Source of the DNA: Microbacterium gubbeenense DSM 15944 | Lineage (GTDB): Bacteria; Actinomycetota; Actinomycetes; Actinomycetales; Microbacteriaceae | Assembly (NCBI RefSeq): GCF_000422745.1 | Contig: NZ_KE383914.1 | Span: 228,686-292,685, forward strand | Length of the DNA stretch: 64,000 nucleotides | Direction: 5' to 3' | Shown: positions 1 to 64,000 of the stretch, piece by piece | Layout: each line of letters opens with the position of its first letter | Numbering within the stretch: position 1 is the first letter of the stretch | Position numbers and translations under genes: made by a program | Notes under the pieces: model-generated | What the model saw: only the letters and a program-made list of their open reading frames with translations | What the model was told of the DNA's origin: nothing | The model's database searches: none

Positions 1-5
1 GCAGT

Positions 6-1460
6 GTGAGTTCGATTCCCCGCGATGTCGCGCGTCTCGAGCGCGCCCGGGAAGGCGCTGCGCTGAGCCTCGTCCGCAGCCCCTGGGCCGCGATCGTCGT
101 CGCCGTGTTCCGCGAGGTGTTCTCGCAGGAGCAGAAGCAGGTGCGCGCCGAGCGGCTGCACGTGCAGGTCGAGACCTACCTCGCCGAGCTGCGCGATGCC
201 GGTCACGACGTCCCCGCCCAGGAGGACGGCCGGGCGCTGTGCCTGTCGTGGATGCACAGCCAGTGGCTGCGCCGCGTGCCGCTCGACGACGGCGAGGCGT
301 ACGAGCTCACCTCGGCGTCGCTGTCGGCGATGCAGATGCACGAGGGGCTCGCGCGCGAGCGCGCGCTGATCAGCGAATCCCGACTCACGACGATCGTCGA
401 CGCCGTGCACCGCTGGGCCGTCGAGGCCACGCCCGACGAGACCGCGCGCATCGCCGCGCTCGACGCCGAGATCGAGGCGCTCACGGCCGAGCGCGATCGG
501 ATCCGCGCGGGCGGCGCGGTCGAGGTGGCGGACGAGGACCGCATGCACGAGGGATTCGGAGACCTGGTCGATCTCATCGACCAGCTGCCGGGCGACTTCC
601 GCCGGGTGGAGGAGTCGCTCGACCGGATCCACGAGCAGATGGTGCGCGACTTTCGCGCGGACGAGCGGCCGAAGGGGGACGTCCTGGGGGACTACCTCGC
701 CGCGAGCGCGCACCTGACGTCGCAGACGCGGGAGGGACGCGCGTTCGAGGGGGCGCTCGCGATCCTCGGCGACGAGAACCTGCTCGAGGCGTTCCGCGAG
801 GATCTGCGCGCGATCGTCGCGCACCCGTTCGCGCGCACCCTGACGCGCGACGAGCGGGCAGACTTCGTCTCGGCCGACGCGGTGCTGCGCCGCGGGCTGC
901 GCGACGTGCAGATGCGCCAGCGCCGCGCGTCGCAGTCGCTCGCCGAATACCTGTCGTCGTACTCGTCGGGCGAGGAGCGCGAGCTCACGCGCACGCTGCG
1001 CTCGATCGAGCAGGAGCTCGGCGTGTGGATGCGCGGTGCCCGGCCGCGCGATGCGGTGCCGATGGAATGGATGCCGACGCGCCTCGACATCGATCACCTG
1101 CGCACCCGCTTCTACGACCCCGCCTCCGCGGCGCCCGCGGCGAAGCTCGACGACGTCAGCGGCGAGCGGCCCGACGCCCCGCGGATCCGCGACGTGCGCC
1201 GGCAGGGCGGCCCGCTTCTCGCCGAAACGCTCGACGGCATCGAGCGCGCACTCGCCGGCGGCGCCGGATCCCTCGCGAACGCGTTCAATCAGCTTCCGGA
1301 CGACCTGCGACGCCCCGTCGAACTGTTCGGCCTCGCCTACCTCGCCTCGCACGGGCGGCTGGCGGGCGAACCCGGCGGCACCGTGAGCGCGGTGCGCCCC
1401 GACGGCACGCGCCGCACGTTCGAGCTCCCCGACATGTCACGAGAGGCCACCGATGAGTGA
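6..1460 (+). CDS. jetA: Wadjet/MksF-like JetA, DUF3375 protein
   Basis: Predicted kleisin-like subunit of a bacterial SMC (MukBEF/MksBEF/Wadjet) complex that acts on circular DNA. The 484-residue length and the N-terminal pattern (LERAREG, then SPWAAIVVAVFREVFS, then LHVQVETYLAELRDAG) match DUF3375 proteins. The rest is charged and helical, with no membrane segment. GTG at 6 is used because the family motif starts about ten residues later; the window begins five bases upstream, so an earlier start cannot be excluded. It overlaps jetB by 8 nt and is translationally coupled to it. Family knowledge: JetA, JetB and JetC form the loop-extruding motor in plasmid defence and partner the nuclease JetD. 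Substrate specificity here is inferred. Confidence 0.9.
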   Translation: MSSIPRDVARLERAREGAALSLVRSPWAAIVVAVFREVFSQEQKQVRAERLHVQVETYLAELRDAGHDVPAQEDGRALCLSWMHSQWLRRVPLDDGEAYELTSASLSAMQMHEGLARERALISESRLTTIVDAVHRWAVEATPDETARIAALDAEIEALTAERDRIRAGGAVEVADEDRMHEGFGDLVDLIDQLPGDFRRVEESLDRIHEQMVRDFRADERPKGDVLGDYLAASAHLTSQTREGRAFEGALAILGDENLLEAFREDLRAIVAHPFARTLTRDERADFVSADAVLRRGLRDVQMRQRRASQSLAEYLSSYSSGEERELTRTLRSIEQELGVWMRGARPRDAVPMEWMPTRLDIDHLRTRFYDPASAAPAAKLDDVSGERPDAPRIRDVRRQGGPLLAETLDGIERALAGGAGSLANAFNQLPDDLRRPVELFGLAYLASHGRLAGEPGGTVSAVRPDGTRRTFELPDMSREATDE

Positions 1461-2145
1461 CGATTCCGCGTTCGCCCCGACCGTCAGCGTCGAGGACGAC
1501 CACGACGACACCCGCCTGACCCTCTTCGAGGGCGACGACGGCGGGCTCACCCTCGACCAGCGGCGCTGCCTCGTCGTGATTCTGAAGCACCCTGTCGTGA
1601 CCGATGATCGCGCCGAGTGGGCGACGCTCGTGCGCGATTCGCGCGTCATCAAGAGCCGCTTGAACGACCTGTTCCTCGACCTCGTGATCGACCGCGAGCG
1701 CGGCATCGCGTACAAGGTGCAGATCCGCTCGGGAGAATTCGGATCCGTGCCCCCGCTCCTGCGCGACGCTGCGTTCACGCGCGAGGAGACGATCCTGCTC
1801 GTCGTGCTGCGCCAGCGACACCTCGCGGCGCGCGGCAGCGGCCTGCCCCGCGCGCACGTGGATCGCGACGAGCTGATCGCGGGGATCGACACGTTCCGTC
1901 CCTCGAGCGCGACGGACCAGGCGGGCGACCAGAAGCGGTCCGCGGCCGCCGTCGACGCGCTCGTGCGATCCGGTGTGCTCGCGAAGGCGGGATCCGACGA
2001 CCGGTTCGTGATCTCGGACGTGATCGAGCGCATGCTCTCGATCGACCGGCTGCACGAGCTGCACGCGTGGCTGAAGGAGCAGAACAGCCCGGATGCGGTG
2101 CGGCCCGCAGCATCTGACGACATCGACGAGGAGGACGGCGAATGA
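1453..2145 (+). CDS. jetB: Wadjet/MksE-like JetB, DUF4194 protein
   Basis: Small accessory (KITE-type) subunit of the SMC complex, 230 residues, a normal DUF4194 length. The conserved core runs from about residue 35 (DQRRCLVVILKHP), through a winged-helix-like section (RDSRVIKSRLNDLFLDLVID), to LLRDAAFTREETILLVVLR. The C-terminus is acidic (DDIDEEDGE). It overlaps jetA by 8 nt and jetC by an ATGA junction, so the three subunits should be made together. In the family this protein bridges the kleisin and the ATPase head. No catalytic residues are expected. Confidence 0.9.
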   Translation: MSDDSAFAPTVSVEDDHDDTRLTLFEGDDGGLTLDQRRCLVVILKHPVVTDDRAEWATLVRDSRVIKSRLNDLFLDLVIDRERGIAYKVQIRSGEFGSVPPLLRDAAFTREETILLVVLRQRHLAARGSGLPRAHVDRDELIAGIDTFRPSSATDQAGDQKRSAAAVDALVRSGVLAKAGSDDRFVISDVIERMLSIDRLHELHAWLKEQNSPDAVRPAASDDIDEEDGE

Positions 2146-5100
2146 GCGACCTGCTGATCGCCGGGTACGACGACGAGACCGCGCAGTGGCGCATCGAGAG
2201 CCTGCAGGTCATCAACTGGGGCGGGTTCCACGGGCTGCACACGACGCGCTTCGATGACGAGGCGACGCTGATCTCAGGCGGCTCCGGAACCGGAAAGTCG
2301 ACCCTGCTCGACGCGTATACGGCCCTCATGATGCCGGCGACGGTGCCGTTCAACGGCGCCTCGAACGATGCCACGGTCGGCCGCGCTCGCGGCATGGATC
2401 AGCGCAACGTGCTCACCTACCTGCGCGGCAAGAGCGACTCGGTCGGCGGTGTCGACAAGGTGCTGCGCGGCGAGGGAACGAGCGCGTGGGGCGCCGTCGC
2501 GGCGACGTTCGTCGACGGATCCGGTCGCCAGCATTCTGCGATCCGCACCTATTTCGCGCCGGCGAACGCCGGGCGCAGCGTCGACGTGCGCACGCGGCAC
2601 CTGACGATCGACGGACCGTTCGACCTGGGAGCCGTCGCCGATTTCGCCGATTCGCGGTTCGATCCGCGCGCGATGCGGGCCGCGTTCCCGGGGCTCAAGC
2701 ACCACGAGACGACGCAGGACTTCCTGTACGCGGTCGCCGCGCGCCTCGGCATCGGCGAGGGCGGCGACAGCGACAACGCGCTGCGACTGCTCGCGCGGAT
2801 CCAGGCTGGCCACCAGGTGCGCACGGTCGACCGTCTGTTCAAGGAGATGGTGCTCGAGCGCCCGTCGACCTTCCAAGCCGCCGACGCCGTGCTCGAGCAG
2901 TTCCACGCGCTGAGGCAGAGCCACGAATCGCTCCAGACGGCCGAGGCGAAGGAGCGCATGCTCGCCGACATCGCGGCGCTCTACGCCGACTACGAGGCGG
3001 CCAAGGACCGGGCAGGGCGCCTCGACCGATACGGGGTCGCGGCGGATCCGCAGGCCCCGACGCCCTTCCGCCTCTGGCAGGTGCGCACCGAGCAGCGCCT
3101 CGTCGACGAGCAGGAGGCGCAGAACCGCGAGTCGCGGGACGCGGCGAAGTCGGCGGTGACCTCGGCGCGCGCCGCCGAAGCGGCCCTGCGGGTCGAGGTC
3201 GAAGACCTGAAGCAGCAGCGCGAAGAGGGCGGCGGCGGTCAGCTGTCCCGCCTCGACGCGCGGATCAGCGAGGCCGAGGTGCGCGCCGAGCAGGTAGCCG
3301 ACGCGCGCCGCACGCTGCTCGCCCGGCTGGAGCCGATCGGCGCGACCCTCCCGACGTCCGAGGCCTTCGCCTCGGTCCGCGGCGTTGCGCGCGATTTCCT
3401 CGGCACCGTCGATGAACGGCTCGCCGACATCAAGCGCCGGCGCGACGAAGAGGTCATCACGGTCGGCGAGCTGCGCCGGAAGAAGCGCGAGACGGCGGCA
3501 GAGCTGGAGTCGATGCGGGCGCGCGGCAGCCGGATCCCCGACGCGTTCGACCGGGCGCGGCAGGCGATCGCGAGCGCGGCGGGAATGGATCCGGCCGACC
3601 TCCCGTTCGCCGCCGAGCTGATGGACGTGCGCCCCGAGTTCGACGAGTGGCGCCTCGCGGCCGAGGCGACGCTGTCGGGCATCGGCATGACGCTGCTGAT
3701 GGACGAGCGGCGGCAGGCGCAGATCCGGCAGGCGATCGACGGCGTGCGCCTCGAGCGCCGCGTGCGCTTCGAGGGCGTCGACCTCGATGAGGGCGCCGCG
3801 AATCCGGACGACGAGCGGTTCATCTCGGGCCGCCTCGCCTTCCGAGACTCGCCGTTCGCCGGCTGGGTCCGGCGACAGGTCGTCGCGCGCGACCACCTCT
3901 GCGTCGGCCAGGCTTCGGAGCTCGGTGGATCCACCCCGGGCGTGACGATCGCGGGGCAGACGTCCGATGGGCGTCGCGGCGCGCACGGTCGCGACCCGCG
4001 CGAGCGCGGGATCCTCGGTTTCTCGAATGTGAGCAGGCGCGGCGACGTCGAGGTCGATCTCGCGTCGTTCGACGAGCAGATCGCCGAGCGCGAGCGGGCG
4101 AGGGTCGCGTGCGAGCGGGAGCAGGACGACGTTCAGCGGTACGCCGAGGCGTATCGGCGGATCGAGGACGCGTCGTGGGAGTCGATCGATCAGACCAGCG
4201 CCGAGGCGGCCGTCGCGGGCCTGAAGACGCAGCGCGAGACAGTGCTGGCCGAGTCTGGCACCCTCTCGGATGCCGCGGAGCGCCTGGTCGAAGCGGAGGA
4301 ACAGCTCGAGGCCGCGCGCCGCGCGCGGTTCCGCGCCGAGGCCGACCTCGATGAGCTCAACTCGGCGTGGGGCGCGCTCGTCGATCGCCAGGACGCGCTG
4401 TTCACCGATCTCGAGAGCCTGGATAGCGAGATCTCGCTGTCGGAGGAGGACCAGCAGCACCTCGATCGCGAGCTCGCGCGCGTGGATCCGGAGGTCACGT
4501 CCGACACGTTCGCGCGCGTGGCGGTGCGGCTGCGCGACGAGCTGAGGCAGGGGATCCGCCGCGAGAACGCGGCCCTGCACGCCGCACGGGAGGCGCTCGA
4601 GCGCATCTTCCGCGCGTACGACGAGCGGTGGCCGGATCCGAACCGCGGCACCTCGATCGAGGCGTACGAGGAGTACCAGGCCATCTACGATGAGATCGCG
4701 CGCGACAAGCTGTCGCAGCACCGGCTCGAGTTCCGCCGGCACATCCGCGACGTGTCGGCGACCGACCTGAAGATGCTGAGCGATTCGTTCGGGCATGCGC
4801 TGCAGAGCATCCGCGAGCGGCTGGATCCGGTCGACGAGATCCTCTCGGGGCTGGCATTCGCGTCGGACACCGACCGCCTGCGCATTGAGATGCGGCACCT
4901 GCACCCCGAGCGCGTGGAGCGGGTGAAGCAGCAGCTGAACGCCCTGGCGCGCGCCGAGATCGTCGAGTGGACCGACGAGGAGGCCGACCGGCGCTTCGCC
5001 GAGCTGCAGGAGTTCATCGACGTGATCGATCTGCCGGAAGACGGTGTGAATGCGCAGCGCGACGAGCTGCTCGACGTGCGCCGCCACATTGAGATCACGG

Positions 5101-5468
5101 CGAGCCGCGTGGATCCGGACGGCAGCGTGGTCTCGACCTACTCGACGCTCGGCGACAAGTCGGGCGGCGAGTCGCAGGAGCTCGTCGCGTTCGTGGTCGG
5201 CGCCGCGCTGCGCTATCAGCTCGGCGACCAGACGCGCTCGTGGCCGCGGTTCGCGCCGGTGTTCCTCGATGAGGGCTTCGTGAAGGCCGACAGTGCGTTC
5301 ACGGGCCGAGCGATCGGCGCCTGGCTCGGCCTCGGTTTCCAGCTCATCGTCGTGGCACCGCTCGACAAGGTGACGGCGCTCGAGCCGCATATGGGCCTGA
5401 ACCTGGCGGTGACGAAGACCCCGGCCGGCTACTCGTTCATCACGGAGTTCCGCGACGCCGAGGGCTGA
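2142..5468 (+). CDS. jetC: Wadjet/MksB-like JetC, SMC-family ATPase
   Basis: SMC-like ATPase motor of the Jet/Mks complex, 1108 residues, the usual size. Walker A is at residues 46-53 (GGSGTGKS). Long charged coiled coils fill about 270-480 and 640-960, with a hinge-like globular part near 480-630. The ABC signature (KSGGESQE) is near residue 1005 and Walker B (PVFLDEGF) near 1040, so the ATPase head looks complete. It starts on the ATGA overlap with jetB. The next gene is convergent and starts 12 nt away, so the jetD nuclease gene that normally accompanies this set is not downstream. Either it is upstream of the window or this is a three-gene version. Confidence 0.92.
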   Translation: MSDLLIAGYDDETAQWRIESLQVINWGGFHGLHTTRFDDEATLISGGSGTGKSTLLDAYTALMMPATVPFNGASNDATVGRARGMDQRNVLTYLRGKSDSVGGVDKVLRGEGTSAWGAVAATFVDGSGRQHSAIRTYFAPANAGRSVDVRTRHLTIDGPFDLGAVADFADSRFDPRAMRAAFPGLKHHETTQDFLYAVAARLGIGEGGDSDNALRLLARIQAGHQVRTVDRLFKEMVLERPSTFQAADAVLEQFHALRQSHESLQTAEAKERMLADIAALYADYEAAKDRAGRLDRYGVAADPQAPTPFRLWQVRTEQRLVDEQEAQNRESRDAAKSAVTSARAAEAALRVEVEDLKQQREEGGGGQLSRLDARISEAEVRAEQVADARRTLLARLEPIGATLPTSEAFASVRGVARDFLGTVDERLADIKRRRDEEVITVGELRRKKRETAAELESMRARGSRIPDAFDRARQAIASAAGMDPADLPFAAELMDVRPEFDEWRLAAEATLSGIGMTLLMDERRQAQIRQAIDGVRLERRVRFEGVDLDEGAANPDDERFISGRLAFRDSPFAGWVRRQVVARDHLCVGQASELGGSTPGVTIAGQTSDGRRGAHGRDPRERGILGFSNVSRRGDVEVDLASFDEQIAERERARVACEREQDDVQRYAEAYRRIEDASWESIDQTSAEAAVAGLKTQRETVLAESGTLSDAAERLVEAEEQLEAARRARFRAEADLDELNSAWGALVDRQDALFTDLESLDSEISLSEEDQQHLDRELARVDPEVTSDTFARVAVRLRDELRQGIRRENAALHAAREALERIFRAYDERWPDPNRGTSIEAYEEYQAIYDEIARDKLSQHRLEFRRHIRDVSATDLKMLSDSFGHALQSIRERLDPVDEILSGLAFASDTDRLRIEMRHLHPERVERVKQQLNALARAEIVEWTDEEADRRFAELQEFIDVIDLPEDGVNAQRDELLDVRRHIEITASRVDPDGSVVSTYSTLGDKSGGESQELVAFVVGAALRYQLGDQTRSWPRFAPVFLDEGFVKADSAFTGRAIGAWLGLGFQLIVVAPLDKVTALEPHMGLNLAVTKTPAGYSFITEFRDAEG

Positions 5469-5480
5469 CGCGCGGTCGCA

Positions 5481-5954
5481 TCAGCGCTTGCGGTACGTGA
5501 TCGGGTCGTCGACATACGGCTCCCACGCGGCGCGGATGTCCTGCGGCAGGCGGGCAGGGCGGCCCGTGGTGGTGTCGACGAGCACGACGACGACCGTTGA
5601 ACGCGCGTAGAGCACCTGATCCGCATCGCTCGCGGGGCTCATCACGTCGTAACAGATCTCGGCGGTCGAGCCTCCGAGACGCCCGATCCAGAGCTGCACG
5701 TCCAACGGATCCCGGGCGTACGGAACGGGCAGCAGGTATTCGATCTCCTGGCGTGCGACGAGTGTCGCAAAGCTGCCGCCCGTCGAGACAGTGTCGTCGT
5801 CGAATACGGCGACAGGGCTGTCGTCAGCGTTGCCCTCGCGCCAGAACGCGCGCAGCCGCGCCTCCTCCAGGATCTTCAGCAGGCTGACGTTGTTGATGTG
5901 GCCGAGAGCATCTTGATCGCCCCACCGCCGCTGAACGGGAATGTGCACGCGCAT
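5481..5954 (-). CDS. hotdog-fold acyl-CoA thioesterase
   Basis: Predicted 4-hydroxybenzoyl-CoA-thioesterase-type hydrolase of acyl-CoA thioesters, cytoplasmic, 157 residues, single hotdog domain. The diagnostic N-terminal motif is WGDQDALGHINNVSLLKILEEAR, where the Asp after WGDQ occupies the family's catalytic position. It is followed by IEYLLPVPYARDPLDVQLWIGRLG and a strand ending VVLVDTTTGRPARLP. ATG at 5954 is chosen because the motif lies 11 residues downstream; the open frame extends further but has no family similarity there. It converges on jetC with a 12-nt gap. The physiological substrate cannot be read from sequence. Confidence 0.85.
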   Translation of the reverse strand: MRVHIPVQRRWGDQDALGHINNVSLLKILEEARLRAFWREGNADDSPVAVFDDDTVSTGGSFATLVARQEIEYLLPVPYARDPLDVQLWIGRLGGSTAEICYDVMSPASDADQVLYARSTVVVVLVDTTTGRPARLPQDIRAAWEPYVDDPITYRKR

Positions 5955-6003
5955 GCACCAATGGTGTCCTGCCGTGCCGGGCGGCGCCAACTCGGGTTTC
6001 GCG

Positions 6004-6231
6004 TCACTGTACGCGGACGAGCAGATCCCCGACTTCGCAGTCGAGCGCGCCGCAGATCGCGATGAGGGTCGAGAAGCGGATCGCCTTCGCGCGGTCATTC
6101 TTCAGTACCGAGAGGTTGACGATGCTGACGCCGACCGCGTCGCTGAGGGCCGTGAGTGTCATTCCGCGCGTCGCGAGTAACTCGTCGAGGCGGCAGTGGA
6201 TCCCGGCAAGGTCTGCTCCAGCGGGGGTCAC
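6004..6231 (-). CDS. small XRE/Cro-type HTH regulator
   Basis: 75-residue DNA-binding protein consisting of little more than a helix-turn-helix of the YozG/Cro type (LDELLATRGMTLTALSDAVG, then VNLSVLKNDRAKAIRFSTL). The tail CGALDCEVGDLL is typical of these one-domain repressors. The GTG start at 6231 forms a GTGA overlap with the stop of the upstream membrane-protein gene, which decides the start and indicates coupled translation. DUF2975-type membrane proteins are commonly paired with this regulator in Gram-positives. A cluster of CGATAA hexamers upstream of the pair (7016-7044) is a candidate binding site. Confidence 0.85.
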   Translation of the reverse strand: MTPAGADLAGIHCRLDELLATRGMTLTALSDAVGVSIVNLSVLKNDRAKAIRFSTLIAICGALDCEVGDLLVRVQ

Positions 6232-6962
6232 ACGAGCCCCTCGGTGTCTTCCTGCAGACGCGCGCCGTGGCGGAACACCGCCGCGAGGGCCGCACAGACG
6301 AGTGAAGCGAGCAATGGCCACCACGGGAATATGAGCTGGAAGTGCGGGCTTTCACCGAGAGTGAAGCTCGCCGACGACGTCGTATCGATGGGGTACACCT
6401 CGGAAGCGGCGAGCACATTGCCGATTTCAGAGAGGAGCGCTTCGGCGCCACCGGCTACGAGCAGCAGGACACCCCCGATGATGAACCATCGCGGCACGGC
6501 GGGGGCGAACGGCGATCCGTCGAGAGCGTGCTTCATCGCTACCGAGAACATGACGGCGGGCGCCGCGAGGACCGCGATCTGTGCGATCTGTGCTGCCGCA
6601 AGCACGGCCCTCGGCCCGAGAGTAGTGCCGACAACGGTGATACTGGAGTCCCCGAAGGATCCGTCAAGCACGGCCGGCAGCGTGGTTGGCGTGGCAGGGA
6701 AATGAACCGGCCACATCTGCGATTCGTGAACCGTTACGGAGAGTTCTGGCGCGATCAATGTGTTGTACAGCGCGAACGGGATCGCGATCACCAGAAGGAA
6801 GAGCCACACCTGAGCGATCGCGAGAGTGGCACCCAGTGCGATGCCGCTCGTTCCGCGCCTCCGCGCTGTCAGCCATATGACGAGCGCGACCACCGCAACT
6901 ATGGCGATTCCGATACCGAGGAATCCCAGGCCTTCCGTGAGGTTAGTTCCGCCGATCGTCAT
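6228..6962 (-). CDS. DUF2975-like multi-pass membrane protein
   Basis: Membrane protein of 244 residues with about five hydrophobic segments: near residues 10-33, 42-65, 120-142, 160-180 and 218-238. No catalytic motif is visible and function is unknown. ATG at 6962 is preferred over upstream in-frame ATGs because GGGAG lies six bases before it. The gene ends in a GTGA overlap with the XRE regulator, the arrangement usual for DUF2975 proteins, so the pair may form a small membrane-signal/repressor module. Family assignment rests mainly on topology and context. Confidence 0.55.
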   Translation of the reverse strand: MTIGGTNLTEGLGFLGIGIAIVAVVALVIWLTARRRGTSGIALGATLAIAQVWLFLLVIAIPFALYNTLIAPELSVTVHESQMWPVHFPATPTTLPAVLDGSFGDSSITVVGTTLGPRAVLAAAQIAQIAVLAAPAVMFSVAMKHALDGSPFAPAVPRWFIIGGVLLLVAGGAEALLSEIGNVLAASEVYPIDTTSSASFTLGESPHFQLIFPWWPLLASLVCAALAAVFRHGARLQEDTEGLV

Positions 6963-7015
6963 GTGAGCTCCCGCGAGTTCTGGTGATGCACGGTCATGCA
7001 TTCCGCCGATGTTCA

Positions 7016-7044
7016 CGATAAACGATAACAACGAATATCGATAA
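7016..7044. promoter_or_regulatory. CGATAA repeat cluster, candidate XRE operator
   Basis: CGATAA occurs at 7016-7021, 7023-7028 and 7039-7044, with a related CGAATA at 7032. The patch is AT-rich for this genome and lies 54-82 nt upstream of the DUF2975/XRE start. No other gene begins here except clpC, 228 nt away. The operator role is inferred. Confidence 0.4.
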
Positions 7045-7271
7045 CTCTGTGCTCCGGGAGCACAACTACGGCAGATCGTCGGCTGACTCGCGGATTCGAA
7101 CCGTCGAGATCGGAAGTCGGCGGCAAGCGCCGTCGTCGTGCACGCGGGTACGCCGCGAAGCGGATATGCCCACGGCGAACACGGCTCCCGAGGGGGCGAA
7201 CGCTGATTACCGTAGAGACACGGCGCGTTCGCGCGTGCCGTGCCGAACCGTCAAGTGCCCGGAGGAGTGAC

Positions 7272-9797
<2,526 letters not shown>

Positions 9798-9809
9798 GCC
9801 TCATCGCAG

Positions 9810-9846
9810 AACGCCCCGTCGCCCTCTCAGGGTGGCGGGGCGTTTT
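9810..9846 (+). terminator. intrinsic terminator of clpC
   Basis: Stem of 16 pairs, including two G-T pairs, with a CTC loop. It begins AACGCCCCG and closes CGGGGCGTT, followed by TT. It starts 13 nt after the clpC stop. Confidence 0.9.
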
Positions 9847-9924
9847 CGCGAGTTCTGAGACGATCCGAGACTTCCGGACACTGTGCAGGGTGAGAGACGA
9901 TATCCCAAAGGGGTGGATGGATCG

Positions 9925-10479
9925 ATGCACGCACAGGGAAGAAGCGACGCCGAGCTCGTCGCGGCCTCCGCGAGGGGCGACGCGCTGGCGTTCCGCGAGC
10001 TGTTTCGGGCCTATGTGCGCCCGGTGTTCTGGATCGCGCACGGGCTCCTCGGAGACCGGAGCGACGCCGAAGATGCGGCGCAGGAGACGTTCGCGACGGC
10101 GTGGCAGAAGGTGCGCGGGCTTGAGCTCGCGGGCGACTCCGCGCTGCCGTGGCTCGCGACGATCTGCCGCTTCGTGGCGGCGAACCGGATCCGCGCGCGT
10201 CGCCGCGAGCGCGAGCACGTCGCAGGATCCGTCGACGAGCGCCACCCCGACACGGTCGACGTCGCGCAGCAGGTGATCGACCGCGATCTCGCGGCGCGCA
10301 TCGCCGATGAAGTGGCCGACATGTCGGCCGCCGACAGGCGCGTCTTCGAGCTCTGCATCGCCGAGGGGTACGCCTACCAAGCGGCGGCCGACGAGCTCGG
10401 CATCGCCCACGGATCCGTGCGCAATCGTCTCTCTCGAATCCGAACGCGCCTGCGTTCCGTCGTGAGGGAGGAAGCATGA
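9925..10479 (+). CDS. ECF-type RNA polymerase sigma factor
   Basis: Group-4 sigma factor of 184 residues directing RNA polymerase to a specific promoter set. Region 2 is at about residues 20-90 (FRELFRAYVRPVFWIAHGLL, then DAEDAAQETFATAWQKV); region 4 is at 130-180 (DRRVFELCIAEGYAYQAAADELG, then GSVRNRLSRIRTRLR). ATG at 9925 is preferred because the conserved SDAELV motif follows six residues later; an in-frame GTG at 9883 would add 14 unrelated residues. It ends in an ATGA overlap with the DUF4349 gene, in the position normally occupied by an anti-sigma factor. Confidence 0.92.
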   Translation: MHAQGRSDAELVAASARGDALAFRELFRAYVRPVFWIAHGLLGDRSDAEDAAQETFATAWQKVRGLELAGDSALPWLATICRFVAANRIRARRREREHVAGSVDERHPDTVDVAQQVIDRDLAARIADEVADMSAADRRVFELCIAEGYAYQAAADELGIAHGSVRNRLSRIRTRLRSVVREEA

Positions 10480-11459
10480 TGAGCGAGATCGAACGGGATC
10501 TGCCCGAGCTGTCGGACGAGTCCGTGCTGCGCATCGAGCGCGCCGTGATGGACGACATCGGCCGCGAGCGTCAGACGGCGCGGACGCGCGCGAAGAAGCG
10601 TCGGGGCTGGGTCGGGGCGGGCCTCGCCGCGGCCGCCGTCGTCGCGGGCGCGATCGTCATCGTGCCGGTCGTGCAGCAGAACGGGCTGAGCGGCGCATAC
10701 GATTCCGCTTCGGGCGGGGCCGCGGAACAGGCCGCGCCCGAGAGCGCCGACGCGGAGGCCGCCGTCGAGACCGAGCGCCAGGTGATCCGCACCGGCACAG
10801 CGAGCATCGTCGTCGACGACGTGCAGGCCGCCACCGACGCGCTGTCGGACCTCGCCGACGAGCACGGCGGCTACGTCGAGGGCCTCGGATCTTCGGGCGA
10901 CGAGGATTCGGGGGACGCGGGATACGGGTGGATCACCCTGCGGATCCCCGCGGACGACCTGGACGCCGTGCGTGCGTCGCTCGCCGAGCTGGGCGACGTC
11001 GAGCGCGAGGAGGTGTCGTCGGAGGACGTCACGGGACAGAGCGTCGACCTCGAGGCGCGGATCGATTCGCTGCAGGCATCCGTCGACCGTCTGGGTGAGC
11101 TGATGGCGAAGGCCGGATCCGTCGGCGACCTGCTCCAGGCCGAACAGGCCCTGTCGGAGCGGCAGGCCGAGCTCGAGTCGCTGCAGCGCGAGTACGACCG
11201 GCTCGGAGACCAGGTCGCGATGTCGACGCTCAGCGTCGACTTGACACGGTCCGCATCGGCGAACGTGGATCCGAACGGCTTCGGCGACGGACTCGTCGCA
11301 GGGTGGAACGCGCTTGTCGGCTTCCTGGGCGGCCTCATCGTGGTGATCGGTGCGGTGCTCCCGTGGGTTGGTGCAGTGGGCGTCGTGGCGTTCGTCGTCT
11401 GGCTGATCGTGCGACTGGTTCACCGACGCCACAAGCGCGCTGTCAGGCGGCCCGAGTAA
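10476..11459 (+). CDS. DUF4349 membrane protein, possible anti-sigma factor
   Basis: 327-residue membrane protein. A short cytoplasmic N-terminus (residues 1-45, rich in Arg/Lys) is followed by a TM helix (about 47-68) and a large exported domain with the DUF4349 pattern VIRTGTASIVVDDVQAATD. It continues with GYVEG, LRIPADDLDAV, a coiled coil around 190-250 and a second TM helix near 285-315, ending in a basic tail. It overlaps the sigma-factor gene by 4 nt, so its cytoplasmic tail is well placed to control that sigma factor. No zinc-binding HxxxCxxC motif is present. Anti-sigma function is inferred from context; membership of DUF4349 is well supported. Confidence 0.85.
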   Translation: MMSEIERDLPELSDESVLRIERAVMDDIGRERQTARTRAKKRRGWVGAGLAAAAVVAGAIVIVPVVQQNGLSGAYDSASGGAAEQAAPESADAEAAVETERQVIRTGTASIVVDDVQAATDALSDLADEHGGYVEGLGSSGDEDSGDAGYGWITLRIPADDLDAVRASLAELGDVEREEVSSEDVTGQSVDLEARIDSLQASVDRLGELMAKAGSVGDLLQAEQALSERQAELESLQREYDRLGDQVAMSTLSVDLTRSASANVDPNGFGDGLVAGWNALVGFLGGLIVVIGAVLPWVGAVGVVAFVVWLIVRLVHRRHKRAVRRPE

Positions 11460-11469
11460 TCTTGCCGCG
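11457..11469 (+). promoter_or_regulatory. -10 element of leaderless GNAT gene
   Basis: TAATCT (11457-11462) lies seven bases before ATG 11470 and overlaps the TAA stop of the preceding gene. No Shine-Dalgarno sequence is present, so the transcript should begin at or beside the start codon. Confidence 0.55.
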
Positions 11470-11976
11470 ATGACCGACTTCACCGTGCGCCCAGCCCGCG
11501 CTGCCGATATGGCGGCGGTGCACGCGATGCTTCAGCCCTATGTCGACCGTCGCATCCTGCTCGGCAAGGATCTCGTGGTGCTCTATGAGGCCACGCAGGA
11601 GTTCCTCGTCGCGGTCGACGAGCACGATACGGTGATCGGCTGCGGCGCGCTCCACGTCATGTGGGAAGACCTCGGCGAGGTGCGCACCCTGCTCGTCTCC
11701 GACGAATGGCTGCACCGTGGCGTCGGACGGCGACTCGTCGAAGCGCTCGAGGTCGTCGCGCGCGAGCTTGGCGTCACCCGCCTGTTCTGCCTGACGTTCG
11801 AGACAGCGTTCTTCGCGCGCCGCGGGTTCACCGAGATCGGTGAGCACGTCGTGTCGCCGGACGTGTACTCGCAGCTCGTGCGCAGCCCCGACGAGGGCAT
11901 CGCCGAGTTCCTCGACCTGGCGCACGTGAAGCCGAACACGCTCGGCAACACCAGGATGCTCAAGCACCTCACTTAG
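11470..11976 (+). CDS. argA: amino-acid N-acetyltransferase (short ArgA type)
   Basis: GNAT acetyltransferase of 168 residues, probably acetylating glutamate for arginine synthesis, as the short actinobacterial ArgA does. Family motifs in order: VRPARAADMAAV, YVDRRILLGKDLVVLYE, the highly conserved GCGALHVMWEDLGEVRTL (residues about 57-74), the acetyl-CoA loop HRGVGRRL, and LGVTRLFCLTFETAFFARRGF. The C-terminus includes LAHVKPNTLGN, also conserved in the group. It is transcribed from its own leaderless promoter. No other arginine gene is in the window. Confidence 0.85.
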   Translation: MTDFTVRPARAADMAAVHAMLQPYVDRRILLGKDLVVLYEATQEFLVAVDEHDTVIGCGALHVMWEDLGEVRTLLVSDEWLHRGVGRRLVEALEVVARELGVTRLFCLTFETAFFARRGFTEIGEHVVSPDVYSQLVRSPDEGIAEFLDLAHVKPNTLGNTRMLKHLT

Positions 11977-11985
11977 GCTGGATCG
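11974..11985 (+). promoter_or_regulatory. -10 element of leaderless gene at 11986
   Basis: TAGGCT (11974-11979) sits six bases before GTG 11986 and its TAG is the stop codon of the previous gene. Confidence 0.55.
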
Positions 11986-12657
11986 GTGAGCGCGAAGCGG
12001 AGATCGTCGAAGGTGGTCTATCGGCGGCGTCGGCTCGCCGTCGGGTGCCTCACGCTGATCCTGCTCGCGGCGGTCGTGATCGGTATCGTGTTCGGGATCC
12101 GTTGGCTCATCACGGAGAAGCCGTGGGAGAACCTCCCGTTCGTCTCGGGAGAGCCTGCGGCGGAGGAGACGGTTGATCCGACTCCAACGGTGTATCCGAC
12201 CGCGCGCGGCGGCGGCGACGCGGAGCCGACGCCGGAGGCGACCGAGGAACCCGAGCCGGAGGCCTGCGCGGCCGGCGCGCTCGAGCTCGCCGCGGTCACG
12301 AACAAGACCGAGTACGGTGCCGACGACGACCCCAAGCTCGCGATGTCGCTCACGAACGTCGGGGGCGTCGACTGCGTCGTCAACGTCGGAACGACCGTGC
12401 AGCGGTTCGAGATCTCGAGCGGCGCGGACGTACGGTGGCGCTCGAGCGACTGCCAGGCGGATCCGACCGATCAGTGGGTCACGCTCGAGGCGGGCCAGAC
12501 CGTGAAGTCCGAAGAGGCTCTCGTCTGGGACCGCACTCGGTCGTACGACAACACGTGCGATGCCGACGAGCGCCCCTCGGCCCCGGCCGGCGCGACCTAC
12601 AACCTCACCGTGACCCTGGGCGAGGTCTCCTCCGAGCCCCGGAGCTTCACGCTGTAG
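11986..12657 (+). CDS. membrane-anchored extracellular protein, unknown function
   Basis: 223-residue protein. A basic N-terminus (KRRSSKVVYRRRR) and one TM helix at about 18-42 are followed by a Pro/Glu/Thr-rich linker (about 58-88). An exported beta-rich domain (about 92-223) contains four cysteines (in ACAAG, VDCVV, SDCQAD, NTCDAD) that could form two disulfides. Motifs such as LAMSLTNVGGVDC and FTL-type final strands suggest an immunoglobulin-like fold. The GTG start is chosen from the leaderless promoter. I do not recognise a named family; similar small anchored proteins are common in Microbacteriaceae. Confidence 0.7.
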   Translation: MSAKRRSSKVVYRRRRLAVGCLTLILLAAVVIGIVFGIRWLITEKPWENLPFVSGEPAAEETVDPTPTVYPTARGGGDAEPTPEATEEPEPEACAAGALELAAVTNKTEYGADDDPKLAMSLTNVGGVDCVVNVGTTVQRFEISSGADVRWRSSDCQADPTDQWVTLEAGQTVKSEEALVWDRTRSYDNTCDADERPSAPAGATYNLTVTLGEVSSEPRSFTL

Positions 12658-12665
12658 CTGGTCGG

Positions 12666-12677
12666 TAGGCTTCTGGC
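12666..12677 (+). promoter_or_regulatory. -10 element of leaderless SseB-like gene
   Basis: TAGGCT (12666-12671), then six bases, then ATG 12678; no ribosome-binding site. Confidence 0.55.
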
Positions 12678-13088
12678 ATGGCGAAGAAGCGCAAGAAGCC
12701 GGTGCCCATGGATCCCGCCGAGTTCCGTTCCGAGGCGCTCGCGCAAGCACTCGAGAAGCAGGACATGGCGGCGATCGCGCTCGCGCTGCGCAATGGGAAG
12801 ACGATCGTTCCGCTGATCTCTCCGGGCGCGCGCGACAATCCGCTCGACTCGGGCGAGGTGTGGACGTTCCGCGACCAGAAGACCGGAGACGTGGCGCTGC
12901 TGCTGTTCAGCGACGCGACGAACAAGCCCGAGAACCTGCCGCCCACGGTCGCCGCATACGGCCCCGACTGGCTGAAGACGTTCCTCGAGCAGTATCGCGA
13001 CACGATCACGACGGTGTTCCTTGACATCGCGGGGCCTCACCCGATGCAGGCGCCGCCCGAGGAGCTGTTGCGGGCGCTCGAGGCGTAG
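12678..13088 (+). CDS. SseB-like N-terminal domain protein, unknown function
   Basis: 136-residue soluble protein. After a very basic start (MAKKRKKP) it has one alpha/beta domain: SEALAQALEKQDMAAIALALRNGKTIVPLI, WTFRDQKTGDVALLLFSDATNKP, AAYGPDWLKTFLEQY, VFLDIAGPHP. This layout resembles the N-terminal domain of SseB-family proteins, which bind or scaffold other proteins. No catalytic residues are visible. It starts from its own leaderless promoter and is convergent with the MFS gene, the stop codons being adjacent. Family assignment is tentative. Confidence 0.65.
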   Translation: MAKKRKKPVPMDPAEFRSEALAQALEKQDMAAIALALRNGKTIVPLISPGARDNPLDSGEVWTFRDQKTGDVALLLFSDATNKPENLPPTVAAYGPDWLKTFLEQYRDTITTVFLDIAGPHPMQAPPEELLRALEA

Positions 13089-14447
13089 TCAGGGCCCGAC
13101 CGGTTCGCGTCTTTGTGCATCGCGGATTCCGAGCCACGACACGACGCCGCCGGCTGCCAACAGGGCCGACACGATCAGGCACGAGCGGTGGAACCCGTCG
13201 AGATCGAGCGATCCGCCGATCGCCGAGCCGATCATCGCCACCGCGATCAGCCCGGCCACGCGCGAGATCGCGTTGTTCACGGCGCTCGCAATCCCGCTCT
13301 GCTCGGGGCCGATCGCGCCGAGGATCGTCGAAGTGAGCGGCGACACGGTGATCGTCAGGCCCAGCCCGAACACGACCATCCCGGGCAGCACCTGCCACCA
13401 GTAGTCGAACGACGACCCGACCAGAAGCAGCATCGCGGAGCCGACCGCCATGACCAGCGGCCCGACCGTCATGAACCCCCGCGCGCCCCACCGGCCGGCG
13501 AGGGCGCCGACGCGCGAGCTGAGCAGGATCATGAGGATCGTGACCGGCAGGCTCGCGAGCCCCGCGAGCGTGGCCGACAGCCCGGCGCCCTCCTGCAGGT
13601 AGATCGCGAGCACGAAACCGTTGAGCGAGAGCGCGGCGTACACGAACATGGTCGCGACGTTGCCCGTCCAGAAGTTGCGCACGCGGAAGAGGCCGAGGGG
13701 CAGGATCGGAGATCGCACCGTCCGCTGCCGCAACAGGAACAGCACGAAGAGGAGGGCGCCGCCGACCCCGGTCACGAGGATCGCCGGGTGCAGCCACCCG
13801 AACCGCGGCTCCTCGATGAGCGCGTACACGATGCCGCCGAGCCCGAGCGTGCACATCAGGGCGCCGATGATGTCGATGCGGGCATCGGGCCGCCGCTCCG
13901 GATCCTTCACCCGGCGCACGAGCCACAGCGTCACCGCGATCGGGATCACGTTGATGAGGAACGCGAAGCGCCAACTCGCGAGGTCGACGAGCACCCCGCC
14001 GATGAGGGGCCCGACCACCATCGCCCCGGTCGTGAACGACGTCCAGGTGCCGATCGCCTTGGCACGAGCCGCTCCCGAGAACGCCGAGGTGATGAGCGCG
14101 AGCGAGCTCGGCACGAGGAAGGCGCCGGCCGCGCCCTGCACGAGCCGCGCGATGATGAGGATCAGCGGATCCGGCGCAAGAGCGATCGCGACCGATGCGA
14201 TGCCGAACCCGACGAGCCCGATCCGCAGCACGAGTGCGCGGCCGAAGGCATCGCTGACGGATCCCGCGAGCAGCATCAGGGCGCCGAGCGTGATGAGGTA
14301 GCCGTCGACGACCCATTGTTGGGTCGACAATCCGCCGCCGAGCTCCCGGTCGATCGCCGGGAGTGCGACGTTGACGATCGTGCCGTCGAGGAATGATACG
14401 AACGACGCGAGGATCGCGATCCAGAGGATCCGCGTAGGAGAGGCCAC
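13089..14447 (-). CDS. MFS drug exporter, DHA2 (EmrB/QacA) family
   Basis: Proton-driven major facilitator exporter of 452 residues with about 14 hydrophobic segments, the DHA2 topology. Recognisable motifs are LDGTIVNVALPAI in TM1, the motif-A loop around VSDAFGRALVL, and ARLVQGAAGAFLVPSSLALI in TM4, which contains the DHA2 motif-C-adjacent region. The late pair VFGLGLTITVSPLT and SGIASAVNNAISRVAG is typical of this subfamily. The GTG start at 14447 is supported by TACGCT six bases upstream (leaderless). No regulator gene is adjacent. The substrate is unknown; family members export dyes, antibiotics or metabolites. Confidence 0.9.
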   Translation of the reverse strand: MASPTRILWIAILASFVSFLDGTIVNVALPAIDRELGGGLSTQQWVVDGYLITLGALMLLAGSVSDAFGRALVLRIGLVGFGIASVAIALAPDPLILIIARLVQGAAGAFLVPSSLALITSAFSGAARAKAIGTWTSFTTGAMVVGPLIGGVLVDLASWRFAFLINVIPIAVTLWLVRRVKDPERRPDARIDIIGALMCTLGLGGIVYALIEEPRFGWLHPAILVTGVGGALLFVLFLLRQRTVRSPILPLGLFRVRNFWTGNVATMFVYAALSLNGFVLAIYLQEGAGLSATLAGLASLPVTILMILLSSRVGALAGRWGARGFMTVGPLVMAVGSAMLLLVGSSFDYWWQVLPGMVVFGLGLTITVSPLTSTILGAIGPEQSGIASAVNNAISRVAGLIAVAMIGSAIGGSLDLDGFHRSCLIVSALLAAGGVVSWLGIRDAQRREPVGP

Positions 14448-14459
14448 GCCGAAAGCGTA
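14448..14459 (-). promoter_or_regulatory. -10 element of leaderless MFS gene
   Basis: On the minus strand TACGCT (14459-14454) precedes GTG 14447 by six bases. Confidence 0.5.
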
Positions 14460-14468
14460 CGCCGGGAA

Positions 14469-14822
14469 TCAGTTGACGTCGCCGTCGACGTACACCCAGC
14501 GGCCTCCGCGGCGCGCGAAGCGGGAGTGCTCGCGCAGCTCGCCGGCCCCCGACGCGTCCGTGTACCGCGCGACGAAGTCCACCGTGTCCTCGGTGGACGA
14601 CACGATTGAGAGACCGGTCCAGGCGAGCGACGGATCCGCCGACACGTCGTCGGGCCGCGTGCGCGGGTGCCAGGTGCGGGCGAGGTAGAACGGATCCTGC
14701 TTCGCGAACGCCGAGTATCGCGACCGCATCAGCTCCTCGGCTGTTGCCGCGTCACGCTCGCCGCGGTGCAGCGGACCGCAGCAGGTCTCGTAGTCGGGGC
14801 TTCCGCAGGGGCAGGTCTCCAT
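14469..14822 (-). CDS. YchJ-family SEC-C zinc-motif protein
   Basis: 117-residue protein of the YchJ/UPF0225 type. The N-terminal zinc-binding SEC-C-like motif is CPCGSPDYETCCGPLHRGE (residues 4-22). It is followed by the diagnostic LMRSRYSAFAKQDPFYLARTWHP and ending strands (FARRGGRWVYVDGD) of an NTF2-like domain. ATG at 14822 places the motif at the very N-terminus, as in homologues; GAGAAT lies six bases upstream, consistent with a leaderless start. Biochemical role is not established for the family. It is divergent from radA with a 56-nt gap. Confidence 0.88.
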   Translation of the reverse strand: METCPCGSPDYETCCGPLHRGERDAATAEELMRSRYSAFAKQDPFYLARTWHPRTRPDDVSADPSLAWTGLSIVSSTEDTVDFVARYTDASGAGELREHSRFARRGGRWVYVDGDVN

Positions 14823-14866
14823 GGATCCATTCTCGCGCGGCCCAGAGGAATGTCGGGGGTCACGAA

Positions 14867-14878
14867 TAGCCTGGACGC
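14867..14878 (+). promoter_or_regulatory. -10 element of leaderless radA
   Basis: TAGCCT (14867-14872), six bases, then ATG 14879. The divergent YchJ -10 is about 40 nt away. Confidence 0.55.
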
Positions 14879-16243
14879 ATGGCTTCGAAGCGCGCGACCC
14901 CGGCATACGTCTGCACCGAGTGCGGGTGGACGTCGATGAAGTGGGTCGGCAGGTGCGGTGAGTGCCAGCAGTGGGGCACGGTCGAAGAGCAGGGTGCGGC
15001 GTCGGTGTCGACGGGCGTCAAGGCGCTGGCGCCCCGGTCGGCGGCTCGGCCGATCACGCAGATCTCGACATCCGACGCGCCCCGTCGGAAGAGCGGCGTC
15101 GGCGAGTTCGACCGGGTGCTGGGCGGCGGCATCGTGCCGGGCGCGGCGATTCTGCTGTCGGGCGAGCCGGGCGTCGGCAAATCGACGCTGCTGCTCGAGG
15201 TCGCGGCCCGGGCGGCCAAGGAGGGGCGGCGCGTGCTGTACGTCAGCGCCGAGGAATCGGTGGCGCAGGTGCGGCTGCGGGCCGAGCGCACGAACGCGTT
15301 GCACGACGAGCTGTTCCTGGCGAGCGAGGTCGACCTCGGCACGGTGCTCGGGCATATCGACGAGGTCAAACCCGAGCTCGTGATCGTCGACTCGGTGCAG
15401 ACCGTCGCCTCCGCCGAGATCGACGGCGCGGCGGGCATGCCGGGCCAGGTGCGAGCGGTGGCGTCGACGCTGATCCGTGTGGCGAAGGATCGCGGGCTGC
15501 CGGTGATCCTCGTCGGGCACGTCACGAAAGACGGGAACGTCGCGGGGCCGCGCGTGCTCGAACACCTCGTTGACGTGGTCTGTCACTTCGAGGGCGACCG
15601 TCAGACGGCTCTGCGCTTCGTCCGCGCGCTGAAGAACCGGTTCGGCCCGACCGACGAGGTGGGCTGCTTCGAGATGGCGGGCGACGGTATCCGCGAGGTT
15701 CCAGATCCGTCGAGCATGTTCCTCTCGCAGGGCGAGCCCGTCGCGGGCACGTGCGTCGGCATCTCGATGGAGGGCAAGCGCGCGCTGCCGGTCGAGGTGC
15801 AGGCGCTGGCGGTGTCGTCCGGCGCGCCCAACCCACGGCGCATCGTGCAGGGCGTCGATTCGGCGCGCGTGGCGATGGTACTGGCGGTGCTCGAGCGTCG
15901 GGCGAAGATCACCACGAGCAACGTCGACGTGTACGTGTCCACGGTCGGCGGGGTCAGGTTCACCGAGCCGGCGGCCGACCTGGCGATCGCGATCGCCGTG
16001 GCGGGGGCGATCAGAGACTGGTCGGTGCCGCGCGATGTCGCGGTCGCGGGCGAGCTCTCGCTCGCGGGGGAGGTGCGGCCGGTGACTCAGGCACCGCAGC
16101 GCCGATCCGAGGCGAAGCGCCTGGGTTACACGCGCGTGATCGACGAGCGCGCGTCGACCGTGTCAGCTGCGCTCGCCGCTGCCAAAGACCGCGCGCCGAA
16201 ACCGCGCGCGCGACGCACCGACGATGACATCCCCGAGTTCTGA
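14879..16243 (+). CDS. radA: DNA repair protein RadA/Sms
   Basis: Recombination ATPase and helicase that promotes branch migration at D-loops; 454 residues, normal length. The N-terminal zinc finger uses Cys12, Cys15, Cys26 and Cys29 (YVCTECG, GRCGEC). Walker A is GEPGVGKST near residue 97, Walker B LVIVDSVQT near 176, and the RadA-specific KNRFG motif lies around 252. The C-terminal third is a Lon-protease-like domain (VSTVGGVRFTEPAADLAIA) without an active-site serine, as usual. It is leaderless and monocistronic. Confidence 0.97.
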   Translation: MASKRATPAYVCTECGWTSMKWVGRCGECQQWGTVEEQGAASVSTGVKALAPRSAARPITQISTSDAPRRKSGVGEFDRVLGGGIVPGAAILLSGEPGVGKSTLLLEVAARAAKEGRRVLYVSAEESVAQVRLRAERTNALHDELFLASEVDLGTVLGHIDEVKPELVIVDSVQTVASAEIDGAAGMPGQVRAVASTLIRVAKDRGLPVILVGHVTKDGNVAGPRVLEHLVDVVCHFEGDRQTALRFVRALKNRFGPTDEVGCFEMAGDGIREVPDPSSMFLSQGEPVAGTCVGISMEGKRALPVEVQALAVSSGAPNPRRIVQGVDSARVAMVLAVLERRAKITTSNVDVYVSTVGGVRFTEPAADLAIAIAVAGAIRDWSVPRDVAVAGELSLAGEVRPVTQAPQRRSEAKRLGYTRVIDERASTVSAALAAAKDRAPKPRARRTDDDIPEF

Positions 16244-16281
16244 GCGGGAACAACGTGCGTGGGCGGTGAGTTGCACTGAAT

Positions 16282-17010
16282 ATGAGTGAAACGACCCGCC
16301 TCGGAATCGATGTCTGGCTCGATGTGGCGTGCCCGTGGTGCGCCCTCGGTGAGCGCCGCCTTGACAGCGTGATCGAGAAGCTGCCGTTCGGCGATGCCGT
16401 CGACGTGCGATTCCATTCGTACCAGCTCGATCCGAACGCGCCCGACCGCGCGACGATGACGCAGAGCGAGTACCTGGCGGGGCGCGGTCTCGACCCGGCG
16501 AGGCTCGAGGCCAGTCACCAGCACCTGAGCGCGTCCGGCAGCGAACTCGGCTTCGAGTTCGACCACGACGCCGTCGTGCCGTCGAACACGTGGGCGGCGC
16601 ACCGCATGATCCAGGCCGCTGCCGCGGAGGGCGTGCAGGCGCAGGTCGTCGAAGCGCTGCTCGTCGAGTACTTCCAGAAGGGGCTCGACGTCGGCGACCT
16701 CGAAGCCCTCAAGGCGGTCGTGGTCGCAGCGGGCCTCAGCGAGGAGGTTGCGCAGCGCGTCGTGTCAGATCCGTATGCCTTCGACAAGGAGGTCAAGGAC
16801 GACGTGGCACGCGCCGGTCAGCTCGGCATCCAGGGCGTGCCGTTCTACGTTCTCGACGGCCGGTACGGCGTCTCGGGTGCGCAGCCGGCCGAGGTGTTCG
16901 AGCAGGCGCTGACCCAGGTCTACGACGAACTCAACCCGAAGCCGGTGCAGCCCCTGAACGTCGTGGGCGCCGAGGGCGAGACCTGCGGGCCGGACGGCTG
17001 CGCGGTCTGA
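16282..17010 (+). CDS. FrnE-like DsbA-family disulfide oxidoreductase
   Basis: Cytoplasmic thioredoxin-fold oxidoreductase of 242 residues with no signal peptide. The active site is Cys17-Pro-Trp-Cys20 (WLDVACPWCALG), followed by the all-helical insertion typical of DsbA. The cis-proline loop is GVPFYVLDGRYGVSGAQ. A second pair, Cys235 and Cys240 (CGPDGC), lies at the extreme C-terminus, matching the CX4C motif reported for Deinococcus FrnE, where it swaps disulfides with the first site. It converges on corA with only 4 nt between stops. It probably repairs or isomerises disulfides under oxidative stress. Confidence 0.9.
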   Translation: MSETTRLGIDVWLDVACPWCALGERRLDSVIEKLPFGDAVDVRFHSYQLDPNAPDRATMTQSEYLAGRGLDPARLEASHQHLSASGSELGFEFDHDAVVPSNTWAAHRMIQAAAAEGVQAQVVEALLVEYFQKGLDVGDLEALKAVVVAAGLSEEVAQRVVSDPYAFDKEVKDDVARAGQLGIQGVPFYVLDGRYGVSGAQPAEVFEQALTQVYDELNPKPVQPLNVVGAEGETCGPDGCAV

Positions 17011-17014
17011 GGCA

Positions 17015-18076
17015 CTACATCCACTTCCGCCACTTGAACAGCACGAACAGCACCGCGGCGAACAGCACCATGAGACCGACGGCAACCGGATAGCCGAACG
17101 CCCAGTGCAGCTCGGGCATCACGTCGAAGTTCATGCCGTACACCGCCGCAATGAGCGTCGGCGCGAACAGGATCGCCGCCCAGCCCGAGATCTTCTTCAT
17201 GTCCTCGTTCTGACGCTGCGCGACGAGCGTCGCGTTGACGTCGAGGATCTGCGAGAGCGCCGTTCGGTACTCGAGGACGAGCGTATTTGCGCGCGTCAGA
17301 TGGTCCGAGACGTCCTGCAGGTAGGTCTGGAGGTGCTCAGTGACGCCGTACTTCCCGAATCCGCTGTGCAGCGAGTCGATCACCTCTGCGAGGGCCGAGG
17401 TCGTGTGCTGCATATCGATGACCTCGAGGCTCAGGCGGTAGATGCGTTCCGCGACCGTCGCGTCGCCGCTGAAGACCTGGCGTTCGATCTGCTCCTTGTC
17501 GACCGCGATACCCTGCAGCACGGGGGAGTACCCGTCGACGATCGCGTCGATCAGGCGATACACGACGGCCTCCGCACCGTGCGCGAGCACGTTCTCGTCC
17601 GGGAGCAGGGCGCGCTCGTCGGTCAGGTTGATGCTGTCGGTGCCGTCGATCCACGTGCCGTCCTGGCACACGACAGCGACCGCGCCTGGGCGCACCAGAA
17701 CATGGAACTCGGCGAAATCGACCTCTTCCTTGGCGTCGATGTAGTGGGCCGAGCGCACCACGAGGAACAGCACGTCGCCGTATCGCTCGAGTTTGGGGCG
17801 CTGCCCGGCGTGCACGAGGTCTTCGACGAGCAGCGGGTGTAGGTCCCACGCCGAGGCGAGTTCCGCGATGTCCTCGGGAGAGGGGCGCATGTAGAGAAAC
17901 AGCGCAAGCCGGTCGGATCCATCGGCCGCGTATGCGAGGCCGTCTGCGACCGAGGCGTTCGCGGGCGGCTCCTCGGCGCGCCCGTCGGAGACGTACCGTG
18001 TGATGCGCGTGCGCGCAGGTTTCATCTCGACGGTTGCGCGCGGCGGCCGCCGAAATCCGTTCCGAGGCAGAGACAT
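17015..18076 (-). CDS. corA: CorA-family magnesium/cobalt channel
   Basis: Divalent-cation channel of 353 residues. A large N-terminal cytoplasmic funnel domain (residues about 25-285, with FHVLVRPGAVAVVCQDG and the long stalk helix ending RQNEDMKKISGWAAI) is followed by TM1, the selectivity signature YGMNF near residue 310, and TM2 ending in the basic KWRKWM tail. ATG at 18076 is preferred to an in-frame GTG three codons upstream because AAGGG sits at a better distance. TACGCT about 30 nt upstream could be its -10 hexamer. Confidence 0.94.
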   Translation of the reverse strand: MSLPRNGFRRPPRATVEMKPARTRITRYVSDGRAEEPPANASVADGLAYAADGSDRLALFLYMRPSPEDIAELASAWDLHPLLVEDLVHAGQRPKLERYGDVLFLVVRSAHYIDAKEEVDFAEFHVLVRPGAVAVVCQDGTWIDGTDSINLTDERALLPDENVLAHGAEAVVYRLIDAIVDGYSPVLQGIAVDKEQIERQVFSGDATVAERIYRLSLEVIDMQHTTSALAEVIDSLHSGFGKYGVTEHLQTYLQDVSDHLTRANTLVLEYRTALSQILDVNATLVAQRQNEDMKKISGWAAILFAPTLIAAVYGMNFDVMPELHWAFGYPVAVGLMVLFAAVLFVLFKWRKWM

Positions 18077-18120
18077 CGGGCCCACCCTTCGCGTCGCGGG
18101 AGCTCAGCGTATCGCAAGAT

Positions 18121-18151
18121 TCCCCCGCGATCCCTGTCATTTCAAGGGATT
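18121..18151. repeat. partial copy of the tRNA-Ser terminator repeat
   Basis: TCCCCCGCGATCC and then TGTCATTTCAAGG recur 558 nt downstream at 18679-18709, with three mismatches in about 31 bases. Two of these change paired positions of the inner hairpin, and each copy can still fold. This copy lacks the closing outer arm. It lies between corA and the small membrane gene. Confidence 0.8.
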
Positions 18152-18291
18152 GAGCGAGCCTTCAATGGCGATCTCGGCAGTGACGATGCCGCACTTGCGG
18201 GCCAGGTGCGGAGCACCGCAGCTCCGTCGGTGCTAACGCCGAGAACCGCAGTCGCGTGCGTTCTGCCGCGGGCGTCGCCGTGTGCTGAGAT

Positions 18292-18309
18292 TCGTCGATA
18301 ATTCGACGA
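18292..18309. promoter_or_regulatory. 18-bp palindrome before the two-TM miniprotein
   Basis: TCGTCGA-TAAT-TCGACGA is a perfect seven-base inverted repeat with a TAAT centre, 22 nt before the start at 18332 and just upstream of its -10 element. A repressor operator is plausible. Confidence 0.45.
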
Positions 18310-18331
18310 GCTTCACCAATATGCTGAACAC

Positions 18332-18640
18332 GTGACGACCAGCCAAGACGCGGTGACACCGCTCGAATCCACACAATCCGTGCGGATCGCTCCCCACACC
18401 ATCCTGCTCAACGTAGTGGCAGTGATTTCATGGATCGCGATCATCAGTGTGATGGTCTGGCAACGGGCGCTCGACCCCACCGATGTGTGGGATCCGCCGG
18501 CCGACGACGCGTCGCTCGTTGGCGAGTTGGAAGCTTGGGTCGATGTCCTGTTCATCGTGGCGATCAGCGCGACCGTCGGCCTCATCGTCCTCGGTGCCGT
18601 GCGCCATATGCTCAACCAGCTGACACCTGCGCCGAAGTAG
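18332..18640 (+). CDS. small two-TM membrane protein, unknown
   Basis: 102-residue protein with two hydrophobic helices at about 20-43 (PHTILLNVVAVISWIAIISV) and 70-93 (VLFIVAISATVGLIVLGAV), separated by an acidic linker (DPTDVWDPPADDASLVGE). No known family is recognised. The GTG start is supported by TATGCT at 18320-18325, six bases upstream, the spacing of other leaderless genes here. It lies between two copies of a terminator-derived repeat near tRNA-Ser, so it may be an acquired or relic gene. Codon usage resembles the host but is slightly lower in GC. Confidence 0.65.
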   Translation: MTTSQDAVTPLESTQSVRIAPHTILLNVVAVISWIAIISVMVWQRALDPTDVWDPPADDASLVGELEAWVDVLFIVAISATVGLIVLGAVRHMLNQLTPAPK

Positions 18641-18673
18641 GCGCAACGAAGAGCCGGACATCACTGAGGATAG

Positions 18674-18722
18674 AAAAATCCCCCGCGATCCTTGTCATTT
18701 CAAGGAATCGCGGGGGATTTTC
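18674..18722. terminator. large hairpin terminator after tRNA-Ser
   Basis: Near-perfect stem AAAATCCCCCGCGAT / ATCGCGGGGGATTTT with an inner CCTTG/CAAGG stem, one bulged A and a TCATTT loop. T-runs occur in both orientations. It directly follows the 3' end of the minus-strand tRNA and probably also ends plus-strand transcription from 18332-18640. Confidence 0.85.
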
Positions 18723-18724
18723 TC

Positions 18725-18812
18725 TGGCGGTGACGGCGGGATTTGAACCCGCGGTAGGTTGCCCTACACAACATTTCGAGTGTTGTACCTTCGGCCGCTC
18801 GGACACGTCACC
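18725..18812 (-). tRNA. tRNA-Ser (anticodon CGA)
   Basis: Class II tRNA, 88 nt including an encoded CCA. The acceptor stem is GGTGACG/CGTCACC with discriminator G. The anticodon stem is CAACA/TGTTG with loop CTCGAAA, giving CGA (reads UCG). A long variable arm is present, and the T-arm contains GGTTCAAATCC. It is followed on the minus strand by the hairpin at 18674-18722. Confidence 0.95.
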
Positions 18813-18928
18813 GAGATCAAGCTTACGGATCGGTGACCAACGCACAAAATCTGGTGGCTGGGGATCGGCTGAGGGCGCGTCGCCTCGACGTAAATGTTCG
18901 ATCATGTGCGTTATGCGAAAAAAGTCCC

Positions 18929-18956
18929 TTGACGTGCGTTTGTGAGTGCCTATTGA
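18929..18956 (+). promoter_or_regulatory. candidate promoter of the GH59-like gene
   Basis: TTGACG (18929-18934) and TATTGA (18951-18956) are 16 bases apart. This would give a 5' leader of roughly 80 nt before ATG 19046. The -35 is good, the -10 weak. Confidence 0.3.
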
Positions 18957-19045
18957 CTGTGTCGCGTAACGACCAACATTTCGCGCCCGACGAAGGGCGC
19001 TCAGGCTGCGCGGCAGTGGTGCCGCCGACCACATGGAGATCCGAC

Positions 19046-22000
19046 ATGACCTCGAAGAGACGTTCACGCCCCGCCGCCCGACGCGGAGCACGGTGGCGGG
19101 TGACGACCGTCGGGGTTGCATCGGCCATGGCGCTCGGCGGTATCGCGGCTCCCTTCTCTGCGACGGCGGCGACGGCGGATCCGGTTCAGGTCGCGGTGAC
19201 AGGTGCGGACGTCGCCGCGGCCGCGGAGAACCGCAATGGGCTCACGTTCAAAGGGTTCGGCGTGCTCTCGGCGAACTCGACGAGCGCGCTGCTGATGGAC
19301 TACAAGGCCGCGCAGCCCGAGAAGTACTGGGAGCTGCTGACGACGCTCTACGGCGGCGATCGCCCGATCATGAACACCGTCAAGATCGAGATGGGCAACG
19401 ACCGCAACACGTCGACCGGGCCCAACGCCGCGACCATGCGCAGCCGCGACGAGTACCCGAACGTGCTGCGCGAGCCGGGCTTCCAATTCGCCGCCGACGC
19501 GCAACTGGTCGCCGACGGCGACATCCACCTCAGCATCCTCCGGTGGGCCACTCCCGCCTGGGTCGCCGACAAGGCCGACGAGTACATCTGGTTCAAGAAC
19601 ACGGCTCTCGCGGCGTACCGCGAGTACGGCATCATGGTCGATTCGATCAACCCCGACTACAACGAGACGCACGACCCGAACGCCGCCGTGTACAAAGAGT
19701 TCTCCGCGAAGCTGCGCGCCGACGAGGCCGGCTACGAGGGCGCGACGGCGGAGGATCCGAACAACGGGTACGCATCGGCCGAGGAGAAGAGTCTGCTGCA
19801 GGCAGTGCAGACCGTCGCGGGCGACACCGTGGGAACTCCGCCGACCGCGTTCGGCGACCAGCTCACGGATCCCGACGACTCGTCATTGCGCGACGCGGTC
19901 GACATCATGGGCTTCCACTACAGCAGCGGCGACGACGCCAACGCGAACATGACGAAGGCCGCCGAGCAGCTCGACATGGAGGTCTGGAACTCGGAGGGGC
20001 AGGCCACCTTCTCGAACTCGGCCGATCGCCCGCACAACACCAACGACGACGGTGTGGGCGGTGCCGGAACGGGCATCGGCGGCGTGAACAGCGCGCTCGA
20101 AATGGCCAACTGGATCACGACGGGCTTCGACGCATCTCGCCGCACGATGACGATCTACCAGCCGGCGATCGGCTCGTTCTACGATGGCTTCCAGTACTCC
20201 TCGAAGGAGCTCGTCAGCGCTCGGGACCCGTGGTCGGGGTGGCTGTACTACGACGCTGGACTTGCCGTTCTGCAGCACTTCACGCAGTTCGCGACCCTCG
20301 GGTGGGAGAACGCGACGGGTGCCGCCGACGCGAACGGGATCTGGCGCGCGATCCCGCAGGCTTCGGACAGCGGGCTCGGCCGCGGAAACCCGCCGAGCGG
20401 CGCACGCGAGGGCGGCGACTCGTATACGACGCTCGCCGCGCCGGACGCGACGGACTTCTCGACGGTCATCGTGAACGACAGTTCGTTCACTCGCACGTAC
20501 GAGATCACGGCGAGTGATCTCGACCTGGGCGACGATGCCGCGATGGAGGTCTGGGAGACGCGCGCGGCAGACACCGGAGACACATACGACGCGAACTACG
20601 TCGCGCCCATCGACGAGGTCACGGCCGACGATGGCGGTACCTACACCGTCACCGTCAAGCCATGGTCGACCGTCACCGCGACTACGCTGGATCTCGCCGA
20701 GGCATCTGACGGAGTGCTGACACCGCGCGAGGGGGCGGGAAACAAGCTCCCGACCTCGCCCGAGTACACCGCGGAAGACGGCGGCCGCGATGTGCTCGAT
20801 ACCGATGCGGCAGGCGTCGTCAATGGCGTGACGGACGACGACGTACTCTATGCCGACGACTTCGATTACGCGGAAGAGGGCGCGATCCTCACCTACGACC
20901 CGGAGTCGGGCGAACTCGTCGACTCCGGTGATTCGTACCTCGAATCCCGGGGCGCGAAGGCGAAGCTCGACGGCACGCCCGGCGCGACCGCTGAGAGCGC
21001 AGGCGCGACGCCGCGCTACACGAACGACACGAACGGTGCGTTCGAATCGGTCGCGACAGCGGATCCGGAGCACGATCGGGTGCTGCGTCAGCAGATCGGT
21101 CCGGACATGGTGGGCAGCGCCTGGAACGGCGGCGATCCGAAGACGACGATCGGCGACTCGCGCTGGGCGAACTACACGGTCTCGACCGATGTGCTGTTCG
21201 AGCCGGGCAGCGACCAGTACGCGACGCTCGGCGCGCGCGAGCAGGGCGGCACCTCCAACGGACAGAACGTCTCGGCCGCCGAGCTGCGCGTGGATCCGAC
21301 CGGCGCGTGGGAGCTTCAGCGATACGGCGATACGGTCGCGAGCGGTCTCGCCTCCGACACCGAGGGTGCCGACTTCCAGACCGGCTCCGATGTCTGGAAC
21401 ACTCTCGCGGTTCGCGTCGCGGGCGACACCTACACCGCGTTCATCAACGGTGCGCAGGTCGCCGAGTACGTCGATCCGTCCCCGCAGGCGACCGGCCGAA
21501 TCCAGCTCGGATCGTCGTTCGGATTCACCCAGTTCGACAACCTGAAGGTCACGCCGCTCGACGGGTACACCCCGTACTACACGGACGTCATCGACGGCAT
21601 GCATCAGAGCAGCTGGGCCGACACGTCGGCGCCCGTGCTCTCGTTCGACGACAACTGGAGCCACCTCAACGGCCAAGGAATGTACGAGTGGCAGCGCACG
21701 CGAAACGCCAGCACGGGCAATGGTGCGACCATGAGCTACACCTTCTCGGGAACCGGACTCGACCTCATCGGCAGCAACACGGGTGAGGCGCTGATGAACG
21801 TCAGCGTCGACGGTGAACCGGTGCTCCGGAATGCCCCGACGCTCCAGGCGGGCACCGAGAAGACCGCTCTGCACCTGCGCGGGCTGGCAGACGCCGAGCA
21901 CACAGTCGAGTTCCAGACGGCGAACGACGCTGAGTTCAACGTCGACGCGGTCGGCGTGGTCAAGGCGATGGCAGACTCCTCCCACGTCGATCTCGCGACG

Positions 22001-23164
22001 CTGAACGAGGCGATCGCCGCGGGCGAGAAGCTCGATTCCGAGGGGCACGACCCCGAGAAGTGGGCGGTCGTTCGAACGACGCTCGATGCGGCGCAGTCGG
22101 CTGCCGCGGATCCTGCGGCGTACAGTCTCGACGCCGAGGGCGCGCAGGCGCTCGCGAACCGCCTCGACCGCGCGGTCGAGCAGCTGACCGCGCGCGACAT
22201 CGTGAAGATCGGGCTCGCGGGTTCGGTGAGCATCGACCAGCAGTTGCCGGAGACGGTCCCCGTCGACGGCGACGAGCGCGCGGTGACCTGGGACCAGGAA
22301 TCGATCGATGCGCCCCGCGAGGCGTACGAAACGCTCGCCGTGAGCGGTGTGCTCGACGAGCGCACGGCGGTCGAGGCCGAGTACGAGATCGTGCCGGACG
22401 GGATCCGGTACTTCATCGACGGGGGAACCGCAGGTGAGGACTCGCCGCAGTACGCTGCCGTCGCGAGTTCCTTCCCCTCCCTGCTGAACGATGCGGTGGA
22501 CCGCGCATCCGACTCGGCGGACGCGTGGGGCCACATCGTTGACGGCATGAATGTGAAGGAAGGAGAGGACCTGCGCGACAAGTACTCGACCGGCCTCTGG
22601 CAGGCGACGAAGGATCTGCAGTACCGACTGCCGCTCGAGGCCGGCACGTACACGCTGACGGCCGGATTCAACGAGTGGTGGGGCGTGAACCGCCCGATGA
22701 CCCAGTCGGTATCTGTGGGCGGAGAAGAACTCGCCGCCGCCGACGTCGCGCTGTCCGCTTCGAACGACCGGGTCGCGGCAGAACTCACCTTCACCCTCGA
22801 GGAGGCGGCTACGGTCGACTATCTCGTGACCGGCGAGAGCTCTGATCCCGTGATCTCGTGGCTCGCAGTGGCGGGGGAGACGGACGACGCTCTGGCGATC
22901 GAGTCGGAGGTCGCGACGCGGACGGTCGGCAAGAAGGCCTTCATCGTCGCGTCGGTGACGAACGCGTCGGATCAGGTCGCGGACATCACGGTGACCACCG
23001 AGTACGGCGAGAAGCGTCGCCGCAACGTTGCGCCGGGCACCACCATCTCGATGGTGTTCAACTCGCGACTGGTCCAGCTTCCTGCGGGTGAGATCACCGT
23101 GACGGGGGCGGGCGAGGACGGGGCGGAGTACTCGGCCACGGTGCCGTACGACGCGGTGGAATAG
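19046..23164 (+). CDS. secreted multidomain glycoside hydrolase, GH59-like
   Basis: Very large exported glycosidase, 1372 residues. The signal peptide is residues 1-45 (Arg-rich start, hydrophobic core, SATAATADP cleavage region). The catalytic TIM-barrel domain (about 60-500) begins NGLTFKGFGVLSAN, like galactocerebrosidase (GH59). Candidate catalytic residues are Glu207 (PDYNETHDP, acid/base) and Glu317 (VWNSEGQATF, nucleophile). A concanavalin-like lectin domain follows (about 610-850), then a galactose-binding-like module (about 860-980), a FIVAR-type three-helix segment (about 985-1060) and a bacterial Ig-like domain (about 1065-1110). C-terminal carbohydrate-binding-like modules end the protein; no sortase signal is seen. 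ATG at 19046 follows GGAGA. A beta-galactoside substrate is inferred. Confidence 0.82.
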   Translation: MTSKRRSRPAARRGARWRVTTVGVASAMALGGIAAPFSATAATADPVQVAVTGADVAAAAENRNGLTFKGFGVLSANSTSALLMDYKAAQPEKYWELLTTLYGGDRPIMNTVKIEMGNDRNTSTGPNAATMRSRDEYPNVLREPGFQFAADAQLVADGDIHLSILRWATPAWVADKADEYIWFKNTALAAYREYGIMVDSINPDYNETHDPNAAVYKEFSAKLRADEAGYEGATAEDPNNGYASAEEKSLLQAVQTVAGDTVGTPPTAFGDQLTDPDDSSLRDAVDIMGFHYSSGDDANANMTKAAEQLDMEVWNSEGQATFSNSADRPHNTNDDGVGGAGTGIGGVNSALEMANWITTGFDASRRTMTIYQPAIGSFYDGFQYSSKELVSARDPWSGWLYYDAGLAVLQHFTQFATLGWENATGAADANGIWRAIPQASDSGLGRGNPPSGAREGGDSYTTLAAPDATDFSTVIVNDSSFTRTYEITASDLDLGDDAAMEVWETRAADTGDTYDANYVAPIDEVTADDGGTYTVTVKPWSTVTATTLDLAEASDGVLTPREGAGNKLPTSPEYTAEDGGRDVLDTDAAGVVNGVTDDDVLYADDFDYAEEGAILTYDPESGELVDSGDSYLESRGAKAKLDGTPGATAESAGATPRYTNDTNGAFESVATADPEHDRVLRQQIGPDMVGSAWNGGDPKTTIGDSRWANYTVSTDVLFEPGSDQYATLGAREQGGTSNGQNVSAAELRVDPTGAWELQRYGDTVASGLASDTEGADFQTGSDVWNTLAVRVAGDTYTAFINGAQVAEYVDPSPQATGRIQLGSSFGFTQFDNLKVTPLDGYTPYYTDVIDGMHQSSWADTSAPVLSFDDNWSHLNGQGMYEWQRTRNASTGNGATMSYTFSGTGLDLIGSNTGEALMNVSVDGEPVLRNAPTLQAGTEKTALHLRGLADAEHTVEFQTANDAEFNVDAVGVVKAMADSSHVDLATLNEAIAAGEKLDSEGHDPEKWAVVRTTLDAAQSAAADPAAYSLDAEGAQALANRLDRAVEQLTARDIVKIGLAGSVSIDQQLPETVPVDGDERAVTWDQESIDAPREAYETLAVSGVLDERTAVEAEYEIVPDGIRYFIDGGTAGEDSPQYAAVASSFPSLLNDAVDRASDSADAWGHIVDGMNVKEGEDLRDKYSTGLWQATKDLQYRLPLEAGTYTLTAGFNEWWGVNRPMTQSVSVGGEELAAADVALSASNDRVAAELTFTLEEAATVDYLVTGESSDPVISWLAVAGETDDALAIESEVATRTVGKKAFIVASVTNASDQVADITVTTEYGEKRRRNVAPGTTISMVFNSRLVQLPAGEITVTGAGEDGAEYSATVPYDAVE

Positions 23165-23183
23165 ACCGCGACCGAACGAAGCA

Positions 23184-23215
23184 GCGGGCGCCGACCCTTC
23201 AAGGTCGGCGCCCGC
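23184..23215 (+). terminator. terminator hairpin after GH59-like gene
   Basis: Perfect 13-bp stem GCGGGCGCCGACC / GGTCGGCGCCCGC with a CTTCAA loop, 20 nt after the stop. No T-run follows. It also lies just beyond the end of the minus-strand small ORF at 23235. Confidence 0.75.
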
Positions 23216-23234
23216 AGTTGACGCTCAGTAAGGC

Positions 23235-23327
23235 CTACGCCTCGCCCTCCGCCTGGGAGGGGTGCTTCTCGAACCACAGGGGGCGGCCGAGGAACAGGTC
23301 TGCATCGCAGTCGTAGAGCTCGTTCAT
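23235..23327 (-). CDS. 30-residue miniprotein behind ThDP enzyme, novel
   Basis: Short ORF of 30 codons plus stop, beginning MNELYDCDADLF, with a central GRPLWFEKHP and an acidic end (EGEA). It starts 29 nt after the stop of the acetolactate-synthase-like gene. It has one of the best ribosome-binding sites in the window (GAGGAG, six bases before ATG), which is the main reason to call it. Composition (2 Trp/Phe clusters, one Cys, no hydrophobic helix) argues for a soluble partner or peptide. I recognise no family. Confidence 0.55.
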   Translation of the reverse strand: MNELYDCDADLFLGRPLWFEKHPSQAEGEA

Positions 23328-23356
23328 GGTGTTCTCCTCTTCATTGGGGATGCGGA

Positions 23357-25024
23357 TCAGTACGCCTGGGCGCGCTGCTCCACGATCAGGTGGATGAGGG
23401 CGAAGCGGCCCTCACGGGTAGCCGCGAGCGCGTCGGCGACGGCACGCGGAATCTGGGATTCGTCTTCGACGCGCACGCCGTATCCGCCGAACGCGACGGC
23501 CATGGCGGCGAAGTCGGGGTTGACCAGCTGCGTGCCCGATACGCGATCGGGGTGCTGGCGCTCCTGGTGGGTGCGGATCGTGCCGTACTCGGCGTTGTCC
23601 ATCACGACGACGAGCGGCGTCGCGCCGTACTGTCGTGCGGTCGCGAGCTCCTGGCCGTTCATGAGGAACTCGCCGTCGCCGGCGATGGTCACGACCTGGC
23701 GCTCGGGGAACTCGAGCGATGCCGCAACGGCCGAGGGGATCGAGTACCCCATGGATCCGTTGCCCGCGCTGACCATCGCGGGGTACTGCCGCACGGGGAA
23801 ATAGCGGTGCGCCCAGTTGGTGTGCTCACCGGCGCCGAGCGTGACGATCGCGTCGTCGTCGAGCGCCGGCACGAGGTGCGCCATCAGTGAATCCATGCGG
23901 GCGGGGCCGGTCATGCCCGGCTCCGGCAGTGCGGCGAACGACTCCTGCTGTGCGCGCATCTTCGCGGTCCAGGTGCTCCACTCGGCGTGCGGTTCGATGT
24001 CGAGCGCAACGAGATCCCGCACGAACGACGCGGGCTTCGCCACGATCTGGTGCGAAACGGCGCCCGAGCGACCGCGCAGCATCGGATCCATCGACACGAG
24101 GAAATTCGTGCTCGCCCAGTCCTGCCGGGCGATGTAGCTCGTGAGCACGTCGCCCGGCAGCGTGCCGATGAAGATCACGAGGTCCGTCTCGGCGAACAGA
24201 TCGTACGTCGGCTTCGGGCGTCCGTAGCCGACCGGACCGACGTAGCTCGGCGAGTCCCAGCTGACGACGCCCTCGGTGCGCCACTCGGCGGCCGCGGCGA
24301 TCCCCGCGTGCTCGAGCCAGCCCGTGAGCAGGTTGGATGCCTCGGGCGTCCAGTCGCTGCCGCCGGTGACGACGAGGGGTTTCTGCGCGGATCCGAGCGC
24401 GTCGCGCAGGGCGGTCGCGTCACTGCGCGAAATGCCGCCCGTCGCGACGGGGATCGGCGGGTACTGCGTGACCGCGATGCGCTCGCGGATGATGTCTTCG
24501 GGCAGCCCCACAACGACGGGTCCGGGTCGGCCCGACCGGGCGGCGAAGAGCGCCTCGGTCGTGATCTCGCTCGCGCGCTCGGCGGAATCGAGCACGAACA
24601 CGCGCTTCGCACCGCGTTCGAACCAACCCTGGATGTCGAACTCCTGGAACGCCTCGCGCTGACGGTGCGGCTTGGGGATGAGGCCGATGAACAGCACGAC
24701 GGGCGTCGAGTCCTGCCATGCGGCATGGATCCCGACGAGCGCGTTCGCGGCGCCCGGACCGCGGGTGACCATCACGATCCCGGGCAGGTCGGAGAGCTTG
24801 CCCTCGGCGTCGGCCATGTACGCCGCGCCACCCTCCTGGCGCGTGACGATCGTGTCGATCGACGAGCCATGCAGTCCGTCGAGCACCTCGAGGTAGCTCT
24901 CGCCCGGAACGACGTACGCGCGAGGGATCCCGTGCTCCTCCAACGTGCGAACGATCGCGTGCCCCGCCGTCTCGGTCGCGACGAGCTCGCGGGTGTCGGA
25001 GGGGCCGTTCAGCAGATCGGTCAC
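23357..25024 (-). CDS. ThDP-dependent acetolactate-synthase-like enzyme
   Basis: Thiamine-diphosphate enzyme of 555 residues with the three-domain POX/ALS fold. The activating Glu is in VVPGESYLEVLDG (near residue 43). RQEGGAAYMADAEGKL and VTRGPGAANA follow in the Pyr domain. The ThDP/Mg motif is GDGEFLMNGQE to VVMDN in the C-terminal domain. It is closest in style to acetolactate synthase large-subunit homologues that lie outside ilv operons; no small regulatory subunit gene is adjacent, so a 2-oxoacid decarboxylase or lyase role is equally possible. The GTG start has GGAG five bases upstream. A 30-codon ORF follows in the same transcript. Confidence 0.85.
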   Translation of the reverse strand: MTDLLNGPSDTRELVATETAGHAIVRTLEEHGIPRAYVVPGESYLEVLDGLHGSSIDTIVTRQEGGAAYMADAEGKLSDLPGIVMVTRGPGAANALVGIHAAWQDSTPVVLFIGLIPKPHRQREAFQEFDIQGWFERGAKRVFVLDSAERASEITTEALFAARSGRPGPVVVGLPEDIIRERIAVTQYPPIPVATGGISRSDATALRDALGSAQKPLVVTGGSDWTPEASNLLTGWLEHAGIAAAAEWRTEGVVSWDSPSYVGPVGYGRPKPTYDLFAETDLVIFIGTLPGDVLTSYIARQDWASTNFLVSMDPMLRGRSGAVSHQIVAKPASFVRDLVALDIEPHAEWSTWTAKMRAQQESFAALPEPGMTGPARMDSLMAHLVPALDDDAIVTLGAGEHTNWAHRYFPVRQYPAMVSAGNGSMGYSIPSAVAASLEFPERQVVTIAGDGEFLMNGQELATARQYGATPLVVVMDNAEYGTIRTHQERQHPDRVSGTQLVNPDFAAMAVAFGGYGVRVEDESQIPRAVADALAATREGRFALIHLIVEQRAQAY

Positions 25025-25131
25025 GGGGGCTCCATTGCACTCGGAGAATTGGTGTTTCTCCGATGATGCCCCGGTATCGAGCGTCTTACTGCGACAATTC
25101 CTGCGTAAGAATTGCCGTTCTTATGGATCCG

Positions 25132-26403
25132 TTAGGACGTGGCGACGGCCGCCGCAATGTCGGATCGGAACTGGCCGCCCTCGAGGCGGATGAGCCCGAT
25201 CGCCGCGTACGCGCGCTCGCGCGCCTCGGCGAACGTGGATCCCGTGCCCACGACGTTCAGCACACGGCCGCCCGTCGTGATCAGTCTGCCGTCCTGGTTG
25301 GCCGTTGCGGCGTGCGTGATGTGCACACCGTCGACCTGCTCGGCCTCGTCGAGGCCGCTGATCTCGCGCCCCGTGACGGTCGCCGCGGGGTATCCCTCGC
25401 TCGCGAGCACGACGGTGACCGCGACCTCATCGCTGAATGCCGGCGCCGCGTGATCCTCGAGCGTGCCGTTCGCGGACGCCATCAGCAGCTCGGCGAGCGG
25501 CGTCTCGAGGCGCGGCAGCACGATCTGCGTCTCGGGATCGCCGAAGCGCGCGTTGAACTCGATCACACGCACGCCCTGCTCGGTGAGGATCAGGCCCGCG
25601 TAGAGCAGGCCGATAAAAGGTGTCCCATCGCGGTCGAGCTCGCGGATGACGGGCTCGGCGACGGTGCGGGTGACCTCGTCGACGAAGGCCTCGACGCTGC
25701 CGAAGCCGTCGGTGAGCCAGGGGAGCGGGGAGTATGCGCCCATGCCGCCGGTGTTCGGCCCGCGGTCACCGTCGAGCGCGCGCTTGAAGTCCTGCGCGGG
25801 CGCGAGCGGGCGCACGGTGTCGCCGTCGCTGAGGAAGAAGAGCGACACCTCGGGGCCGGAGAGGAACTCCTCCACCAGCACCGGCCCGTGCGGGAGGTAG
25901 GTCGACGCGTGCTCGAGCGCGGCGGCGCGATCCTCGGTCACGATGACGCCCTTGCCCGCCGCGAGGCCGTCGGCCTTCACGACGTACGGCGCGCCGAACT
26001 CGTCGAGCGCCGCGGCGGTCTCGTCGATCGTGCGGGTGTGCGCGGCTCGCCCCGTGGGCACGTTCGCGTTCTCCATGATCCGCTTCGCGAACGCCTTGGA
26101 TCCCTCGAGCTGCGCGGCCTGCTTGCCCGGGCCGAACACGGGGATCCCGCGCTCGCGCAGCGAATCGGCGACGCCCGCCACGAGCGGCGCTTCCGGCCCG
26201 ATCACGACGAGATCGACAGCCTGCGACTGTGCGTATTCGGTGACGGCACCGGGATCCATCATGTCGACGTCGACGAGCGTCGCGTCGCGCGCGATGCCGG
26301 CGTTGCCCGGCGCGGCGAGCACCTCGTGGTCGGCGCCTGCAGAGGTGAGGGCGAGGACGATGGCGTGCTCACGGGCACCCGAACCGAGAACGAGGATCTT
26401 CAC
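25132..26403 (-). CDS. purD: phosphoribosylamine-glycine ligase (PurD)
   Basis: GAR synthetase, second step of de novo purine synthesis: phosphoribosylamine + glycine + ATP. 423 residues with ATP-grasp architecture. It begins VKILVLGSGAREHAIV, has the glycine-rich KADGLAAGKGVIVTED in the ATP-grasp domain, GPEVSLFFLSDG, and the signature RFGDPETQ near residue 290. GTG at 26403 is chosen because the family begins exactly there. The apparent GAAGGG is too close to act as an RBS, but TACTCT lies six bases upstream, indicating a leaderless transcript. It is divergent from the sterol-carrier gene that leads to purM and purF. Confidence 0.97.
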   Translation of the reverse strand: MKILVLGSGAREHAIVLALTSAGADHEVLAAPGNAGIARDATLVDVDMMDPGAVTEYAQSQAVDLVVIGPEAPLVAGVADSLRERGIPVFGPGKQAAQLEGSKAFAKRIMENANVPTGRAAHTRTIDETAAALDEFGAPYVVKADGLAAGKGVIVTEDRAAALEHASTYLPHGPVLVEEFLSGPEVSLFFLSDGDTVRPLAPAQDFKRALDGDRGPNTGGMGAYSPLPWLTDGFGSVEAFVDEVTRTVAEPVIRELDRDGTPFIGLLYAGLILTEQGVRVIEFNARFGDPETQIVLPRLETPLAELLMASANGTLEDHAAPAFSDEVAVTVVLASEGYPAATVTGREISGLDEAEQVDGVHITHAATANQDGRLITTGGRVLNVVGTGSTFAEARERAYAAIGLIRLEGGQFRSDIAAAVATS

Positions 26404-26415
26404 CCCTTCAGAGTA
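26404..26415 (-). promoter_or_regulatory. -10 element of leaderless purD
   Basis: Minus-strand TACTCT (26415-26410) then GAAGGG then GTG 26403. The divergent gene's putative -10 (GAGAAT, 26446-26451) is about 30 bp away, so the two promoters are nearly back to back. Confidence 0.5.
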
Positions 26416-26456
26416 CCGGCGTGCCGCGATGCGCATTGACGGGGGAGAATGGGCCC

Positions 26457-26810
26457 ATGGCCCGCAGAATCGACACTGCAGACGGACGCTCGGCACTCGA
26501 CGCGGCTCGCGCCGACGCGCCCCCGCGCACCGCGACCGCCACGGCCGTGCGCTACCTCCTGCAGTTGCTCGAGGAGAAGGCGCCCGGCAAGAGCGTCGAG
26601 GTGCGGGTGCCGCCGTTCGGGGCCGTGCAGGTGATCCAGGGGCCGGCCCATACGCGCGGCACGCCGCCGAACGTCGTCGAGACCGACGCTATGACGTGGA
26701 TCGCGCTCGCCACGGGCGCGACGACCTGGCCGGACGCGATGGCGGCGGGTCGCATCTCGGCGTCGGGCACGCGCGCGGACATCTCGGATCTTCTTCCCGT
26801 CAGGTGGTGA
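26457..26810 (+). CDS. sterol-carrier (SCP2-like) family protein
   Basis: 117-residue small protein of the actinobacterial SCP-orthologue type. Typical segments are TATAVRYLLQLLEEKAPGKSVEVRVPPFGAVQ, GPAHTRGTPPNVVETDAMTWIALATG and ISASGTRADISDLLPV. The fold is expected to provide a lipid-binding pocket; the ligand is unknown. Such genes sit between purD and purM/purF in many actinobacteria. ATG 26457 has GAGAAT six bases upstream, so it may be leaderless. No enzyme motif is present. Confidence 0.85.
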   Translation: MARRIDTADGRSALDAARADAPPRTATATAVRYLLQLLEEKAPGKSVEVRVPPFGAVQVIQGPAHTRGTPPNVVETDAMTWIALATGATTWPDAMAAGRISASGTRADISDLLPVRW

Positions 26811-26855
26811 GGCAATGCCCCGACCACTCCCAGGGTGCGGTGGAAGACTGACGCC

Positions 26856-27200
26856 ATGGATGATGCGCATTCCGACGATGGGGCCACGCGCGTGACGCAT
26901 GCGCCCGCTTCCGCTGTGACGATCAGGCGCTCGCCGAAGTACGGCATCTTCCTCGCCCTCGGCATCGCCCTCGGCATCGTCGCCGCGATCATTCTCACCA
27001 CGGTGTTCGACGGCACGAGCGAGCCGAGTCCCTACACCGAGGTCAGCTACTCGCTCACGCAGGCGTTCGGTTTCATCCTGCTCTGGTGCATCCCCGCGGG
27101 CATCGCGATCATGATGATCCTCGCAATGATCCTCGACCGCATCAGCTCGCGCTCGCTGCGACAGACGATCGTGCAAGTCGACCGCGTCGACGAACGGTAA
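26856..27200 (+). CDS. two-TM membrane protein beside purM, unknown
   Basis: 114-residue protein. A short, acidic, His-containing cytoplasmic start is followed by TM1 at about 32-53 (YGIFLALGIALGIVAAIILTT) and TM2 at about 75-97 (GFILLWCIPAGIAIMMILAMIL), ending in a polar tail. No transport or catalytic motif is visible. Conserved small membrane genes occupy this place between the SCP gene and purM in related genomes, but the role is unknown. ATG at 26856 is chosen because the upstream in-frame ATG falls before the TM-adjacent basic segment without an RBS; AAGACT lies six bases upstream. Confidence 0.7.
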   Translation: MDDAHSDDGATRVTHAPASAVTIRRSPKYGIFLALGIALGIVAAIILTTVFDGTSEPSPYTEVSYSLTQAFGFILLWCIPAGIAIMMILAMILDRISSRSLRQTIVQVDRVDER

Positions 27201-27209
27201 CCTGGGTAG
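27198..27209 (+). promoter_or_regulatory. -10 element of leaderless purM
   Basis: TAACCT (27198-27203) overlaps the TAA stop of the preceding gene and lies six bases before GTG 27210. Confidence 0.5.
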
Positions 27210-28343
27210 GTGACCTCTCCCTCTTCGCCCGGCGAGTCGCCGCGCTCCACGTATTCCGAGGCCGGCGTAGACACGGCCGCTGGCGACCTCGCGGTCGAGC
27301 TCATGAAGTCGTCGGTGCGCAGAACGCACGGCCCCGAGGTGCTCGGCGGCGTCGGCGGTTTCGCGGGGCTGTACGACGCGGCGTTCTTGAAGGACTATCG
27401 GCACCCGCTGCTCGCGACGAGCACCGACGGCGTCGGCACGAAGGTCGCCATCGCGCAGGCGATCGACAAGCACGACACGATCGGTCAGGATCTCGTGGGC
27501 ATGGTCGTCGACGACATCGTCGTCACGGGCGCGAAGCCCCTGTTCATGACCGACTACATCGCCACCGGCAAGGTCTATCCCGAGCGGATCGCCGACATCG
27601 TGCGCGGCATCGCCGAGGCGTGCACCGCGACCGGTACGGCCCTCGTCGGCGGCGAGACGGCAGAGCACCCCGGCCTGCTGGGTCCCGACGACTATGACGT
27701 GGCGGGCGCGGCGACGGGCGTCGTCGAGAAGGACGACATGCTGGGTGCGCACCTCGTCGAGCCGGGCGACGCGGTCATCGCGCTGGCATCGAGCGGCATC
27801 CACTCCAACGGCTATTCGCTCGTGCGGCACATCCTGAAGAATGCCGGGCTCGGCTACGGAGATCGCGCGGCCGACCTCGGTGCCACATGGGGCGAGGCGC
27901 TCCTCGAGCCGACGCGGCTCTACACGCTGCAGCTGCTGAACCTCATCGGGCGACACCCCGGATCCGTGCACGCGCTCAGCCATGTCACGGGCGGCGGCAT
28001 CGCGGCGAACCTCGCGCGCGTGCTGCCGAAGGGCACCTGGGCCGACGTTGATCGCTCGACGTGGAGCCCCAGTCCCGTGTTCCGCACGCTCAGCGATGTG
28101 GCGGGCACGACGCTCGAATCGAGCGAAGGCACCTGGAACCTCGGCGTGGGCTTCTTCGCCGTCATCGCGGCCGACCGAGTGGACGACGCGATCGCGTCCC
28201 TCCGCTCTGACGGCATCGGATCGTGGCAGGCGGGCGTCGTGCAGGCGGGCGAGACCCCGTCGGCCGACTACGAACAGGGCGCGAAGGGTGTGGACGGCGG
28301 CGCCGTTCGCCTCGTCGGCCAGTACTCAGACGGAGCGAAGTAA
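27210..28343 (+). CDS. purM: phosphoribosylformylglycinamidine cyclo-ligase (PurM)
   Basis: AIR synthetase, which closes the imidazole ring in purine synthesis; 377 residues. Conserved elements: GVDTAAGDLAVELMK, GGFAGLYDAAF, the ATP-binding LLATSTDGVGTKVAIA, MVVDDIVVTGAKPLFMTDYIA, VGGETAEHPG and ALASSGIHSNGYSLVR. The C-terminal half contains HVTGGGIAANLARVLP. It starts with GTG, apparently leaderless, and is followed 7 nt later by purF. The extra N-terminal residues before GVDT are variable in the family. Confidence 0.97.
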   Translation: MTSPSSPGESPRSTYSEAGVDTAAGDLAVELMKSSVRRTHGPEVLGGVGGFAGLYDAAFLKDYRHPLLATSTDGVGTKVAIAQAIDKHDTIGQDLVGMVVDDIVVTGAKPLFMTDYIATGKVYPERIADIVRGIAEACTATGTALVGGETAEHPGLLGPDDYDVAGAATGVVEKDDMLGAHLVEPGDAVIALASSGIHSNGYSLVRHILKNAGLGYGDRAADLGATWGEALLEPTRLYTLQLLNLIGRHPGSVHALSHVTGGGIAANLARVLPKGTWADVDRSTWSPSPVFRTLSDVAGTTLESSEGTWNLGVGFFAVIAADRVDDAIASLRSDGIGSWQAGVVQAGETPSADYEQGAKGVDGGAVRLVGQYSDGAK

Positions 28344-28350
28344 CCACCCC

Positions 28351-29826
28351 ATGTGCGGCATCGTCGGAATGGTCGGTCGCGGCCATGTGAACCAAGACAT
28401 CTACGACGCTCTCCTTCTGCTGCAGCACCGCGGCCAGGACGCTACGGGCATCTCGACGGCAGAGCCGACGGGCATCATGCACACGGTGAAGAACCACGGC
28501 ATGGTGCGCGAGGCGTTCCGCACGCGCGACATGCGCACGCTGCTCGGCAACGTCGGCCTCGGCCACGTGCGCTATGCCACGCGCGGCACGGCGTCGAGCG
28601 AGGAAGAAGCGCAGCCCTTCTACGTCAACGCCCCGTACGGCATCACGCTGATCCACAACGGCAACCTCACCAACACCCGCGAGCTGACCGAGGAGATGGC
28701 GAAGAAAGACCGCCGCCACCTGAACTCCTCGAGCGACACCGAGCTGCTGCTCAACGTGCTCGCGAGCGAGCTGCAGGAGACGACGAGCGCCGTCGACCTG
28801 GATCCGGATCGCATCTTCCACGCGGTCGCGCGCACGCAGCGCCGCATCGAGGGCGCGTACGCGGTCGTGTCGTTCATCGCGGGGTACGGCCTGTTGGCGT
28901 TCCGGGATCCGTTCGGCATTCGCCCGTTGATTCTCGGGCGCCGCACCGCCACCGACGGCGGCGACGAGTGGGTCGTCGCGAGCGAGTCGCTCGTGCTCGA
29001 GAACGCCGATTACGAGATCGTGCGCGAGATTGCGCCGGGCGAGGCGGTCTTCATCACGGGCGAGGGCGAGCTGTTCAGCCGCCAGTGCGCGGCGGATCCG
29101 AAGCTCGCGCCGTGCGCGTTCGAATACGTGTATCTCGCGCGCCCCGACTCGATCATGAACGGTCAGAGCATCTACGACTCGCGCCTGCGCATGGGCGAGA
29201 AGCTCGCGGCGACGATCGCGAAGCACACCCCGGTCGACGAGTTCGACGTGGTCATGCCGATCCCCGACTCCTCCCGCCCCGCGGCCATGGAGGTCGCGCG
29301 CGTGCTGGGCATCGAGTATCGCGAGGGGTTCTACAAGAACCGTTACGTGGGCCGCACGTTCATCATGCCGGGGCAGGAGACGCGCAAGAAGAGCGTGCGT
29401 CAGAAGCTCAACGCGATGTCGACCGAGTTCCAGGGCAAGAACGTTCTCCTGATCGACGACTCGATCGTGCGCGGCACGACGAGCAAGCAGATCATCCAGA
29501 TGGCGCGCGATGCTGGCGCAGTGAGCGTGACATTCGCCTCGGCCGCACCGCCCGTGCGGTACCCGCACGTGTACGGCATCAACATGCCGTCGGCGACCGA
29601 ACTCATTGCTCACGGTCGCACGATCCCGGAGATCGGCCAGGAGCTCGGCGCGGATCACATCGTGTTCCAGGAGCCCGAGGACCTCAAGGCCGCCATCGTC
29701 GAGGGAAGCGCGGTGGGCGGCGTCGTCCTCGACGACGTCGACATGAGCTGCTTCGACGGCCAGTACGTCACCGGCACGATCACCGACGAGTACCTCGAGT
29801 GGGTCGCGGCGACGCAGACGTCGTAA
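28351..29826 (+). CDS. purF: amidophosphoribosyltransferase (PurF)
   Basis: Committing enzyme of purine synthesis: glutamine + PRPP to phosphoribosylamine. 491 residues. The mature-type N-terminus MCGIVGMVG places catalytic Cys2 directly after Met with no propeptide, an Ntn-hydrolase glutaminase. Further motifs are LLQHRGQDATGI, HVRYATRG, FIHNGNL-type HNGNLTN, the PRPP loop VLLIDDSIVRGTTS (near residue 370) and YGINMPS. Start is fixed by Cys2; GGAG is upstream. It lies 7 nt after purM, so the two are probably cotranscribed. Confidence 0.98.
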   Translation: MCGIVGMVGRGHVNQDIYDALLLLQHRGQDATGISTAEPTGIMHTVKNHGMVREAFRTRDMRTLLGNVGLGHVRYATRGTASSEEEAQPFYVNAPYGITLIHNGNLTNTRELTEEMAKKDRRHLNSSSDTELLLNVLASELQETTSAVDLDPDRIFHAVARTQRRIEGAYAVVSFIAGYGLLAFRDPFGIRPLILGRRTATDGGDEWVVASESLVLENADYEIVREIAPGEAVFITGEGELFSRQCAADPKLAPCAFEYVYLARPDSIMNGQSIYDSRLRMGEKLAATIAKHTPVDEFDVVMPIPDSSRPAAMEVARVLGIEYREGFYKNRYVGRTFIMPGQETRKKSVRQKLNAMSTEFQGKNVLLIDDSIVRGTTSKQIIQMARDAGAVSVTFASAAPPVRYPHVYGINMPSATELIAHGRTIPEIGQELGADHIVFQEPEDLKAAIVEGSAVGGVVLDDVDMSCFDGQYVTGTITDEYLEWVAATQTS

Positions 29827-29886
29827 CCGCGCGGGCGATACGATGCGGCTGCGGTCGATCGCCCCGGGCCGCAGGCAGGATCCGTG

Positions 29887-30468
29887 TCAGGCGTCGAGAG
29901 AGGCGCCTCGCACGATGCCGATGATGCCCATCGCGACGAGCGATGCGCCGAGGAAGATCCACAGCCACAGTGCGGACATGAGCGGCGAGATCACGACGAA
30001 CACGCCTGCGAGCACGCTGATGATGCCGTAGAAGATCGACCAGCCCTTGTGCGCCTTCGTGGCGCCGGGGAGCGCCCGATCCTTCACTCCGAGCGAGAAC
30101 AAGGACACGACGCCGTCGATGATCCATGCGGCGCCGATGAACGTCGTCACGAACACCGCGAGCAGCAGAGTTGACTCGCCGAGGTTGCCGAAAGCGACGA
30201 TGCCGGCAGCGAGGAAGACGAGGCCGAGGACGACCAGGCCCGCCCGGGTCCAACCGCCGACGCCCTTCGACCTGATCCCGTTCACGAGGCTCATGAGGCC
30301 GGCGAGGATCGCGTAGACGGCGATCACGATGGTCACGGCCATCGCCGACTTCACCGGCCACACGAGCACGACGATGCCGAAGATGAGCGACATGATTCCG
30401 CTCGCGAGGATCACCGTGCGCAGGGTCTTGAGAGTGCCGAACTCGGACGCGGCGGGAGTGGTGTTCAT
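29887..30468 (-). CDS. HdeD/DUF308-family membrane protein
   Basis: 193-residue integral membrane protein with six hydrophobic helices in two related triplets, e.g. TVILASGIMSLIFGIVVLVWP, VTIVIAVYAILAGLMSLV, LGLVFLAAGIVAFG, LLLAVFVTTFIGAAWIIDG, GIISVLAGVFVVISPL and WIFLGASLVAMGIIGIV. The repeated G-I-x-V-x-x-P pattern at helix ends is characteristic of HdeD. The E. coli homologue is linked to acid resistance; the role here is unknown. ATG 30468 is preceded by TAGCCT at the leaderless distance. It is convergent with purF. Confidence 0.9.
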   Translation of the reverse strand: MNTTPAASEFGTLKTLRTVILASGIMSLIFGIVVLVWPVKSAMAVTIVIAVYAILAGLMSLVNGIRSKGVGGWTRAGLVVLGLVFLAAGIVAFGNLGESTLLLAVFVTTFIGAAWIIDGVVSLFSLGVKDRALPGATKAHKGWSIFYGIISVLAGVFVVISPLMSALWLWIFLGASLVAMGIIGIVRGASLDA

Positions 30469-30480
30469 GGCATGAGGCTA
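30469..30480 (-). promoter_or_regulatory. -10 element of leaderless hdeD-like gene
   Basis: Minus-strand TAGCCT (30480-30475), six bases, ATG 30468. Confidence 0.5.
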
Positions 30481-30541
30481 CCGCGCCGGGTCCGAGATCG
30501 CGCGAGCCGCAACTGCGGAAAACAGCCCCTCGCGCGGACGC

Positions 30542-31297
30542 CTACGCCCGATCCGCCCACTCGTGGAGCGCCTCTCGCACGAACTCAGCACCCTCGGACC
30601 CGCCGTAGTTCGCGCCGAAGCGCGGATCCGCGACGTACATGTCGCCGAGGCCGCGCACGTATCCGGCGACTTGCGCGGGATCCTCTGCGGGGGTACCCGG
30701 CACGCCGCGCAGCCAGGCGACGTGGCGCTCGGCAAGCGTCTGAGCCTCATCCGAGGCGGGATCGACGCCCCTCGAGGCAGCCTCCTGCCATTGCGCCGAG
30801 AGCTGCGCGGTCTCCTGCTGGAAGGCCGTGCGGTTGGTATCGCTGAGACCGCGCCACCAGCGGTCCGAACGGGCGTATGCGTCCGCGCCCCAGCGACGCG
30901 TGACCTCCTCCTTGTGCTGGGTGCGATCGAACCCGTCGAACATGTTCTCGTCCATGGGACGTTCTCCTCTTCCTAAGGCATCGACCGTGTGCATGACGGC
31001 GGCCATCTGCCGCTCGATTCGGTCTTTCTCTGTCTGAAGCCACTCGAGATGCGTGCCGAGGGCGGCGGCTTCATCGCCCGAAGCATCGAGGGCATCCGCG
31101 ATCTGCGGAAGACCAAGGCCGAGCTGCCGAAGCAGCAGGATGCGCTGCAGGCGTACGAGCTCGACGGATCCGTACAGTCGGTATCCGTTCGAGCCCGCGC
31201 GCGCGGGGCGCAGGAGCCCGATGCTGTCGTAATGGCGCAGCGTGCGACTCGTCGTGCCCGTGAGACGGGCGACCTGCTGGATCGGTATCTCGTTCAT
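30542..31297 (-). CDS. MerR-family regulator with TipAS drug-binding domain
   Basis: 251-residue transcriptional regulator. The MerR HTH (residues 1-70) shows IQQVARLTGTTSRTLRHYDSIGLLRPAR and NGYRLYGSVELVRLQRILLLRQLGL. A coiled-coil linker (85-120) leads to a TipAS-type ligand-binding domain (about 125-251) with MFDGFDRTQHKEEVTRRWG, SDRWWRGLS and YVRGLGDMYVADPRFGANYGG. TipAS domains bind thiopeptides and other amphipathic drugs. ATG 31297 begins the HTH. Its own promoter has the stretched 19-bp spacer with a dyad, so MerR-type autoregulation by DNA untwisting is expected. Confidence 0.93.
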   Translation of the reverse strand: MNEIPIQQVARLTGTTSRTLRHYDSIGLLRPARAGSNGYRLYGSVELVRLQRILLLRQLGLGLPQIADALDASGDEAAALGTHLEWLQTEKDRIERQMAAVMHTVDALGRGERPMDENMFDGFDRTQHKEEVTRRWGADAYARSDRWWRGLSDTNRTAFQQETAQLSAQWQEAASRGVDPASDEAQTLAERHVAWLRGVPGTPAEDPAQVAGYVRGLGDMYVADPRFGANYGGSEGAEFVREALHEWADRA

Positions 31298-31304
31298 GTG
31301 TTCC

Positions 31305-31335
31305 ACGTTAGAAGTTGACGCTGCGGCAAGGTCAA
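31305..31335 (-). promoter_or_regulatory. MerR-type promoter/operator of the TipAS regulator
   Basis: Reading the minus strand: -35 TTGACC (31335-31330), a 19-bp spacer, and -10 TAACGT (31310-31305), seven bases before ATG 31297. A dyad spans 31335-31315: TTGACCTTGC pairs imperfectly (8 of 10) with GCAGCGTCAA. A 19-bp spacer containing the dyad is the hallmark of MerR-controlled promoters. Confidence 0.75.
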
Positions 31336-31392
31336 CCGTGCGATGCTGAGAGTTTCTCAAGAGCGCTGGCCAAACGCGATACATCGTGTTTA

Positions 31393-31412
31393 ACTCAAGC
31401 TATATCTCGAGT
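31393..31412. promoter_or_regulatory. 20-bp palindrome, candidate PadR operator
   Basis: ACTCAAGCTA-TATCTCGAGT has 8 of 10 matching symmetric positions and ends 11 nt before the DUF4097 start codon, just upstream of its AAGGAG site. The PadR repressor gene is the second gene of this operon, so autoregulation is likely. Confidence 0.6.
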
Positions 31413-31423
31413 AAGGAGTGAGC

Positions 31424-32278
31424 ATGGTCAATGAGAAATGGGTCATCCATCCCGGTGAGGCGCGCGTCATCGACGTCGCCGACATCACTCGGCTGAAGGC
31501 AGCGCTCGTCGGTGGGCAGATCGACATCGTCGCCCACGACGAGGATCACGTGCGGGTCGAGGTGCACAGCGTTGCCGTCAAGGATCTGCGCATCGAGGTC
31601 ACGGGCTCAGAGCTCGAGATCGACCACCCGCAGCTGCGCTGGGACAACTTCATCAGGGCTTTCGGCCACTTCGGATCCTCTGGGCCCCGCGCCGAGATCT
31701 CCGTCGCCGTGCCGCGCCGCGTCGAGCTGTCGCTCGGCGTCGTGTCGGCGAGCGCGCTCGTCGCCGGCCTCGAGGCAGACGCCACGATCAACGCGGTCTC
31801 GGGCGACGTGCTGGTCGACGGCCTCACGGGCTCGATCAACACGCACGCCGTCTCGAGCGACGTGCAGGTGCGCGGCCTCGTCGGCGGCTTCTCGAGCGAC
31901 ATCGTCTCCGGCGACATCGCCGTGGCGGGCGAGGTGTCGCAGACCGACATCAACACCGTCTCCGGATCCGTGTTCATCGACGCCGAGGGTGCGCTGCAGA
32001 AGGCCGAGTTCAACTCGGTCTCCGGCGCCGTCGCCCTGCGCCTCGACGACGAGTACCCGGGGCAGTACAACGTGCACACGATCAGCGGTCGCGTGCAGAT
32101 CGACGGTGTCTCGCGGTCGAAGAACTACTCGGGCCACGCGGGCGCGCTCGCGGGCATGTTCGTCGACGTGCGGGCGAACACGGTCTCGGGCGACGTCTCG
32201 GTGCTGCGCCGTGGCGGCGGGGCCCCGTCGGGCGGAACCGACACCGAGGTCGAGTGGCCGAACGGGGGAGAGCGCTGA
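31424..32278 (+). CDS. DUF4097 beta-repeat protein
   Basis: 284-residue protein with no signal peptide or membrane helix. Residues about 100-270 form a right-handed beta-solenoid-like series of repeats of the type INAVSGDVLVDGLTGSI, HAVSSDVQVRGLVGG, DIVSGDIAVAGEVSQ, NTVSGSVFIDAEG, NSVSGAVALRL and HTISGRVQIDGVS, the DUF4097 signature. ATG 31424 is used because AAGGAG lies five bases upstream; a GTG at 31418 overlaps that site. Its stop overlaps the PadR start by one base (TGATG). This DUF4097-PadR pairing is frequent in Actinobacteria. The molecular role is unknown. Confidence 0.9.
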   Translation: MVNEKWVIHPGEARVIDVADITRLKAALVGGQIDIVAHDEDHVRVEVHSVAVKDLRIEVTGSELEIDHPQLRWDNFIRAFGHFGSSGPRAEISVAVPRRVELSLGVVSASALVAGLEADATINAVSGDVLVDGLTGSINTHAVSSDVQVRGLVGGFSSDIVSGDIAVAGEVSQTDINTVSGSVFIDAEGALQKAEFNSVSGAVALRLDDEYPGQYNVHTISGRVQIDGVSRSKNYSGHAGALAGMFVDVRANTVSGDVSVLRRGGGAPSGGTDTEVEWPNGGER

Positions 32279-32877
32279 TGGCCTCCGTCTTCAATCACGG
32301 CGACCTGCGCCTGTACCTGCTGAGCCTGCTCGACGAGAAGCCGATGCACGGCTACGGCATCATCCAGGCGCTCGGCGAGCGCACGGGCGGTACCTACACC
32401 CCGAGCGCGGGCACGATCTACCCGCGCCTGGCGAAGCTCGAGGAGGAGGGGCTCGTCACCAAGACGCAGGACGGCCGCACCGCGGTCTACGAGATCACCG
32501 ACGCCGGTCGTGCCGAGGTGCGCGATCGTGCCGAGGAGATCGACGGCATCCAGAACGGGCTGTCCGACTCGGTGCGCCTCATCGCCGACGGGGTGCGCCA
32601 GAGCGTGCGCGAGGCGATGAAGAGCATGCGCGCGGACCTCGCCGCCGCCCAGGCCTCGCCCGAGCCGGAGCCGGCGAGCGAAGAGGATCCGCGGGTCGCG
32701 GCCCGACTGCTCCTCTCGCGAGCGGAGACGGCGGTGGCGGCGTTCCGCGGATCCGTTCGTGCCGACCTGCGCACGCACGTCGCGAGGGGCGGAGCCGTCA
32801 CGACGGAGGCGGTCGAGACCTTGGAGCGCGACCTCGACCTCGCCGCCGCCCGCCTCCGCACAGCCCTCCGCGGCTGA
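32278..32877 (+). CDS. PadR-family transcriptional regulator
   Basis: 199-residue regulator. The winged helix (residues about 5-85) reads DLRLYLLSLLDEKPMHGYGIIQALGERTGGTYTPSAGTIYPRLAKLEEEGLVT, followed by the wing TKTQDGRTAVYEITDAGRAEV. A C-terminal helical dimerisation region (about 95-199) is rich in Ala/Glu/Arg. The start shares one base with the DUF4097 stop. It probably represses its own operon through the palindrome at 31393-31412. A strong terminator follows. Confidence 0.93.
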   Translation: MASVFNHGDLRLYLLSLLDEKPMHGYGIIQALGERTGGTYTPSAGTIYPRLAKLEEEGLVTKTQDGRTAVYEITDAGRAEVRDRAEEIDGIQNGLSDSVRLIADGVRQSVREAMKSMRADLAAAQASPEPEPASEEDPRVAARLLLSRAETAVAAFRGSVRADLRTHVARGGAVTTEAVETLERDLDLAAARLRTALRG

Positions 32878-32885
32878 TCGCACCG

Positions 32886-32931
32886 ACAACGCAGTCGATC
32901 CGTCCGGCGTCGGGCGGATCGACTGCGTTGT
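32886..32931 (+). terminator. terminator of DUF4097-padR operon
   Basis: Perfect 17-bp stem ACAACGCAGTCGATCCG / CGGATCGACTGCGTTGT with a 12-base loop, 8 nt after the padR stop. No T-run follows. Confidence 0.8.
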
Positions 32932-32958
32932 GGGTGGCCGCGGGTAAACTGAACAGAT

Positions 32959-34224
32959 ATGCCACGCCTGCAGAATTCCCCGAGGTGGCTGAGGGTCGCT
33001 GTCTGGGCCATCGCCTGCATCGCGTATCTCGCGGCGATCATGTCGCGCACCTCGCTGTCAGCGACCGCCGCGATCGCGAGCGACCGCTTCGCTCTGACGA
33101 GCGGCGATCTCGCCACCTTCGGCATGCTGCAGCTGATCGTGTACGCGGGCGCGCAGATCCCCGCCGGCATGCTGATCGATCGCCTCGGCGGCCGGGCCGT
33201 TCTCCTGACCGGCCTCGTCATTGTGGCGGGCAGTCAACTGCTGATCGGCTTCGGTGACACGTTCGCGACGCTGCTGATCGCCCGCGCGTTCGCAGGGCTC
33301 GGCGACGCGCTCGTTTTCCCGTCCGCCGTGCGCCTGACCGCCGTCTCGCTGCCGACCAGATGGATCTCGATCGGCACGCAGATGATCGGCGTCGTCGGAA
33401 ACTTCGGCATGGTCGTCACCGCGACTCCGCTCGTGCTGCTCGTCGACGCAGCCGGGTGGCCCGCCGGTTACGCCGTCATGGCGGCCTTCACGGGCATCGT
33501 CGCGCTCGTCGCGTTCGGCATTCTGCAGGGCATGGGTAAAGATCCATCGCGCACGGCGAGCGGAGAGAGTCTCGGATCCGTGCTGCGCGGCACCCTGGAA
33601 TCGCTGCGGCAGGGCGGGGCATGGCTCGCGTTCACCGGTCATCTCATGGCGGCCGCCGCCTTCACCGCCTTCGTCGTCACGTGGGGGCCGCTGTTCCTCG
33701 AGCACGGTGCGGGCCTCGACGCGGGCGGGATCGGCCTGTTCCTGCTCGCCATCCCGTTTGTGGGCATGGTCGCGGGCACCCTGCTCGGGCGCGTGCTCGT
33801 CGGCCGTCCGCGGCTCAGAGCGCGCGTGCTCGTCGGATCCGTGGTCTCGCAGATCGTCGCGTGGATCCTCGTGCTGACCTGGCCCGCGCCGACTCCGATC
33901 GCGCTGCTGGTCGTGCTGGCGCTGTGCACGGGCGTCGGCGGCCCCGCATCGCTCACGGCGTTCGATATCGCGCGGGAGATCATCCCGGGCAACCTCGCGG
34001 CGCGGGCGAACGGCATCGTCAACACGGGCGGATTCTCGGGTGCGCTGGTCATCATTTGGCTCACCGGGGTCATGCTCACGGCGCAGGGTGCGACGGCGCC
34101 CGGGTCCTACTCGATGGAGGCCTTCGGCATCGCGTTCATCCCGATGCTCGTGCTACTCGCGGTCGCGCTCGTGGTGTTCTTGATCCTCGATGGGCGCTAC
34201 GGATCCGCCAAGAAACGGGCGTGA
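32959..34224 (+). CDS. MFS transporter
   Basis: Twelve-helix major facilitator protein of 421 residues. The start is MPRLQNSPRWLRVAVWAIACI. Helix 1 carries YLAAIMSRTSLSATAAI; motif A is reduced to AGMLIDRLGGRAVL between TM2 and TM3; TM4-5 contain FPSAVRLTAVSLPTRWISIGTQM, resembling the nitrate/sugar-phosphate and ACS-like branches. TM11 includes ANGIVNTGGFSGALV. TAAACT lies eight bases before ATG, so the transcript is leaderless or nearly so. No neighbouring enzyme suggests a substrate. It ends at an intrinsic terminator shared with the convergent DUF3073 gene. Confidence 0.85.
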   Translation: MPRLQNSPRWLRVAVWAIACIAYLAAIMSRTSLSATAAIASDRFALTSGDLATFGMLQLIVYAGAQIPAGMLIDRLGGRAVLLTGLVIVAGSQLLIGFGDTFATLLIARAFAGLGDALVFPSAVRLTAVSLPTRWISIGTQMIGVVGNFGMVVTATPLVLLVDAAGWPAGYAVMAAFTGIVALVAFGILQGMGKDPSRTASGESLGSVLRGTLESLRQGGAWLAFTGHLMAAAAFTAFVVTWGPLFLEHGAGLDAGGIGLFLLAIPFVGMVAGTLLGRVLVGRPRLRARVLVGSVVSQIVAWILVLTWPAPTPIALLVVLALCTGVGGPASLTAFDIAREIIPGNLAARANGIVNTGGFSGALVIIWLTGVMLTAQGATAPGSYSMEAFGIAFIPMLVLLAVALVVFLILDGRYGSAKKRA

Positions 34225-34233
34225 TCGCACAGC

Positions 34234-34268
34234 ACAGGCGCCGCAGGTGAATCACCTGCGGCGCCTGT
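34234..34268. terminator. bidirectional terminator, MFS/DUF3073
   Basis: Stem ACAGGCGCCGCAGGTG / CACCTGCGGCGCCTGT around AAT, 16 bp, between two convergent genes. Confidence 0.8.
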
Positions 34269-34283
34269 GTGAACGAGGATCTG

Positions 34284-34469
34284 TTACACCCTCGCGGACT
34301 CGTCGTCCTCGCCTTCGCTGTCCTGTGCGTCGCCCCAACGGTCGACGTACTGGTTCTCGTCGTGATGCGTGAGCTCACGTTGGAGCGCCGCATAGTCCAC
34401 GGTGGGACTGAACGACTTCAATTCACGAGCGAGCTTTGTGTGCTTCGCCTTCTGACGGCCACGCCCCAT
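34284..34469 (-). CDS. DUF3073 small conserved actinobacterial protein
   Basis: 61-residue protein beginning MGRGRQKAKHTKLARELKSF, followed by SPTVDYAALQRELTHHDEN and an acidic tail (DSEGEDDESARV), the standard DUF3073 layout. It is basic at the N-terminus and acidic at the C-terminus, with no catalytic motif, and is highly conserved across Actinobacteria; function unknown. RBS AAAGGGGG lies about 11 nt upstream. A minus-strand TTGACA (34518-34513) with GACGTT 16 bp further on is a plausible promoter. Confidence 0.95.
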   Translation of the reverse strand: MGRGRQKAKHTKLARELKSFSPTVDYAALQRELTHHDENQYVDRWGDAQDSEGEDDESARV

Positions 34470-34627
34470 AGCGCGTCGACCCCCTTTTAACGTCGATCTG
34501 GCGGGTGAGTTGTCAAACCCTATTCAGATACATGCTTGCATGGCACCCGGAAAATTACCGGAAAGAGTAAGCTTTAGGGTACCACGGGGCCTGAACGGCA
34601 AGCTCCGCCGGCCGGAAGGAAGCAGTC

Positions 34628-35161
34628 ATGTCTGATGCCCAGAACTCCTCTGACACACCTGTTGAGGCGCCCCACGGCGCCGTCATCGCGGCGGTCATTC
34701 CGGATTCCCCCGCGCGCGTCGTGACAGAGGCCGCGCGCTATGCCGAACTCCTCGGCGCGCAGCTCGCCGTGGTGCACGTCGACGTGACGCGGTTCGTTAC
34801 CTATGAAGATCCTGATGGTGCCCCGCACACCGCGCCGATCGACATCAACGTCGATGCCGGTGTCGAGGAGCTCGCCGAGGTGACATCGCAAGTGTCGAAG
34901 GCCCTCGAGGGACGAAATGTCACGTGGTCGACGACGCAGCTCGTCGGCGATCCGGCGCTCGCGATCAAGCACTTCGCGAACAAGATCGACGCCCCGCTCA
35001 TCGTGATCGGCACGCGCAAGCGCGGCTTCGGCGAGTCGCTGCGCGAGTTCTTCACCGGATCCGTCGCCGTGCGATTGTCGCACCGTCAGCACCGCCCGCT
35101 GCTCGTGGTGCCGCTCGGTGAGCCCGTCGACGACGACGCCCCCGTTTTCGACGAGTCGTGA
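34628..35161 (+). CDS. universal stress protein (UspA family)
   Basis: 177-residue single-domain USP with the adenine-nucleotide-binding alpha/beta fold. N-terminal strand GAVIAAVIPDSPARVVTEAARYAELLG, central ALEGRNVTWSTTQLVGDPALAIKHFA, and the C-terminal nucleotide loop IVIGTRKRGFGESLREFFTGSVAVRLSHRQHRPLLVV (G-x2-G-x9-GS type). The RBS is GGAAGGAAG, seven bases before ATG. It stands alone between divergent DUF3073 and the RND gene. The family acts in dormancy and stress signalling; no specific trigger can be read. Confidence 0.9.
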   Translation: MSDAQNSSDTPVEAPHGAVIAAVIPDSPARVVTEAARYAELLGAQLAVVHVDVTRFVTYEDPDGAPHTAPIDINVDAGVEELAEVTSQVSKALEGRNVTWSTTQLVGDPALAIKHFANKIDAPLIVIGTRKRGFGESLREFFTGSVAVRLSHRQHRPLLVVPLGEPVDDDAPVFDES

Positions 35162-35280
35162 CGCGTCATACCAGGGGCTGATCTCTCGTCATTCGCGGCA
35201 CGCACATAGCGAGCGCGTGACAAACTGACAGCTGCGGATACGTCTGTGTATCGAAGCTGCCAGCACCCGAGGGATCCCCT

Positions 35281-38200
35281 GTGTCGAAACTCTCCGTCCT
35301 CAGCCTGAAGAACCGCGCCCTCATCGCGCTCATCACGATCTGTGTCGCGATCGTCGGCGGGGTGTCGCTGACGAGCCTGAAGCAGGAGCTGATCCCGACG
35401 ATGGAGCTGCCCGCTCTCATCGTTTCGACTACCTACCCCGGCGCCTCTCCCGAGGTCGTCGAGGAGGATGTCTCGACGCCGATCGAGGAAGCGATCCAGG
35501 CCGTTCCCGGTCTCGACTCGACGTCGGCGACGAGTTCGTCGAACGTGTCGATGGTGCAGGCGATGTTCGACTACGGCACCGACATGGCAACGGCTGAGCA
35601 GAAGATGCAGCAGGCGATCAGCCGCATCAGCAGCCAGCTGCCCGAGTCGGTGGATCCGCAGGTCGTGGCGATCTCGCTCGACGACCTGCCCGTGATCCAG
35701 GTTGCCGTATCGGGCTTCGACGACCCCGCGACGGCGAAGGACGACCTCGAGAACATCGTCCTGCCCGAGGTCGAAGACGTCGAGGGTGTGGGATCCGCGT
35801 CGGTGGCCGGCGCGGCCGGACAGCGCATCACGATCACCCCGGTTCCTGGCAACCTGCAGAAGGCTGGTGTCACGCAGCAGGCGATCAGCGATGCGCTCGA
35901 GCAGAACGGCAACCTGTTCCCGGGCGGCGACATCACCGAGGACGGCGAGACGCTGACCGTGCAGACGGGCGTGAAGCTCACCTCGGTGGACGACATCCGC
36001 GAGCTGCCGCTGATCTCGAATGCGCAGCCCGAGGTGAATCCCGAGACGGGCGAGGTCACCCAGCCCGAGACCTTCACGATCGCCGATGTCGCCCAGGTCG
36101 AGGTCGAGGACGACCCCATCGCATCGATCTCGCGCGTGAACGGCGAAGACGCGATCTCGATCTCGGTCACGAAGCTTCCCGACGGCAACACGGTCGACGT
36201 TTCGGAGGGGGTGCTCGCCGCGCTCGATGATGCGCAGCAGCAGCTCTCCGGCGTCGAGTTCACGGTCGTCTTCGACCAGGCGCCGTTCATCACGCAGTCG
36301 ATCGAGACGCTCGCCGTCGAGGGCCTGCTCGGCCTCGTGTTCGCGGTCGTCGTGATCCTCGTGTTCCTCATGTCGATCCGCTCGACGCTCGTGACGGCGA
36401 TCTCGATCCCGACGAGCGTGCTCGTGACATTCGCGAGCATGCAGGCGTTCGGCTATTCGCTGAACATGCTCACACTCGGTGCGCTCACGATCTCGATCGG
36501 TCGCGTCGTCGACGACTCGATCGTCGTCATCGAGAACATCAAGAGACACTACGTTGAGGGATCCGACAAGGGCGATTCGATCCGCCTCGCCGTGCGCGAG
36601 GTCGCGGGCGCCATCACGGCGTCGACCATCACGACGGTCGCGGTGTTCTTGCCGATCGTCTTCGTCGGCGACATGGTCGGCGAGCTGTTCCGGCCGTTCG
36701 CGATGACCGTCACGATCGCGATGCTCGCGTCGCTGCTGGTCGCGCTGACGATCGTTCCGGTGCTCGCGTACTGGTTCATGAAGCCGGGCAAGCCGCTGGT
36801 GACCGAGAGCGGTCAGTCGATCGATCCCGAGCATCCCGATGCGCCGAAGACGCGCCTGCAGAAGGCGTACCAGCCGATCCTCGCGTGGACCCTCAAGCAC
36901 TCCTGGTCGACCCTCGGGATCGCGGTCGTCGTGCTGATCGCCACGATCACTCTCGCCCCGCTCATGAAGGTGAACTTCCTCGGCGATACGGGCCAGAACT
37001 CGCTCACCGTGACGCAGGATCTCGGCGAGACGGCCAGCCTCGAGGCGCAGGACGAGGCGGCGGGCGAGGTCGAGGGCCTGCTCGCCGGCGTCGACGGTGT
37101 CGAGAACGTTCAGGTGACGATCGGATCCGCTTCGGGCGGCGGCATCGCGAGCCTGATGGCCGGCAGCGGCATCACGTTCTCCGTGATGACGGATCCCGAC
37201 GTCGATCAGGGGCAGATCCAGGCCGACCTCGAAGACGCGGTCGCGGGCCTCGAGGACGTCGGCGACATCACCGTGCAGGCCGCGGCCGGCATGGGCATGT
37301 CGAGCGACATCACGGTGAACGTCGAGGGCGCGAACGACGACGATGTTCGCAGTGCCACCGAGGCGCTCATGACCTCGCTCGACGGGCGCGACGGAATCAA
37401 GGCCCCCACGAACAACCTCGAGGCCGAGATGCCGTACATCGCGGTCGACGTCGATCGGCAGAAGGCCGCCGAGGCGGGCCTGAGTGAGGCCGCGGTCGGT
37501 GCCATGGTGAACGGCGCGATGCAGCCGTCCGACTCGGGATCCGTCGAGCTCGACGGTACCTCCACCACCGTCTACATCGCGAGCGATGACCCGCCCGCCA
37601 CGGCGAACGAGCTGCGCGCGATGGAGATCCCGACCGCGGCCGGCGTCGTCGAGCTGCAGGACATCGCGACGGTCGAGCAGAGCTCGAGCCCCGCGTCGAT
37701 CACGACGCAGAACGGCATGCGCACGGCGACGATCACGATCACGCCCGCGAGCGACAACCTCGCCGAGGCCACAGCGTCGGTGCAGGCCGCGGTCGACGAC
37801 ACCGAGCTGCCCGACGGCACGCGGGCGTCGATCGGCGGCGTCGCCGAGGATCAGGCGGCCTCGTTCGAGCAGCTCGGGCTGGCGATGCTCGCCGCGATCC
37901 TCATCATCTACATCGTGATGGTCGCGACCTTCAAGTCGCTGCGGCAGCCGCTGCTGCTGCTCATCTCGGTGCCGTTCGCGGCGACCGGTGCGATCCTGCT
38001 GCAGGTGATCACGGGCGTGCCGCTCGGCGTCGCATCGCTCATCGGTGTGCTCATGCTGATCGGCATCGTCGTGACGAACGCGATCGTGCTCGTCGACCTC
38101 GTGAACCAATACAGATCGCACCACGGCCTGAACGCGCACGACGCGACGATGGCCGGAAGCTCGATGCGTCTGCGCCCGATCCTCATGACGGCGCTCGCGA

Positions 38201-38700
38201 CGATCTTCGCGCTCATCCCGATGGCGCTGGGGATCACGGGCCACAGCGGCTTCATCTCGCAGCCGCTCGCGATCGTCGTGATCGGCGGACTCGTGTCGTC
38301 GACCTTCATGACGCTCATCGTGCTGCCGACGCTGTACAACCTCGTCGAGGGTGCGAAGGAGCGCCGCGAGAAGCGTCGCGGCGGCGCGCCGACGGATCCG
38401 TCCGACGGCCCGGGAGATGCTCAGGACGCCGCGCACGCGCTGCCGGGCGAAGTGACGCCGGATCCTGCGCCGGAGTCGGCGCGCACAACAGGATCCACGG
38501 CGGTCGTCGCTCACGAGGCGCACCAGGTGGTGCCTGTGAGGTACGACGCCGACCCGACGACGTCGGCGCAGACGGTGGTCGACGTGCACCAGCCGGGCGC
38601 GCCGAAGGGATCCGCCCCGATCGTGACGGTGCGGGTGCAGATGCCCGAGCAGTCGCCGGGCATCCCCACCGCCCCGCCCCTGCGCCGCCGCCGAGGCTGA
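35281..38700 (+). CDS. RND efflux permease, HAE1/AcrB type
   Basis: Proton-coupled RND transporter of 1139 residues with two homologous halves. TM1 is near 12-30 (ALIALITICVAIVGGVSL), with a large extracytoplasmic porter loop (about 31-335). TM2-6 lie at about 340-560, and motif D in TM4 is GRVVDDSIVVIENI with the two adjacent Asp used for proton relay. TM7 is near 545, followed by a second loop and TM8-12 to about 1015. A Pro/Asp-rich cytoplasmic tail of some 120 residues ends RRRRG. No membrane-fusion adaptor or outer-membrane gene is adjacent, as expected for a monoderm. GTG start. Its last codons form one copy of a 21-bp direct repeat. Confidence 0.93.
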   Translation: MSKLSVLSLKNRALIALITICVAIVGGVSLTSLKQELIPTMELPALIVSTTYPGASPEVVEEDVSTPIEEAIQAVPGLDSTSATSSSNVSMVQAMFDYGTDMATAEQKMQQAISRISSQLPESVDPQVVAISLDDLPVIQVAVSGFDDPATAKDDLENIVLPEVEDVEGVGSASVAGAAGQRITITPVPGNLQKAGVTQQAISDALEQNGNLFPGGDITEDGETLTVQTGVKLTSVDDIRELPLISNAQPEVNPETGEVTQPETFTIADVAQVEVEDDPIASISRVNGEDAISISVTKLPDGNTVDVSEGVLAALDDAQQQLSGVEFTVVFDQAPFITQSIETLAVEGLLGLVFAVVVILVFLMSIRSTLVTAISIPTSVLVTFASMQAFGYSLNMLTLGALTISIGRVVDDSIVVIENIKRHYVEGSDKGDSIRLAVREVAGAITASTITTVAVFLPIVFVGDMVGELFRPFAMTVTIAMLASLLVALTIVPVLAYWFMKPGKPLVTESGQSIDPEHPDAPKTRLQKAYQPILAWTLKHSWSTLGIAVVVLIATITLAPLMKVNFLGDTGQNSLTVTQDLGETASLEAQDEAAGEVEGLLAGVDGVENVQVTIGSASGGGIASLMAGSGITFSVMTDPDVDQGQIQADLEDAVAGLEDVGDITVQAAAGMGMSSDITVNVEGANDDDVRSATEALMTSLDGRDGIKAPTNNLEAEMPYIAVDVDRQKAAEAGLSEAAVGAMVNGAMQPSDSGSVELDGTSTTVYIASDDPPATANELRAMEIPTAAGVVELQDIATVEQSSSPASITTQNGMRTATITITPASDNLAEATASVQAAVDDTELPDGTRASIGGVAEDQAASFEQLGLAMLAAILIIYIVMVATFKSLRQPLLLLISVPFAATGAILLQVITGVPLGVASLIGVLMLIGIVVTNAIVLVDLVNQYRSHHGLNAHDATMAGSSMRLRPILMTALATIFALIPMALGITGHSGFISQPLAIVVIGGLVSSTFMTLIVLPTLYNLVEGAKERREKRRGGAPTDPSDGPGDAQDAAHALPGEVTPDPAPESARTTGSTAVVAHEAHQVVPVRYDADPTTSAQTVVDVHQPGAPKGSAPIVTVRVQMPEQSPGIPTAPPLRRRRG

Positions 38701-38708
38701 CCCGTTCG
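38688..38708 (+). repeat. 21-bp direct repeat, left copy
   Basis: Starts CCGCCGAGGCTGACC and ends CGTTCG; identical at all 21 positions to 40116-40136. This copy includes the last codons and stop of the RND gene. Confidence 0.9.
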
Positions 38709-38770
38709 GTCGGAGTCGAGCCCTGAACTATGCGCCAAGCGCTCAACTCCCGCAAGCCCTGCCGCTCGAG

Positions 38771-38833
38771 CGGAGAAGAGCCAGAACTGCGGAGCACATC
38801 ACGGACTTTCTCCGCGGTTGTGGCTCGTTTCCG
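38771..38833. repeat. 63-bp palindromic repeat, copy P1
   Basis: 24-base arms (38771-38794 and 38810-38833) separated by a 15-base centre. The right arm contains CTCCGCGGTTGTGGCTCG. Arms match at 20 of 24 positions. Confidence 0.88.
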
Positions 38834-38900
38834 TCGGCGTGGTATTGCGCTGCGCGGGGCTCGCCCCCTCCTCGAGCTGCGCATCGCTGATCCGCGCGAA

Positions 38901-38963
38901 CGGAGATGAGCCACCGTCACGGAGCAAATGTCGGAGCACCTCCGCAGTTGTGGCTCATTTCCG
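38901..38963. repeat. 63-bp palindromic repeat, copy P2
   Basis: Arms 38901-38924 and 38940-38963, centre 15 bases. The right arm contains CTCCGCAGTTGTGGCTCA. Arms match at 18 of 24 positions, with the mismatches clustered in the left arm. Confidence 0.88.
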
Positions 38964-39085
38964 CGTGGACATCCATACGCGACCGCGGGGTCAGCGCGCT
39001 CACAATCGGCAGATCTGCGAAGTTATCTGACGTTCGGCGGACTCTGTCCGACGAACGGATCCGGGTTTCGGCATCGTCGCCTGGC

Positions 39086-39910
39086 ATGGATATCGAATCG
39101 AGGGTCCGCCAGGCGGGCGGGGTGATGTTGACGACGAAGCTAGTCGACAGCGGGGTGGCGACCGCGCGGATCAAACGGGCGGTCGGTGCCGGCCGGCTGG
39201 TGCGACCTAGCCGTGGTTGGGTCGCGCTGCCCAGCGCGGATCCGGTCCTCATCCGGGCGGCGCAGTCGCGCGTCATACTCACCTGCGTGACCGCGGCAGC
39301 ACGGCGAGGCCTGTGGGATGTCGGCGACGACACGTTCCACGTCGCCGTCTCTCCGCATGCTCGGCCGGCGGACGGGATCCGTGCGCGGATCCACTGGTGT
39401 GAGCCGATGATCCTTCGCGCGCCCGGTACGCTCGTCGATTCGGTGCCGAATCTGCTCTCGATCGTCGCGAACTGCCAGCCCTATGAGCAGGCGCTGACGA
39501 TCTGGGAGTCAGCGATCCGTCGCAAGCAGATCACACCCGACACGATGCGCACGCTTCCGCTTTCGGCCCGGAGCCTGCGGATCCTCGATGATGCTCGGCC
39601 CTTCGCAGACGAGGGAACCGAGTCGATCCTGTTTGTCCGGCTGACGTGGCTCGGGCTGCCGATGAGGCGGCAGATCATGGTTCTTGGCCATCGGGTCGAC
39701 CTTCTGATCGGCGACCGACTCGTGATCCAGGTCGACGGCGGCCACCACGTCGACCAGCAGCGAACGAGCGACAACAAGCACGATGCGCGGTTGCGTCTCG
39801 CTGGTTACCACACGATCCGCGTGTCGTACTGGCAACTGATGCACGAGTGGCATGTGGTGCAGGATCTGATCCTCGGTGCCATCGCGCGCGGCCTCCACCT
39901 CGCGGCGTGA
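39086..39910 (+). CDS. DUF559 endonuclease-fold protein with AbiEi-like N-terminus
   Basis: 274-residue protein. The N-terminal winged-helix-like part (residues about 5-60: GGVMLTTKLVDSGVATARIKRAVGAGRLVR, then GWVAL) resembles the AbiEi antitoxin N-terminal domain. A middle region covers 70-170. The C-terminal DUF559/Vsr-like nuclease-fold domain (about 180-274) contains GTESILFVRLTWLGLP, HRVDLLIGDRLVIQVDGGHH and GYHTIRVSYWQLMHEW. The acidic positions before and within VDLLIGD and VDG could form a PD-(D/E)XK-type site, with Gln in place of the usual Glu of the E-V-D motif. ATG 39086 opens the HTH. It is enclosed by palindromic repeats P1-P4 and 21-bp direct repeats. Function is unproven. Confidence 0.8.
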   Translation: MDIESRVRQAGGVMLTTKLVDSGVATARIKRAVGAGRLVRPSRGWVALPSADPVLIRAAQSRVILTCVTAAARRGLWDVGDDTFHVAVSPHARPADGIRARIHWCEPMILRAPGTLVDSVPNLLSIVANCQPYEQALTIWESAIRRKQITPDTMRTLPLSARSLRILDDARPFADEGTESILFVRLTWLGLPMRRQIMVLGHRVDLLIGDRLVIQVDGGHHVDQQRTSDNKHDARLRLAGYHTIRVSYWQLMHEWHVVQDLILGAIARGLHLAA

Positions 39911-39924
39911 GCGAGCCATTCGGG

Positions 39925-39987
39925 AGGAGACGAGCTTCAACTGCGGAGCAGATCGGCGATAGCCTCCGCAGATATGGCTCAGCTCCG
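39925..39987. repeat. 63-bp palindromic repeat, copy P3
   Basis: Arms 39925-39948 (contains CAACTGCGGAG) and 39964-39987 (contains CTCCGCAGATATGGCTCA), centre 15 bases. It begins 14 nt after the DUF559 stop. Confidence 0.88.
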
Positions 39988-40032
39988 CGCGAAGCGCTAC
40001 GGGTCGGGATCGCCAGCGTCTGCCGATTCGAG

Positions 40033-40095
40033 CGGAAACGAGCCTCAACTGCGGAGCGAAACCTCGATCTCTTCCGCAGCTGTGGCTCGTCTCCG
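40033..40095. repeat. 63-bp palindromic repeat, copy P4
   Basis: Arms 40033-40056 (CGGAAACGAGCC then TCAACTGCGGAG) and 40072-40095 (contains TTCCGCAGCTGTGGCTCG), centre 15 bases. Confidence 0.88.
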
Positions 40096-40115
40096 ACGGG
40101 GCGGTCCGGTGAAGC

Positions 40116-40136
40116 CCGCCGAGGCTGACCCGTTCG
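40116..40136 (+). repeat. 21-bp direct repeat, right copy
   Basis: Identical to 38688-38708. It lies 20 nt after P4 and closes the DUF559 block. Confidence 0.9.
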
Positions 40137-40283
40137 CGGAGAAATCTTCGACCATACCCGGACTTCTCCCAGGGCGAACATGTAACGTAGAAAGGTCGGC
40201 TGAGGGATACCGCGTCGTACACGCGGGTGTTTGCGTGTCCTGTCATGGCCGCATAACACCTATGGAAGGTGCGTGTATCAAGC

Positions 40284-42392
40284 ATGCCCAAAAACAAGAT
40301 GCCCTCCGGCGGACGCCCCGCCAAGAACTTCGACCCCAAGTACGCGTCGAAGGGCGGATCCCGTAAGCCGCGTTGGAACCAGGACGATCGCGACCAGCGC
40401 CAGGGCGCTCCCCGCGAAGGCGGCTTCCGCCGCGATGACCGCGGTGGCGACAGCCGTGGCGGCCGCACGTTCAACCGCGACGACCGCGGTGGCCGTTCCT
40501 TCGACCGCGACAACCGCGGTGACCGCAGCTTCAACCGTGACGACCGTGGCGGACGCTCGTTCGACCGCGACAACCGCGGAAGCTTCAACCGCGATGACCG
40601 CGGCGGCCGCACGTTCAACCGCGATGACCGCGGTGCCCGCTCGTTCGACCGTGACAATCGCGGTGGCGACAACCGTGGCGGCTTCAACCGCGACAACCGC
40701 GGTGCCCGTTCGTTCGACCGCGATAACCGCGGTGGCGACAACCGTGGTGGCTTCAGCCGTGACGACCGTGGTGGCCGGACGTTCAACCGCGATGACCGTG
40801 GCGGACGTTCCTTCGACCGTGACAACCGTGGCGGCTTCAACCGTAACGACCGCGGCGGCCGTTCGTTCGACCGTGACAACCGCGGTGGCGACAATCGTGG
40901 TGGCGACAACCGTGGCGGCTTCAACCGTGACGACCGCGCCCCCCGCTCGTTCGACCGAGGCGACCGTGGTGGCTTCAACCGCGACAACCGTGGTGGCTTC
41001 AACCGCGACGACCGCGGCGGACGTTCCTTCGACCGAGGCGACCGCGCACCCCGCCGCTTCGACGACAAGCGTGACGACCGCCGCGACGACAAGCGCAGCG
41101 ACAGTCCCCGCACGCAGAACGCCTGGCAGGATCGCCGCGAGGCGCCGCAGCGCACCGCGAAGCAGGAAGCGCACATCGACGTCGTGCACGAGCGCCTCAC
41201 GGCCGACTCGGTAGCCGCCGAGCAGGTCGAGGGCCAGTCGTTCAGCGACCTGGGTCTCGGCGACAACATCTGCCGCGCGCTCCTCGAGCTCGGTGCGCCG
41301 AGCCCGTTCCCGATCCAGGCCGCGACGATCGGTCCGATCCTCGCCGGCAAGGACGTGCTCGGCCGCGGCCGCACCGGATCCGGCAAGACGATCGCCTTCG
41401 GCGCTCCGCTGGTCGAGGCGATCCTGCGCACCCGTACGGGCGGCGAGCGCACGTACGGTCGCAGCCCCCAGGCGCTCATCGTCGCCCCGACGCGCGAGCT
41501 CGCACTGCAGATCGACCGCACGGTGCAGCCGATCGCCCGCAGCGTCGGCCTGTTCACCACGCAGATCTACGGCGGCGTGCCCCAGGGCAAGCAGGTCGGA
41601 GCGCTCCGCAAGGGCGTCGACATCATCATCGGCACGCCGGGCCGCATCCAGGACCTCGAGCGTCAGGGCAAGCTCGACCTGAGCCAGATCCAGATCGCGG
41701 TGCTCGACGAGGCCGACCACATGTGCGACTTGGGCTTCCTCGAGCCGGTGCAGGAGATCCTGCGCATGACGAAGAAGGACGGCCAGAAGCTGCTCTTCAG
41801 CGCCACGCTCGACCGCGAGGTCTCGGCGCTCGTCGACGAGTTCCTCAAGGACCCGCAGGTCTACGAGGTCGCCGGTGAGGACCAGGACTCGGGCACGATC
41901 GACCACCAGGTCCTCGTGATCGACCAGCGCACCAAGCGCGACGTCATCGAGCAGATCGCAGGCCGCGAGGGCCGCACGATCATCTTCAGCCGCACGCGTT
42001 CGTTCGCGGATGAGCTGGTCGAGCAGCTCGAGGACGCCAACATCAGCGCGATCGCGCTGCACGGCGACCTCAACCAGGCCAAGCGCACGCGCAACATCGA
42101 GCGGTTCTCGAAGGGCCGCGCGAGCGTGCTCGTCGCGACCGACGTCGCTGCCCGAGGGATCCACGTCGACGACGTCGATCTTGTCGTGCAGGCCGACGCG
42201 CCGGACGAGTACAAGACGTACATGCACCGCTCGGGCCGTACGGGCCGCGCGGGCAACGAGGGACGCGTCATCACGCTGATCCCGCGCAACCGCCGCCGTC
42301 GCATGAGCGAGCTGCTCAGCCGCGCCGAGATCGACGCGCCGTTCCGCGACGCGCAGCCCGGTGACGCGCTGATCGACGAGCTCGCGGGTTAA
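40284..42392 (+). CDS. DEAD-box RNA helicase with N-terminal RGG/RDN repeat
   Basis: 702-residue ATP-dependent RNA helicase. Residues about 50-265 are a low-complexity array of units such as FNRDDRGGRSFDRDNRGG, then an acidic/basic DDKRDDRRDDKR linker. The helicase core follows: Q motif SFSDLGLGDNICRALLELG with PFPIQAATI, motif I GRGRTGSGKT, PTRELALQ, TPGRI, DEAD (VLDEADHM), SAT, and HRSGRTGRAG. The C-terminal extension is short. The repeat-rich RNA-binding tail is N-terminal, whereas most bacterial RGG helicases carry it at the C-terminus. ATG 40284 follows a leader of about 150 nt after the direct repeat. It may act in ribosome assembly or RNA turnover, possibly in condensates. Confidence 0.93.
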   Translation: MPKNKMPSGGRPAKNFDPKYASKGGSRKPRWNQDDRDQRQGAPREGGFRRDDRGGDSRGGRTFNRDDRGGRSFDRDNRGDRSFNRDDRGGRSFDRDNRGSFNRDDRGGRTFNRDDRGARSFDRDNRGGDNRGGFNRDNRGARSFDRDNRGGDNRGGFSRDDRGGRTFNRDDRGGRSFDRDNRGGFNRNDRGGRSFDRDNRGGDNRGGDNRGGFNRDDRAPRSFDRGDRGGFNRDNRGGFNRDDRGGRSFDRGDRAPRRFDDKRDDRRDDKRSDSPRTQNAWQDRREAPQRTAKQEAHIDVVHERLTADSVAAEQVEGQSFSDLGLGDNICRALLELGAPSPFPIQAATIGPILAGKDVLGRGRTGSGKTIAFGAPLVEAILRTRTGGERTYGRSPQALIVAPTRELALQIDRTVQPIARSVGLFTTQIYGGVPQGKQVGALRKGVDIIIGTPGRIQDLERQGKLDLSQIQIAVLDEADHMCDLGFLEPVQEILRMTKKDGQKLLFSATLDREVSALVDEFLKDPQVYEVAGEDQDSGTIDHQVLVIDQRTKRDVIEQIAGREGRTIIFSRTRSFADELVEQLEDANISAIALHGDLNQAKRTRNIERFSKGRASVLVATDVAARGIHVDDVDLVVQADAPDEYKTYMHRSGRTGRAGNEGRVITLIPRNRRRRMSELLSRAEIDAPFRDAQPGDALIDELAG

Positions 42393-42402
42393 GCACCCCA
42401 CG

Positions 42403-42450
42403 AACGCGGATCGCCCGGCTTCTTCGCGAAGCCGGGCGATCCGCGTTTCC
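42403..42450 (+). terminator. terminator of DEAD-box helicase gene
   Basis: Perfect 20-bp stem, AACGCGGATCGCCCGGCTTC paired with the sequence ending CCGCGTT, TTCGC loop, then TT. Confidence 0.9.
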
Positions 42451-42479
42451 GTCGCAGGCAGGTGCGACACAATGGATCC

Positions 42480-43397
42480 ATGCACACTCCCGTAGACCCG
42501 ACCGGTCAGCAGATCCATCTCACCCGGGGCGACGTGACCGCGCACATCGCGCAGGTCGGCGCCGCTCTGAGGGGCCTGACGGTCGACGGCACGTCGGTCG
42601 TCACGCCGTACCCGCAGGGGATCCAGGCGCCGTTCGGATCCGGCACGGTGCTCACGCCGTGGCCGAACCGCATCCGCGACGGCCGCTGGCAGCAGTCGGA
42701 TCCGCACGGGCGCGACTACGACGAGCAGCTCGGCCTGTCCGAGCCGAAGCTCGACAACGCGATCCACGGCTTTCTGCAGCACACGCCGTTCGTCGTCGAC
42801 GAGGGCGACGGATCCGCGACGCTCACCGCGACCGTCGTGCCGCAGAAGGGGTATCCGTTCGCGGTCGTCACGTCGGTCACATACGAGCTGACCGACGATG
42901 GGATCCGCGTGACGCACCGCTTCACGAACGTCGGCGCGGACGCCGCGCCGCTGGGCGTCGGCACGCACCCGTTCTTCCACATCGAGGGCGTGGATCCGCG
43001 CGACCTCGTGCTGACGATTCCGGCGCGCACGCGCTTCGCCGTCGATGATCGCCTGCTTCCCGTGGGCGAGGAGGCGGTCGAGGAGGAGCTGCGCGAGGGC
43101 GTGCGCCTCGGCGACGTCAGCCTCGACACGGGCTTCGCCGACCTCGACCGCGACATCGCGGGATCCGCCGTGACGACGCTCGACGGGCCGGACGAACAGC
43201 GCCTCAGCATCTGGCAGGACGAGCGGTTCGACTACCTGCAGGTGTTCACGACCGACGCGTACCCCGGTCAGGACTATGCGGTGGCGATTGAGCCGATGTC
43301 GATTCCGACCGACGCGTTCAACTCCGGCCGCGCGCTGACGTGGCTCGAGCCTGGGAAGTTGTGCGAGCTGAGCTGGGGAGTTGCGTATTCGGCGTGA
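42480..43397 (+). CDS. aldose 1-epimerase family protein
   Basis: Mutarotase-like enzyme of 305 residues interconverting alpha and beta anomers of aldoses (galactose mutarotase superfamily). Recognisable elements: VAQVGAALRGLTVDG near the start, GSGTVLTPWPNRIRDGRW (substrate-binding Arg and Asn), LDNAIHGFLQHTPF (His near residue 100), and the second catalytic His in LGVGTHPFFHIEG near residue 164. The C-terminal Glu is in YAVAIEPMSIPTDAFNSG. ATG 42480 has CACAAT six bases before it. It is followed by the carboxypeptidase gene, not by sugar genes, though a galactonate operon lies 1.2 kb further on. Confidence 0.9.
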   Translation: MHTPVDPTGQQIHLTRGDVTAHIAQVGAALRGLTVDGTSVVTPYPQGIQAPFGSGTVLTPWPNRIRDGRWQQSDPHGRDYDEQLGLSEPKLDNAIHGFLQHTPFVVDEGDGSATLTATVVPQKGYPFAVVTSVTYELTDDGIRVTHRFTNVGADAAPLGVGTHPFFHIEGVDPRDLVLTIPARTRFAVDDRLLPVGEEAVEEELREGVRLGDVSLDTGFADLDRDIAGSAVTTLDGPDEQRLSIWQDERFDYLQVFTTDAYPGQDYAVAIEPMSIPTDAFNSGRALTWLEPGKLCELSWGVAYSA

Positions 43398-43425
43398 GCA
43401 CAACAACGCGGGGGACAATGGCGTG

Positions 43426-44424
43426 GTGACGAGCGCGATTCGGGCGGAAACGCGCCGGGCCGAGCGGCGCCGGCGGGTCGAACGCCGCCGCAGGCGCGCC
43501 GTTGCGACGATCACCGCGACGCTGTCGGCATGCGTGATGATCGTCTCGGGCGCGCTGCTCGCCTCGTCGGCAACCGGCAGCGGCAGTGAGCCGCAGGCGA
43601 CGGGAACGGGTGCCGCGCAGACGCACGAGCTGGTCGTCCCGGATCCGACGTCGTCGCCGACGCCCGAACCGACCGCAGACGCGTCGGAAAAGAATGACGC
43701 CGAGCCGTTCTGCTCGCACGAGGTGACAGCGGCGATCGACTCGGGGGAATCCGAAGCCGTGGTCACGGCCGCGGGCGGGGGAGCGGCCTTCCGCGACGCC
43801 GTCGTATCGGGCGACGCCGACGCATGCATCGCGCTGGATCACCCGGCCTGGAACTGGGTCGTCGTCAACAAGCACCGGCCGATCGCTCCGGAGAACTTCG
43901 CCCCCGAGGTCACCTCGCCCGCGACGTTCAGTCCGATCGGGGCGCACCTCGCGCCGGAGGCCGCCGCGGCGCTCGACGAGATGACGCTGGCCGCGCAGAA
44001 CGCCGGCGTCGGCGACATCGGGCTCGAGAGCGGGTACCGGTCGTACGAGGCTCAGATCGAGGCGTACGACGCTCAGGTTCTGGCGCGCGGCACACGGGAC
44101 GGGGCCGACGAGACGTCCGCACGCCCCGGCTTCAGCGAGCACCAACTGGGGCTCGCGGCCGACCTCGTCGCGTGCGAGGCGGGCGTGTGCGGATCCATGT
44201 ACGAGTTCGGCGACTCGCCTCAGGGCCAATGGGTCGCCGAGAACGCCTCGACGTACGGCTGGATCGTGCGCTACACCGGCACGGAGACCGGCACGACGGG
44301 GTACGAGGCCGAGCCGTGGCACATGCGGTTCGTGGGCGTCGAGCTCGCAACCGCGTACGTCGACGGCGGGTACGAGACGTTCGAGGATTTCTGGGGCCTG
44401 GAGGCCGCACCCGACTACGAATGA
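43426..44424 (+). CDS. VanY-like D-Ala-D-Ala carboxypeptidase (M15B)
   Basis: 332-residue membrane-anchored peptidase trimming peptidoglycan stem peptides. It has a highly basic start (RRAERRRRVERRRRR), one TM/signal-anchor at about 25-48, a Pro/Thr/Glu linker, and a VanY catalytic domain (about 150-330). Zinc-site motifs are ESGYRSYEAQ, SEHQLGLAADLVAC (near 238; His and Asp ligands, SxHxxGxAxD type) and EPWHMRFVG (near 296; catalytic Glu and His ligand). The GTG at 43426 is preferred because GACAAT is exactly six bases upstream; a GTG three bases earlier is the alternative. An intrinsic terminator follows. Confidence 0.9.
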   Translation: MTSAIRAETRRAERRRRVERRRRRAVATITATLSACVMIVSGALLASSATGSGSEPQATGTGAAQTHELVVPDPTSSPTPEPTADASEKNDAEPFCSHEVTAAIDSGESEAVVTAAGGGAAFRDAVVSGDADACIALDHPAWNWVVVNKHRPIAPENFAPEVTSPATFSPIGAHLAPEAAAALDEMTLAAQNAGVGDIGLESGYRSYEAQIEAYDAQVLARGTRDGADETSARPGFSEHQLGLAADLVACEAGVCGSMYEFGDSPQGQWVAENASTYGWIVRYTGTETGTTGYEAEPWHMRFVGVELATAYVDGGYETFEDFWGLEAAPDYE

Positions 44425-44453
44425 GCCGCCCGCACGACGCCGTGCATCGCCAT

Positions 44454-44485
44454 GAAGCCGGTCTCCCGATAGGGAGGCCGGCTTC
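44454..44485 (+). terminator. terminator of VanY-like gene
   Basis: Stem GAAGCCGGTCTCCC / GGGAGGCCGGCTTC with GATA loop and one G-T pair, followed by TGCGTTT. Confidence 0.85.
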
Positions 44486-44516
44486 TGCGTTTCCGAGTCG
44501 CATCAACCGAATAAAG

Positions 44517-44535
44517 CATTAATTACTAATTAATG
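44517..44535. promoter_or_regulatory. 19-bp AT-rich operator of the galactonate operon
   Basis: CATTAATTA-C-TAATTAATG is a perfect nine-base inverted repeat with one central base, the most AT-rich stretch nearby. It abuts the -35 hexamer. The GntR/FadR-type repressor encoded at 46491-47201 is the likely ligand. Confidence 0.7.
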
Positions 44536-44564
44536 TTGACACCGGCGATGCGCGCGGGCACACT
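44536..44564 (+). promoter_or_regulatory. promoter of the galactonate operon
   Basis: Consensus -35 TTGACA (44536-44541), 17-bp spacer, -10 CACACT (44559-44564), giving a leader of about 28 nt before ATG 44599. Confidence 0.65.
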
Positions 44565-44598
44565 GGAAACGTTCATAGAAGCACGATGGCGAGGAAGC

Positions 44599-44798
44599 AT
44601 GCGCTCAAAGAAGTTGATAGCCGCCGGCCTGGCGATGGTCGCACTGTTGGGCGTCTCCGGCTGCGCCGGCCAGCTCGGCGCGGACGGCCGCGTTGCGGTC
44701 GTCTACCTCAACGCGGAGGGCTATTACGCGGGCGTTGAGCGCGGGCTCGAGTCGACGTTCGACGATTCATCCCGCGACGCGCAGATCATCTCGACGAA
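44599..44798 (+). pseudogene. 5' remnant of sugar ABC substrate-binding lipoprotein
   Basis: The first 66 or so codons of a periplasmic-binding-type lipoprotein survive: basic start MRSKKLIAAG, hydrophobic core, lipobox VSGC, then GRVAVVYLNAEGYYAGVERG, the first beta-alpha unit of a type-1 sugar-binding fold. GAGGAAG precedes ATG. After ISTNG the frame runs into unrelated sequence and stops at 44874, about 90 codons in total instead of over 300. Most of the gene and any permease or ATPase genes have been lost by deletion. Positioned directly behind the operator, it was presumably the operon's first gene. Confidence 0.8.
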
Positions 44799-45737
44799 TG
44801 GGCGGGGCCGCCGGATCCCGTGCTCGACTCGGGCGCGTATGCATGGCGGCGCGTCGACCACGCGGTGGGCGTGACGATCGCCCTCATGAGCGGAGCGGAT
44901 CCGCGCACGGGGCTGCGCATCACCCGCGAGCTGACGCTGCGCGACGGCGAAGCGTCGTACGACCTGTCGCTTCGGGCCGAGAACACGGCGGACCGGCCCG
45001 TGAGCTGGTCGTTGTGGAACGTGACGCAGCGGCGTGCGGGAGATCCCGGCGACGGGGGAGTCTGGGTCGGCCTCGACCGCGGCGACCTCGAGCTCGTCGA
45101 GCTCGTGCCGGGAACCGGCGTTCCCACCGCGGAGCGGTCGGCCGACACCGCGTTCGTCCCGCACCAGGATGTGGTCGGCAAGCTCGGGTTCCCGACCGCG
45201 GCCGGTTGGCTCGCGCACGGTGCCCACGGATCGACGACGTCGCAGGCGTTCCGCGTCGAGCGGGATCGAACCTACCCGGACGGCGGTTCGCGCGTCGAGG
45301 TCTGGATGGAGCATCCGCTCGACGCGCCGTTGGTGCACTTGGACGGGCTCCAGCCGACCTCGCGGATCGTGGAGATCGAGGTGCTGGGCCCGCGGGTCGA
45401 GCTCGCGCCGGGCGAGAGCATGGAGCTACGCATCACCACCGGAATCGGCGAGGGCACCGAACCCGTGACCGCCGTCAGCGACGCCGGTCATTGGGGCTCT
45501 CCTGCGCCCGCCGGCAACGGCTCAGCGATCGGCTTCTTCCCGTACGTGACCGGATCCCTTCAGGTCGAGCGCACAGGCGAAGAGCTCACCCTCGTGAACG
45601 CCGGTTCACCGGTCGCCGTGAGCGTGCGAGCGGATCTTCGCGGCGAGCCGTTGCGCGTATGTTCGGATGACGGAATGACGGCCTGGGCCGCGGGGATCCT
45701 CGCGATGCCCGACCACGACGAGGGAGCAGACCGATGA
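44799..45737 (+). pseudogene. 3' remnant of DUF4380-like (mutarotase-fold) gene
   Basis: An open frame beginning around WAGPPDPVLDSGAYAW lacks the N-terminal third expected for this fold, then continues intact for about 310 codons (LRITRELTLRDGEASYDLSL, RPVSWSLWNVTQ, IGFFPYVTG) to a normal stop. Its frame differs from that of the lipoprotein remnant upstream. GTG at 44820 could restart translation, so a truncated protein may still be made. It ends in an ATGA overlap with the SDR gene. DUF4380 membership is by pattern recall and moderately sure; it was probably a sugar epimerase-like protein. Confidence 0.65.
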
Positions 45738-46465
45738 CCCCGACGGTCCTCATCACCGGCGCGACGCGCGGAATCGGCGCGGCGACCGCCGCGCGCATGG
45801 CCGCGGACGGCTGGAACGTCGCGCTGTTCGACATCGACGAGGGCGTGCGGGAGACTGCTGTCGCGCTCGCCGGATCCTGCCGCGGCTACGTCGGCGACGT
45901 CTCGGATGAGGCGGACTGGGCGCGTGTCGTGGCGGAGGTTCACAAGGACCTCGGCCCAGTCGACGCGCTGGTCTCCAATGCGCTGGTGACGGATCCCACG
46001 CCGATCGATCGGATGGAGCTGTCGTCCTGGCAGCGCCAGATCGACGTGAACCTGACCGGATCCTTCCACGCGATGCGCGCCTGCCTGCCCGACCTCGTGC
46101 GCGAGCGCGACGGCCGTGTCGTGATCGTCTCGTCGGTGCACGCCGCGTTCGGGCTGCCCAACGTGCCGGGATACGCGGCGACGAAGGCGGGGCTCACCGG
46201 CCTCACCCGTCAGCTCGCCGTGCAGTACGGCGGACAGGTGCGCGTGAACTGCGTCGTGCCCGGTCCGATCCGTACGGCGCAGTGGGACCGACTGAGCGAT
46301 GACGAGATCGCGAAGAGCGCGGGCGAGACCGTGATGGGGCGCCTCGGCAACCCGGGCGAGGTGGCGGGCGCCATAGCCTTTCTCCTGGGGGAGGACGCCT
46401 CCTTCATCACCGGAACCACGCTGACCGTCGACGGTGGCTGGAGCATTACGAAGAACTCGTCATGA
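45734..46465 (+). CDS. short-chain dehydrogenase, probable aldose dehydrogenase
   Basis: 243-residue classical SDR. The Rossmann cofactor loop is TGATRGIGAA (residues 8-17); Asp after FDID at the end of strand 2 favours NAD over NADP. The usual NAG motif position reads VSNAL, the catalytic Ser is in IVSSVHAA, and the Tyr/Lys pair is in GYAATKAG. The ending LTVDGGWSI is typical. It is translationally coupled to the DUF4380 remnant. Given the dgoD, aldolase and kinase genes downstream, it plausibly oxidises galactose or a similar aldose to the lactone that feeds galactonate; the substrate is inferred. Confidence 0.85.
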   Translation: MTPTVLITGATRGIGAATAARMAADGWNVALFDIDEGVRETAVALAGSCRGYVGDVSDEADWARVVAEVHKDLGPVDALVSNALVTDPTPIDRMELSSWQRQIDVNLTGSFHAMRACLPDLVRERDGRVVIVSSVHAAFGLPNVPGYAATKAGLTGLTRQLAVQYGGQVRVNCVVPGPIRTAQWDRLSDDEIAKSAGETVMGRLGNPGEVAGAIAFLLGEDASFITGTTLTVDGGWSITKNSS

Positions 46466-46490
46466 ACTCAGGGCGAGGAAAGGACACACT

Positions 46491-47201
46491 GTGAGCAGGT
46501 ACATCGGGCGAGGGGTCCACGGGACCACCGTCGAAGTGTTGGGTGCGCAGATCGTCGACGGCACCCTGGCTCCCGGAGATGTGCTCGACCTCTCGGTGAT
46601 CGGGCGCGCGCTCGACGTGTCGCTGACCGCGCTGCGCGAAGCGATCAAGGTGCTGATGGCGAAGGGCCTCCTCGATGCGCGACAGAAGAAGGGGACGTTC
46701 GTGCGACCGCGCGAGGAGTGGAACGTCCTCGACAGCGACGTGATCCGCTGGCGCCATCAATCGGGCGACGCCGTGGGGGTGCAGCGCGACCTCGCTGAGG
46801 TGCGGCGGGCGATCGAGCCCGCGGCCGCGGGCCTTGCGGCCGAGCGCCGCACCGACGAGGATCTCGTCGAGCTCGAGCAGGCGCTCGAGGAGATGCGGGG
46901 CGCACGCGGCGGATCCGCCCACGATTCCGCGGGCGCCGACCTGCGGTTCCATCAGGCGCTGCTCGGCGCGACGCACAACGAGCTGTTCGCTCAGATGAGC
47001 ATCTTCGTCGAGCCGGCGCTGCTCATCCGCGACGAGCTCGTGCACGGGCACGAGGTGACGGATCCGGTGCCGAGCCATGGGCGGGTGGTCGAGGCCATCA
47101 TCGCGCAGGACGCCGACGCCGCGGCCGACGCGGCTCGAGCGCTGCTCGATGACAGCGTCGCCGATGTCGAGAAGGTACTGACCGAGGAGCATGACGCGTG
47201 A
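46491..47201 (+). CDS. GntR-family (FadR subfamily) regulator of galactonate operon
   Basis: 236-residue regulator. The winged HTH (residues about 8-75) contains VLGAQIVDGTLAPGDVLDL, VSLTALREAIKVLMAKGLLDARQKKGTFV; an FCD effector-binding domain (about 95-230) has DLAEVRRAIEPAAAGLAAER, FHQALLGATHNELF and SHGRVVEAI with the metal-binding His set. This matches DgoR-type repressors. GTG 46491 follows GGAAAGG. Its stop overlaps the dgoD start (GTGA). The likely operator is the perfect palindrome at 44517-44535. Confidence 0.9.
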   Translation: MSRYIGRGVHGTTVEVLGAQIVDGTLAPGDVLDLSVIGRALDVSLTALREAIKVLMAKGLLDARQKKGTFVRPREEWNVLDSDVIRWRHQSGDAVGVQRDLAEVRRAIEPAAAGLAAERRTDEDLVELEQALEEMRGARGGSAHDSAGADLRFHQALLGATHNELFAQMSIFVEPALLIRDELVHGHEVTDPVPSHGRVVEAIIAQDADAAADAARALLDDSVADVEKVLTEEHDA

Positions 47202-48346
47202 AGATCACACGTATTGAGACGTTCGCCGTGCCGCCCCGATGGGTGTTCTGCCGGATCGAGACCGACGAGGGCATCGTCGGGTGGGGCGAGCCCGTCGTCG
47301 AGGGTCGCGCGGAGACGGTTCGTGCCGCGGTCGCGGAGCTCAGCGAGCTGCTGATCGGCCGTGATCCGCGCCGGATCGAACAGCACTGGCAGGTGCTGAC
47401 GAAGGGCGGCTTCTACCGGGGCGGCCCAGTGCTGTCGAGCGCCGTCGCCGGTCTGGATCAGGCGCTCTGGGACGTCCTCGGCAAGTCGCTCGGCGTGCCC
47501 GTGCATCAGCTCCTCGGCGGCCACGTGCGCGACCGGGTGCGGGTCTACGGATGGATCGGCGGCGACGAACCGAGCGCCGTCGCCGACGCGGCCGAGCAGC
47601 AGGTCGCGGCGGGCCTGACCGCGATCAAGATGAACGCGACGGGGCGGTGGGATCGCCTCGCCGCGCCCGCGGGGATCGCGGAGGTCGTACAGCGCGTATC
47701 CGACGTCCGCGAGGCGGTGGGTGATTCGGTCGATATCGGCATCGACTTCCATGGCCGGGTCGGCGTCGCCGACGCGCGCCGGCTGATCGGGGCGGTCGCG
47801 CCGATGCGCCCGCTGTTCATCGAGGAGCCGGTGCTGCCGGAACTGGCCATGCACCTGCCCGACATCGTGTCGACCTCGGACGTTCCGATTGCGACGGGGG
47901 AGCGACTGTATAGTCGCGCCGAGTTCCTCGCGCCGCTGCAGGCGGGCGTGGCCGTCGTCCAGCCCGACCTCTCGCACGCGGGTGGTATTTCCGAGGTGCG
48001 CCGGATCGCGGCGCTCGCGGAGACCTATGGCGCCCTCCTCGCACCGCACTGCCCGCTGGGCCCGATCGCGCTGGCATCGAGCCTGCAGGTGGCGTTCGCG
48101 ACGCCGAACTTCCTGCTGCAGGAGCAGTCGATCGGTATCCATTACAACAAGGGAAGCGCGGAACTGCTCGACTACGTGCTCGATCGCGCACCGCTGGCGT
48201 TCGTTGGCGGCCACATCGAGCGCTGGGACGCGCCGGGCGTCGGAATCGACGTCGACGAGGCTGCAGTGCGGCGCGCGGACAGCAACGACGAACCTTGGCG
48301 CGGCCCCGTCTGGCAGCACTCGGATGGTTCGTTCGCCGAGTGGTGA
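47198..48346 (+). CDS. dgoD: D-galactonate dehydratase (DgoD)
   Basis: Enolase-superfamily dehydratase of 382 residues converting D-galactonate to 2-keto-3-deoxygalactonate. It follows E. coli DgoD closely by recall: MKITRIETF-type start, ETDEGIVGWGEPVVEGR, GGFYRGGPVLSSAVAGLDQALWD, metal ligands in GIDFHGRVG, FIEEPVLPE and IATGERLYSR, catalytic His in LAPHCPLGPIALA, QEQSIGIHYNKG and the final FAEW. The start is the GTG of a GTGA overlap with the repressor gene. The aldolase gene follows after 25 nt. Confidence 0.95.
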   Translation: MKITRIETFAVPPRWVFCRIETDEGIVGWGEPVVEGRAETVRAAVAELSELLIGRDPRRIEQHWQVLTKGGFYRGGPVLSSAVAGLDQALWDVLGKSLGVPVHQLLGGHVRDRVRVYGWIGGDEPSAVADAAEQQVAAGLTAIKMNATGRWDRLAAPAGIAEVVQRVSDVREAVGDSVDIGIDFHGRVGVADARRLIGAVAPMRPLFIEEPVLPELAMHLPDIVSTSDVPIATGERLYSRAEFLAPLQAGVAVVQPDLSHAGGISEVRRIAALAETYGALLAPHCPLGPIALASSLQVAFATPNFLLQEQSIGIHYNKGSAELLDYVLDRAPLAFVGGHIERWDAPGVGIDVDEAAVRRADSNDEPWRGPVWQHSDGSFAEW

Positions 48347-48371
48347 CGAGCCGCGACGAAAGGACTGAAGT

Positions 48372-48992
48372 ATGTCACTCATCGAAGATCTTGCAGCCGA
48401 TCGCTTGCTCGCGATCATCCGCGGAAAGGACGTGGAGGCGTCGATCGCGACCGCGATCGCACTCGTCGACGAAGGCGTGCGCTCGATGGAGATCTCGCTC
48501 AGCAGTGCGGATGCTCTGACCGTCCTCTCGGAGGTGTCCTCGGCGCTCGGCGACCGTGTGCGTCTCGGGGCGGGCACCGTTCTCACTCCCGCCGATGTGG
48601 ATGCCGCCCTCGACAACGGCGCGACCTATATCGTGACCCCCGCCATCGCGCCGTCGATCTCGACGGCCGTGGATCGCGGCGTGCCCGTGCTGTGCGGTGC
48701 GCTTACTCCGACCGAGGTGCTTACGGCACTCGATGCCGGGGCGGATGCCGTGAAGCTGTTTCCCGTCTCGTCGATGGGGCCGCGCTACGTGAAGGATCTG
48801 CGCGCGCCATTCCCGAGCACACCGTTCGTCCCCGTGGGCGGAGTGGGCGTCGACGAAGCCGAGGGCTTCCTGGCCGACGGAGCGGTCGCGGTCGGCGTCG
48901 CGAGCCCGCTGCTCGGCGACGCGGCCAACGGCGGAGATCTCGACGCGCTGCGCGAGCGCGCTCGCCGCTTCCTGAACGCAGTTTGCCGGTGA
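48372..48992 (+). CDS. dgoA: 2-keto-3-deoxy-6-phosphogalactonate aldolase (KDPG-aldolase family)
   Basis: 206-residue class I aldolase cleaving 2-keto-3-deoxy-6-phosphogalactonate to pyruvate and glyceraldehyde-3-phosphate. The N-terminal RLLAIIRGKDVE provides Arg near residue 17; the Glu of MEISLSS aids proton transfer; LGAGTVLTPADV is the phosphate loop region; the Schiff-base Lys is in GADAVKLFPVS (near residue 126). FVPVGGVGVDEA follows. It shares a GTGA overlap with the kinase gene. The galactonate rather than gluconate branch is inferred from dgoD. Confidence 0.9.
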   Translation: MSLIEDLAADRLLAIIRGKDVEASIATAIALVDEGVRSMEISLSSADALTVLSEVSSALGDRVRLGAGTVLTPADVDAALDNGATYIVTPAIAPSISTAVDRGVPVLCGALTPTEVLTALDAGADAVKLFPVSSMGPRYVKDLRAPFPSTPFVPVGGVGVDEAEGFLADGAVAVGVASPLLGDAANGGDLDALRERARRFLNAVCR

Positions 48993-49915
48993 GCGTCGAC
49001 GTCGTCACTGCCGGCGAGTCGATGCTTGCGCTGCGCGGGGAGGGGCCGCTCCGACTGGGTGGCGGCCTCGCGGTCTCGATCGCAGGTGCGGAGAGCAACG
49101 TCGCGATCGGGATGTCGCGACTCGGTCACCGTGTCGCGTGGGCCGGACGCGTCGGACAGGACGAATCGGGATCCCTCGTGATGCGCACGCTCGCGGCGGA
49201 AGGCGTGGAATGCGGCGGGGTCGTCCGCGACGGCGACCGCGCGACGGGCATGCTGATCTTCGAGAAGCGCCTGCCCGATGTCACGCGGGTCGAGTACCAC
49301 AGGCGCGATTCCGCAGGGTCGCGCTGGTGTGCAGCCGACGCTGAGCGGGCACTGTCGCTGAACCCGCGCCTCGTGCACGTCACGGGGATCACTCCGGCGC
49401 TTTCGCAGGAGGCGCGTGAAGCCACCCACGCGCTGGTCGATGGGGCGAAGCGACAGGGTGCGACCGTCAGCGTCGACATCAACTTCCGATCGCGTCTGTG
49501 GAGTGCGGAAACGGCTGCTCCGCACCTCAGGCGCTTGGTCAGTGGCGCCGACATCGTCATTGCGTCGCCCGACGAGCTCGATCTCGTCGGCGGCGATCCC
49601 GCCGCGCTGATCCGCGCAGGAGCTCGCGAGGTCGTCGTCAAGAACGGGGTTGCCGGAGCGACTGCTCACGAGGCTGACCGCACTGTGACCGTGCCGGCGA
49701 GACGTGTAACGGTCGTCGATTCGATCGGCGCCGGGGACGCTTTCTCCGCCGGATATCTTTCTGGTTGGCTCGACGAGCTCTCTCTCGAAGAGCGGATGGA
49801 GCGCGCGCACACTCTCGGCGCATTCGCCGTCGCGAGCCACGGCGATTGGGAAGGTCTGCCGCGACGTGATGAGCTCGATTTGATCGACCTCGCAAGCGGC
49901 GACGCCGTGCGCTGA
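48989..49915 (+). CDS. PfkB-family 2-keto-3-deoxygalactonate/gluconate kinase
   Basis: 308-residue ribokinase-family sugar kinase. N-terminal VVTAGESMLAL and LGGGLAVSIAGAESNVAIGMSRLG carry the substrate-side GG motif; VSVDINFRSRLW and VIASPDELDLVGGD lie mid-protein. The C-terminal PfkB signature VDSIGAGDAFSAGYLSG (near residue 247) holds the catalytic Asp and anion hole. GTG 48989 overlaps the aldolase stop. It would phosphorylate KDGal before aldol cleavage, completing the DeLey-Doudoroff route with dgoD and the aldolase; the classical DgoK belongs to a different kinase family. Confidence 0.88.
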   Translation: MSVDVVTAGESMLALRGEGPLRLGGGLAVSIAGAESNVAIGMSRLGHRVAWAGRVGQDESGSLVMRTLAAEGVECGGVVRDGDRATGMLIFEKRLPDVTRVEYHRRDSAGSRWCAADAERALSLNPRLVHVTGITPALSQEAREATHALVDGAKRQGATVSVDINFRSRLWSAETAAPHLRRLVSGADIVIASPDELDLVGGDPAALIRAGAREVVVKNGVAGATAHEADRTVTVPARRVTVVDSIGAGDAFSAGYLSGWLDELSLEERMERAHTLGAFAVASHGDWEGLPRRDELDLIDLASGDAVR

Positions 49916-50042
49916 GCCCCGTCGTATGCCCGCGTGCGGCGCGGGAAGGCCGATCAGCGCCGACTGAGAGCCGTATCAGAAATTTGGGTGCAGTGAGTAA
50001 CAATCAGTGATCAATTCGTGCCGAGCGTTTAGCCTAGGTTCC

Positions 50043-50082
50043 GAGGGGACCGTATACGTGGAGCGTTACGGTCCCCTCATCT
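50043..50082 (+). terminator. intrinsic terminator upstream of recQ
   Basis: Perfect 12-bp stem GAGGGGACCGTA / TACGGTCCCCTC with a 12-base loop, then ATCTTTT. It lies 128 nt after the kinase stop; the stretch between is AT-rich for this genome and shows no gene. Confidence 0.85.
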
Positions 50083-50132
50083 TTTCTGAGCTAGTCATCT
50101 ACAGGCCTGAAACCGATGTCGCGGGTGGCTCC

Positions 50133-50144
50133 TAGGCTGGACGT
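50133..50144 (+). promoter_or_regulatory. -10 element of leaderless recQ
   Basis: TAGGCT (50133-50138), six bases, ATG 50145; no ribosome-binding site. Confidence 0.55.
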
Positions 50145-52112
50145 ATGACGCAGTCGCAGTATGAGCCCGACGACGCGTGGTTCCCTCCCGAGGAGCCGCC
50201 CGCCGACATGTACGACGAGTACGAGGGCGGCGCGATCAGCTGGGCGGATCCGTTCGCCGTTGCGGCTTCCACATCTCCCGTGGATCGCTCGGCGCGGGCG
50301 CCGCAGCACGCGGGCGGCCTCGAGACGCTCCAGACGGTCTACGGGTTCGACTCGTTCCGCGGCGATCAGGCGGATGTCGTCGAGCACGTGATCTCGGGCG
50401 GCGATGCGATCGTGCTGATGCCGACGGGCGGCGGCAAGAGCGTCTGTTATCAGATTCCCGCGCTCGTGCGCGAGGGCACGGGGCTCGTCGTCTCGCCCCT
50501 GATTGCGCTCATGCACGATCAGGTGGATGCAATGCGGGCCAACGGCGTCGCGGCCGCGTACCTGAACTCGACGCAGCAGCCGGCCGAGCGTGCCGAGGTC
50601 GAGCGCGCGTACCTCGCCGGCGAACTCGACCTCATCTACGTCGCTCCCGAGCGGCTGTCGAACTCGCAGACGCGCGCTCTGCTCGCAAAAGGAACCCTGA
50701 GCGTCATCGCGATCGACGAGGCGCACTGCGTGAGCCAGTGGGGTCACGATTTCCGGCCCGATTACCTCGCTCTCGGCGATCTCGGTGAGGCGTTCCCCGG
50801 CGTGCCGCGGGTCGCGCTCACAGCGACCGCGACGCGCGAGACGCACGAGGAGATCACCGAGCGGCTGCACCTCGACACCGCGCGGCACTTCGTCGCGAGC
50901 TTCGACCGGCCGAACATCCAGTACCGCATCGAGGCGAAGAACGACGCGCGCAAGCAGCTTTTGCAGTTCATCCGGTCGCTGCCCGACCGATCCGCCGGCA
51001 TCGTCTACGCGCTCAGCCGCAAGTCGGTTGAACAGACGGCGACGTTCCTGGCGGGGCAGGGGATCGACGCGGTTCCCTACCACGCAGGTCTTCCCGCCGA
51101 GACGCGGATGGCCCATCAGTCACGGTTCCTGCGCGAGGACGGCGTGGTCGTCGTTGCGACCATCGCGTTCGGCATGGGCATCGATAAGCCCGATGTGCGC
51201 TTCGTCGCGCACGTCGACCTGCCGAAATCCGTCGAGGGCTATTACCAGGAGACAGGCCGCGCGGGCCGCGATGGCGAACCCAGCATCGCGTGGATGGCTT
51301 ACGGCCTCGGCGACGTCGTGCAGCAACGGCGCATGATCCAGCAGGGCGGCGGCGACCGCACGCTGCAGATGCGGCAGAACCAGCACCTCGACGCAATGCT
51401 CGCGCTGTGTGAGACGGTGTCGTGCCGGCGACAGAATCTGCTGGGCTACTTCGGTCAGCAGTCCGAGCCGTGCGGTAACTGCGACACGTGCCTCGAGCCG
51501 CCGAAGACGTGGGACGGGCTCGTCGCCGCGCAGAAACTGATGTCGACGATCGTGCGCCTCGAGCGTGAGCGCGGTCAATCGTTCGGCGCCGGCCACCTCA
51601 TCGACATCCTGCGCGGCAAGGAGAACGAGCGTGTCCGTCGCTTCGGTCATGACAAGCTCGCGACGTACGGCATTGGCGAGGATTTGTCGGATCAGGACTG
51701 GCGCAGCGTGATCCGTCAGTTGCTCGCCTCCGGTCTGCTCGCACCGCAGGGCGAGTACAACACCCTTGGGGTGACCCCGGCCTCGGCGGGCGTGCTGCGC
51801 GGCGAGACGCCCGTGCTGCTGCGGCAGGACGTCATCGGGCGGAAGGTGCGGTCGTCCGTGCGCAAGACGTCGGCGGCCGACACTTTGGACGAGGGCGATC
51901 GGGATCTCTTCGAGAGGCTGCGTGCATGGCGTGCGGGACAGGCGCGAGAGCAGGGGGTCCCGGCGTACATCGTGTTCGGTGACGCGACACTGCGCGCGCT
52001 CGCCGAACATCGGCCCGCCACGCTCGACGCGCTCGACAGCATCAGCGGCATCGGCCAGAAGAAGCGCGATGCGTACGGCGACCAGGTGCTCGAGGTCGTC
52101 GCGGCCGGCTGA
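50145..52112 (+). CDS. recQ: ATP-dependent DNA helicase RecQ
   Basis: 3'-5' DNA helicase of 655 residues. After a 55-residue acidic N-terminal extension come the RecQ motifs: motif 0 FRGDQADVV, Walker A MPTGGGKSVCYQIPAL, SPLIALMHDQV, DEAH box AIDEAHCVSQWGHDFRPDY with the RecQ aromatic loop, SAGIVYALSRKSVEQ and TGRAGRDGE. A zinc domain has four cysteines (MLALCETVSC, EPCGNCDTC). A winged-helix region is near 450-550, and a C-terminal HRDC-type domain ends at LDALDSISGIGQKKRDAYG. It appears leaderless and monocistronic. Confidence 0.97.
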   Translation: MTQSQYEPDDAWFPPEEPPADMYDEYEGGAISWADPFAVAASTSPVDRSARAPQHAGGLETLQTVYGFDSFRGDQADVVEHVISGGDAIVLMPTGGGKSVCYQIPALVREGTGLVVSPLIALMHDQVDAMRANGVAAAYLNSTQQPAERAEVERAYLAGELDLIYVAPERLSNSQTRALLAKGTLSVIAIDEAHCVSQWGHDFRPDYLALGDLGEAFPGVPRVALTATATRETHEEITERLHLDTARHFVASFDRPNIQYRIEAKNDARKQLLQFIRSLPDRSAGIVYALSRKSVEQTATFLAGQGIDAVPYHAGLPAETRMAHQSRFLREDGVVVVATIAFGMGIDKPDVRFVAHVDLPKSVEGYYQETGRAGRDGEPSIAWMAYGLGDVVQQRRMIQQGGGDRTLQMRQNQHLDAMLALCETVSCRRQNLLGYFGQQSEPCGNCDTCLEPPKTWDGLVAAQKLMSTIVRLERERGQSFGAGHLIDILRGKENERVRRFGHDKLATYGIGEDLSDQDWRSVIRQLLASGLLAPQGEYNTLGVTPASAGVLRGETPVLLRQDVIGRKVRSSVRKTSAADTLDEGDRDLFERLRAWRAGQAREQGVPAYIVFGDATLRALAEHRPATLDALDSISGIGQKKRDAYGDQVLEVVAAG

Positions 52113-52445
52113 ACCGGGCCCGAGCGTCGAACCGCGCGACTACCCGGACACTGCCCGCGCTGTGTGCTGGGCGCAGATTACTGCAGAGCCGTCATATTAC
52201 ACAAGCTTTTTCTTCGGCATCTGTCACGATTGTGCAATCTCGTCGTCCTGCCCCGCGATCGCTTGTGTCTGTTCGCTACTCGCGGATGGAGAATTTCACC
52301 GGCCAGCCCTGGACAACTACCCGGGAAGAGGCCAGGATATTGTTTAGCTGGTGCTCCCTGTGGGCAGCTCCACGTTTACAGGCGCCCTCAGCTGCAGCGG
52401 ACGTTCGTCCCTGTAGTCCACCTGTACGTATCTGAGGGGATACAC
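52113..52445 (+). other. gene-free interval before the adhesin gene
   Basis: 333 bases with lower GC than the genes (for example around TATTACACAAGCTTTTTCTTC near 52200). No ORF with a credible start, tRNA or strong hairpin is seen. It probably carries the promoter and a long leader of the adhesin gene, whose GAGGGGA ribosome-binding site ends about five bases before 52446. Confidence 0.5.
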
Positions 52446-55400
52446 ATGCGTGCTGAAAAGCAGGATCAGCCCTCGCGCGATAGAGCGCGGCGGCTGACCA
52501 AGAAGACACTCGCAGCGGGAGGTGTCGTCACCACTCTCGCGGTCGTTGGATCGTTCGCGGGCATCGGGGCGGCGACCGCTGACGAGTAACCGACGACCGC
52601 CGATTCGGCGGCTCACGCTCACCTGCTGTGGCTCGAGGGCCTTGGCCTTGATGTGGCCGGTGTGGGTACGTCCGCCAGTGAGTTCCCCGGAACGCCTGGA
52701 CCGATCGACGATGGCATCGACCTCGAACTTCTCGGTTCGCTCGGTCTCGAGATCCCGGAGCTCGATCTGCCGCTGATCAAGCCCGACGCTGACAGCGCCG
52801 GCCTTCTGCACCTCGGCGCGCTCGGCGCCGGCGGCAGCCGTTCCTCGTCGACCTCGGAGACGGAATCGCTGGCCGCATCCCGTCTGCTCTCAGAGAGTGG
52901 CGGGCTCGATCTCAGCGCGTACGAAGGTGACGTTGCGGACCCCGCCTATGTCGACCTGACCTCGACCATCGAACAGCTTTTGGGTGATGGTGCACTCGAC
53001 ACGCTTCTCAGCGAGGCGCGTATCGAGCTCGGCGCTGTCGGTTCCGAGATCACCAAGAACGGCACGGAGGTGAACTCCCAGTATCGGATCGCGGATCTCG
53101 GTGTGGCTCTCACGAGCCCGTTGCTCGGCGATGTGACGAGCCTCGTCGACGACGTCGTCGGCGGTGTCGTCGATCCTCTCAACGACGCGATCGGGCCCGA
53201 TGGCTCGCTCAGCACGATCGTTAACAACCTCGTCGCGGGTCTGAATCTCAACGTGCCTGTTGTGGGCGGCCTGACCACGACCCTTGAGACCCCGCTGTCG
53301 CTCGACGTCAGCTCGCTCACCGATTCGGTGCGCGAGGGCCTGCTGCAGGAGCCCCTCGATAACTCGACGGCTGAGCAGCCCGCAACCGTCTCGATCGACC
53401 TCAACAACGGGTCGGTCTCGGCGGACCTCGGTGGCCTGCTACTGGCCTCGAACCCGGACTTCACTGATCTGAACGATCTTCCGGCGAACACGGACGTGCT
53501 CTCGGACAGTGTCGTGAACGCACTGACGCAGGGCGTTCTCGAAGCGCTCACCGGTACCGGGCCGAACTCCCTCACGAGCAAGGCCGTCGCCTTGGTCGAG
53601 GACGGTCTCTACGGCATCGGGGTCGGCCTCGAGCTCAACCTCAACGTCTCGCTCCTCACAATTCCGGCCGTGGACACGACGCTCTCGTTGCTCGACGAGG
53701 AGGGCGAGCCCGCAACGCTCGGCGGCATCCTCGGCGTCGACGGATACACTCCCGCTGGTCTTGAGATCGCCGATGAAGGCGTTCTCGGTGGCCTGCTCAC
53801 TCCCGTGCTCGGCGTCGTGACGACCGCTCTTGACGGCCTGACGAGCGGCCTCGGCACCATCGTCGAGGGCGCAGCAGGTGAGGGCGGGATCCTCGACACG
53901 CTCCAGCCCACGATTAACGGCGTTCTGAACCCGATCGTGACCGCGCTTGTGGGCGATGACGGCGCGATTAAGGGTCTTCTCGACGGCGCCGCCACGATCA
54001 CGATCAACGAGCAGCCGCAGGAACTGGCCACGCCTGAGCCCGGCGACCTCGGAGACGAGAGTCTTTCGGTTCGCGCGCTCAGTGTTTCGGTGCTTCCGGG
54101 CCTTCTCAATAATCCCGTGAAGCTCGAGCTCGCATCGTCGACGGTCAAGGCGCTGGACGAGGCGCCCGTGTACGACACGGCCATCGAGGTCACGCCGGGC
54201 ACGATCGAGCAGGGCGAAACGACGACGATCACCGGTACCGGCTTCGCGCCGAACGAGACCGTCGACGTCGTACTCGAGGGCGAGAGCATCGGTACGGCTA
54301 CGACGAACGAGAGCGGCGAGTTCACGCTCGACTACACCGCGCCGGAAGACTCCGGGACCGGTGCCTTCGATGTGGTTGCCACGGGTGAGGTCTCGCAGAC
54401 CCCGGCCGAGGGAATTCTCACGATCGAGGCGGGTAACGCCGGGGCGGACCCGGACACGGACACGAACGGTGATGTGGACGTGAACGGTACCCCGGACACG
54501 GACACGAACGGTGATGCGGACGTGAACGGTACCCCGGACACGAACGCTAACGCAGACGTGAACGCGGACGCTGATGTGAACGGTGACGTGAACACCAACG
54601 CCTCGTCTTCGGCTTCGGCCTCGGCGAACGCGGACGACGACAGCAACGCATCGGCTCAGGCCGCTGCGCAGGCTGCGGCGACCGCCGACGCTGACGCGAC
54701 GGCTTCGGCCGCTGCGGATGCTGACGCGACGGCTGCTGCTCAGTCGGCTGCCACGGCAGACGCATCGAGCGATGCATCGGCGGATGTGTCGTCTGACGTG
54801 AACGCTTCGGCTCAGGCCGCGGCTCAGGCTGCCGCGAATGCGGACGCTTCGTCGGCGTCGAACGCTGAGGCTTCGGCCGCATCGGACGCGAGCGCGAACG
54901 CCGCGGCTGCGTCGCAGGCCGCGTCCAACGCGGACTCGTCGTCGGATGCCTCTTCGGAGGCAGCCGCTTCGTCGGACAGCGACGCGTCGGCTTTGGCTAG
55001 CGCATCGTCGGATGACAACGCCGCGTCGGACAGCGACTCGAACTCTGCTTCGGACAGTGAGTCGGCCTCGAACGCGAACGCGTCGAGTGCCTCTGACGGC
55101 CAGCAGATCTCGATGGAGCTCGAGAACGACCGCCTGCAGGTCGGCGAGACGCAGGTGGCCCACGGCCACGGCTTCCAGCCGGGCGAGTCGGTCACGGCAA
55201 CGCAGTACTCCACCCCGTACGACATCGGCACCTCGGTCGCCGATGACAACGGCGACGTGACGTTCACGTGGTCCGTTCCGAACGGCACGGAGGACGGCAA
55301 CCACGTGGTCGAGCTCACGGGCGCGACCTCGGGTAGCGTTGACGCCACCTTCGAGGTGTACTCCACCGGTGGCGGCGGGCTGTCGCCGACAGGCGGTGAC

Positions 55401-55490
55401 ATGGCGCTTCCGCTCGGGGGCCTCGCTGCGGCGATGCTGCTCGCGGGTGCCGGCGTCTGGTTCGCCGTACGTCGTCTGGCACACGCCTGA
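52446..55490 (+). pseudogene. choice-of-anchor-G surface adhesin with in-frame TAA after signal peptide
   Basis: Continuous frame of 1014 codons broken only by TAA at 52587-52589 (codon 48). Before it lies a complete signal peptide (Arg/Lys start, core GGVVTTLAVVGSFAGIGAATA). After it, HAHLLWLEGLGLDVAGVGTSASEFPGTPGP begins the anchor-G type domain (to about 560), then an Ig-like module (VTPGTIEQGETTTITGTGF), an Asp/Asn/Ala/Ser-rich stalk of over 200 residues (about 660-880) and a second such module. A sorting-signal-like end follows: LSPTGG, hydrophobic helix, RRLAHA. Without readthrough the mature part cannot be exported; GTG 52653 could start a cytosolic form. The body shows no other damage, so the stop is recent, regulatory or a sequencing error. 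Confidence 0.8.
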
Positions 55491-55506
55491 GCTGACTAGC
55501 TGAAAA

Positions 55507-55545
55507 CCCGGTGCTCCGGACGGAAACCCCGTCCGGAGCACCGGG
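55507..55545 (+). terminator. terminator of the adhesin gene
   Basis: Perfect 17-bp stem CCCGGTGCTCCGGACGG / CCGTCCGGAGCACCGGG with AAACC loop, preceded by an A-run and followed by CGTTAG. Confidence 0.8.
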
Positions 55546-55565
55546 CGTTAGATGAGGATCCCTGC

Positions 55566-56315
55566 ATGAAAGAGCGGACACGCCCCCGCCGACGTCTATA
55601 CATCCGGGTCATCATGTGCGCGGCCGCGCTCGTGACCGCGTGGCATGTGTTCGCCTCGTTCCTCTGGATCGCCCCGTGGGCACCGATCCGCGAGCTCGTC
55701 GGACAGCAGACGCTCTCGAGCTACATGATCCCGATGTTCGGGCAATCGTGGAGCGTCTTCGCCCCGGAGCCGGTGAACGGCGACTACCGCTTCGAGGTGC
55801 GGGCGATCGTCGACGGCGAGGAGACCGAGTGGGTCTCCGCCAGCGACGTCGAGCTCTCGATGATCCAGTACAACCTCTTCACGCCTCGCGCCGGCATCGC
55901 CGCAATGGACGTCTCGAGCCAGTTCAAGGGAGCCTGGGGCGACCTCACGACCGAGCAGCAGGAGGTCGCGGAGCTCAACTACTTCAAGGCCGAGTGGGAA
56001 CAGCGCATGGCCGACGCCATGATCGAGCTCGATGACACGACCGACGTTTCCTCCTACATCGAGCAGGAGCACCGCGCCACGGCATACGCCACGCAGGTCG
56101 CATTCGCCGTGTGGGGCGATGACGTCGAGCGACTCCAATACCGCGCGACGCGTCAGAACGTGATCCCCTTCAACGACCGGCACGACCCCGACGCCGAGCG
56201 CCCGGGCATTCAGTACTCGCCCACCGGATGGCGCGGACTCGTCGTCAACGACGGACAGTCGCAGGACGCCTTCACCGACGTCTTCCGCGCACAGCACGAA
56301 CGGATGGGCGAGTGA
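55566..56315 (+). CDS. DUF5819 membrane-anchored protein (SdpA-like partner)
   Basis: 249-residue protein with one N-terminal TM helix (about 14-38: VIMCAAALVTAWHVFASFLW) and an exported domain. The segment SSYMIPMFGQSWSVFAPEPVNGDYRFEVRA is the DUF5819 hallmark and resembles SdpA-type sequences. The rest is charged and soluble. It overlaps the HTTM gene by GTGA; this DUF5819-HTTM pairing is common in Actinobacteria. In Bacillus the SdpA and SdpB partners mature the SDP toxin, so a role in processing a secreted peptide or protein is a reasonable inference, not shown here. Confidence 0.85.
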   Translation: MKERTRPRRRLYIRVIMCAAALVTAWHVFASFLWIAPWAPIRELVGQQTLSSYMIPMFGQSWSVFAPEPVNGDYRFEVRAIVDGEETEWVSASDVELSMIQYNLFTPRAGIAAMDVSSQFKGAWGDLTTEQQEVAELNYFKAEWEQRMADAMIELDDTTDVSSYIEQEHRATAYATQVAFAVWGDDVERLQYRATRQNVIPFNDRHDPDAERPGIQYSPTGWRGLVVNDGQSQDAFTDVFRAQHERMGE

Positions 56316-57406
56316 CGCGCGGCGCGACGGGCGCCCCCGTCATCGAACGCGCCGGCGCGGCCGTATCGCAGACGATCCGGGCGGCCGGTCGCCTCGTCGC
56401 TCTGCTCCCGCGCACCCTGTGGGGCATCGCGCGGAACACCTGGCTGTGGACCGAGTCGTGGCTGCTCGACAACAAGGTGTCGCTCTACGGTCTGTCGGTC
56501 ACGCGCATCCTGATCGGCCTCACCGGCGTCGGGCTGCTGCTGACGAACTTCTCCAGCCGCCTGTACGCATTCGGATCCGGATCCGCCTGGAACGGCGAAG
56601 GCGCGGAGCCCGTCAGCGACTTCCCGAAGATCTGGATCTTCAGCTGGTTCCACCGCGTCGCCTACGACGACGTGCTGTTCACGACGCTGTACGTCGTGCT
56701 GCTCGCCCTCGCGGTCATGTTCGTGCTCGGCTGGCGCTTCAAGATCGTGCTGCCGATCTACTTCGTTCTCTGGGTCAGCTTCATCGAGATGAACGACGCG
56801 CTGGGCGACCAGGGCGACAACATGTACCGCATCGTCCTGCTTCTGCTGCTGTTCGCGGATCCCGCTGCGCGCTGGTCGCTCGACGCGCGGCGCCGCGCGA
56901 AGAACGGCTTCCGCACGATCCTCCCGCGCGAGATCAGCAACCTGCTGCACAACCTCGCCCTCGTCGCCCTGACGGCGCAGGTGATCTTCGTGTACGTGTC
57001 CGGCGGCCTCTATAAGGCCGGGGGCGATCCCTGGTCCGGCGGCTACGCCGTGTACAACCCCCTCATGACCGAGCGGTTCGGCACGTGGCCCGTGCTCAGC
57101 GAGCTCTTCACTGCGTGGGGCCCAGCCGTCACCGCCATCACCTGGGGCTCGATCGTCCTGCAGATCGCCTTCCCCTTCATGCTGCTCACGCGGCCCACGC
57201 GCATCCTCGCCCTGGCCGGCATCATGTCGTTCCACATCGGCATCGGCGTGCTCATGGGGCTGCCCTGGTTCTCGCTCGCCATGATCGGCATTGACTTCAT
57301 CTTCATCCGCGACCGCACCTGGAAGCGGATGGCGGAACTCGCCCGCGGCGCGTACCGCAACGGCCCCTCCGAGTGGGCCGACCAAAAGGAGCGCGCCGAG
57401 GTCTGA
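56312..57406 (+). CDS. HTTM-domain membrane protein (SdpB/gamma-carboxylase-like)
   Basis: 364-residue multi-pass protein of the horizontally transferred transmembrane (HTTM) family, related to vitamin-K gamma-carboxylase and Bacillus SdpB. After about 45 cytoplasmic residues it shows YGLSVTRILIGLTGVGLLLTNFSSR, then FVLGWRFKIVLPIYFVLWVSFIEMND, GDNMYRIVLLLLLFADP and LIFVYVSGGLYKAGGDPWSGGYAVYNPL; at least six hydrophobic helices are visible. The GTG start is fixed by overlap with DUF5819. Chemistry of bacterial HTTM proteins is largely unknown. It ends in a polar tail (ADQKERAEV), and no terminator is seen before the next gene. Confidence 0.88.
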   Translation: MTRGATGAPVIERAGAAVSQTIRAAGRLVALLPRTLWGIARNTWLWTESWLLDNKVSLYGLSVTRILIGLTGVGLLLTNFSSRLYAFGSGSAWNGEGAEPVSDFPKIWIFSWFHRVAYDDVLFTTLYVVLLALAVMFVLGWRFKIVLPIYFVLWVSFIEMNDALGDQGDNMYRIVLLLLLFADPAARWSLDARRRAKNGFRTILPREISNLLHNLALVALTAQVIFVYVSGGLYKAGGDPWSGGYAVYNPLMTERFGTWPVLSELFTAWGPAVTAITWGSIVLQIAFPFMLLTRPTRILALAGIMSFHIGIGVLMGLPWFSLAMIGIDFIFIRDRTWKRMAELARGAYRNGPSEWADQKERAEV

Positions 57407-57499
57407 CTCTGCTTGTGGTCGGTGCACAAACGAATCGCTCGAGAGCTGACGATCTGCATAGATTTTGTCGTGACAGACTCCCCGATGAGAGGAAGCACC

Positions 57500-59557
57500 G
57501 TGGCCGACATTGCCGTTCGCCCTGCCGCAGCTGAACCGACCGATCAGGCCGCTGACGTCTCGATCGACGTCGACGCACTCACCCCACACCTGCTCGGCAA
57601 GTGGAGGGACGTCCGTCTCGAAGCGCGCGAGATGATCAAGGACGAGGCGTTCTGGCAGATTCCTGGCCAGGATTACCACACGCACCGCGAGCGCGTGTTC
57701 GAGCAGACGCGGCTGCTGGCCGAGCGCGGCGCGGGCTCGCGCGCATTCCCGACGGAGTACGGCGGACAGAACACCCAGGGCGGTAACCTCGCCGGCTTCG
57801 AGGAGCTCGTTCTCGCCGATCCGAGCCTGCAGATCAAGTCGGGTGTGCAGTGGGGGCTGTTCTCATCTGCGATCTACCAGCTCGGCACGAAGAAGCACTG
57901 GGACAAGTGGCTCGCCGATGCGGCGAGCCTGAAGCTTCCCGGCGCGTTCGCGATGACCGAGATCGGGCACGGATCCGACGTGCAATCGATCGCGACGACC
58001 GCGACATATGACCCGGAAACCGAGCAATTCGTCATCGTCACGCCGTTTCGCGGGGCGTATAAGGACTATCTCGGAAACGCCGCGGTGCACGGCCGCGCTG
58101 CGACCGTGTTCGCGCAGCTCATCACCGGCGGGGTCAACTACGGGGTGCACTGCTTCTTCGTGCCGATCCGCGACGACAACGGTGAGAACCTGCCCGGCAT
58201 CACGAGCGAGGATGACGGGCCGAAGGGCGGCCTGAACGGCATCGACAACGGTCGTCTCGCCTTCGACCACGTGCGCGTGCCGCGCGAGAACCTGCTGAAC
58301 CGCTACGGCGACGTCGCCGCCGACGGCACGTACTCGAGCCCCATCGCGAGCCCGGGGCGCCGGTTCTTCACGATGCTCGGCGCGCTCGTGCAGGGCCGCG
58401 TCTCGCTCGATGGCGCGGCGACGTGGGCCGCGGCCCTCTCACTGAAGATCGCGGTGACGTACGGCAACCAGCGTCGCCAGTTCGACGACGGCACCGGATC
58501 CGAGACGGTCCTGCTCGACTACGGCAAGCACCGCCGTCGCCTGATCCCGCGCATCGCCACCGCGTACGCGCAGACGTTCAGCCACGAGGAACTGCTGCAG
58601 AAGTTCGACGAAGTCTTCAGCGGCGAGAAGGACACCGATGAGAATCGGCAGGATCTCGAGACGCTCGCCGCGGCGCTCAAGCCCCTGTCGACGTGGAACG
58701 CGCTCGACACGATTCAGGAGGCGCGCGAGGCGTGCGGCGGACAGGGATACCTCGCCGAGAACCGCCTCGTCGGCCTGCATCAGGATCTCGACGTGTACGC
58801 CACGTTCGAGGGCGACAACAACGTCCTGCTGCAGCTGGTCGGCAAGCGGCTGCTCGGCGATTTCGCCGCTCAGTTCAAGGGAAAGGACAAGCGCGCCCTC
58901 GCCGCGTACGGCGCGAAGCAGGGCGCATCGAAGGTCTTCCACGGCGCCGGTCTCCGCCGCCTTGGTCAGACCGTCGTCGACCTCGGATCCACAGCACGCT
59001 CGGTCGAGCTCGGCCTGCGTGAGGAGGATCAGCACGAACTGCTCACCGACCGCGTCCAGCACATGGTCGCCGGCGTCGGCGCCCGCCTGAACGCGGCGCG
59101 CAAGCTGCCCGCCGCTGAGGCGCAGGAGGTCTTCAACGAGAACCAGGTCGAGCTGCTGGACGCGGCACGCGCACACGGCGAGCTGCTGCAGTGGGAGGCG
59201 TTCACCGATGCGCTCTCCCGCATCAAGCACGAGGGCACTCGCACGGTGCTCACGTGGGTGCGCGACTTGTTCGGCCTGCAGCTGATCGAGAACCACCTCG
59301 CGTGGCACATCGTGAACGGACGCCTCTCGACTCAGCGCGCCGCCGCGGTGACGCGCTACATCGATCGCCTCTGCACGCGACTGCGCCCGCACGCGCAGGA
59401 TCTCGTCGACGCGTTCGGGTTCGCCCCCGAGCACGTGCGTGCTCCGATCGCGTCGGGAGCCGAGGACGAGCGCCAGAACGAGGCGCGCGCCCACTATGCC
59501 GACCTCCGTGCGAGCGGCGAGGCCCCGACCTCCGAGAAGCGTCCAGCCCGGAAGTAG
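57500..59557 (+). CDS. acyl-CoA oxidase/dehydrogenase (ACOX family)
   Basis: 685-residue FAD enzyme introducing the trans-2 double bond in beta-oxidation. Its length and C-terminal domain fit acyl-CoA oxidases rather than four-helix dehydrogenases. N-terminal helices run to about 90; the flavin/substrate region has FAMTEIGHGSDVQSIATTATYD. FDHVRVPRENLLNRYGDV leads the middle domain, then QRRQF and CGGQGYLAENR with the expected catalytic-region DLDVYATFEGDNNVLLQLV. The GTG at 57500 is preferred because AGAGGAAG lies about five bases upstream. TAGATT about 30 nt upstream may be its -10. Confidence 0.88.
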   Translation: MADIAVRPAAAEPTDQAADVSIDVDALTPHLLGKWRDVRLEAREMIKDEAFWQIPGQDYHTHRERVFEQTRLLAERGAGSRAFPTEYGGQNTQGGNLAGFEELVLADPSLQIKSGVQWGLFSSAIYQLGTKKHWDKWLADAASLKLPGAFAMTEIGHGSDVQSIATTATYDPETEQFVIVTPFRGAYKDYLGNAAVHGRAATVFAQLITGGVNYGVHCFFVPIRDDNGENLPGITSEDDGPKGGLNGIDNGRLAFDHVRVPRENLLNRYGDVAADGTYSSPIASPGRRFFTMLGALVQGRVSLDGAATWAAALSLKIAVTYGNQRRQFDDGTGSETVLLDYGKHRRRLIPRIATAYAQTFSHEELLQKFDEVFSGEKDTDENRQDLETLAAALKPLSTWNALDTIQEAREACGGQGYLAENRLVGLHQDLDVYATFEGDNNVLLQLVGKRLLGDFAAQFKGKDKRALAAYGAKQGASKVFHGAGLRRLGQTVVDLGSTARSVELGLREEDQHELLTDRVQHMVAGVGARLNAARKLPAAEAQEVFNENQVELLDAARAHGELLQWEAFTDALSRIKHEGTRTVLTWVRDLFGLQLIENHLAWHIVNGRLSTQRAAAVTRYIDRLCTRLRPHAQDLVDAFGFAPEHVRAPIASGAEDERQNEARAHYADLRASGEAPTSEKRPARK

Positions 59558-59654
59558 TTCGTTCGCGGCGTGTCGTCGCGGTTAGAGTAGGAAGGCTGGG
59601 TAGGCGCGCCCTCCCGAATTCTTGACTGACCGTATCTGCTTGGGGGAGCACACG

Positions 59655-62600
59655 ATGAGCGCAGCGGGCTGGCTCCGTGGGCGGCGGGGTGCCATCACCG
59701 GCACCTCCATCGTCGCCGCCGGTGCGATCGCGCTGACGGCATTCGCCGTCGCCTACGACGGCAATCCCACGGCCGAGGTCGAGCTCGACGCGGGCAGCGT
59801 CTGGGTCACGAAGACCTCGAGCGAGGTGCTCGGGCACCTCAACTCGTCGTCCGCGCTGCTCGACGGCCAGCTGCGCGGCGTCACGAGCGACCGCATCGAC
59901 GTGATGCAGGAGCGCGACGGCGCCGTCATCTTCGACAGCGGCGACAGCACCCTGGCGCGGATCGACGGGGCCGACATGGTCCTCGGCGACCGGGTTCAGA
60001 TCCCCGCCGGATCCGTCGTGCAGCGCGGCGCCGACACCGTCGCGATCTTCGTGCCGAGCGAGGGCGACCTCTACCTGTCGGCGATCGACGAGATCGGCTC
60101 GTTCGACCCGTCCGAGGCCGAACCGATCGCCGAGCTCGGTGCCGACGCCGTGATGACGGTCGGCACCGACGGCACGGTGCACACGTTCGAGCCGGATGGC
60201 GCGGCGCTCACGACGTACGCGGTGGGGTCCGACGGATCCGTCGCCGGCGACCCCGAGCAGCAGACGCTCGAGGCCGTCACCGGTTCAGATGTCGAGATCT
60301 CCTCCGTCGGCGGCACGCCGGTCGTGCTCGACCGCGCCGGCGGAATCGTCGCCACGCCCGACGGTCTGGAAACATCGATCGGATCCTCAGAGAACGCACG
60401 GCTCGCGGCCGACGCGCCGCGCGACGACGTCGTGCGCGTGGCGACCGAGACCTCGCTCGCAGACGTGCCGCTCGACGGATCCGAAGCAGCGCTGACCGCG
60501 AACGGCGGCGCCTCGGGCGCGCCCCTCCAGCCCGTCGTGGCGGGGGAGTGCGCGTACGCGGCGTGGCAGGGCACCCAGCAGATCGTGCGCGACTGCGCTG
60601 ATTCCTCGCGCGATGTCGTCCAGACGATCGACGGCGCATCCAGCGACGGTCTCGTCTTCCGCACGAACGGCAGCCAGGTCGTGCTCAACGACGCGTCCGG
60701 CGGCTCGTCCTGGCTCGCGTCGGAGGACATGCAGCACGTCAACAACTGGGACGACCTCACCCCGCCCGAGGGCGACGGGCAGGAGTCGGACGAGGTCGAG
60801 GAGAACCAAGAGGCCGAGGTTCAGCCGCCCGAGCGCACGGCCGAGAACCGTGAGCCCGACGCGGAGGATGACACCTACGGTGTGCGCCCTGGTCGGTCGG
60901 CGGTGCTCCCCGTGCTCGACAACGACTCGGATCCCGACGGCGACGTGCTCACGATCACGGTCGACGAGCAGCCCGGCGCGGGCCAGGTGCAGACGATCCA
61001 GGACGGCCAGGCGCTGCAGGTCACGATGCCGGAGAACGCCAGCGGAACCGGCACCTTCCGCTACACGGTGAGCGACGGGCGCGGCGGATCCGACTCCGCA
61101 CGCGTCGATCTGAGCGTGCACGACCCCGAAGAGAACCTCCCGCCCGCGCAGAAGGATCTGCGCCCCACGGTCGCGGTCGAGTCCGGCGGCTCGGTGACGT
61201 ACAACGTGCTGCCCGACTGGATCGACCCCGACGGCGACGACATCTATCTCTCGAACGTCACGCCCGCCGAGGGCGACGAGGTCGACTTCACCGCTGACGG
61301 CCAGATCACCTACCGAGCGCTGGCGGCCTACGAGGGCCCGCTCGCGATCGATGTGACGGTCTCTGACGGCACCGACGTGGCGACGGCCGAGCTGAGCCTC
61401 GACGTGCGGCCGGTCGGCACGGTCCAGCCCGTCACGAACGCCGACCACGTGCAGCTGTTCGCGGGCGAGTCGGCGACGGTCGAGCCGCTCATCAACGACA
61501 TCAACGCGGCGAGCGAAGACCTCACGCTGTCGCAGGTCACGCCTCCCGCCGAGGTCGAGGTGACTGCCGACGCGCAGGGCGGCGTGCTGAACGTCGAGAG
61601 CGAGACGCCGGGCACTTACTACGTCGACTACGCGGCGTCGGCGGGCGCGCTCGCCGCGCCGGGCGTGATCCGCGTCGACGTGCTCGAGAACAAGGACAAG
61701 GACGCAGCCCCCGTCGCAGTGCGCGACACCGCGTACTTGCCGGGCGGCGGCGAGGTCCTCATCGACGCGCTGCAGAACGACTACGACCCGTCCGCCGGGG
61801 TGCTCGTCGTGCAGTCGGTCGAGGCGCCCGACGGATCCGGCGTCTCGGCGGCCGTGCTCGGCCACTCGACGATCCAGCTGACCGATCGCGCGATGCTCGA
61901 GGATCAGGTCGTCGTCACCTACCGCATCAGCAACGGCGCGCGGTCGGCGACGGGCGAGATCATCGTGATCCCCGTGCCCGCCACGGATCAGATCCGCCCG
62001 CCGATCGCCGCGGACGACACCGCGACGGTGCGCGCGGGCGACATCGTGACGGTGCCCGTGACCGAGAACGACTCGCACCCGAACGGCGACTCGTTCGAGG
62101 TCCTGCCCGACTTCGTCGAGCAGCCCGATGCGTCGGCGGGCGACATCTTCGTGTCGCAGGACACGGTGCGCTTCCGCGCGGCCGCCGACGCCGAAGGCCA
62201 GGTCGAGGCCGTCTACAGCATCATCGACAGCAAGGGCCAGCGCGACTCGGCGACGGTGCGGATCAACATCTCGCCGTGGAACGAGCAGAGCAACTCGGCG
62301 CCGATCCCCGAGCACGTGACGGGGCGGGCGATCGCTGGCAGCACCAGCCGCATCGAGATCCCGCTCGACCGCATCGATCCGGATGGCGACTCGGTCGACC
62401 TCATCGGCATCTCCTCGGCGCCGTCAAAGGGCAAGATCACCGCGACCGGAACCGACTTCCTCTCCTACGAGGCCGACCGCGGCGCGTCCGGCGTCGACTC
62501 GTTCAGCTACCGCGTCGTCGACACGTTCGGCGTCGAGTCGATCGGCACGGTGCGCGTGGGAATCGCGCCGAGCCCCGGCACGAACCAGGCGCCGAACGCA

Positions 62601-64000
62601 ATGAGCGACACGGTGGCGGTACGGCCGGGACGCACCGTCTCGATCCCCGTGCTCGCCAACGACTCCGACCCCGAGGGCGATCAGATCGGGCTCGTTCCCG
62701 ACTCCGCCGTCTCGCTGTCGGACGACTCGTTCGAGGTCGAAACGACGAACGACCGCGTGCTGCTCACCGCCTCCGAGACCGAGGGCGAGAGCCAACTGCA
62801 GTACGCGATCGAGGACGCGGTCGGCAACTCGGCCAAGGGCGTCGTGCACGTCACCGTCGCGAACGACGTGCCGCTCGAGCGGCCGATCGCGCGCGACGAC
62901 GGCGTGCTGATCGACGACGTCTCCGGCGAGTTCACCGCCGACATCGACCTGCTCGCGAACGACGAGGATCCCGACGGCACGGCCGACGACCTCGACGTCG
63001 CGATCGACGGCGTCGAGATGCTCGCGTCCGAGGGCCCCGGGGTCGTCCGCGTCGCGGTCGAGGACCGCCGCCGCGCGATCCCGTACACCGTGACCGATGC
63101 CGACGGCGGCGTCGCATCGGCGTTCCTCGTCGTGCCCGCGAAGAACGACCTCCGCCCGGTGCTCGTCGAGAACGCCGGGCTCGTGATCCAGAGCGACACG
63201 CTCGTCGAGATCCCGCTCGCCGACGTCGTGCAGGTCGCCGAGGGGCGCTCGCCGCGCATCACGTCGGCCGACGCCGTCTCGGTCAAGCACGGCAACGGCG
63301 ACGCGCTCGTGAAGGATCCGCAGACGCTGCAGTACCGCTCCGAGTACCGGTACGAGGGCACCGATGACATCACCTTCGAGGTCACCGACGGTGACGGGCC
63401 CGACGATCCGAACGGCCGCGTTTCGGTGCTCACGATTCCGATCACGGTCACCGAGCCGCGCAACGAGGCGCCGGAGTTCACGAACACGTCCACGACGATC
63501 GGCGCGGGCGACGGGCCGGTGTCGGTCGACCTCTCCCAGCGCACCTACGACATCGACGGCGACGATCTGCAGTACTCGCTCGAGAATCCGGACAGGTTCC
63601 CCGAGGGCGTGTCGGTGAAGCTCGATGGCACCACGCTGACGATGGAGGCCTCGGCCGAGGCGCGCGGGCGCGACACGACCGTCGGCATCCTCGTCGACGA
63701 CGGCGAAGCGGATCCCGTGCGCGGCGAGGTCGGCGTGAACGTCGCGGCCTCCGGGCGCCCGCTGCCGTCGGCCAACGACGATGACCTCGGCGAGGTGCAC
63801 CAGGGCACGCCGATCGACGTCGACGTGCTCGCGAACGACACCAACCCGTTCGAGGGCGAGGGTCCGCTCACGATCGTTGACGCGGAGGTCGAGGCGGGGG
63901 ACGCCGAGATCGAGGTCGTCGGCGACCAGGTGGTCCTGACGCCCGGATCCGACTTCCACGGCTACGTCACCGCGCGCTACACGATCGCCGACGTCACCGA
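59655..64000 (+). CDS. giant Ig/cadherin-like repeat membrane protein (3' truncated by window)
   Basis: Open frame of at least 1448 codons running off the window without a stop. A short basic start and a TM/signal-anchor (about residues 11-35: GAITGTSIVAAGAIALTAFAV) are followed by a beta-propeller-like region (to about 390). Tandem modules of roughly 90-100 residues then carry repeated VLDNDSDPDGD, VLPVTENDSHPNGD-like, VLANDSDPEGD and DLLANDEDPDGT motifs (VCBS/cadherin-like, calcium-binding Asp loops). A GGGGGAG site lies about six bases before ATG 59655. In many actinobacteria such a gene heads an operon with MoxR, DUF58 and transglutaminase genes, probably continuing beyond 64000. Confidence 0.88.
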   Translation, partial: MSAAGWLRGRRGAITGTSIVAAGAIALTAFAVAYDGNPTAEVELDAGSVWVTKTSSEVLGHLNSSSALLDGQLRGVTSDRIDVMQERDGAVIFDSGDSTLARIDGADMVLGDRVQIPAGSVVQRGADTVAIFVPSEGDLYLSAIDEIGSFDPSEAEPIAELGADAVMTVGTDGTVHTFEPDGAALTTYAVGSDGSVAGDPEQQTLEAVTGSDVEISSVGGTPVVLDRAGGIVATPDGLETSIGSSENARLAADAPRDDVVRVATETSLADVPLDGSEAALTANGGASGAPLQPVVAGECAYAAWQGTQQIVRDCADSSRDVVQTIDGASSDGLVFRTNGSQVVLNDASGGSSWLASEDMQHVNNWDDLTPPEGDGQESDEVEENQEAEVQPPERTAENREPDAEDDTYGVRPGRSAVLPVLDNDSDPDGDVLTITVDEQPGAGQVQTIQDGQALQVTMPENASGTGTFRYTVSDGRGGSDSARVDLSVHDPEENLPPAQKDLRPTVAVESGGSVTYNVLPDWIDPDGDDIYLSNVTPAEGDEVDFTADGQITYRALAAYEGPLAIDVTVSDGTDVATAELSLDVRPVGTVQPVTNADHVQLFAGESATVEPLINDINAASEDLTLSQVTPPAEVEVTADAQGGVLNVESETPGTYYVDYAASAGALAAPGVIRVDVLENKDKDAAPVAVRDTAYLPGGGEVLIDALQNDYDPSAGVLVVQSVEAPDGSGVSAAVLGHSTIQLTDRAMLEDQVVVTYRISNGARSATGEIIVIPVPATDQIRPPIAADDTATVRAGDIVTVPVTENDSHPNGDSFEVLPDFVEQPDASAGDIFVSQDTVRFRAAADAEGQVEAVYSIIDSKGQRDSATVRINISPWNEQSNSAPIPEHVTGRAIAGSTSRIEIPLDRIDPDGDSVDLIGISSAPSKGKITATGTDFLSYEADRGASGVDSFSYRVVDTFGVESIGTVRVGIAPSPGTNQAPNAMSDTVAVRPGRTVSIPVLANDSDPEGDQIGLVPDSAVSLSDDSFEVETTNDRVLLTASETEGESQLQYAIEDAVGNSAKGVVHVTVANDVPLERPIARDDGVLIDDVSGEFTADIDLLANDEDPDGTADDLDVAIDGVEMLASEGPGVVRVAVEDRRRAIPYTVTDADGGVASAFLVVPAKNDLRPVLVENAGLVIQSDTLVEIPLADVVQVAEGRSPRITSADAVSVKHGNGDALVKDPQTLQYRSEYRYEGTDDITFEVTDGDGPDDPNGRVSVLTIPITVTEPRNEAPEFTNTSTTIGAGDGPVSVDLSQRTYDIDGDDLQYSLENPDRFPEGVSVKLDGTTLTMEASAEARGRDTTVGILVDDGEADPVRGEVGVNVAASGRPLPSANDDDLGEVHQGTPIDVDVLANDTNPFEGEGPLTIVDAEVEAGDAEIEVVGDQVVLTPGSDFHGYVTARYTIADVT

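Follow-up and report, generated by a model that had tools for sequence, protein, structure and literature searches.

DUF559 nuclease-fold genes of Microbacterium with their own flanking and dispersed palindromes: a probable functional counterpart of REP/RAYT systems

REP-like palindromes are common in bacteria. The REP/RAYT systems are characterized by cleavage and strand transfer of the single-stranded REP and, in one large superfamily, by a GTAG tag at the end of the repeat. The locus studied here raises the question of whether a palindrome family can belong to an enzyme of another kind: in Microbacterium gubbeenense DSM 15944, a gene for a DUF559 protein is enclosed by four palindromes. The relevant features of the window (the whole stretch of 64,000 nucleotides that was analysed) are the following:

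35281..38700, + strand: RND transporter (AcrB family), upstream neighbour
38688-38708, + strand: 21-bp direct repeat, left copy, containing the end of the RND reading frame with its final codons and stop codon
38766-38843, + strand: palindrome copy 1 (repeat comparison, DNA folding, covariance model)
38896-38973, + strand: palindrome copy 2 (repeat comparison, DNA folding, covariance model)
39086..39910, + strand: DUF559 gene, 274 aa, predicted to combine an AbiEi-type DNA-binding region with a Vsr-like nuclease domain
39086..39598, + strand: residues 1-171, predicted AbiEi antitoxin fold (6y8q, Z 10.4, 4.3 A, 171 aligned)
39608..39895, + strand: residues 175-270, predicted Vsr/I-Bth0305I-like PD-(D/E)XK nuclease domain (structural model)
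39920-39997, + strand: palindrome copy 3, beginning 9 bp past the DUF559 stop codon
40028-40105, + strand: palindrome copy 4 (repeat comparison, DNA folding, covariance model)
40116-40136, + strand: 21-bp direct repeat, right copy, found in the window species only among four species at this site
40269..42392, + strand: DEAD-box helicase, downstream neighbour

The first-pass annotation had described four inverted repeats, two on each side of one DUF559 gene, inside perfect 21-bp direct repeats, and both arrangements were recovered. The palindromes are about 65 bp each, and copies 2 to 4 are 64-74% identical to copy 1 over 78 nt, all in register. Within these 78-nt spans, the annotated palindrome features run over 38766..38838, 38896..38968, 39920..39992 and 40028..40100. 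The two direct repeat copies are identical throughout and lie outside all four palindromes; other repeated 21-mers on the + strand of the whole window are confined to two clusters (40458-41009 and 54449-54542). At 38711-38734, where a degenerate half-arm had been suspected, the covariance model (E<=0.001) recovers no copy. Folded as DNA, three of the palindromes reach z values of -4.4 to -5.1, with 0/200 shuffles equally stable, and copy 3 folds less strongly (z -2.3, 5/200 shuffles as stable). In an alignment of 31 copies from three genomes, which takes one copy per place and only some of the copies found, pairing holds in 85.8% of the cells for the 24 arm pairs, of which 14 carry changes on both sides; 0/500 shuffles reach this level.

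The resident protein had been read as an AbiEi-type part joined to a DUF559 nuclease fold, and the predicted model agrees, matching 6y8q in its first part and 3r3p (Z 13.3, 2.2 A, 93 aligned) and 1vsr (Z 10.4, 2.0 A, 94 aligned) in its nuclease domain. By profile, DUF559 scores above its cut-off and AbiEi_4 under its cut-off, and PADLOC matches the protein to AbiEi at 4e-6; a search of NCBIfam returned no family and one of PHROGs a single match at E 0.095. The putative active-site residues E179, D205, D217, R226 and D229 are invariant across 31 aligned proteins. The model predicts a DNA-binding part of AbiEi type joined to a domain of the Vsr/homing-endonuclease type.

Each half of this fusion has known relatives. 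The likeness to the AbiEi/Rv2827c antitoxins of type IV toxin-antitoxin systems lies in the AbiEi fold of residues 1-171 of the model and also in the DNA, since AbiEi antitoxins bind inverted repeats, of 23 bp and four within one promoter in the portion of PMC7319586 cited here, which recalls the palindrome-flanked DUF559 gene. Unlike these antitoxins, the DUF559 protein has a predicted nuclease domain fused to it, and its repeats both flank the gene and are dispersed. No AbiEii nucleotidyltransferase toxin gene stands beside the window gene, the neighbours being the RND transporter and the helicase. The predicted nuclease domain resembles the Vsr mismatch endonuclease and the homing endonuclease I-Bth0305I in fold and PD-(D/E)XK character; unlike either, the DUF559 nuclease is linked to palindromes. 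Among the genes adjacent to the window gene there is no cytosine methyltransferase. VsrA of Caulobacter, a DUF559 protein, has been tied to an unlinked methyltransferase, and palindromes are not mentioned in the excerpt of that paper used here (PMC12907096).

DUF559 is present in all 59 genus genomes sampled, and the flanking arrangement extends well beyond the window. A locus-specific repeat, usually palindromic, flanks the DUF559 gene on both sides at 59/76 loci of Microbacterium and near relatives (86 loci minus 10 redundant ones), versus 8/984 control positions, which were slid within the same loci and so share their composition. In a second set, the pair is found at 42/65 loci (80 minus 13 known from the first set and 2 whose flanks were short); its cross-pair control includes orthologous pairs, and 5% of it reaches a score of 21. 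By pair score, 17/76 and 23/65 loci have no flanking pair. The loci are mostly top-scoring matches per search, not a random sample, and the genomes are kin, so the counts are not independent. Outside the genus the pattern is found in a minority, 6/28 loci (30 minus 2 with short flanks), one of them beginning in a simple repeat. At L003, in the window's own genome, related inverted motifs are visible by eye; the automated score of 17.5 is below the cut, and the locus is excluded from the counts.

What the units have in common is an architecture (about 78 bp, each arm with two half-units spaced 19 bp) and not a sequence, which is wholly different between most loci. They are palindromic beyond shuffles in 47/52 cases (52 of the 59 used, units outside 55-130 bp left out), and the half-unit period of 19 bp has a z of 13.2 in the first set (49 of 59 used, units outside 60-130 bp left out) and 11.9 in the second. 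Comparison across loci indicates that most sampled Microbacterium DUF559 genes have their own palindromes on both flanks.

Furthermore, the palindrome follows the protein. Units match in 69/82 locus pairs with at least 70% protein identity versus 21/3940 pairs below 60%, and matching is almost confined to protein pairs above about 65% identity. Judged from these comparisons, protein and palindrome diverge together. In the ACAGG family, the one family tested, copies are 78.6% alike within species versus 65.3% between species at the same position, which indicates that copies at one locus evolve in concert.

Copies are also dispersed, in all three families searched genome-wide (the window family, ACAGG and L101). 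Matches were counted on both strands, with about two per place, so that each genome holds roughly 7 to 41 places once the counts are halved; in the window and ACAGG families, individual places are known from among the matches listed. For ACAGG, match counts are 14-43 in the 11 genomes that carry the gene at its site and 0-16 in the 12 that do not (Mann-Whitney p=3.6e-5). Absence here means absence from that site, not from the genome, and the test omits G087, whose gene is truncated and which has 12 matches, as well as three outgroups (0, 0, 0). G028 lacks the gene at its site yet has 16 matches, the best of them 77.7 bits among the matches listed. The first-pass annotation had named palindromes at random intergenic sites, with no association to DUF559 genes, as a finding that would speak against its reading. 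Palindromes do occur far from DUF559 genes as well as beside them; from the comparison of the three families, these dispersed copies lie mainly in genomes holding the cognate gene. When G049 is compared with G101, copies that share a site agree to 92.7% and copies from different sites to 85.1%, so that dispersal is older than the split of the two. The single case followed as a clean insertion of a dispersed palindrome, L232 against G052, gave none, and was rejected as an empty site because it is a larger deletion.

These observations are probably best read as a palindrome family with a dedicated nuclease, which parallels REP/RAYT in function although the parts of the two systems are unrelated. 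An unlikely alternative is that the protein is an AbiEi-type autorepressor, with the palindromes as operators, the dispersed copies as a regulon and the nuclease domain secondary. The predicted fold would suit such a role, AbiEi proteins have inverted repeats in their own promoters to which they bind (PMC7319586, in the portion cited), and a median of 112 bp separates the DUF559 start codon from the nearest unit upstream; the nearest downstream unit, however, is closer still, a median of 18 bp past the stop codon. Moreover, in the two families examined, 38/39 copies (L246, one of 40, was dropped as below score) and 31/34 copies lie outside coding-like ORFs, mostly near gene 3´ ends. They avoid divergent promoters, with only 2/38 and 1/31 intergenic copies between divergent genes, although 19 of 38 and 5 of 31 lie between tandem genes. 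The conservation of the putative active-site residues also argues against a secondary nuclease.

It has also to be considered that the entire palindrome-gene-palindrome block moves, either by transposition or by homing to solo palindromes, and that each move creates a long direct duplication. The history of the sites makes this quite improbable. The gene occupies the same RND-helicase interval in four species (the window's own, Ca. M. stercoravium, M. nanhaiense and M. sorbitolivorans) and is therefore taken to be old and vertical there. The 21-bp duplication, which would suit a mobile block, is found in the window species alone (1/4); in the other three, the best match on the far side to the end of the RND gene is sequence outside that gene, partly half-units. 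The repeat is thus probably not a surviving target duplication of the original insertion. It is perfect and carries the RND stop, so that a recent local duplication may fit it better than a reading as a mere half-unit. Of the first-pass proposal of an undescribed nuclease-associated repeat or insertion unit, the first part is borne out by the flanking and dispersed palindromes, and the second is not, with four species sharing the site and the 21-bp repeat in one.

Elsewhere, a duplication of about 48 bp surrounds the gene of G065 (L127, aligned separately from the 58-locus test below), and the relative G028, with flanks 90-92% identical and no gene there, has one copy. Gain or loss with duplication is possible at this site; G028 may have lost the gene, given its orphan palindromes. 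Only one of 58 loci, that of the window (21 bp), has a flanking direct repeat above every control pair (score 22 versus a maximum of 21 in 3306 cross pairs), and the repeats of L002, L049 and L119 are close to what chance gives (p 0.024). The idea that target duplication is the rule at these loci was therefore rejected, with the window locus and G065 as the cases that show a duplication. Movement would also agree with a homing endonuclease among the nearest solved folds, with the presence or absence of the gene at serC-dtxR depending on the relative, and with L061 and L034, whose palindromes match (proteins 60.6% identical) and which have no common neighbours within about 1 kb of flank. However, neighbours are common between loci in the remaining six palindrome-matching groups, which are therefore vertical. 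Phage records hold no relative, nor do viral contigs, where 60 pattern matches included none, and the plasmid matches are three distant ones in Tsukamurella (28-32% identity).

The parallel with REP/RAYT, drawn from the start, holds, with palindromes flanking the gene and, in the three families traced, dispersed copies in genomes holding the cognate gene. As described in the portions of PMC3116915, PMC8266576 and PMC3733652 cited here, REP/RAYT shares with the DUF559 system an enzyme gene flanked by its own palindromes, dispersed extragenic palindromes often in arrays, an inverted doublet that folds into a hairpin, the presence in one genome of several systems with their cognate repeats, and an enzyme that is mostly vertical at species level. 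The DUF559 system differs in its predicted AbiEi plus Vsr-like PD-(D/E)XK enzyme in place of HUH, in units of about 78 bp whose arms each consist of two 19-bp half-units, and in a far lower copy number than that of REPs, reported hundreds of times per genome (PMC3116915, in part). The dedicated enzymes named for REP-like palindromes in the REP literature, in the passages drawn on here, are RAYT-type (HUH, tyrosine) transposases. According to the cited part of PMC3733652, one large class, the CGTC REPs, apparently has no transposase of its own, and untagged REP-like families known from several bacteria have yet to be placed.

Given this REP-like organisation and context, a RAYT or other transposase might move the palindromes, with the DUF559 genes as passengers. 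This is very improbable: Y1 transposase (PF01797, E<=0.001), the sole transposase type searched, is found in 0/19 genomes, and the palindrome tracks the DUF559 protein and, in three families, its presence. That the palindromes are no more than intrinsic terminators, or hairpins for processing, at the ends of genes is scarcely credible. Although the hairpins are located at 3´ ends, each locus has a sequence of its own that goes with one protein, copies lie upstream of the DUF559 gene too, and few or no copies occur in most genomes that lack the cognate gene at its site.

For the dedicated nuclease, we infer palindrome binding, nicking and enzyme-driven spread. The AbiEi-like part would read the half-units of about 19 bp, four per palindrome (>> <<), and the Vsr-like domain would nick or cut at them, whether the DNA is duplex, a cruciform or a single-strand hairpin. 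Repair could then copy the cut palindrome into new sites and convert neighbouring copies, and copying and conversion together would produce arrays, dispersal and homogenisation. Once the gene is lost, orphan palindromes would persist and then decay. The wider proposal, which could fall either way, is of a second, independently evolved REP-type solution, in which an AbiEi-Vsr fusion nicks its own palindromes of four half-sites, and repair of the nicks spreads them and keeps them alike. It would be a class of bacterial intragenomic parasite, or of domesticated repeat system, that does not use HUH chemistry and has several separate specificities within one genome.

If this is true, a second enzyme class would be tied to dispersed palindromes, and the origin of such palindromes would become testable in ordinary environmental bacteria. 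It would also give a role to the DUF559/AbiEi-nuclease genes, whose many protein-palindrome pairs offer a natural data set for reading DNA specificity.

The window locus comprises a DUF559 gene bracketed by four palindromes of about 65 bp each, two per side, and further out by a perfect 21-bp direct repeat, an arrangement that the first-pass annotation had described correctly. Arm pairing is maintained by compensatory change at 14 of the 24 pairs (31 copies). An element like GGGGTCAACGCGCTCACA was seen by eye in several paralogues, in the stretch from the upstream palindrome to the start codon; it may be a promoter or regulator site common to them. The positions are as follows:

39086-39910: DUF559 gene (274 aa), lying between the genes for an RND transporter and a DEAD-box helicase
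About 38988-39005 in the window, about 838-855 in locus L003 and about 5694-5711 in locus L067: GGGGTCAACGCGCTCACA-like element, by eye

Other repeated 21-mers in the window belong to an arginine/glycine-rich repeat region inside the helicase gene (40458-41009) and to a 42-bp repeat (54449-54542).

The proposed combination of an AbiEi-type part with a DUF559 nuclease fold is supported by profile matches and predicted structure. The protein scores above the cut-off of the DUF559 profile and matches PADLOC AbiEi at 4e-6. In a structure model built from a 53-sequence alignment (mean pLDDT 91), residues 1-171 resemble the AbiEi antitoxin (171 residues aligned, Z 10.4, 4.3 A). Residues 175-270 resemble both I-Bth0305I, a homing endonuclease (93 residues aligned, Z 13.3, 2.2 A), and Vsr (94 residues aligned, Z 10.4, 2.0 A). 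E179, D205, D217, R226 and D229 are unchanged across 31 aligned proteins and presumably include the catalytic residues, judging from the Vsr fold.

Three DUF559 genes are present in this genome. The second (L002) has a different repeat at both sides, with an alignment score of 81 between its flanks, and the third (L003) has related inverted motifs visible by eye, with a score below the cut of 21. When 700 bp upstream were aligned to 700 bp downstream at 76 distinct DUF559 loci across the genus Microbacterium, represented by genomes that include Ca. M. stercoravium, M. suaedae and M. nanhaiense, a score of 21 was attained at 59 of them, versus 8 of the 984 control positions obtained by sliding along the surroundings of these loci. 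Among 20 loci from four genomes, chosen blind to repeats, 16 reached this score, and a second set of named genomes, mostly Microbacterium with a few Leucobacter, Frigoribacterium and others, had a flanking pair at 42 of 65 new loci. Because the score misses diverged pairs, 59/76 and 42/65 are likely lower bounds, in a sample of related genomes (one per species) whose loci are mostly the top matches of each search. These comparisons indicate that flanking repeats are a rule for DUF559 loci of the genus, beyond the window locus.

The units have a median length of 78 bp. Median distances to the gene are 112 bp from the end of the nearest upstream unit to the start codon and 18 bp from the stop codon to the nearest downstream unit; 47 of the 52 units tested are palindromic beyond shuffles. 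Each arm contains two half-units in direct orientation. Autocorrelation over 49 units peaks at a spacing of 19 bp (z 13.2), and the peak recurs over 36 units of the second set (z 11.9). The typical palindrome therefore consists of four half-sites, arranged >> <<. Outside the genus, the pattern was found at 6 of 28 loci, one of which (L185, same taxonomic family) begins within a simple repeat. The DUF559 genes of L171 and L188, from other families of the class, are flanked by palindromic-looking repeats, from which the system may be wider than the genus. Gene loss seems to be ongoing, judging from a truncated DUF559 gene in L133 (genome G087) and a stop-containing one in L316.

Among pairs drawn from 92 loci, the units match in 69 of 82 at a protein identity of 70% or more (45/57, 17/18 and 7/7 in three bands from 70% up), in 20/56 at 65-70%, in 5/108 at 60-65% and in 21/3940 below 60%. 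Each DUF559 protein thus appears to have its own palindrome. In pairs at 58-80% identity, residues 1-165 vary most when the palindromes differ (40.5% and 56.9% identity in its two parts, versus 57.4% and 71.5%), and the gap is smaller for the nuclease domain (69.3 versus 78.2). The contrast is modest, since unit match has rank correlations of 0.55, 0.62 and 0.47 with identity in the three protein parts and of 0.60 with that of the whole protein, and the pairs behind these identities and correlations are non-independent. The larger divergence in residues 1-165 fits recognition by the AbiEi part.

Loci sharing palindromes also have common neighbours in six of seven groups, and are therefore orthologous and vertically inherited; the seventh (L061, L034) has no common neighbours in the flank examined. 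Similarity among ACAGG-family copies of a single locus is 78.6% within species (25 pairs), against 65.3% for copies at equal position in different species (58 pairs), a pattern of concerted evolution.

The palindromes are also dispersed, apparently chiefly in genomes holding the cognate gene. A covariance model of the window family (both strands, E<=0.5) has 34, 26 and 83 matches in the three genomes searched that carry the orthologous gene. The 17 others have 0-9, among them G043, with 6 matches and a 68% homologue at another place; some of the few matches elsewhere flank another DUF559 gene (L102 in G034, L054 in G180). In the window's own genome, the matches listed at E<=1e-3 occupy at least 17 distinct places, among them at least 13 off the window locus. 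The ACAGG family provides a sharper test, because relatives differ in whether they carry its gene at the serC-dtxR interval. There are 14-43 matches in 11 genomes with the gene there, versus 0, 0, 0, 0, 0, 1, 1, 1, 4, 4, 6 and 16 in 12 genomes without it, considering this site alone (p=3.6e-5); a genome whose gene is truncated has 12, and the three outgroups have none. The 16 matches of genome G028 may be orphans left by recent gene loss. For the third family (that of L101), the two genomes carrying the ortholog have 18 matches each. A genome in which matches are also found on the flanks of a related DUF559 gene (L112) has 29, another two have 2 and 1, and 13 have none.

Of the dispersed copies, 38/39 in the ACAGG family (random, 175/780) and 31/34 in the window family (random, 96/400) are outside coding-like ORFs. 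Their neighbouring genes are convergent, tandem and divergent in 17, 19 and 2 cases for the former, and in 25, 5 and 1 for the latter. A DUF559 gene was found by tblastn with five queries in 0 of 60 loci of dispersed copies. Two further observations concern such sites:

L230:1200-1650 and L237:1080-1720 (genomes G049, G101): array of a short palindrome, GGTCGTTGAGCG / CGCTCAACGACC, distinct from ACAGG, beside a dispersed ACAGG unit; longer in G101
L247:1480-1960 (genome G065): ACAGG unit at an intergenic site; the matching site in G028 (L251) has a unit resembling, by eye, the palindrome of L019, another of its DUF559 genes

One intergenic gap may therefore be usable by different palindrome families.

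The suggestion that the whole block is an insertion unit, or a transposon, found no support: comparison of the RND-helicase interval places the gene at the same site in four species, with the 21-bp repeat seen in only one. At another locus, in G065, a 48-bp duplication surrounds the gene, and G028, a relative without the gene at that site, has a single copy of the sequence; the duplication may record a gain or provide the substrate for precise loss. The serC-dtxR interval is possibly a hot spot for insertions in general, as some species carry other, longer inserts there without a DUF559 match (L137, G010; L140, G045).

Association, cognate link and dispersal are purely comparative results. The system most likely operates through binding, nicking and repair-driven copying. 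The AbiEi part would bind the half-units, on the model of AbiEi and Rv2827c, which bind 23-bp inverted repeats (PMC7319586). The Vsr-like domain would nick at the half-units, and the ensuing repair would copy and convert the palindromes.

In organisation, the DUF559-palindrome system matches REP/REPIN with RAYT as described in PMC3116915, PMC8266576 and PMC3733652, in agreement with the parallel drawn in the first-pass annotation. In searches of open-access papers that covered DUF559, AbiEi and Vsr-type proteins and REP-associated tyrosine transposases in actinobacteria, none was listed as linking such a nuclease to palindromes. The HUH enzyme defining REP/RAYT was found in 0 of 19 genomes; the DUF559 system is therefore not a member of REP/RAYT, although it appears to work alike. 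By analogy, its kind is a familiar one.
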